Virus record (IMG/VR): IMGVR_UViG_3300010885_018063 | Coordinates: 1 to 24,753 of that record | Source: a virus | Length of the DNA stretch: 24,753 bases | Reading direction: 5' to 3' (one strand) | Shown: positions 1-24,753 of the stretch, in pieces | How positions within the stretch are numbered: the stretch's first letter is position 1 | Layout: every line of letters begins with the position of its first letter | The notes under the pieces: generated by a model | Databases searched by the model: none | The model's input: the letters and a program-made list of their open reading frames with translations, nothing else | What the model was told of the DNA's origin: nothing | Made by a program: the position numbers and the translations under genes

Positions 1-100
1 CTAAATCTGTTTTTTTACTAATCATATAGAACACTTCTGATGCGTGTGTTATTTGTGTTAGTAAAGCAAAACTTATTGTTACTAAAATAAATTTTTTCAT
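1..100 (-). CDS. N-terminus of a small secreted protein, cut by window edge
   Basis: An ATG on the minus strand at 98-100 opens a frame that stays open to base 1, giving 33 residues. They begin MKKFILVTISFALLTQITHA, a textbook Sec signal peptide: basic n-region (KK), hydrophobic core, polar c-region and an A-x-A-like T-H-A before a probable cleavage site, followed by SEVFYM. The mature protein lies mostly outside the window, so no function can be given. It is the last gene seen on the leftward arm and is separated from its upstream neighbour by a terminator, so it may have its own promoter. None matching the TAnnTTTG box is visible. Confidence 0.6.
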   Translation of the reverse strand, partial: MKKFILVTISFALLTQITHASEVFYMISKKTDL

Positions 101-159
101 AATCTTATTTGTTTTTAAATGTCAAGTTTTTTCAATCATTTACCTGACATATTGTTATT

Positions 160-183
160 AAAAAATGACGCACTTTCACGTCA
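160..183 (-). terminator. Intrinsic terminator of the leftward operon
   Basis: Read on the minus strand, TGACG pairs with CGTCA around an 8-nt loop and is followed at once by six T (plus-strand A at 160-165). The stem is only 5 bp, but the position after the last gene of the overlapping leftward chain fits a terminator. Confidence 0.45.
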
Positions 184-214
184 GTCAGTCTTATTGTAAT
201 TTCAGTGCTATGAG

Positions 215-306
215 AAGAGTGCAAACTCTTGAGTGGAGACTGAATTGACCGATGGCATTACAACGTCCTACATTACCGACAAGTAAGGATTTACATTCCT
301 CCACTC
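215..306. ncRNA. Candidate structured RNA or trailer, unclassified
   Basis: On the plus strand AAGAGT (215-220) and ACTCTT (225-230) form a 6-bp hairpin with a GCAA tetraloop of the GNRA type. Directly after it GAGTGGAG (231-238) pairs perfectly with CTCCACTC (299-306), and a T run follows at 307-310. A small hairpin (GTAA/TTAC, 283-294) lies inside. The ACTCTT sequence recurs at 303-308, so alternative pairings exist. The 76-nt closed unit is tRNA-sized, but no T-loop or D-arm fits, so it is not called a tRNA. The coding strand of the RNA is unknown: the GNRA loop and U-tract favour plus, the surrounding genes favour minus. Confidence 0.3.
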
Positions 307-309
307 TTT

Positions 310-534
310 TTAAATTATTATTTCTTTAAATTCTTCGTATAACTCTATTTTCTTTCTTGAATAGCGTTTTGCTAGTGCATCTAATAACACCTCATTATCA
401 TAATCTTCATACCCATCTCTTTCCGCATTGACTATAGGTGTAATTACTTCTACAATATCCTCCTCTGTAAGTTCTGTTTGTAGATAAAAATCTTCTTCCT
501 TGTACGCTGTAGTACTTACTCTAAATATATTCAT
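310..534 (-). CDS. Hypothetical acidic protein, 74 aa
   Basis: I do not recognise this protein. It is acidic (many E and D), has no signal peptide or membrane segment, and should be a small soluble alpha/beta protein. Its ATG overlaps the stop of the 57-aa gene upstream as ATGA (531-534), which implies translational coupling and supports this start. It is the last gene of the overlapping leftward chain before the terminator at 160-183. Confidence 0.65.
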   Translation of the reverse strand: MNIFRVSTTAYKEEDFYLQTELTEEDIVEVITPIVNAERDGYEDYDNEVLLDALAKRYSRKKIELYEEFKEIII

Positions 535-704
535 AATAAGTTTAATATAAATTTAATTTTACTTTTTTTGTTGGGGTTGGATGATAGTTGGTTTACGTTA
601 GCCCATCCACTATTCCACTCGAATTTATACTTACCTTTCCACACGATTTTTCGTAGGAATTTTCCGTATTCATTTACTATATAAATATAATCATTTAATT
701 CCAT
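531..704 (-). CDS. Hypothetical basic protein, 57 aa
   Basis: A 57-codon frame starts at ATG 702-704 and stops with TGA at 531-533. The start lies 14 bases inside the end of the upstream gene, and the stop overlaps the next start as ATGA. That tight fit on both sides is the main evidence that it is real. The protein has four tryptophans in its middle (VWKGKYKFEWNSGWANVNQL) and a lysine-rich tail. I recognise no family. Confidence 0.6.
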   Translation of the reverse strand: MELNDYIYIVNEYGKFLRKIVWKGKYKFEWNSGWANVNQLSSNPNKKSKIKFILNLL

Positions 705-915
705 AAGTTTTGAAATAAAAGTTAATTTGTCCTACCTCAATTCCAATATCTCTACCTTCTTCGAGTGTTAAGTTTAAGTCCTCAAAGTCCTCGATTAAAC
801 CTTCGGTATCATCATCATATAATACATACAATTCAAATACTCCACTTGATAATATCTCCTTGGCTTTATGTGTTACAATTTTCCACACGAAATTATCTTT
901 TGTTACTTTTATCAT
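691..915 (-). CDS. Hypothetical acidic protein, 74 aa
   Basis: This is a soluble protein with an acidic centre (LYDDDTEGLIEDFEDL) and alternating hydrophobic residues suggesting beta strands. It overlaps the upstream gene by 23 bases and the downstream gene by 14, the same packing as its neighbours. No family is recognised. Confidence 0.6.
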   Translation of the reverse strand: MIKVTKDNFVWKIVTHKAKEILSSGVFELYVLYDDDTEGLIEDFEDLNLTLEEGRDIGIEVGQINFYFKTYGIK

Positions 916-1075
916 AATCTTTTTTATTAGTTGTTAATTTATTTCTATCAATCTCCGGAAAGTCCCACACATACATATAAAATACTTTATCAATCGCCTC
1001 ATAAGGACTGAAAGCCGTTATCGTGCATACATAATTGTTATCGTAAAACACTTGGTATGGTTTCTTTGTTTCCAT
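893..1075 (-). CDS. Hypothetical protein, 60 aa
   Basis: A small protein beginning METKKPYQVFYDNNYVCTI and ending in a basic tail. The pattern YQVFYDNNYVCTITAFSPYEAIDKVF resembles the short beta-beta-alpha phage proteins that handle 'x-A-x-x-A-I-x-K-V' helices, but I cannot assign a family. Its ATG (1073-1075) shares one base with the stop of the upstream gene (TAATG type), so it is probably translated by reinitiation. Confidence 0.55.
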   Translation of the reverse strand: METKKPYQVFYDNNYVCTITAFSPYEAIDKVFYMYVWDFPEIDRNKLTTNKKDYDKSNKR

Positions 1076-1434
1076 TATAATTCGGCTTCAAAGTTACAAT
1101 CTCCATTTTCCAAAACACAATCACGTATTTGTATTCCAATACCTAAGTCGGCATAATCTCGCAATTCATTTTCAGTAATACCTAACGCCACTAAGTCGTC
1201 ATTACTATACCCACCTTTTTCTTTAAAAAAGTTATCAATGATTTCCTTTTTGTCGCCTAATGTTTCTTCAATGGCTTGAATTTCATTCTCAATTTCTTCC
1301 AAATGGTCTTCATTAAAATGATAATTAATGTAGCTTGGCTCTGTTTCTTCACCACCAAATCTACTTGCTGCATCACTTGGCTGTAAGGCAAACCAAAACT
1401 TTCCTTCGATGTCTCCTTGATAATATCTACCCAT
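1075..1434 (-). CDS. Hypothetical acidic protein, 119 aa
   Basis: The protein begins MGRYYQGDIEGKFWFALQPSDAA and then has a long charged helix (residues about 43-70, rich in E, likely coiled coil) before a second helical part with the pattern DLVALGITENELRDYADLG. Starts of the form 'RYYxGDIEGKFWFxxQ' recur in phage proteins of unknown role, but I attach no function. It overlaps its downstream neighbour by one base. Confidence 0.65.
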   Translation of the reverse strand: MGRYYQGDIEGKFWFALQPSDAASRFGGEETEPSYINYHFNEDHLEEIENEIQAIEETLGDKKEIIDNFFKEKGGYSNDDLVALGITENELRDYADLGIGIQIRDCVLENGDCNFEAEL

Positions 1435-1436
1435 AA

Positions 1437-1598
1437 CTAATTGATTTTTAAGTGTTTAATAAATATTTCCGTGTTTTCTTCGAATGTTAATAGGTTCTGA
1501 TAATGCTCTTCAAAGCACATCAATTCGTAGTCTGAATAGTCTGACGAGTTGAGCATATCTGATACCCAATCCTCGAAGTAATAAATTTTTTCTGTCAT
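1437..1598 (-). CDS. Hypothetical acidic protein, 53 aa
   Basis: The frame can be extended to 1619, but the start at 1596-1598 (MTEKIYYFEDW) is preferred because it overlaps the stop of the 48-codon gene upstream as ATGA, as elsewhere in this chain. The protein is acidic and helical, without signal or membrane segment. No family is recognised. Confidence 0.6.
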   Translation of the reverse strand: MTEKIYYFEDWVSDMLNSSDYSDYELMCFEEHYQNLLTFEENTEIFIKHLKIN

Positions 1599-1741
1599 TG
1601 TTTTAGTTTTTTGTACCACACGATGAAGTTATCTCCACACTCGTTGGCTAATCGTTTGCATAGTTTCTTTGCTCTGTAAAGGGAAGAGGTGCTTGTTAGC
1701 ACCTCGTTGTTATCCCAATAGTTTAAATAGATTGTGTACAT
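1595..1741 (-). CDS. Hypothetical basic protein, 48 aa
   Basis: A 48-codon frame starts at 1739-1741 (MYTIYLNYWDNNEVLTSTSS) and ends with TGA at 1595-1597, overlapping the next start. It contains a basic helix (YRAKKLCKRLANEC). The 4-base overlap downstream and the 19-base overlap upstream match the local gene packing. The pattern of a strand, a helix 'S-L-x-x-A-K-x-L-C' and a strand suggests a tiny beta-alpha-beta protein. The function is unknown. Confidence 0.55.
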   Translation of the reverse strand: MYTIYLNYWDNNEVLTSTSSLYRAKKLCKRLANECGDNFIVWYKKLKQ

Positions 1742-1881
1742 TCTTTCTTTTCTTTATTTTTACGTAAGTCAATACTATTATTATAAACAATCTGATATGC
1801 TTTGTTCATACGTTTATTGTCGGCTAAGTGAATGTTTTTAATCTTTAAAATCCATTCATAAAATTTTGTTACGTCTTCCAT
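1723..1881 (-). CDS. Hypothetical basic protein, 52 aa
   Basis: The frame runs from ATG at 1879-1881 to TAA at 1723-1725, beginning MEDVTKFYEWILKIKNIHLA. It is lysine and asparagine rich and probably a single helical unit. It begins 12 bases after the stop of the glutamine amidotransferase gene, so it is probably in the same transcript. No family is recognised. Confidence 0.5.
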   Translation of the reverse strand: MEDVTKFYEWILKIKNIHLADNKRMNKAYQIVYNNSIDLRKNKEKKECTQSI

Positions 1882-1893
1882 AAGATGATTGTT

Positions 1894-2757
1894 TTAAATT
1901 GTGTTACCTGTTGATATTAAAATATATAATTCCTTGATGTCATCTACATTGTTCAGCGCCATATATGTTTCTAAGTCGTTGAATGATGCATCGTCATTCG
2001 GGTCTAATCCGTATATGTCGCACAAGTAATCGTACATATCCCACTCGTCTAAGTCTAATAGGTCTGCATCAGGTACTTCATCCCACTCGTCAATCTTATT
2101 GTAGTCGAATGAATACGTTGTCTTGTCGTAAACTTTAGTATCTGACTTGTTACCATTAACATCAGCAGTCTTGGTAGCAGGTTTGGTATATACTTTCTGA
2201 TTGCCATAATACTTGAAGTCATTGTATTGCTTGTATGAGTCATTTGAGTACCAATTACCACTTGACCACTTACCTAACTCCTCGTTGATAATAGTGTACT
2301 TATCCTTACTATCTAAGAAGATTAACTTACTATACCCTATGTATTCTGATATGAAGAACTTACTCATCTCACACGTAAGGAAGTTATGCTTATACTTCTT
2401 AAGCATATCATTGAACTCGTAGGTATCAGAGAATGTCTTGTTGCCCAATCCCTTGATGACACCATTGTGTACGAACCCTAAGTCATCATTGACAAGGAAT
2501 GGGTGTAGGTTATGCTCTCCATTGTACCCACTCGTAGCGATACGAAAGTGTAGTACGATATTGCCAATAGACTTGTCATCACGTAACTCGTTATACTTCT
2601 CAAGGTACTCATCATAGTCATACGACTTGAATACATTTAACTTGCCATCTTTGTTCCATAACAACCCCGAACCCATATCGTTGTTATCCCAAGAGTTTTG
2701 AACTTGACTTTTAGGTAGTCTTCCACCTTTCTTTGTATTTAATATTGCTAAACACAT
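1894..2757 (-). CDS. Class II (Ntn-hydrolase) glutamine amidotransferase
   Basis: The protein (287 aa) begins MCLAIL, so removal of Met1 would expose Cys2 as the N-terminal nucleophile of class II glutaminases. Further family signatures are HFRIATSG (Arg72, Thr75), HP at 85-86, and FVHNGVI at 95-101, whose Asn98-Gly99 match the oxyanion-hole pair in GlmS/PurF-type enzymes. Such domains release ammonia from glutamine for a partner enzyme. The N-terminal 150 residues form this domain. The rest, rich in Y, D, N and K, is unlike known partners and carries no synthase domain, so the acceptor step must lie elsewhere. The likely partner is the amidoligase gene 5 bases upstream. GC is visibly higher than in the virion genes (42% in one 60-base line sampled against 22% in one). 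Confidence 0.85.
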   Translation of the reverse strand: MCLAILNTKKGGRLPKSQVQNSWDNNDMGSGLLWNKDGKLNVFKSYDYDEYLEKYNELRDDKSIGNIVLHFRIATSGYNGEHNLHPFLVNDDLGFVHNGVIKGLGNKTFSDTYEFNDMLKKYKHNFLTCEMSKFFISEYIGYSKLIFLDSKDKYTIINEELGKWSSGNWYSNDSYKQYNDFKYYGNQKVYTKPATKTADVNGNKSDTKVYDKTTYSFDYNKIDEWDEVPDADLLDLDEWDMYDYLCDIYGLDPNDDASFNDLETYMALNNVDDIKELYILISTGNTI

Positions 2758-2762
2758 AATTA

Positions 2763-3974
2763 TTATTTTTTATCGTTAATGTTTAATCCTTCAAATTTTA
2801 TTGTGAAATCTATGAACCTCTGCTTAAGTATCAATAACTTCTCATCAGAGTATGTTTGCTTAAGTAACTTAGTGAACTTGGTATCTACGTTGTAGTATGC
2901 CCGAATGATGTCGTCAGTAGGGTTCTGCAAAATCATCATAAGTAACTTTGTTCGCCACTTGAGTGTAGTGATATTAGGTACTGCACTGATGATACGGAAC
3001 TCAACCCTATCGTGATGTATCTTGATAGCTTGGTACTTCTCGTTATCTTCCTCGAGGTCTCTGTTACTCTTACCTTTGGAATAGTTCTTGTCAACTCTAC
3101 CATAGTACAAGGCGTAGAATAGTGGGGTATATCCCTTGAGCTTGTCGAATAGCTGATTGCCATTCAATCCCTTCTCTGATAAGTGTATATGACCACCACA
3201 TCTCGGGGATATTTTTGCATTGATATGCCTAACGAGTACCTCATTACTTTCGATATGCTCAAAGATTTTATCAATGTTGAACTCGAATGTAGGACTGATT
3301 AACTCATAGCCACAGTCATCACTAAGACTGCCATCTCTTTCCTTACGCCACTTGTAGTCGGTCTCTTCCTCGAAGTCTTGGATGTTGATGCTTTCTAATA
3401 CATCTTCATCTTCTTTCTCAATCTCGTACCCTATACGATACTTGGACTTACCATCGAAGGTCTTGGATTGGTAGCTACCATTGTGATAACCTCTGACGTA
3501 TTCTTCTTTCTCGTCAGGTGGGTATGAGTACCAACCATCGCCATCGTGGTAGTACGCATCGTCTTCGTTCCATATCTCGCCCTCGTCTTGAACATACACA
3601 AGATTGTGATACTCTAACGCATCGCTGTCGTAGTAGTCGCCACGATAAAAATGTAAGTCAGAATTACTCTCTGCCCACCTACGACTATATGCGGTCTCAT
3701 TTCTATGCTCATACACAGTAACCGAATCCTCATCGCTGAACCAATCATCTTCTCCGTTGCAATAGAAAGCATTACCTCTTTCTAATACATTTCCGTAATA
3801 GTCTTGAACGTACTCATCTCCACCATAGAAACGATTGCCACTCTTAAACCAATCCCCATTATCAAAATCATCAATGGTAATTAAACCCTCTTTGATACTT
3901 TCAAGCGCATACTCTATGCGCTCTCTGTTGTCATCTAATACTCTGTAAAGCATTCTTAATTCTGATAATCTCAT
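2763..3974 (-). CDS. Putative amidoligase (glutamine-synthetase fold, Amidoligase_2-like)
   Basis: The 403-aa protein has a C-terminal half with the marks of the Amidoligase_2 family: YRIGYEIEKED (about residue 180), RDGSL followed by GYELISPTF (about 215-230), RCGGHIHLS (about 260) and RVEFRI (about 330). In this family these acidic and histidine residues bind ATP and metal for forming an amide or isopeptide bond. The substrate is not known. The N-terminal 170 residues are a chain of short aromatic, acidic beta-hairpin repeats (for example FYCNGEDDW, YYDSDALEYHN, IWNEDDAYYHD) that may bind the target. It adjoins the class II glutaminase gene, a pairing known for amidoligases. GC is high (50% in one line), with C- and G-ending codons. 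The start overlaps the 39-aa gene as ATGA. Confidence 0.8.
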   Translation of the reverse strand: MRLSELRMLYRVLDDNRERIEYALESIKEGLITIDDFDNGDWFKSGNRFYGGDEYVQDYYGNVLERGNAFYCNGEDDWFSDEDSVTVYEHRNETAYSRRWAESNSDLHFYRGDYYDSDALEYHNLVYVQDEGEIWNEDDAYYHDGDGWYSYPPDEKEEYVRGYHNGSYQSKTFDGKSKYRIGYEIEKEDEDVLESINIQDFEEETDYKWRKERDGSLSDDCGYELISPTFEFNIDKIFEHIESNEVLVRHINAKISPRCGGHIHLSEKGLNGNQLFDKLKGYTPLFYALYYGRVDKNYSKGKSNRDLEEDNEKYQAIKIHHDRVEFRIISAVPNITTLKWRTKLLMMILQNPTDDIIRAYYNVDTKFTKLLKQTYSDEKLLILKQRFIDFTIKFEGLNINDKK

Positions 3975-4090
3975 CTTACTATTGATTTAATATTGATTAA
4001 TATTATTGCTACTATTCCAATGCACATTACAGCATTGTCCACCGTTAATAACGTGATTGACGCCAATGCGAAATTGATTGTATTTCTCAT
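3971..4090 (-). CDS. Small membrane protein, 39 aa
   Basis: The frame runs from ATG 4088-4090 to TGA 3971-3973. The sequence is MRNTINFALASITLLTVDNA followed by VMCIGIVAIILINIK and a short basic end. It has hydrophobic stretches at about residues 6-16 and 20-33, so one or two membrane passes or a reentrant hairpin. Its stop overlaps the amidoligase start as ATGA and its start is 1 base past the upstream stop, which supports expression in this operon. A role as membrane anchor or partner of the amidoligase is only a guess. Confidence 0.55.
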   Translation of the reverse strand: MRNTINFALASITLLTVDNAVMCIGIVAIILINIKSIVR

Positions 4091-4091
4091 C

Positions 4092-4274
4092 TTAATTGGT
4101 TTTAAAAATTAAACGCTCTGTTATTTTCCTTTGTAATATTCTCTTTGCGTCTTGGTATGCAACTTCGTGCAATACCATTACAGCTTTAATCGCTTTTGAA
4201 TATGAATTAATTTCATTTTCAATTTGTTGAATTACATTATCAACATTTACTTTTGTTTGAATGCGTGCTCTCAT
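4092..4274 (-). CDS. Hypothetical basic helical protein, 60 aa
   Basis: The first gene of the amidoligase operon. The protein (MRARIQTKVNVDNVIQQIEN...) is almost entirely helical, with charged and hydrophobic residues alternating as in a small coiled coil, and is basic at the C-terminus. No family is recognised. Its start lies 36 bases downstream of the tRNA-like element on the same strand, so the two are probably in one transcript. Confidence 0.55.
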   Translation of the reverse strand: MRARIQTKVNVDNVIQQIENEINSYSKAIKAVMVLHEVAYQDAKRILQRKITERLIFKTN

Positions 4275-4310
4275 TTGATTTGATTTTAATTGCCACTTTA
4301 TTATGGTTGT

Positions 4311-4356
4311 GCATAGTAGAGAATCGAACTCTATAAATCATTTCCAATGACTATGC
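4311..4356 (-). ncRNA. tRNA-like element without a D-arm
   Basis: On the minus strand GCATAG (4356-4351) pairs with CTATGC (4316-4311) as a 6-bp acceptor-like stem. The 3' strand follows without any gap a perfect T-arm: stem TAGAG/CTCTA (including the G53-C61 pair) and loop TTCGATT, which fits the T-loop consensus TTCRANY. Between them is one hairpin TCATT-GGA-AATGA. It can also be drawn as an anticodon arm with the 7-nt loop TTGGAAA, which would place U33, anticodon GGA (Ser) and A37. There is no D-arm and no CCA. At 46 nt it is far too short for a normal tRNA. It may be a decayed tRNA, a processing signal in the leader of the operon, or a tRNA mimic. Confidence 0.45.
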
Positions 4357-4426
4357 TATTTAATCCACCTTATTTTTATAGAATTTCGCTATAAGTTTTA
4401 AGGAACTCATTTATTTAGTTATATAT

Positions 4427-4454
4427 AAAAAATCCACATCTATTATTGACGTGG
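4427..4454 (-). terminator. Intrinsic terminator, minus strand
   Basis: On the minus strand CCACGTC (4454-4448) pairs with GATGTGG (4440-4434), 7 bp with one G-U pair, around a 7-nt loop, followed by ATTTTTT. It lies between the 131-aa gene with its long trailer and the amidoligase operon, so these are probably separate transcripts. Confidence 0.6.
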
Positions 4455-4751
4455 CTTGGTTGGTTTATCTTTTTACTATCTTTTGTTTTTTCAATACCTA
4501 TTCAATAACCTATATAATTTTGCGCACCAACATTGATAGTCGTTAGTGTATAGGAATGCTTCGCCTTAATTGAACGGTTTGCGCCTTTGGTTTTACCACG
4601 TGCCTACGCAATAGCCTAAAAAGTTAAATTAGCTGATATGTCAATACAATACTTTTTTAAGGTATTGGATTGAAATTTTTGTCAATATGTCAAAGAGTTT
4701 CTATTTTCTACCACACTACAACTATTATTGTATGGTTTTATAGTACTTTAG

Positions 4752-4812
4752 AGCTACTATATAGGCTAATTTTTTGAAGCCCGAAAATATATAATATTGC
4801 AAATTAGTAGCT
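4752..4812. repeat. Long inverted repeat, possible structured RNA
   Basis: AGCTACTA (4752-4759) is the exact reverse complement of TAGTAGCT (4805-4812). Pairing continues inward as CTAATTT (4766-4772) with AAATTAG (4801-4807), giving two mutually exclusive or bulged stems. A smaller GGCT/AGCC hairpin (4764-4781) lies inside. The alternatives resemble a switchable RNA structure, but there is no family match. Confidence 0.35.
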
Positions 4813-4902
4813 ATACAATAGCCTTAAGCCTCTTCGGTACGTCAAACCTTTGCAATTAAAGAGGAACGACTTTTAAGGATAAAGCCGCAAACCTTTAGTT
4901 AA

Positions 4903-5298
4903 TTAATCAATTATTGATAAAATAGCGTTTTCGACATCCGCATAATCAATAACTTTAATGGCTCTTTGAAGTTCTGTAACAGCTAAATTAACACGCTTAG
5001 CAAATCGGCTCATACTTTTTGCCGTCTTATTAAATTTTAATTTGTCCTGAATAGCTCGGGAACACAAACCAACATTTAAAAGCGTTTCGTTTTCGTTACT
5101 TACTTTAAACAATACAGGCTCGCTAGTTTTAAAAAGTCTTAAATTAGCTTTTCTGTAATTGTTTTGAAGCGTGAATAATTCATTTATAGCCGTTCCAATT
5201 ATAAGGCTATTTTTTGCATCAACATTTAGGTTAAATTTAGTTACTACAGTAACCCCGTTTTTTTGAAAAAATTCGATTGTCAATTCTTTAGTTTTCAT
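4903..5298 (-). CDS. Hypothetical protein, 131 aa, first leftward gene from control region
   Basis: I do not recognise this protein. It starts MKTKELTIEFFQKNGVTVVT, with beta-strand-like alternation up to residue about 35. Then comes a helical, basic middle and C-terminus (KLKFNKTAKSMSRFAKRVNL, then two more helices ending SIID). The basic helical part could bind nucleic acid. It is the gene directly behind the strongest minus-strand promoter in the window (5366-5395) and its TTACAA half-sites, so it is probably early and possibly autoregulated. That is inference from position only. Confidence 0.6.
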   Translation of the reverse strand: MKTKELTIEFFQKNGVTVVTKFNLNVDAKNSLIIGTAINELFTLQNNYRKANLRLFKTSEPVLFKVSNENETLLNVGLCSRAIQDKLKFNKTAKSMSRFAKRVNLAVTELQRAIKVIDYADVENAILSIID

Positions 5299-5340
5299 AG
5301 CGTTTTATATTTATTTGTTTATCGGTATTATTACCTAAAA

Positions 5341-5379
5341 TTACAATTCGTTTGTAATTCTTTTACAAATATATTACAA
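5341..5379. promoter_or_regulatory. Operator candidate: four TTACAA/TTGTAA half-sites
   Basis: TTACAA at 5341-5346, TTGTAA at 5353-5358, TTACAA at 5363-5368 and TTACAA at 5374-5379 are spaced 10-12 bp apart, close to one helical turn. The first two form a perfect 8-bp inverted repeat (AATTACAA/TTGTAATT, 5339-5359). They cover the -7 box and expected start of the leftward promoter, the usual place for a repressor. Confidence 0.45.
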
Positions 5380-5395
5380 TTATATTAATAAACAA
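5366..5395 (-). promoter_or_regulatory. Leftward promoter of the 131-aa gene
   Basis: On the minus strand a TTG (5395-5393) is followed after 19 bp by TATATTTG (5373-5366). This is the Bacteroidota pattern TTG-N17-23-TAnnTTTG. Transcription would start near 5359, about 60 bases before the ATG at 5298. Confidence 0.65.
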
Positions 5396-5465
5396 TACTT
5401 TTTTTATTTTTTTTTAAAAGTATTTTTTAAGTTGTTGAAAATCAAATTGTTATGGATAGAAAAAA

Positions 5466-5602
5466 ACGTAATTTATAAGCTTTCTAAATAATGAGGGAGA
5501 GGGAAAGCCCCCTATTTTATAGCCTTAGCCCTTATAAACATTGAGTTTTTTAAGTTTTTATGCGTGAAAAAATTTACGTTATTTATAATGTTTCTAAATA
5601 AT
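5466..5602 (+). repeat. 27-bp imperfect direct repeat, two copies
   Basis: The segments 5466-5492 and 5576-5602 match at 24 of 27 positions; both start ACGT, then (A/T)ATTTATAA, and end TTTCTAAATAAT. They are 110 bp apart in the divergent control region. The role is unknown; iteron or regulator sites are possible. Confidence 0.5.
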
Positions 5603-5658
5603 ATATCTGTTTGTAAACGTTTGTTGTCGTTTGTTGTCGGCTAAGAGCGTCGATATTT

Positions 5659-5750
5659 CGGGGCGTGGTGCAACCAATGAACGGGGCGTGGTGCAACCAA
5701 TGAACGGGGCGTGGTGCAACCAATGAACGGGGCAAAGGTGCAACCAATAG
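5659..5750 (+). repeat. GC-rich tandem array of 23-bp repeats
   Basis: Three identical 23-bp units (5659-5681, 5682-5704, 5705-5727), beginning CGGGGCGTGG and ending AACCAATGAA, are followed by a fourth with several changes (5728-5750) and more decayed GC-rich copies. Each exact unit contains the dyad TGGT-GCA-ACCA. The 23-bp period is not a multiple of three and the array has no start on the plus strand, so it is not coding. Iterons for a replication protein, or operators for an oligomeric regulator, are the main possibilities. Confidence 0.75.
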
Positions 5751-5889
5751 AGAGAGGCGGGGGCGGGTGCAATAGATTGAGACGGGGACAGGGACAAAGT
5801 CCGCAACCAAAAAGCCAAAAAATCGGGGCGAACTTTTTTAAATGAAGACCCACCCCCCAAAAATAATATCGACTTTCGGTTAGGGTCAG

Positions 5890-5899
5890 TTGACGTCAA
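5890..5899. promoter_or_regulatory. Perfect palindrome TTGACGTCAA
   Basis: A 10-bp perfect palindrome with a further GTCA half-site just upstream (5886-5889). Its centre is about 50 bp upstream of the -7 box of the 80-aa gene, a place suited to an activator or repressor site. Confidence 0.35.
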
Positions 5900-5942
5900 A
5901 TGGGGGTATAGCCCAACTACTACTATTATCTAATAAAAATTA

Positions 5943-5950
5943 TATCTTTG
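5943..5950 (+). promoter_or_regulatory. Rightward -7 box of the 80-aa gene
   Basis: TATCTTTG fits TAnnTTTG and lies 26 bases upstream of the ATG at 5977. No clear TTG is seen at the -33 distance, so the promoter may need an activator. Confidence 0.5.
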
Positions 5951-5976
5951 TTGTGAACTTTTAAAAGTAAAAAAAA

Positions 5977-6219
5977 ATGAAACAGCCTTTAAATTTAAGG
6001 AACAGTATTTATCAGCAAAAGACTTCGAATGGTTTTAGTGGATTAACTGTAAAGGATGGTATGTTGATTAACGACAGACCTGATGGACAAACCGGTATTG
6101 CACAAATTGCTCAGATGAAGAAGGCTATTAAGGTAGCTGAAAAGATTTTTATTGTGGCTAGAGGAACTTCTATGGGAGAAATGATGTCTGATATGGGAGA
6201 TTGTTCTGACTGTGATTAG
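5977..6219 (+). CDS. Hypothetical 80-aa protein, single-gene transcript
   Basis: The protein starts MKQPLNLRNSIYQQ, after a leader of A residues, and ends with the acidic, cysteine-bearing tail MGDCSDCD. A central amphipathic helix (TGIAQIAQMKKAIKVAEKIF) is likely. No signal peptide and no family is recognised. The gene stands alone between its own -7 box (5943-5950) and a strong terminator (6235-6269), unlike every other gene here, which suggests separately controlled, perhaps early or constitutive expression. It is the first gene to the right of the 23-bp repeats, so a regulator or replication accessory protein is possible but unproven. Confidence 0.6.
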   Translation: MKQPLNLRNSIYQQKTSNGFSGLTVKDGMLINDRPDGQTGIAQIAQMKKAIKVAEKIFIVARGTSMGEMMSDMGDCSDCD

Positions 6220-6234
6220 TCAAAACCGACAATC

Positions 6235-6269
6235 AACAGAGTGTCATTAGTGATGCTCTGTTCTTTTTT
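6235..6269 (+). terminator. Strong intrinsic terminator behind the 80-aa gene
   Basis: AACAGAGTGTCA pairs with TGATGCTCTGTT over 12 bp (two G-U pairs) around the loop TTAG, followed by CTTTTTT. It begins 16 bases after the stop codon and separates this gene from groEL. Confidence 0.8.
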
Positions 6270-6277
6270 ATTAATAA

Positions 6278-6466
6278 TCGACATTTTTGGTTATATTTTA
6301 CGACGTTTTTGCGACGATTTGATTTTTATAACTATTTGATTATTAATACTTTATTTCTTTAATGTCGATAATGTCGAAAAAAAGAAGAGAATATAGTGGG
6401 GAAAAAAATATATAAAGGTAAATTATATATATATATATAGGGAATACTAAAATCGACATTCGACAT
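6278..6466. promoter_or_regulatory. Five TCGACAT boxes upstream of groEL
   Basis: TCGACAT occurs at 6278-6284, 6453-6459 and 6460-6466, and as its complement ATGTCGA at 6362-6368 and 6371-6377. Two pairs are in tandem (7- and 9-bp steps), the pairs being in opposite orientation. Between them is an AT-rich stretch with a TA run (6424-6439). A 7-bp word five times in 190 bp is far above chance. Nothing else in this 340-bp gap suggests a gene. Confidence 0.5.
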
Positions 6467-6525
6467 AATAAAAACCTTTTATCAATTTTTTTTCTAAATA
6501 TGGGTTTAATTATAATTTATTGTAT

Positions 6526-6533
6526 TATATTTG
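6526..6533 (+). promoter_or_regulatory. -7 box of the chaperonin operon
   Basis: TATATTTG fits TAnnTTTG and lies 26 bases upstream of the groEL ATG (6560), the same distance as for the 80-aa gene. There is no TTG at -33. The leader is A-rich with no Shine-Dalgarno sequence. Confidence 0.55.
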
Positions 6534-6559
6534 CGCATATCAATTAAAAATCAAATAAA

Positions 6560-8170
6560 ATGTTAGAAAATCAAGGTTATTCTCCTAAAGATTTGCAATT
6601 TGGAGCAGAAGGAAGGAAAAAATTAGTTAGTGGAGTTATAAAAATGTCTAAAGCTGTAAAGGCTACATTAGGTCCGGGAGGTAATCCTGTGTTGATTGAG
6701 AGTCCAAATCACACTCACGGCATTACTGTTACTAAAGATGGGGTAACAGTTGCAAAGTCGATTGATTTGCTTGACCCTTCGGAGAACCTTGCGGTTAAGA
6801 TGATGAAAGAGGCTGCTGAGAAGACTGCTACTTCTGCGGGAGATGGAACGAGTACTGCTATTGTTCTTACTGAGGGATTGGTATTGAGTGGACTTGAGCA
6901 TATAGGTGACGATTTAAACCGTACTGAGGTATTAAGATGTATGGTGGAGATAAGCGATAAAGTGGTGGATAAGTTACGAAGACGTAGTAAGAGAGTTACA
7001 AGTTCAATGTTGGTTGATGTAGCAAGTATATCTGCAAATAATGATAGAGAGATAGGGAAAATAATATCTGAGGTATATAAAGATGTTGGAAAGACGGGTA
7101 TTGTTACGGTAGAGAAAAGTCAAAATGATGAGACTTATGCAGAGACCACAATGGGATTGAAATTTGATAGGGGATATTTAAGTCCAATGTTTATTAATGA
7201 TTCCAAAAAAGACGAGTGCGTATTTGAGGATACTATGGTTTTAGTTGCTGATATGGAGATTACAAATATACTTCAGATTGAGAGCGTACTTAAACCAATT
7301 GTTAGTGAAGGTAAAAAATTACTAATCATTTCGCCTTGTGGAGCAAACTTAATTAATAGTTTAGCTGCAAATGTAATGAAAGGAAATATTAAAGTATGTG
7401 CAGTTCCTCCTCCTAGTTTTGGTTATAAACAACACGAGCTTATGCAGGATATTGCAATTAGTGTTGGTGCTACTTATTTTAGTGAAAAGACAGGTGATGA
7501 CTTAAGTATTATTAATTACGGAGACCTTGGACACGCATCTAAAATAATTGTTAGTAAAGATAAGACTGTTATTATAAAATCAGATTTGAAATTAGACCAA
7601 AAAGTTATTGAGGAAAGGGTAAATCAGTTATGGGATGCCCATAAAATAGCCACAAAAAAGCACGATAAAGACTTTATTTTGGAGAGAATCGCCTCTTTAA
7701 CGGGTGGAATAGGTGTTATTTTCGTAGGTGGACAAACTGATTTAGAGCAAAAAGAGTTGTATGACAGGGTTGATGATGCTGTTTGCGCAGTACGTTCTGC
7801 ACTCGAGGAAGGGATATTACCGGGAGCAGGAAAGGCTTTACTTGAAGAATCAGCTGCTTTGCAGATTGATGAGGCTAAAAGTCCTGAGCATAATGCGGCT
7901 GTGATGATTTTAAAAACAGCGCTTATGTCTCCATTCTTACAGATACTTTCAAATGCAGGATTGAAAGCAGAGGATATTTATAAAGATGGTATTGCTGAAG
8001 GGCAAGGTTACAACTTGAAGACAAGACAGTATGGAGACCTGATTAAGATGGGAGTAATTGACCCATTGAAAGTAACTAGAAGTGCTTTACAAAACGCAGT
8101 TAGTGTAGCTGTAACAATATTGAGTACTAATGCTATAATTACTTTAGCTAGAAGTTATGAGCAATCTTAA
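6560..8170 (+). CDS. groEL: Phage-encoded chaperonin GroEL (Hsp60)
   Basis: This is a 536-residue group I chaperonin, near the 548 of E. coli, with all three domains. Nucleotide site: TLGPGG (36-41), KDGVTVAK (59-66, Asp60 matching Asp52), GDGTSTA (94-100, Asp95 matching Asp87), and RVDDAV, whose second Asp matches the hydrolytic Asp398, followed by LEEGILPGAGKALL. The apical domain keeps FDRGYLSP of the substrate and GroES binding surface; the hinge and C-terminal part keep DPLKVTRSALQNA. Differences: GDGTSTA instead of GDGTTTA, GAG instead of GGG, and no Gly-Gly-Met tail (it ends ITLARSYEQS). The catalytic residues look intact, so it should form an ATP-driven folding ring, probably for virion proteins. 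It precedes a 50-aa gene and groES. Confidence 0.95.
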   Translation: MLENQGYSPKDLQFGAEGRKKLVSGVIKMSKAVKATLGPGGNPVLIESPNHTHGITVTKDGVTVAKSIDLLDPSENLAVKMMKEAAEKTATSAGDGTSTAIVLTEGLVLSGLEHIGDDLNRTEVLRCMVEISDKVVDKLRRRSKRVTSSMLVDVASISANNDREIGKIISEVYKDVGKTGIVTVEKSQNDETYAETTMGLKFDRGYLSPMFINDSKKDECVFEDTMVLVADMEITNILQIESVLKPIVSEGKKLLIISPCGANLINSLAANVMKGNIKVCAVPPPSFGYKQHELMQDIAISVGATYFSEKTGDDLSIINYGDLGHASKIIVSKDKTVIIKSDLKLDQKVIEERVNQLWDAHKIATKKHDKDFILERIASLTGGIGVIFVGGQTDLEQKELYDRVDDAVCAVRSALEEGILPGAGKALLEESAALQIDEAKSPEHNAAVMILKTALMSPFLQILSNAGLKAEDIYKDGIAEGQGYNLKTRQYGDLIKMGVIDPLKVTRSALQNAVSVAVTILSTNAIITLARSYEQS

Positions 8171-8309
8171 AGATATATTATATTCTTTAGAAAGAATAAA
8201 GGCAAGACATATAATTGAAAAAGATTATGAGAGAGCCGAAAAAGTAAGAGAAGTAATAAAACTAATAAAAGAGAAATTATGGCATTACAACCCATCGGGA
8301 AATACATAG
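8157..8309 (+). CDS. 50-aa UVR-motif-like protein between groEL and groES
   Basis: The ATG at 8157 lies 14 bases inside the end of groEL and the stop (TAG 8307-8309) lies 31 bases inside groES, so all three would be translated as a coupled unit. The 50 residues contain LERIKARHIIEKDYERAEKV followed by REVIKLIKE, which resembles the UVR helical hairpin seen in UvrB/UvrC and in McsA-type adaptors (pattern L..I....I.E.DYERA...R..I..I). The rest is a short polar tail. The gene could be an adaptor for the chaperonin or a DNA repair-like partner. Being short and overlapping, it could also be untranslated, but its packing is like that of the other real small genes. Confidence 0.5.
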   Translation: MSNLKDILYSLERIKARHIIEKDYERAEKVREVIKLIKEKLWHYNPSGNT

Positions 8310-8542
8310 TCATCAAGACCATTGATGAAGAATTGAAAACAGAGTCAGGATTATTTCTCTCAGGAGAGGATATGAATCAAATGCGTTACAAACGTGGCTT
8401 AGTAATAGAGGCAGGAACTGATGTTCCAAACATCAAGAAAGATGATGACATATACTACGATAAAGCTCACGGATTTACAATGTTAATTGATGACAAGCAA
8501 TATACGATTATTCAGGAGAGAGATGTCGTTGTTGTTTTATAA
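8279..8542 (+). CDS. groES: Co-chaperonin GroES (Hsp10)
   Basis: The 87-residue protein has the GroES layout: the N-terminal strand LQPIGKYIVIK, a mobile loop at about 16-36 with the hydrophobic tripeptide LFL (residues 25-27, matching Ile-Val-Leu of E. coli GroES that docks on the GroEL apical domain), RGLVIEAG, a short stretch in place of the long roof hairpin (GTDVPNIKKDD), IYYDKAHG, and the final strand IIQERDVVVVL. The shortened roof recalls the wider dome of T4 gp31, a comparison from family knowledge, not measured here. It should cap the phage GroEL. The start follows a leader with no ribosome-binding motif and overlaps the 50-aa gene. The end overlaps the opposing regulator gene by 35 bases. 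Confidence 0.9.
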   Translation: MALQPIGKYIVIKTIDEELKTESGLFLSGEDMNQMRYKRGLVIEAGTDVPNIKKDDDIYYDKAHGFTMLIDDKQYTIIQERDVVVVL

Positions 8543-8951
8543 GTTTATTCATTTCAATAATCATATCACGGTAAACTTTATCTGAGTATGATACATTTTT
8601 ATGAAACATTTTATTATAGGAATTACTAACGGGGATTTCTTCCCCGCTTAGTTTCCTATATATAGACTGAATCATTCTATTTGTTTTTATTGTTAATTGA
8701 TAAAGAGCTTTTCTTTTACCGACTCTATTTCTAAATCTTACAATCCATTCTTCTTTTACTAATCTTTGGAATCTTGTAACATCCCAACCTAAAAGGTTGT
8801 CAAACTCATCAAATTTATCTCTTCCAAAATACTTTTCAGAGTATAAAAATAATAACATATCTAAGTCAGCTTGGGTTAGTCCGTATTTTATTTTTACGAA
8901 TTGGCGAATTACTCTCCAATATTTTAAGTAATCATCTTGATTTGATTTCAT
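8508..8951 (-). CDS. Winged-helix (MarR-like) DNA-binding regulator
   Basis: The 147-aa protein begins MKSNQDDYLKYWRVIRQFVK. Residues about 5-100 follow the order of a MarR-type winged helix: a first helix (YWRVIRQFVKIKYGL), a helix TQADLDMLLFLYSEKYF, a recognition helix region GWDVTRFQRLVKEEWIVRF, and a basic wing RNRVGKRKALYQLT, then a helical tail. It would bind DNA as a dimer. It is the only minus-strand gene inside the rightward arm. Its promoter faces that of the next plus-strand operon, so it probably represses or switches that operon and itself. A phage replication-type winged helix is the main alternative. Confidence 0.6.
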   Translation of the reverse strand: MKSNQDDYLKYWRVIRQFVKIKYGLTQADLDMLLFLYSEKYFGRDKFDEFDNLLGWDVTRFQRLVKEEWIVRFRNRVGKRKALYQLTIKTNRMIQSIYRKLSGEEIPVSNSYNKMFHKNVSYSDKVYRDMIIEMNKLIKQQRHLSPE

Positions 8952-8974
8952 TTAATTTTTTTTTTATACATTTG
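8942..8974 (+). promoter_or_regulatory. Promoter of the rightward small-gene operon
   Basis: TTG (8942-8944) is followed after 22 bp by TACATTTG (8967-8974), fitting TTG-N17-23-TAnnTTTG. The expected start is near 8981, 25 bases before the ATG at 9006. Its upstream half lies inside the first codons of the regulator gene. Confidence 0.65.
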
Positions 8975-8976
8975 TA

Positions 8977-9006
8977 CAAAGTTATTAATTAAAAATCAAA
9001 TAACAA
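8977..9006 (-). promoter_or_regulatory. Promoter of the winged-helix regulator gene
   Basis: On the minus strand TTG (9006-9004) is followed after 19 bp by TAACTTTG (8984-8977). It faces the plus promoter with only 2 bp between the two -7 boxes (TACATTTG-TA-CAAAGTTA), and its -33 TTG overlaps the start codon of the 59-aa gene. Both promoters cannot be occupied at once. Confidence 0.6.
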
Positions 9007-9185
9007 TGCAAAGACCTGATACTCCATTAGCAGCAACTCCCGAACCACAACCTGTTAGCTCAGGATTACAACCTGCAAATAATATGGTAACTGCTCAACC
9101 AATAAATAAGTATCAAGCAACTGCAGATACTGCTATTCAGCAAATTCAAAAAATGATTCCATCTGATAAATCTCAACAACAATAG
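9006..9185 (+). CDS. Proline/glutamine-rich small protein, 59 aa
   Basis: The frame runs from ATG 9006 to TAG 9183-9185. It begins MQRPDTPLAATPEPQPVSSG, is rich in P, Q, A and T, and probably has no stable fold except a C-terminal helix. Its start shares the DTPLAxTP motif and an exact 16-bp sequence with the next gene, so the two appear related. It is the first gene behind the plus promoter at 8942-8974. The function is unknown. Confidence 0.6.
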   Translation: MQRPDTPLAATPEPQPVSSGLQPANNMVTAQPINKYQATADTAIQQIQKMIPSDKSQQQ

Positions 9186-9187
9186 TT

Positions 9188-9439
9188 ATGCAATTAAAAA
9201 CAAAACAAGAGAGGAAAGATACTCCATTAGCAGAAACTCCTGACCCAACGCAACCTATTACTGATTTAAAATCAGCATTATCAGATATTAATAATAGAAA
9301 TATTACAAGACAAGCAACTATTAACGCTTCAAATGCAAAACTTAATGCGGCAAGAATAGCAAGAAGTAAAGAGAAAAAATCTGTAGCAGGAGGGACATTA
9401 TATGGATTGGCTTCATTTGCTTCAACAACAGAAAAATAA
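9188..9439 (+). CDS. Small protein with DTPLAxTP motif, 83 aa
   Basis: The N-terminus (QERKDTPLAETPDPTQP) parallels that of the preceding 59-aa protein. The rest is a basic helix (ITRQATINASNAKLNAARIA) and a Gly/Ser tail. It starts 2 bases after the upstream stop. It may be a minor virion or scaffold-type protein, but no family is recognised. Confidence 0.6.
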   Translation: MQLKTKQERKDTPLAETPDPTQPITDLKSALSDINNRNITRQATINASNAKLNAARIARSKEKKSVAGGTLYGLASFASTTEK

Positions 9440-9464
9440 TTATTAACACAAACACTAAATAAAA

Positions 9465-9596
9465 ATGGCGAAAGCAAAATCAACACCAAAATTACCTGCA
9501 TCATCAAAAATGCAAATGCCAATGGCAGCAGCAAAACCTGCAATCAAAGGTGCTATTAAAGGAGCTATTAAAGGTACTATGAAAAAAGGTTATTAA
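9465..9596 (+). CDS. Tiny cationic repeat protein, 43 aa
   Basis: The frame runs from ATG 9465 to TAA 9594-9596. It opens MAKAKSTPKLPASSKMQMPM and ends with an AIKGAIKGAIKG repeat and a lysine-rich tail, giving a strongly positive charge. It shares the pattern MAKxKxTPxLPxSSxMQMP with the next gene, one base downstream, so the two are tandem duplicates. A role in DNA or head packaging is only a guess. Confidence 0.55.
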   Translation: MAKAKSTPKLPASSKMQMPMAAAKPAIKGAIKGAIKGTMKKGY

Positions 9597-9597
9597 G

Positions 9598-9789
9598 ATG
9601 GCTAAAGAAAAAGACACTCCGAATTTACCGGGTTCATCTCGTATGCAGATGCCAAGCACCGGTGGAAATGGTACTAACGGTTTAATAAAAGAAATCGGTG
9701 GTATGAACGGTAAAGGTGGTGGAGCAACTAATAAGGTTACGAAAGCTGCATCAGGAAAAGGTATGAAGGGTACAAATCCTTATTGTTAA
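9598..9789 (+). CDS. Glycine/lysine-rich protein, 63 aa
   Basis: The protein begins MAKEKDTPNLPGSSRMQMP, mirroring its 43-aa neighbour, and then becomes a glycine-, lysine- and asparagine-rich low-complexity chain ending NPYC. There is no membrane segment. It looks like a diverged duplicate of the upstream gene with an extended tail. The function is unknown. Confidence 0.55.
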   Translation: MAKEKDTPNLPGSSRMQMPSTGGNGTNGLIKEIGGMNGKGGGATNKVTKAASGKGMKGTNPYC

Positions 9790-9807
9790 TTATTAAATTT
9801 AATAAAA

Positions 9808-9960
9808 ATGGCAAAGTCAAAAAAAGAAGTAGCTATTGAAGATATTATTGCTGATGAAGCAGTTAATGAAACAGTAGTATCCGAATTAGAAGTTGTATTA
9901 AATGTTCCTGCTCCTGAAGTTGAAGGACCGGGACATAAAAGTAGAGATTTTTCTGCATAA
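9808..9960 (+). CDS. Small acidic protein with GPGHKSRDFSA tail, 50 aa
   Basis: The frame runs from ATG 9808 to TAA 9958-9960. A lysine-rich start (MAKSKKEV) is followed by an acidic stretch rich in E, D, V and A, and a compact end GPGHKSRDFSA. It is the last gene before a strong terminator, so it closes the operon that begins at 9006. No family is recognised. Confidence 0.55.
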   Translation: MAKSKKEVAIEDIIADEAVNETVVSELEVVLNVPAPEVEGPGHKSRDFSA

Positions 9961-9972
9961 AAATTTAATTGT

Positions 9973-10010
9973 CTTGCTCTTCCTAATACTAGGCAGAGCA
10001 GGATTTTTTT
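9973..10010 (+). terminator. Strong intrinsic terminator
   Basis: CTTGCTCT pairs with AGAGCAGG and CCTA with TAGG around an ATAC loop, with one internal mismatch (9973-10002), followed by ATTTTTTT. It ends the small-gene operon. No TAnnTTTG box follows, so the genes from 10026 on may depend on read-through or on an atypical promoter. Confidence 0.75.
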
Positions 10011-10025
10011 ATAAATAAAATACTT

Positions 10026-10169
10026 ATGAAAAAAGATAAAGCAAAACAATACGAGTCTAAGAAATCATTAGATGGTAAGATGAAGTTTTTAAAAGGAAAT
10101 GTAGGTACTCATGTAATGCCTAATGGCAAAGTTATGAAAGATAGTGCTCACAAAAAAACAAAAAAGTAA
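10026..10169 (+). CDS. Tiny lysine-rich protein, 47 aa
   Basis: The frame starts at 10026 (MKKDKAKQYESKKSLDGKMK) and ends TAA 10167-10169, whose last base is the A of the next start (TAATG). It is very basic, with a central FLKGNVGTHVMPNGKVMKDS strand-turn-strand. Short basic proteins with an 'H-x-M-P-[ND]-G-x-[VM]-M-x-[DG]-x' hairpin recur in phage virion gene clusters, but no role is known to me. Confidence 0.55.
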   Translation: MKKDKAKQYESKKSLDGKMKFLKGNVGTHVMPNGKVMKDSAHKKTKK

Positions 10170-10507
10170 TGCCAAAAGATGCTTGTTATAAAAAAGTAAA
10201 AGCACAGTATGATGTATTTCCATCGGCAAGAGCTTCTCAAGCTATTGCTAAATGTAGAAAGGGTTCGGGTATTGTTAGAAAAACTGAAGCAGGCTCATCT
10301 TTAAAAAGATGGGATAAAGAAAAATGGACAGATACTCGCACAGGTAAAGCGTGTGGTTCGGGAGGTAGTAATGAATACTGCAGACCAAAAATAAAAGTAT
10401 CTTCAAAAACACCAAAAACCATATCGCAAATATCTCCTTCTAAATTAGCTGCTAAGAAAGCAGAGAAGTCAAGAGTGGGTATGGGTAATAGAGTTACAAA
10501 AGTTTAA
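10169..10507 (+). CDS. Small basic virion-associated-type protein (DUF5872-like)
   Basis: The 112-aa basic protein contains CYKKVKAQYDVFPSARASQA (residues 6-25), a cationic middle, and KRWDKEKWTDTRTGKACG (46-63) with Cys62 and a later EYCRP (Cys71), then TPKT. The motif RW-x-KE-x-W-x-D-x-x-TGK-x-CG is one I associate with a phage and large-virus domain of unknown function (DUF5872). Four cysteines (6, 29, 62, 71) could bind a metal ion, which is speculation. It starts by TAATG coupling with the upstream gene. Confidence 0.55.
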   Translation: MPKDACYKKVKAQYDVFPSARASQAIAKCRKGSGIVRKTEAGSSLKRWDKEKWTDTRTGKACGSGGSNEYCRPKIKVSSKTPKTISQISPSKLAAKKAEKSRVGMGNRVTKV

Positions 10508-10529
10508 TAAAATTTAATACCTTTACAAA

Positions 10530-10706
10530 ATGAAATCAAAAGGATTCGGAGATACAATAGAAAAAATTACTATAGCAATAGGAATTAAAAAGTTAGTTGA
10601 AATAGTAAATAATCTTTTAGGTATAAAAGATTGCGGATGTAAAAAAAGACAAAAAAAATTAAACAACCCTAATTTGTTAATAAACAAAATATTTTATAAA
10701 AATTAA
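10530..10706 (+). CDS. Small conserved-type phage protein with CGCKKR motif, 58 aa
   Basis: The protein reads MKSKGFGDTIEKITIAIGIK, then KLVEIVNNLLGIKDCGCKKR and a basic tail. A helix rich in I, T and K followed by an x-CGCxxR-x-x-LN motif is a pattern that recurs in Bacteroidota phages near lysis genes. No function is known. It ends 1 base before the next start, so it is in the same operon. Confidence 0.55.
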   Translation: MKSKGFGDTIEKITIAIGIKKLVEIVNNLLGIKDCGCKKRQKKLNNPNLLINKIFYKN

Positions 10707-10707
10707 T

Positions 10708-11193
10708 ATGGCAACTCAAAAATTACAAGCATCAAGAGCATTAATAGTATTACCGTCTGATTCTACAAATATTCCTTCTATTAATTTAGTTCACTCAGGA
10801 GTTAATACATCTACAGGAACAAATTTATTAATATCTATTACAGCTACTTTTATTACTGATAATGTTCAAGCAGGAGATGTTGTTTATAATATATCAGACG
10901 GAACATCTGCTACAGTAGTATCTGTTCAAAGTGAAACTCAACTTACATTAAACTCTAATATTTTTCTATTAGGAGGTAAATCATTTTCTATTTACCAACA
11001 ATCTTCACAAACAGGTTTAGGAAATCAAGGGTGTGTACTTTATGTAGGAACAACAGGTGATGTAAAAGTAATTACAAGTGGTAATGATACAATTACATTT
11101 ATAAACGTTCAAAGCGGAACATTTTTCCCTGTTAATGTAATTAAAGTTTTTGCAACAGGAACAACCGCATCTAACATTGTAGCTCTTTGGTAA
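10708..11193 (+). CDS. Virion structural protein, beta-rich, 161 aa
   Basis: The protein is rich in S, T, G and V with short beta strands. It has no signal peptide. The C-terminal part (LYVGTTGDVKVITSGNDTIT, then GTFFPVNVIKVFATGTTASN, ending IVALW) matches a pattern common in small phage decoration or tail-completion proteins. The middle (AGDVVYNISDGTSATVVSVQ) adds a second beta unit. Which virion part it belongs to cannot be told from sequence alone. Confidence 0.5.
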   Translation: MATQKLQASRALIVLPSDSTNIPSINLVHSGVNTSTGTNLLISITATFITDNVQAGDVVYNISDGTSATVVSVQSETQLTLNSNIFLLGGKSFSIYQQSSQTGLGNQGCVLYVGTTGDVKVITSGNDTITFINVQSGTFFPVNVIKVFATGTTASNIVALW

Positions 11194-11194
11194 T

Positions 11195-11977
11195 ATGCAA
11201 ATATCTATATCAAATAGTATAGGCTCAAATATTAATAGCAAGGTAAGAACTGACCCTAATGCTTTAGCTTTTTATAGCAGAGTAACTGCTGCCGGTGGTT
11301 CATTAACCGCAACAGAAAAAGCTGCTATTAATCAATTAGTATCTGATTTAAAAGCAAAAGGTTTATGGTCTTTAATGAAAGCTATTTATCCAATGGTTGG
11401 TTCAAGTGCTGCATCTTGTGCTCAGAATTTAGTTAGTTCAAGTTTTACAGGAACATTTGCAGGCGGTTGGACTTTTGCTAGTACTGGAGTAACTCCTAAT
11501 GGTACTAATGCTTATATGAATACAAGTTTTAATACTAATGCTTTATCATCTTTACATTATAGTTATTATTCAAGAACAAATACTTTTACAGGAAGAGATA
11601 TGGGTAATGAATATCCAAGAGCATATGATTTAATTTTATCTTTGGGCGGTACTTTATATCAAAGATTTAATACTAGTTCTGTAACTGCAACTAATTTAAA
11701 TTCTCAAGGTTTTTATATTGGAACACAAGATGCTACAAATTTACATAGAGTATTCAGAAATGCAACAAAAATAGGTTTAACAATGCTTAATGATAATAAT
11801 TATAATAATGCAAATGTTTGGATTGGAGCAGTAAATAAAGATGTAATGTCATCTCCTTATTATGGTATAAATCAATGTGCTTTTTCATCTATTGGCGATG
11901 GTTTAACAAATACACAAGCATCTGATTTTTATACAGCAGTTCAAGCATTTCAAACAACTTTATCAAGACAATTATAA
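11195..11977 (+). CDS. Virion protein, lectin-like beta domain, 260 aa
   Basis: An N-terminal segment of about 75 residues contains NALAFYSRVTAAGGSLTATE and LVSDLKAKGLWSLMKAIYPM, a helical module I associate with Bacteroidota phage tail or adhesion proteins. It is followed by a beta-rich domain (about 75-260) with aromatic residues, reminiscent of concanavalin-like lectin domains, including GGWTFASTGVTPNGTNAYMN. Such proteins could bind surface glycans. It overlaps the next start by one base (TAATG). Confidence 0.5.
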   Translation: MQISISNSIGSNINSKVRTDPNALAFYSRVTAAGGSLTATEKAAINQLVSDLKAKGLWSLMKAIYPMVGSSAASCAQNLVSSSFTGTFAGGWTFASTGVTPNGTNAYMNTSFNTNALSSLHYSYYSRTNTFTGRDMGNEYPRAYDLILSLGGTLYQRFNTSSVTATNLNSQGFYIGTQDATNLHRVFRNATKIGLTMLNDNNYNNANVWIGAVNKDVMSSPYYGINQCAFSSIGDGLTNTQASDFYTAVQAFQTTLSRQL

Positions 11978-12192
11978 TGAAAGGATATATTTTAACAATA
12001 GAACAAAAAAATATTATTCAAGGAGTTGAATATGCACCTTATCAACTATTTAATTGCGTTCAAGATGAAAACGATATATGGTTTACATTTTTAACGGATG
12101 AGGATAAAGTATTAATTACCGGAACTGATTTTGAATGGATATTAAATTGTACAGAAAAAGAATATGTACCTAAAGAAACAATTATAAAATGA
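11977..12192 (+). CDS. Hypothetical 71-aa protein before the holin
   Basis: A soluble protein starting MKGYILTIEQKNIIQGVEYA, with alternating strands and an acidic middle (CVQDENDIWFTFLTDEDK). Its stop overlaps the holin start by 4 bases (ATGA type), so translation is coupled to the lysis genes. Similar short proteins accompany the lectin-like virion protein in related phages, as far as I recall. No function is known. Confidence 0.55.
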   Translation: MKGYILTIEQKNIIQGVEYAPYQLFNCVQDENDIWFTFLTDEDKVLITGTDFEWILNCTEKEYVPKETIIK

Positions 12193-12620
12193 AATACATA
12201 AATTATATATTATCATCATTAATACTATTATTTGTTCCAATACAAGGACTTTTAATTTCTGTTGGAACCGCTATAGTCCTTGATACATTTACAGGTGTTT
12301 TTAAAAGTATAAAATTAAATGGTTGGAAAAGTATTAGAAGTAGAAATCTTTCTAATGTTATTTCTAAAATGGCACTATATGAAATATGTATAATACTTCT
12401 TTTTGTAATTGATAAATTTGTGTTGAATGAATTTATCTCTAAGTGGTTTGGATTCCAATATATGTTTACAAAAATATGTTCAATACTTTTAATCTTTATT
12501 GAATTAGTATCAATTAAAGAAAATATAGAAGCTACATTTAAAATAGATATTTGGGAATTACTTAAAAAAGCATTTCTTAGAGCAAAAGAAATTAAATCAA
12601 ATGTAACAGATTTAAAATAA
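12189..12620 (+). CDS. Phage holin (Phage_holin_4-like)
   Basis: The 143-aa protein has three hydrophobic segments: about 6-34, 62-82 (LYEICIILLFVIDKF) and 92-110 (TKICSILLIFIELVSI), with basic loops and a charged end. The motif IFIELVSIKENIE is typical of the holin 4 family. It should form the inner-membrane lesion that lets the signal-less endolysin out. The endolysin starts one base into its stop codon (TAATG), so the two are coupled. Confidence 0.75.
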   Translation: MKYINYILSSLILLFVPIQGLLISVGTAIVLDTFTGVFKSIKLNGWKSIRSRNLSNVISKMALYEICIILLFVIDKFVLNEFISKWFGFQYMFTKICSILLIFIELVSIKENIEATFKIDIWELLKKAFLRAKEIKSNVTDLK

Positions 12621-13117
12621 TGAATACAAATAAAGAAGGAATAAATCTAATTAAACATTTTGAATCCTTACACGATGGTGATTTAAAACAAATTGGGTTA
12701 CAACCTAAAATGGACCCAATAGGAATATGGACTGAAGGATACGGAAGAGCAATGAGAGATGATAATGGAAACTTTATTAAAGGTGCTTCTAATGTTAAAT
12801 TAGCATATAAAAAATCAAAAATACATACAGAAGAAGATGCTGTAAAAGCATTAGCTGAGGACCTTATTCCAAGAGAACATATTGTAGCTCAAAATATTAA
12901 AGTTCCTGTAAATCAAAACCAATTTAGTGCCTTAGTATCTTATGTTTATAATACAGGTGGTTCAAGTACATTATATAAATTAATTAATTCAAAGGCATCT
13001 GATAAAGATATACGTTCTTGGATTCAGCAAAATTATATAAAAGCAGATGGGATTATATTAAATGGATTAATTTTAAGAAGAAAAGCAGAAGCAGATTTAT
13101 ATTTTAAAAAAATTTAA
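12620..13117 (+). CDS. Endolysin, GH24 lysozyme family
   Basis: The 165-aa protein matches T4/P22-type lysozymes. Glu15 (LIKHFESLHDG) is the catalytic acid. DPIGIWTEGYG at 32-42 supplies Asp32 and Thr38 of the E-D-T triad, and a glycine-rich turn follows (YNTGGSSTLYKLIN). It cleaves the N-acetylmuramic acid-N-acetylglucosamine bond of peptidoglycan. It has no signal peptide, so it depends on the holin encoded just upstream. The spacing between Glu15 and Asp32 is longer than in T4 lysozyme, with an insertion DLKQIGLQPKM. It lies in the lysis cassette 12189-13847. Confidence 0.85.
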   Translation: MNTNKEGINLIKHFESLHDGDLKQIGLQPKMDPIGIWTEGYGRAMRDDNGNFIKGASNVKLAYKKSKIHTEEDAVKALAEDLIPREHIVAQNIKVPVNQNQFSALVSYVYNTGGSSTLYKLINSKASDKDIRSWIQQNYIKADGIILNGLILRRKAEADLYFKKI

Positions 13118-13119
13118 TA

Positions 13120-13392
13120 ATGGCAAAGACAGAAGCTTGGCAAAGAAAAGAAGGCAAATCAGAAACAGGAGGTTTGAACGCTAAAGGTGTTGCAAGTTAT
13201 AGAGCTGCTAACCCAAAAAGCAAACTAAAAATGGCTGTGACTACACCTCCATCAAAATTAAAAGCAGGTAGTAAAGATGCTAATAGGAGAAAATCATTCT
13301 GTGCCCGAATGGGAGGGATGCCGGGCGCTATGAAGAAACCAAATGGAGAACCAACAAGAAAAGCATTAGCTTTAAAAAAATGGAATTGTTAA
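13120..13392 (+). CDS. Conserved phage protein (DUF6321-like), 90 aa
   Basis: The protein is basic, with TEAWQRKEGKSETGGLNAKG (4-23), ASYRAANP, a central K-rich linker and RRKSFCARMGGMPGAMK (56-72), ending GEPTRKALALKKWNC. This set of motifs is one I know from many phage genomes as a domain of unknown function (DUF6321). Two cysteines at positions 61 and 90 are conserved in that pattern as I recall it. It sits between endolysin and spanin. A virion role is possible. Its stop overlaps the next ATG (TAATG). Confidence 0.6.
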   Translation: MAKTEAWQRKEGKSETGGLNAKGVASYRAANPKSKLKMAVTTPPSKLKAGSKDANRRKSFCARMGGMPGAMKKPNGEPTRKALALKKWNC

Positions 13393-13847
13393 TGAAAAAG
13401 ATATTAATATTAATTGTTTTAGTTTTATCATCTTGTGCTGCAAGAAAGGTAAACGTAGATAAAGTAGATTCTTTAGTAAAAGTAGATAGCACTTCAATTA
13501 CTAAACAAGAGGTTGTTACTACTCAAGATAATCACGTTAGTATTGTAACCAATACAGATGAGGTAGAGATATGTCCGGTATCTGATTCATTACCTATGGT
13601 TGTGAATGGAATAACGTACAAAAACGCCAAGCTAAGATACAAAAAAACAAAAAACGTCTTATTAGATACAACTAAAATAAAAGTAGCTGAAAAATCATCT
13701 ATTAAGGTTGAAGTTAAAAAAGATGCTAAGGTAAAAACATTTAAAAAAGGTATTGATAGAAAATCAAATAATTGGTGGTGGTTACTTTTATTGTTAATAC
13801 CCATTACTATTTATTACATTTGGAAAAATAAACTTAAATTTATTTAA
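13392..13847 (+). CDS. Probable unimolecular spanin (u-spanin)
   Basis: An earlier ATG exists at 13380, but the start at 13392 (TAATG overlap) gives a clean lipoprotein signal: MKKILILIVLVLSSC with lipobox LSSC and lipidated Cys15. A strongly charged, valine- and lysine-rich middle follows. At the C-terminus a membrane segment (about W128-W144, NNWWWLLLLLIPITIYYIW) ends with a basic tail KNKLKFI. An outer-membrane lipid anchor plus an inner-membrane segment in one 151-aa chain is the layout of u-spanins such as T1 gp11, which fuse inner and outer membranes. It comes after holin and endolysin and implies a Gram-negative host. Confidence 0.65.
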   Translation: MKKILILIVLVLSSCAARKVNVDKVDSLVKVDSTSITKQEVVTTQDNHVSIVTNTDEVEICPVSDSLPMVVNGITYKNAKLRYKKTKNVLLDTTKIKVAEKSSIKVEVKKDAKVKTFKKGIDRKSNNWWWLLLLLIPITIYYIWKNKLKFI

Positions 13848-14978
13848 ATGGCTTACAATCAATGGTCAGATTATACAGATATTATTTTAAATTTATTAGA
13901 CGAACCTAGTAGCAATAAAATAGCTAAACAAATATATCCAAACGGGACATATTTAGAATTGGATAGTTTAAGAAAATACATTACTAAAATAAGAAATAAT
14001 CAGGGAGTTTTAAATGCTTGTGATAATTTAGGAGTTGACCCAACAACATCACCAATGATTTGGTTGAAATCTAAAAATGAAAGTATTAGAGTTACAAATC
14101 CTTTATTTGTGAAGCCTGAAGAAAGGTTATTCTCTGATTTAACTGAAAAACTAATTGCAGATTTACAACAGTATGCTCCTAAGTTTATAAAATTAGAACG
14201 TATTGAAAATAAAGAAAGTTATTTATTAGTAATAGACCCTGCGGATTTGCATATTGGTAAACTTTGTTCATCTTTTGAAACGGGAGAAACTTATAACAAT
14301 CAAATTGCAGTACAAAGAGCATTACAAGGCGTGAAAGGGATATTGCAAAAGGTAAACTCGTTTAATATTGATAAAATATTATTCATAGGCGGTAACGATA
14401 TATTACATATTGATAACCCACAGCGAACTACTACAAATGGAACTCCTCAGGATACAGACGGAATGTGGCATAGTAATTTTTTAATCGCTAAGCAATTATA
14501 TGTAGATATTTTAGAAATATTAATAACGGTTGCGGATGTTCACTTTGCTTTCAATCCTTCAAATCACGATTATACAAATGGGTTTTTTTTAGCTCAAGTA
14601 ATTGAAACATATTTTAAAAATTGTGAAAATATAACTTTTGATTGTAGTATTGCACACCGAAAAGGTTTTCGATATTTCACTAATCTAATTGGAACTACTC
14701 ACGGGGACGGAGCTAAACAAGCGGATTTACCCTTATTAATGGCGGTTGAATTTAGTAAAGAGTGGGCAGAAACAAAGCATAGATATATATACACACACCA
14801 CGTTCATCATAAGACTTCAAAAGATTACGCAGGTATTACTATTGAAAGCCTTAGAAGTCCAACAGGTTCAGATAGTTGGCATGCAAAAAATGGTTTTCAA
14901 CATTCGCCAAAAGCAATAGAAGGGTTTTTACATTGTAAAACTCATGGGCAAATTTTAAGAATTTCACACATATTTTAA
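13848..14978 (+). CDS. Metallophosphoesterase (calcineurin-like)
   Basis: The 376-aa protein has the metal-binding motifs in order: DLH at 133-135, GGND at 181-184, NHD at 239-241, HGD at 285-287 and HHVHH at 317-321. These match the calcineurin-like phosphoesterase signature (D-x-H, GDxx, GNHD/E, H, GHxH) with small changes. The N-terminal 90 residues look like a helical, possibly DNA-binding part (SSNKIAKQIYPNGTYLELDS). Substrates of phage members are unknown; nucleic acid or nucleotide hydrolysis is likely. It starts directly after the spanin stop. No terminator follows, but a new promoter lies downstream. Confidence 0.75.
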   Translation: MAYNQWSDYTDIILNLLDEPSSNKIAKQIYPNGTYLELDSLRKYITKIRNNQGVLNACDNLGVDPTTSPMIWLKSKNESIRVTNPLFVKPEERLFSDLTEKLIADLQQYAPKFIKLERIENKESYLLVIDPADLHIGKLCSSFETGETYNNQIAVQRALQGVKGILQKVNSFNIDKILFIGGNDILHIDNPQRTTTNGTPQDTDGMWHSNFLIAKQLYVDILEILITVADVHFAFNPSNHDYTNGFFLAQVIETYFKNCENITFDCSIAHRKGFRYFTNLIGTTHGDGAKQADLPLLMAVEFSKEWAETKHRYIYTHHVHHKTSKDYAGITIESLRSPTGSDSWHAKNGFQHSPKAIEGFLHCKTHGQILRISHIF

Positions 14979-15006
14979 AATAAAATAAAAACTGATTTAA
15001 AATTCA

Positions 15007-15014
15007 TATCTTTG
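15007..15014 (+). promoter_or_regulatory. -7 box for the tail gene block
   Basis: TATCTTTG fits TAnnTTTG and lies 27 bases upstream of the ATG at 15042, in the only real gap (63 bp) of this part of the arm. There is no TTG at the -33 distance. Confidence 0.5.
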
Positions 15015-15041
15015 TAAAATTAATAATTAAATAAAAATCAA

Positions 15042-15272
15042 ATGTCACAAGTAACACAAGAAGAATTAGTAAAAATTCAAGAATTAAACTCAGAGTTTAA
15101 CAAAGCTAAAATGGCTATTGGAGATGTTGAATTACAAAAACAACAAATCATTAGTCATATTGAAGGATTAAAATTAGAGTTTTCAGCACACGAAAAACAA
15201 TTAATTGAAAAGTATGGTGCAGATGCTGTAATTAATATTCAAACAGGAGAAGTAACTCAAAAAGAAGAATAA
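15042..15272 (+). CDS. Small coiled-coil protein, 76 aa
   Basis: The protein begins MSQVTQEELVKIQELNSEFN and is one long helix (about 5-58) with hydrophobic residues at heptad spacing, followed by GADAVINIQTGEVTQKEE, a small beta end. This pattern of 'helix plus IN-x-x-TGEV' recurs in phages. It may be a trimerising or scaffold-type factor. It is the first gene behind the -7 box at 15007-15014. The function is unknown. Confidence 0.6.
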   Translation: MSQVTQEELVKIQELNSEFNKAKMAIGDVELQKQQIISHIEGLKLEFSAHEKQLIEKYGADAVINIQTGEVTQKEE

Positions 15273-15274
15273 TT

Positions 15275-15616
15275 ATGGTACCGGGAAAATTAATAGGAAC
15301 ATTATTTCAATCAAGAGATGCAATGCATATTGCACATCTTCAAACAACTTCATTTGCAGAACATAAAGCATTAAATGTTTATTATGATGGAATCCTTGAC
15401 TTAATTGATAAGTTTACTGAAGCATACTTTGGTAGAAATAAAAGAGTTGAGATAGTTATTCCTGAGTCAAAAGTATTAGATGCCACAACTCATTTAAAAG
15501 AGTTGCGTTCAACTTTAGATACTGAAAGAAACAACTATCCATCAGAATTGCAAAATATTATAGATGAAATGATTGGATTGATAGATACAATTCTATACCT
15601 ATTAACTTTAAACTAA
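15275..15616 (+). CDS. Conserved phage protein (DUF5856-like), 113 aa
   Basis: A helical protein with LIGTLFQSRDAMHIAHLQTT (6-25), SFAEHKALNVYYDGILDLID (26-45) and FTEAYFGR. This pattern (paired His18 and His21, then an aromatic YYDGI helix) is known to me as a domain of unknown function in phages (DUF5856). The repeated His, Tyr and acidic residues on helices recall Dps/ferritin-like bundles, but the metal ligands are not certain. It begins 2 bases after the upstream stop and lies ahead of the fibre genes. Confidence 0.55.
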   Translation: MVPGKLIGTLFQSRDAMHIAHLQTTSFAEHKALNVYYDGILDLIDKFTEAYFGRNKRVEIVIPESKVLDATTHLKELRSTLDTERNNYPSELQNIIDEMIGLIDTILYLLTLN

Positions 15617-15620
15617 AACA

Positions 15621-16262
15621 ATGGCAAAGATTAGTACATATGCTAATACTCCTCCTCCTACTTTAGATGATTTTTTATTAGGAACAGATGTTAATAATAA
15701 TAATGCAACTCAGAACTTTTTAGTATCTGATTTAGTTAATTTAATAGCTAAACCTTATAAAGTATTCACAGCTTTATTAACACAGAGTGGAGGAAGTGAT
15801 ATGCGTGGAAAAGATAGTGGAATTTTGACAATAGGGGTTACTTATCAATTTGCAAATCCTTCTATTGGAATAGATTTTTCAAATGTAGGCGCTCCAAACA
15901 ATAATGTAGGTACTTATTTTATTGCCACAGGAACAACACCAAATAGTTGGGGAGAGGCTGAAGGTTTAGGAGATACTTTAGTTACCTATGACTTAGGCGC
16001 TCCAACAGCAACTGTATTAGAGAACACTATTGGTAATGTTTGGTTTACTTATGGTGGTGTTGGGCAATATTTTGCTAATTCAAGTGGATTATTCACAATA
16101 AATAAAACTTTTTTTGTATCAGGTTTTACAAGCCAAACATTTTTGCTTTCAACTAATATTGATGATAATCAAATAGGATTAAGTGCTTTTGATACACTTT
16201 CAGCTTCTTTTGATAATAATCTATTATACAATACCCCAATAGAAATCAGAATATATAATTAA
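15621..16262 (+). CDS. Tail fibre-like protein, 213 aa
   Basis: The N-terminus MAKISTYANTPPPTLDDFLL followed by GTDVNNNNATQNFLVSDLVN matches the start of the next, much larger protein in style (KI.TY....P...D.L.GT......T.NF....L), so both probably use the same attachment module. The rest is rich in G, S, T, N and F with beta strands. The C-terminal part probably forms a beta-sandwich exposed on the fibre. No chaperone or peptidase domain is visible. Confidence 0.55.
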   Translation: MAKISTYANTPPPTLDDFLLGTDVNNNNATQNFLVSDLVNLIAKPYKVFTALLTQSGGSDMRGKDSGILTIGVTYQFANPSIGIDFSNVGAPNNNVGTYFIATGTTPNSWGEAEGLGDTLVTYDLGAPTATVLENTIGNVWFTYGGVGQYFANSSGLFTINKTFFVSGFTSQTFLLSTNIDDNQIGLSAFDTLSASFDNNLLYNTPIEIRIYN

Positions 16263-16276
16263 TAATATAAGATAGA

Positions 16277-18337
16277 ATGTCTAAAATAGCTACTTATCCT
16301 TCAGCGGATACTCCTTTACAATTAAGCGATAGGCTGATAGGAACAGAAGCTCCTAGACTTATACCTTCTCCTACTCCTCTTGCGACAAAAAACTTTTCGT
16401 TAGGGGAGTTATTACAATTATTCTCATCAAACTTTCCTGCAGCTTCTTTACAAGAGGTACTTAACACAGGGAATACAGCTACTCAGAATATTACATTAAC
16501 AGGTACTATTACTTCTACTGTAATCAAGCCTACTAATATTGAGGATACGAGCGGAAGTCAAGGGACAACATTCCAATATCTTAGTAAAGGTGCTTCAAGT
16601 ATTAATTGGGTTGATTTGCCTATTGATAATTTACAAGCTGTTCTTAATGCAGGAAATACTGCTACACAAAATATAACCCTTTTTGGTAATATTACTTCAA
16701 CAAAAATAATACCCGGAAATATTCAAGATGATACTGCCGGTATTGGTTCAGTGGGACAGGTACTTTCAAAGACAGCATCGGGTATAAGATGGATAACAAA
16801 TCCTGCTTCTTTTACTGCGGGATTAGCTGATGTTCTATCGGTAGGAAACACAGCTACTAATAACATAACATTGATAGGAGATATAAAAGTCTCTAATGCA
16901 CGTATAACGGCAGCTATATATGATTCTACTAATTCTCCGGGGGTATCAGGACAATTTTTATCTTCTAAAGGAACAGGTATGATTTGGGCTGATGTTCCAT
17001 TACCAATACCTGCGGCTTTAACAAAAGTAAATGATACAAATGTTACATTGACTTTAGGAGGTTCGCCTTCTACGGCTTTGTTACAAGGAGTATCTCTAAC
17101 ATTGGGTTGGACAGGCACATTAGCAGATGGACGAATAGCTTCAGCTTCAAATTGGAATACTGCTTATACAAATAGAATAACAAGTTTAACAACTACGGGT
17201 TCAGGCGCAGCTACTTTAATATCTAATGTATTAAATATACCAATATCAAGTACAGGAACAGTTACGTCAGTAGCAGCTTTAACTTTAGGAACTTCAGGAA
17301 CAGATTTAAGTTCATCCGTAGCCACAGGAACAACAACTCCTGTAATAACTTTAAATGTACCAACGGCATCAGCTACTAATAGAGGAGCGTTGAGCTCAGC
17401 GGATTGGACTACTTTTAACGGAAAATTCAACCTACCAAGTTTAACAAGTGGCTCAGTTTTATTTTCAAACGGAACCACAATTGCTCAAGATAATGCTAAC
17501 TTTTTTTGGGATAATACTAATAAGAGGTTAGGTATTGGGACAGTTACTCCTGCAGTAAAATTAGATGCGAGAGGAGGTTTTAATTTATATAGCGATACAG
17601 GCTTTCATTATTTAGAGGCAACAAGTACAAGTTCAACTGATGGAACTTTAAATTTTAGAAGAAACGGAGGGGGTAATGGAATTTATAGATTTCAACTTGC
17701 CGGATTACAACTTTCAAATGATTATAATACAGGTGAAGCAAGATTTTTTATTCCAAGTGGTGGATTTTTTAGTACTTTTTACTCAAATGGAGTAGAAAGA
17801 ATGAGAATGACAACAACAGGGAACACTTTAATCAATACTACAACTGACAATGGCGGAAAACTTCAAATCAAAGCGCCCGGTGCATTATCAACCGACATAG
17901 CTTTAAGGGTTAGGAATAGTGCGGACACGGCAGATTTACTACAAATTAATGGCGCAGGAACATTTTCCGTAAAAGGTTCTCAGCAAAGAATATCTTTTGC
18001 TTATAATGATTATGTATATATAGGTTTAGCAGTTAATAATAATGCTATTGGAGTTAATAGTAGCAATAGATTATTTATTGGTAGTGAGGGAGATTTTCCA
18101 ATTTATACTCTTGCAAATGGAACTGTCATTATTACTGATACTACAAATCCAACTTCAAGCGTTTCAGCTAAATTAAGAATCGACAGTACAACACAAGGTT
18201 TTTTACCGCCAAGAATGACAACAACACAAAAAAATGCAATTACAACGCCCGCACTTGGATTGGTTGTATTTGACACCACAATAAATAAATTATGCGTTTT
18301 TGGCGCAACAACTTGGGAAACAATAACATCAATATAA
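16277..18337 (+). CDS. Large tail fibre protein, repeat-containing, 686 aa
   Basis: Residues 1-50 form the attachment module shared with the 213-aa protein. Three repeats follow, starting near residues 58, 119 and 183, each with the core VL..GNTAT.NITL.G.I and ending in a short Q-x-LS-K-G/T-x-x-W turn. A Ser/Thr/Gly-rich shaft continues to about 400, then NKRLGIGTVTPAVKLDARGG and beta-rich domains, and a C-terminal end LPPRMTTTQKNAITTPALGL common in Bacteroidota phage fibres. Host receptor binding at the C-terminal half is likely. No intramolecular chaperone such as a peptidase S74 motif was found. Confidence 0.75.
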   Translation: MSKIATYPSADTPLQLSDRLIGTEAPRLIPSPTPLATKNFSLGELLQLFSSNFPAASLQEVLNTGNTATQNITLTGTITSTVIKPTNIEDTSGSQGTTFQYLSKGASSINWVDLPIDNLQAVLNAGNTATQNITLFGNITSTKIIPGNIQDDTAGIGSVGQVLSKTASGIRWITNPASFTAGLADVLSVGNTATNNITLIGDIKVSNARITAAIYDSTNSPGVSGQFLSSKGTGMIWADVPLPIPAALTKVNDTNVTLTLGGSPSTALLQGVSLTLGWTGTLADGRIASASNWNTAYTNRITSLTTTGSGAATLISNVLNIPISSTGTVTSVAALTLGTSGTDLSSSVATGTTTPVITLNVPTASATNRGALSSADWTTFNGKFNLPSLTSGSVLFSNGTTIAQDNANFFWDNTNKRLGIGTVTPAVKLDARGGFNLYSDTGFHYLEATSTSSTDGTLNFRRNGGGNGIYRFQLAGLQLSNDYNTGEARFFIPSGGFFSTFYSNGVERMRMTTTGNTLINTTTDNGGKLQIKAPGALSTDIALRVRNSADTADLLQINGAGTFSVKGSQQRISFAYNDYVYIGLAVNNNAIGVNSSNRLFIGSEGDFPIYTLANGTVIITDTTNPTSSVSAKLRIDSTTQGFLPPRMTTTQKNAITTPALGLVVFDTTINKLCVFGATTWETITSI

Positions 18338-18347
18338 AACAAAAAAA

Positions 18348-18659
18348 ATGGGACTATTAGTAAGTGCTACGGCAGAAAAAAATATCTTAATTCAAGGTAC
18401 AAATATTGAGTTAAAAAGTGTTTATGTTCGTTTAGAATATGGAGCAAGACCAAATGGTACAACATTAGAGATTGCATCATATACATACGATAATAAAGAA
18501 GCCTATGATAATGGTGCAAACGTATTACTAACCAATGTACCAATGTCAAATATAACTGTAGAGTTAAAAGAAAAACAAATGCAAGATTTATCAAGTGCAG
18601 AAATATATTCTAAAGCAAATTATGAAGAACTTGGTTATGTTGCAGAAATATTAAAATAA
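18348..18659 (+). CDS. Hypothetical beta-rich virion-type protein, 103 aa
   Basis: The protein begins MGLLVSATAEKNILIQGTNI and has alternating strands with aromatic residues (VYVRLEYGARPNGTTLEIAS), ending in a helical segment SSAEIYSKANYEELGYVAEI. There is no signal peptide. It lies 10 bases after the fibre gene and could be a baseplate or fibre accessory protein. That comes from position only. Confidence 0.5.
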   Translation: MGLLVSATAEKNILIQGTNIELKSVYVRLEYGARPNGTTLEIASYTYDNKEAYDNGANVLLTNVPMSNITVELKEKQMQDLSSAEIYSKANYEELGYVAEILK

Positions 18660-18670
18660 AATTAAATCAA

Positions 18671-18898
18671 ATGGATATTAGAAAAATATCAATCGGACCT
18701 GACTATAAAAATGGTGCTATGCACTACTTGGTAGGTCAAAAAATACTTGGAGATTCTCACGAAATTCATCATATTAAACGACAATTAGAAACAGGAAATA
18801 TATTAATTTACATTATTAATAAAAAAGAAGAGGTAGTTCTTTGGAAAGAGTTTACCTTTACAGTTCCAATTTCAATCGAATTTAATATAGACTTTTAA
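18671..18898 (+). CDS. Hypothetical 75-aa protein
   Basis: The protein starts MDIRKISIGPDYKNGAMHYL and contains a His-rich segment DSHEIHHIKRQL, then a beta-rich end. I believe the motif KISIGPDYK-x-GAMHY recurs in Bacteroidota phages, but its role is unknown. Its stop overlaps the ATG of the next gene (TAATG), so it is translated with the GroES-like protein. Confidence 0.55.
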   Translation: MDIRKISIGPDYKNGAMHYLVGQKILGDSHEIHHIKRQLETGNILIYIINKKEEVVLWKEFTFTVPISIEFNIDF

Positions 18899-19461
18899 TG
18901 AAATCACCATTTTATTTTATAGTAAAACCTATAAACGGAAAACGATATGATAATACGAGAGATATAGGGGTAAATAATTTTATCATTAGCACTTCGGAAG
19001 AAGACCATAAATCCTCTAATAGATATGCAAGTGTTGTTGAACTTCCTATAGGTTATTCAGGTCCTATATCAATAGGAGATACTCTTCTTGTGCATCATAA
19101 TGCATTTAAGTATTATAACGATATGAAGGGTCGTCAAAAAAGCGGAAAAAGTTTTTTTAAAGATGATTTGTTTTTTATCGAAACAGACCAATTCTTTTTA
19201 TATAAAAAAGATTCAGTTTGGAATACTTATGATAAGTATTGTTTTGTTAGACCAATTGCGGCTACAGATTATTACATAGAGAAATTTTGCGCAGAAGAAC
19301 CTTTGATGGGTCAGATGGTTTATCCAAATGAATACCTTTTAAGTAAAGGAATTAAAAAAGACGATTATGTTTGTTTTTCTCCTGATAGTGAATATGAGTT
19401 TACTGTTGAAGGAGAAAAGCTATATCGTATGTATGACCACCAAATAACAATTAAGCTATGA
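18898..19461 (+). CDS. Possible tandem GroES-like protein, 187 aa
   Basis: The protein seems to have two units with the GroES strand order. Unit 1 (about 5-103) has FIVKPINGKRYDN, a variable loop, ASVVELPIGYSGPISIGDTL (like the 'V-x-AVG-x-x-x-VGD' strand pair of GroES), VHHNAF and IETDQFFLYK. Unit 2 (about 114-187) has YCFVRPI, a loop through residue 138, GQMVYPNEYLLSKGIKKDDY, CFSPDSEYEF, EGEKLYRMYDHQITIKL. Positions of the KP/RP strand, the GD/DD turn and the final strand fit GroES. If right, it would be a second, two-domain co-chaperonin or a re-used fold in the virion. The assignment rests on pattern only. It overlaps the oxygenase start by 4 bases. Confidence 0.4.
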   Translation: MKSPFYFIVKPINGKRYDNTRDIGVNNFIISTSEEDHKSSNRYASVVELPIGYSGPISIGDTLLVHHNAFKYYNDMKGRQKSGKSFFKDDLFFIETDQFFLYKKDSVWNTYDKYCFVRPIAATDYYIEKFCAEEPLMGQMVYPNEYLLSKGIKKDDYVCFSPDSEYEFTVEGEKLYRMYDHQITIKL

Positions 19462-20024
19462 TAAATATTGTAGATGATTTTTTAGAAGAACCTATTTATT
19501 ACTCTACCTACCATAGGTTGTTAAATAATAAATTTCAAGATGTAGAAGTAGGAGATAAACATTTTTGGGTGCAATATAGCGATAAGGACTTTGATGAAAT
19601 GATATTAGAAAAACTATCTGCAATAGATGGTGTACATAGAGAATGTTTATTAGGTTTCTTCAGGGTAGCGACAGAAGAGTTTGATACCGATTGGAGAATA
19701 CACGCAGACTCAAAAGTAGGCGATATTAGACCCGAAAGAGCGCTAGTTCTATATATATCTCCATCAACAAAAGAAGGGCTACACGGAACCGCTTTTTGGA
19801 GACACAAAGAGGTAGGTTACGAGATGCCTTTAGATGTTTCTAATGAAGAGGCAGATAGGTTTCTTTCAGAGGAAGCAAACAACTTAGATAATTGGGATTT
19901 ACATTCTGTAGTAGGGTATAAACCCAATCGTGCACTTATGTATCCTTCTAATTATTTTCATAGTAAATATCCAAATACAGGTTGGAAAGAAGGTAGAATG
20001 GTTTATGTAATGTTTTATAGATAG
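19458..20024 (+). CDS. 2-oxoglutarate/Fe(II)-dependent oxygenase
   Basis: The 188-aa protein shows the facial triad of this superfamily: H82-x-D84 (WRIHADSKVGD), a distal His168 (SNYFHSKYP) and Arg180 (GWKEGRMVYVMFYR) 12 residues later to bind 2-oxoglutarate. The core also keeps LVLYISPS and GTAFW strands of the double-stranded beta helix. Family members hydroxylate proteins (prolyl or other side chains), nucleic acids or small molecules; the target is unknown. The start overlaps the stop of the GroES-like gene (ATGA), so the two are probably made in equal amounts and may act on the same client. It lies between fibre and packaging genes. Confidence 0.75.
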   Translation: MINIVDDFLEEPIYYSTYHRLLNNKFQDVEVGDKHFWVQYSDKDFDEMILEKLSAIDGVHRECLLGFFRVATEEFDTDWRIHADSKVGDIRPERALVLYISPSTKEGLHGTAFWRHKEVGYEMPLDVSNEEADRFLSEEANNLDNWDLHSVVGYKPNRALMYPSNYFHSKYPNTGWKEGRMVYVMFYR

Positions 20025-20028
20025 TATT

Positions 20029-20313
20029 ATGACAGCTAAAGAAACAAAACTAAAAATAATTGCTGCCGGTCATAAAGCGGTATTAGAACTTATTAAAGTT
20101 GCCGAAGAGTCAATTTTAAATCCTGATGTAGAAGGAGATGATTTGGCTGCAGATAAATTAAAAAATGCAGCAGCTACAAAAAAATTAGCTATATTTGATG
20201 CTTTTGAGATTCTTAATAGAATAGAAACTGAGAAAAATAATCTTGAAATAGCAGAAAAAGGAGAAAGTAAAATAGATACAAAACAAGGGTTTGCAGAAAG
20301 AAGGTCAAAATAA
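20029..20313 (+). CDS. Possible small terminase subunit, 94 aa
   Basis: A helical protein starting MTAKETKLKIIAAGHKAVLE, with acidic centre and a basic end QGFAERRSK. The ordered helices and the location, overlapping the large terminase start by 23 bases, fit a small terminase subunit that recognises DNA and oligomerises through helices. No sequence motif proves it. The alternative is an unrelated hypothetical protein. Confidence 0.4.
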   Translation: MTAKETKLKIIAAGHKAVLELIKVAEESILNPDVEGDDLAADKLKNAAATKKLAIFDAFEILNRIETEKNNLEIAEKGESKIDTKQGFAERRSK

Positions 20314-22537
20314 TATCTATACTATAGTTAAAGACTATATACCATCCCATTCTATTACTAAGAAGAATGGCAATAAGTCTTGGTTATACGGTTATAACGA
20401 GCAATATGATATTGTAATAATATCAAAGACCGGTGAAATAGGTGAGATAGTTAATATCTCAGGTCTTTATATTGCATTACCTAAAGCTCCAAAAGAATGT
20501 TTTAAAAGAAGTACCTCTAAAACAGAACAATATTGGGAGAGAGAGTCAATGCCTAAACAACTCTCAAGAATACAATCAATCTTTCAATGGAATGAAATGC
20601 CGTCTGAATTTAAAAACAGATGGGTAGATTATATTGAGCAAGAGTTTGATTATAGGGAAAAAGGATATTGGTTTATGAATAATGGCGTACCTACTTACAT
20701 TACGGGTTCTCATTATATGTATCTACAATGGTCAAGTATTGATATTGGTTATCCTGACTTTCGTGAAGCAAATAGAATTTATTGGATTTTTTGGGAAGCT
20801 TGTAAAGCTGACAATAGAAGTTTTGGAATGATATATTTAAAAATTAGACGTTCAGGATTCTCTTTTATGTCATCATCTGAATGTGTGAATATAGGAACTC
20901 TTGCTAGAGATGCAAGGATTGGTATATTATCAAAAACAGGGGCTGATGCTAAAAAAATGTTTACTGATAAAGTAGTTCCTATTAATAGCAGACTGCCTTT
21001 CTTCTTTAAACCTATTATGGATGGTATGGATAAACCAAAGACAGAGTTGTCTTTTAGGGTACCTGCGTCTAAGATTACAAAAAAGAATATGTTTGACACT
21101 GAGGCTGAAACTATAGAAGGGTTAGATACCTCAATAGATTGGAAGAATACAGAAGAGAACTCTTACGATGGAGAAAAATTATTATTTTTAGCTCACGATG
21201 AGAGTGCTAAATGGCTAAAGCCCAATAATATACAAAATAATTGGAGGGTAACTAAGACTTGTTTGAGATTGGGTTCTAAAATTATTGGAAAGTGTATGAT
21301 GGGCTCAACCTCAAATGCATTATCTAAAGGAGGTCAGAACTATAAGGATATGTTTGAAGATTCAGATGTAAAACATCGTAATGCAAATGGTCAAACTAAA
21401 TCAGGACTTTACAGATTATTTATTCCTATGGAATGGAATATGGAGGGGTTTATAGATTTGTATGGTATGCCTGTATTTAAAAAACCTGAAGAACCTATTA
21501 AAGGGGTTGATGGTATGATGATTAAAAACGGAGCTATTGACTATTGGAGTGCGGAGGTTGATTCTCTTAAGAATGATGCTGATGCTTTAAATGAATTTTA
21601 TCGTCAGTTTCCAAGAACAGAATCTCACGCATTTAGAGATGAAAGTAAGCAGTCTTTGTTTAATCTTACAAAAATATACCAACAGATTGATTATAATGAT
21701 AATCTTATAAAAGAACATTTTATTACTCGTGGGTCTTTTCATTGGAGAGATGGTATGAAAGATACTCAAGTTATTTTTACACCTGATTCAAGAGGTAGAT
21801 TTTTAGTAAGTTGGACACCTGCAAAACATCTGCAGAATAATGTTCACACAAGGAACGGAATGAAGTATCCCGGTAATGAACATATTGGGTCGTTTGGTTG
21901 TGACTCTTATGATATATCAGCAGTAGTAGGAGGAAGAGGGTCTAATGGTTCTTTACACGGACTTACTAAATTCAATATGGATGATGCTCCTTCAAATGAA
22001 TTTTTCTTAGAATACATTGCTAGACCTCAAACTGCTGAAATATTTTTTGAAGAAGTATTGATGGCTTGTGTTTTTTATGGTATGCCAATTTTAATTGAAA
22101 ATAATAAACCTAGGCTTTTATATCATTTTAAAAATAGAGGTTATAGACATTATTGTCTAAATAGACCTGACAAACAATATAATAAATTATCAAAAACAGA
22201 ACGAGAACTTGGAGGAATACCTAACACATCTGAAGATGTAAAGCAATCTCACGCTTCTGCAATTGAATCTTATATAGAAAAATATATTGGAATAGATTTC
22301 ACAGGAGATTATAGGGATGGAGGAGATATGGGCACTATGCCATTTATTAGAACTTTAGAAGATTGGTCAAAGTTTGATATAAATGACAGAACTAAGTTTG
22401 ATGCATCTATAAGTTCAGGACTAGCTATTATGGCTAATCAGAAGCATTTATATATGCCTGAGAAAAAAGATTCAAAAATAAGTATTAACTTCGCAAGGTA
22501 TTCGAATGATGGAACAAATAGTGAATTAATTAGATGA
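20291..22537 (+). CDS. terL: Large terminase subunit (ATPase and nuclease)
   Basis: The 748-aa protein is the DNA packaging motor. Its ATPase part has a Walker A-like KIRRSGFSFMSS at 184-195, in which the usual GK(S/T) is GFS and basic residues lie before it, Walker B LLFLAHDE at 297-304 with catalytic Asp303-Glu304, and the coupling motif MGST near 337-340. The C-terminal RNase H-like nuclease has SFGCDSYDIS (first acidic residues) and ILIENNKPRLLYHF later. It translocates genome DNA into the prohead and cuts it. The start overlaps the upstream gene and its stop overlaps the portal start (ATGA), as in a compact packaging operon. The length is that of a long Bacteroidota podovirus-type terminase. 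Confidence 0.8.
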   Translation: MQKEGQNNIYTIVKDYIPSHSITKKNGNKSWLYGYNEQYDIVIISKTGEIGEIVNISGLYIALPKAPKECFKRSTSKTEQYWERESMPKQLSRIQSIFQWNEMPSEFKNRWVDYIEQEFDYREKGYWFMNNGVPTYITGSHYMYLQWSSIDIGYPDFREANRIYWIFWEACKADNRSFGMIYLKIRRSGFSFMSSSECVNIGTLARDARIGILSKTGADAKKMFTDKVVPINSRLPFFFKPIMDGMDKPKTELSFRVPASKITKKNMFDTEAETIEGLDTSIDWKNTEENSYDGEKLLFLAHDESAKWLKPNNIQNNWRVTKTCLRLGSKIIGKCMMGSTSNALSKGGQNYKDMFEDSDVKHRNANGQTKSGLYRLFIPMEWNMEGFIDLYGMPVFKKPEEPIKGVDGMMIKNGAIDYWSAEVDSLKNDADALNEFYRQFPRTESHAFRDESKQSLFNLTKIYQQIDYNDNLIKEHFITRGSFHWRDGMKDTQVIFTPDSRGRFLVSWTPAKHLQNNVHTRNGMKYPGNEHIGSFGCDSYDISAVVGGRGSNGSLHGLTKFNMDDAPSNEFFLEYIARPQTAEIFFEEVLMACVFYGMPILIENNKPRLLYHFKNRGYRHYCLNRPDKQYNKLSKTERELGGIPNTSEDVKQSHASAIESYIEKYIGIDFTGDYRDGGDMGTMPFIRTLEDWSKFDINDRTKFDASISSGLAIMANQKHLYMPEKKDSKISINFARYSNDGTNSELIR

Positions 22538-24753
22538 AAAACGTAACAATAGATATTACATCGTCAGTCTTTCCAAGTCAGTTAGCTACTGATGCAGAGA
22601 AAGCATCAGAGCAATTTGGATTACAAGTAGGACAAGCTATTCAATATGAGTGGTTCCGTAAGGATGGAAATAATTGTAGATATTACGGACAATGGAGAGA
22701 ATTTCATAGATTAAGATTATATGCAAGAGGAGAACAATCAGTTGGTAAATATAAAAATGAATTAGCTATTGATGGTGATTTATCATATTTGAATTTAGAT
22801 TGGACTCCTGTTCCTATTATACCTAAATTTGTTGATATTGTTGTAAATGGAATGTCTGATAGATTATTTAAAGTTAAGGCATATTCTCAAGATGCTATGT
22901 CTCAATCTAAAAGGAGTAAATATCAAGATATGATTGAAGGACAGATGATTGCTAAGCCTGTTTTAAATCAAATAAAAGAAAGCACAGGATTTGATGCATT
23001 TACAATTGACCCTGATAAACTTCCTGAGACAGATGAAGAGTTATCTCTATATATGCAACTTAACTACAAACCTGCGATAGAAATTGCAGAAGAAGAAGCT
23101 ATAAACACGATTTTTGACGAGAACCATTATAATGATATTCGTTGGAGATTAGATTATGACGCTACAGTACTTGGTATATCTATAGCTAAGCACGAGTTCC
23201 TTCAAGGAACAGGAGTTAAAATATCTTATGTTGACCCTGCGAATGTGGTATATAGTTATACAGAAGACCCTCATTTTAAAGATTGTTTCTATTGGGGAGA
23301 AATTAAAACTCTTCCAATTAGTGAGTTAATGAAAATTGACCAAAGTCTTACTAAAGAAGATTTACAGGAAATAACTCAATATAGTCAAGGTTGGTATGAT
23401 TATTTTAATGTTGCTCAATTTTATGAGAATAGTGTATTCTCAAGAGATACCTGTACGTTAATGTATTTTAATTATAAAACTACAAAAAAAATAGTTTATA
23501 AGAAAAAAATTCTTGATAATGGTGGTTCTCGAATTATACCTAAAGACGATACTTTCAATCCTCCTGCGCAAATGATGGAAGAGGGTAATTTTGAAAAAAT
23601 TGAAAAAACTATTGATGTTTGGTATGAAGGTATTATGGTAATGGGAACTAATATTCTTTTGCAATGGAAAATGTCTGAGAATATGGTAAGACCAAAATCA
23701 GCTTCTCAACACGCTTTACCAAATTATGTAGCTTGTGCTCCAAGAATGTATAAAGGAGCTATTGAATCTTTAGTTCGTAGGATGATACCATTTGCTGACC
23801 TTATTCAAATTACTCACTTGAAGTTACAACAAGTAATCAATCGAGTTGTGCCTGATGGTGTATTTATTGATGCAGATGGTCTTAATGAGGTTGACCTAGG
23901 AAATGGTGCTGCATATAATCCTGAAGATGCTTTAAGACTTTATTTTCAAACCGGTTCTATAATCGGAAGAAGCTTTACGGGAGATGGTGATTTTAATAAT
24001 GCAAAAATTCCTATTACACAATTAAGTTCAAATACAGGTGTAGGTAAAACTCAAATGCTTATTACTAATTATAATCACTATATGGATATGATTAGAACCG
24101 TAACCGGACTTAATGAAGCAAGAGATGGTTCTACTCCTGACCCTAATTCATTAGTCGGGTTGCAAAAGTTAGCAGCTTTAAATTCAAATACAGCTACACG
24201 TCATATACTTGAAGGTGGTCTATATATTTATCGCTCAATGGCAGAAGCATTGACTTATAGAATTGGAGATATTTTAGAATATTCTGATTTTAAAGATGAA
24301 TTTATAAATCAAATAGGTAGATACAATGTATCTATATTAGGAGATATTTCTGACCTTTATATTTATGATTTTGGTATTTTTATTGAAGTAGCCCCTGATG
24401 AAGAACAAAAAGGACAACTTGAACAAAATATACAAATAGCTCTATCTAAAGGAGATATTAACCTTGAGGATGCTATTGATATTAGAGAGATAAAAAATCT
24501 TAAACTTGCTAATCAATTATTAAAGATGAAGCGAGTTAAGAAACAAGACCGTGAAGAGCAAATGAAAATGCAGCAACAAGCAATGATGGCTCAGCAACAA
24601 TTGAAGTCTCAAGAAATGGCAGGTCAATTAGCTATACAAAAAATGCAAACAGAAGTTCAAACTAAAAGTCAGTTAATGCAAATGGAAGCTGAATTTAGTA
24701 TTAAGAAAGTTCAGGTTGAAGCTGAATTAAAATCGCATTTAATGGCAGAGGAA
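22534..24753 (+). CDS. Portal protein, cut by right window edge
   Basis: The frame begins at ATG 22534 (overlapping the terminase stop) and is open for 740 codons to the last base, so the stop lies outside. The start MKNVTIDITSSVFPSQLATD, the domain with YEWFRKDGNNCRYYGQWREF, the middle RRMIPFADLIQITHLKLQQV, and TGLNEARDGSTPDPNSLVGL match portals of Bacteroidota podovirus-like phages. The last 75 residues form a Q/M/K/E-rich coiled coil (for example MKMQQQAMMAQQQLKSQEMA), typical of the barrel or crown end. The portal forms the dodecameric DNA channel at the head vertex and docks the terminase. I see crAss-like features but cannot place the family. Confidence 0.8.
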   Translation, partial: MKNVTIDITSSVFPSQLATDAEKASEQFGLQVGQAIQYEWFRKDGNNCRYYGQWREFHRLRLYARGEQSVGKYKNELAIDGDLSYLNLDWTPVPIIPKFVDIVVNGMSDRLFKVKAYSQDAMSQSKRSKYQDMIEGQMIAKPVLNQIKESTGFDAFTIDPDKLPETDEELSLYMQLNYKPAIEIAEEEAINTIFDENHYNDIRWRLDYDATVLGISIAKHEFLQGTGVKISYVDPANVVYSYTEDPHFKDCFYWGEIKTLPISELMKIDQSLTKEDLQEITQYSQGWYDYFNVAQFYENSVFSRDTCTLMYFNYKTTKKIVYKKKILDNGGSRIIPKDDTFNPPAQMMEEGNFEKIEKTIDVWYEGIMVMGTNILLQWKMSENMVRPKSASQHALPNYVACAPRMYKGAIESLVRRMIPFADLIQITHLKLQQVINRVVPDGVFIDADGLNEVDLGNGAAYNPEDALRLYFQTGSIIGRSFTGDGDFNNAKIPITQLSSNTGVGKTQMLITNYNHYMDMIRTVTGLNEARDGSTPDPNSLVGLQKLAALNSNTATRHILEGGLYIYRSMAEALTYRIGDILEYSDFKDEFINQIGRYNVSILGDISDLYIYDFGIFIEVAPDEEQKGQLEQNIQIALSKGDINLEDAIDIREIKNLKLANQLLKMKRVKKQDREEQMKMQQQAMMAQQQLKSQEMAGQLAIQKMQTEVQTKSQLMQMEAEFSIKKVQVEAELKSHLMAEE

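Follow-up and report, generated by a model that had tools for sequence, protein, structure and literature searches.

A phage GroEL-GroES pair with an altered lid groove and a candidate tandem Cpn10 co-chaperonin in a fragment of a Bacteroidota podovirus

The window, by which we mean the whole stretch of DNA analysed, is an entire IMG/VR virus entry of 24,753 bases, the end of which falls within a portal gene. The encoded portal shares 77% identity with the one of ctfjg026 (MW202828; a complete 60.9-kb phage genome) and 45-56% with the portals of Elemovirus and Maribacter phage Panino, identities that mark the window as a 24.7-kb piece of a Bacteroidota podovirus of about 60 kb. The features on which the argument rests are as follows.

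5977..6219, + strand: 80-aa ORF, function unassigned, a conserved neighbour 5' of groEL found in 76 compared sequences
6526-6533, + strand: -7 box TATATTTG of the putative groEL-groES unit, 26 nt 5' of the groEL ATG
6560..8170, + strand: groEL, 536 aa, a group I chaperonin whose ATPase site is intact and whose lid groove and ring interface are altered (Pfam and PHROG matches, residue table, dN/dS)
8157..8309, + strand: 50-aa ORF spanning the groEL-groES gap, status uncertain (from the ORF list; similar ORFs in 8 of 83 sequences)
8279..8542, + strand: groES, 87 aa, mobile loop SGLFL, roof shortened (Pfam Cpn10, alignment, dN/dS)
8508..8951, - strand: 147-aa ORF convergent with groES, overlapping its end by 35 bp, with weak likeness to SarA/Rot regulators
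18898..19461, + strand: tandem Cpn10 protein, 187 aa, proposed second co-chaperonin (phrog_13932, AF2 model, Cpn20 fold match)
20291..22537, + strand: terminase large subunit (phrog_6681, E=1.6e-184), context of the tandem Cpn10 gene
22534..24753, + strand: portal protein, lineage marker, cut by the window end (phrog_6547 portal)

Elsewhere in the window, two neighbouring genes on the - strand resemble, weakly in each case, a class II glutamine amidotransferase domain (1894-2757) and an amidoligase (2763-3974). The AT-rich gap that separates the leftward and rightward gene blocks holds a GC-rich, iteron-like array of about four 23-bp repeats (CGGGGCGTGGTGCAACCAATGAA; 5659-5748), possibly an origin or a regulatory site. 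A search for RNA families and tRNAs found none.

The order groEL then groES, with the same neighbours, recurs in all 80 of the nearest IMG/VR loci and is also seen in the GenBank phages ctfjg026 and Elemovirus. The 147-aa ORF lies tail-to-tail with groES in each of the 80 IMG/VR loci, overlapping it by 4-41 bp, and its matches to SarA-type regulators are weak. In bacterial loci where both genes were seen, groES was upstream in 75 of 75, so that the reversed order pointed out in the initial annotation is real, but as a trait of the whole lineage it is no oddity of this phage. Cellulophaga Pervagoviridae and Immutovirus have the usual order. As 80 relatives keep both frames, with dN/dS values of about 0.08, chance does not account for the pair.

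A Bacteroidota-type -7 box (TAnnTTTG) stands upstream of groEL in 75 of the 80 loci, as compared with 4.9% of shuffled sequences, and no + strand copy of this motif lies between groEL and groES in the window. This agrees with the initial placing of both genes behind one box, and the two apparently form a single transcription unit. Sigma-70-like hits in the gap (9, against 5.9 with an sd of 2.2 in shuffles) were not convincing. Across 80 relatives the spacer spans -26 to 1406 nt, and in some it is roomy enough for extra small genes. The leader of groEL (6526-6559) is also found ahead of the gene that opens the rightward block at 9006 (leader 8967-9005); in both a -7 box is followed by AATTAAAAATCAAATAA directly before the ATG, which may be a mark of shared timing.

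Phage-encoded GroEL and GroES have been annotated and published before. The window GroEL matches 267 of 50,697 GenBank phage records, GroEL has been reported in Bacteroidetes phages (PMC5332604) and GroEL plus GroES in Panino (PMC11590407), and the pair described here is therefore another member of a known group and no new phenomenon. The uniqueness of a complete pair was accordingly rejected, and with it the rarity first ascribed to such pairs, since they are annotated in many Bacteroidota phages. One apparent phage case, the GroEL of 'Acinetobacter phage MD-2021a', was excluded, as it is surrounded by ordinary chromosomal genes and groups with Acinetobacter; this GenBank contig is probably bacterial DNA inside a phage record. 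What goes beyond this known group is the presence of a putative tandem lid gene among head genes and the replacement of GroEL contacts. The initial annotation had missed both the tandem Cpn10 gene near the terminase and the remodelled groove and ring interface.

The window GroEL has the full-length Cpn60 domain architecture (Pfam Cpn60_TCP1, PF00118, E=1.4e-55, residues 30-528; 189 bits against a cut-off of 34.3). It passes the NCBIfam subfamily NF009487 (488, cut-off 352) and falls below the cut-off of TIGR02348, the NCBI equivalog for ordinary bacterial GroEL (455.8 against 582.1 bits), a score that identifies it as a divergent homologue rather than an ordinary orthologue of bacterial GroEL. 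As first annotated, the nucleotide-site residues are in place: T30, G32, K51, D52, D87, T89, T91, S151, D398, G414 and D495 (E. coli numbering) are all present, the sole exception named being T90, which is Ser. The ATPase residues D52, D87, D398 and D495 are shared with the relatives, and the catalytic residues are retained in all of the 80 IMG/VR relatives in which the column is filled. With a median dN/dS for groEL of 0.08 in the window family, the ATPase site is under purifying selection.

In the tree, the window clade and ctfjg026 cluster together (100/100), and their long stem is placed outside the bacterial GroELs. The proteins of Elemovirus and Calle fall on that side too, although this placement (91/94) is not firm. 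The nesting within a host clade of normal gene order that the initial annotation had named as a refuting result was not seen. The branches are long, and a grouping with Bacteroidota was not rejected by the AU test (p=0.31). That p-value, and the fact that the nearest cellular relative by score is a Bacteroidota GroEL, would suit a plain groESL copy of host origin, taken along as general cargo to boost host folding with no special phage client. We regard this reading as very unlikely. The identity to any GroEL across 199 Flavobacterium-group genomes is at most 42%, a value on which recent host capture was rejected; the gene order is opposite to that of the bacterial loci, and the phage family carries fixed changes at sites that are invariant across bacteria. 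The initial proposal of a self-contained phage machine is thus upheld insofar as the pair is phage-owned, constrained, apparently co-transcribed and outside host clades, and it loses its claim to be special.

The GroES protein is recognized by Pfam Cpn10 (PF00166, E=5e-13, residues 3-86; 49.3 bits against a cut-off of 21.1), and the median dN/dS of its gene is 0.083. Its mobile loop aligns as KTESGLFLSGED, in which the SGLFLS segment contains the LFL tripeptide noted at the outset; relatives have LIL, LFL, IIL and similar, and the tripeptide is hydrophobic and ends in Leu in every phage GroES compared. The alignment also bears out three further peculiarities that had been remarked upon. The roof hairpin of GroES is about 10 residues shorter than that of E. 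coli; the GAG in place of GGG in GroEL corresponds to G415A, fixed in 80/80 relatives; and the GGM tail is found in none of 80 phage relatives, as compared with 71 of 80 bacterial GroELs.

The residues of the GroEL groove that contact the IVL tripeptide of the lid are L234, L237 and V264 (PMC3514286). At position 234, where 80 bacterial GroELs have Leu, Ile, Val or Met, 78 of the 80 members of the phage family have Glu; V264A is found in 80/80, and L237 is retained in 77. Other groove residues (F204, Y199 and N265) are kept along with L237. The ring-ring surface has substitutions at K105, A109, R452, E461 and V464, which for K105 and E461 mostly reverse the charge, and the D83-K327 bridge is lost, with Thr or Ser at 83. 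R452, E461, S463 and V464 are the positions mutated in SR1, a single-ring variant of E. coli GroEL. From these sequence changes the GroEL family is probably specialized for its own lid, and it may function as single rings. In our view the remodelling of the groove and ring interface bears more on mechanism than does the GAG or the absent tail, and the effects we ascribe to all of these changes, the lost bridge included, are inferences. The charge at position 234 could weaken the binding of any lid, the phage's own included, and in that respect it counts against a self-contained machine.

The tandem Cpn10 protein matches phrog_13932 ('co-chaperonin GroES', E=4.2e-19). Its AF2 model, built with 71 relatives, has a pLDDT of 83.5 and predicts two Cpn10-fold domains per chain, and each half alone matches GroES structurally. 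By sequence only the C half is strongly supported, with a profile match to bacterial Cpn10 (96%, E 1.9e-9); the weak profile match of the N half counts against the proposed machine, and when this domain was modelled alone GroES chains ranked first with a middling Z of 7.4. Among PDB chains the whole model is matched best by 7ekq_R, which is a Cpn20 from Chlamydomonas (Foldseek E 8.7e-5, Z 10.3, rmsd 4.3, 158 residues). Mobile loops in both domains define the Cpn20 family. In the phage protein a mobile-loop-like segment is found in the first domain only, where the disordered loop is of the GGx[DE]FI type in most relatives and reads VNNFIIS in the window; the loop of the C domain is short, with no clear tripeptide.

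As in the window, the tandem gene of ctfjg026, Elemovirus and Panino is found close to those for terminase and portal, and in Cellulophaga phage phi18:3 it is close to presumed head genes. The 188-aa protein encoded by the adjoining gene (19458-20024, + strand) matches DUF6445 and phrog_1644 'minor coat protein'. In 25 IMG/VR records chosen by GroEL, which may be fragments, 22 carry the tandem Cpn10; in 24 large records chosen by tandem Cpn10, which may likewise be fragments, the same 20 have both GroEL and GroES. The profile that finds 22 of those 25 phage records finds no tandem Cpn10 in 395 Bacteroidota host genomes. In the part of the literature that was covered, the papers on Cpn20 or tandem GroES with phage concern, by title, chloroplast or other cellular chaperonins.

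The location of the gene, the restriction of the mobile-loop-type loop to one domain, and a best structural match that comes from a ClpP complex would also fit a Cpn10-fold packaging or head-assembly factor with no co-chaperonin function. We consider this somewhat unlikely. The structural proteins of phi18:3 are marked by MS/MS and its tandem protein is unmarked, and the low-confidence stretch of the model (residues 21-40) falls at the mobile-loop position, as expected if that loop is disordered. The tandem protein is probably a second co-chaperonin of the Cpn20 type encoded with the head genes, a proposal supported by its sequence, model and fold together with its co-occurrence with GroEL and its location.

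Among known systems, ctfjg026 (Podoviridae sp.) and the Elemovirus (Flavobacterium) phages are most like the window in having groEL before groES, a convergent ORF after groES and a tandem Cpn10 near the terminase. Their GroELs are 59% and 35% identical, respectively, to that of the window, and they differ in that ctfjg026 keeps GGG whereas Elemovirus keeps L234 and R452. The Cellulophaga Pervagoviridae (phi38:1, phi40:1, Calle) likewise have a phage GroEL, a Cpn10 and a tandem Cpn10 homologue, but in the usual order Cpn10 - ORF - GroEL and with a GroEL that is 36% identical. Cellulophaga phi18:3 (Pachyviridae) has a small and a tandem Cpn10, and its complete genome contains no GroEL match. T4 brings only its lid, gp31, and uses host GroEL as the barrel; gp31 is a phage lid of the GroES fold, which the tandem Cpn10 domains also match structurally. 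The best-studied phage chaperonins, those of EL and OBP, operate with no lid, and we know of no GroES adjacent to GroEL in phage EL. EL gp146 is, as in the window, a divergent phage GroEL, with a conserved nucleotide pocket, and works in the absence of a lid (PMC7185714); the window alone of the two pairs GroEL with an adjoining GroES.

These comparisons suggest another arrangement, in which the phage GroEL would act as a holdase with no lid, like EL gp146, while GroES and the tandem Cpn10 retune host GroEL as gp31 does in T4. The altered lid-contact residues, the two Cpn10-type genes of phi18:3 and the lack of interaction between the EL GroEL and E. coli GroES (PMC7185714) are in its favour, and we nevertheless think it rather unlikely, since GroEL and GroES adjoin in all 80 loci and occur together in 20/20 records, and the groove retains L237, F204, Y199 and N265.

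The reading we prefer, to which we give a probability of roughly 0.55, is that of a self-contained phage machine that folds virion proteins and is served by GroES and by a second lid resembling Cpn20. GroEL would be the ATP-driven barrel of a phage-owned group I chaperonin kept throughout this lineage of Bacteroidota podoviruses, and the adjacent GroES its dedicated lid, whose SG[LI]xL mobile loop would bind the altered groove, to which the host lid would probably bind poorly. The changed ring-ring surface would let the rings part easily or act singly. The clients would be virion proteins, most likely head proteins, folded during infection, the capsid protein or fibre first suggested being a putative client. 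The tandem Cpn10 may join a mixed lid or serve as a lid for particular clients; in relatives that lack GroEL it would act on host GroEL. Support for this machine comes from the kept catalytic residues and low dN/dS of both genes, from the adjacency and co-occurrence of groEL and groES, from the Leu-ended tripeptide of every phage GroES and, as regards an altered groove and rings, from L234E, V264A and the ring-ring replacements. It is also supported by the related phage phi38:1, whose GroEL is produced during infection and has been detected in infected cells and free virions (PMC13288928). On the other side, the lid-independent EL GroEL counts against the machine, as does phi18:3, whose two lids evidently do not need a phage barrel.

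In chloroplasts, Cpn10 and Cpn20 combine into seven-domain lids (PMC5780408). The window phage, too, has a protein with two Cpn10 domains per chain beside a single-domain Cpn10, and a chloroplast-like mixed lid could by analogy be possible, although its tandem protein is viral, is 14% identical to Cpn20 in the structural match and differs in its loops. A fuller version, which we think unlikely, would combine single-domain GroES and tandem subunits into one lid on a barrel rewired to refuse host GroES; GroEL-less relatives would put both lids on host GroEL, so that the lids may predate the barrel. Isolated relatives share the same kinds of lid gene whether they possess GroEL, as Elemovirus and Cellulophaga phi38:1 do, or lack it, as phi18:3 does. 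The lineage thereby opens three questions to experiment: why a phage should bring a barrel of its own, whether lids and barrel co-vary in a way that shuts out partners from the host, and whether the tandem-lid design of chloroplasts arose in viruses too.
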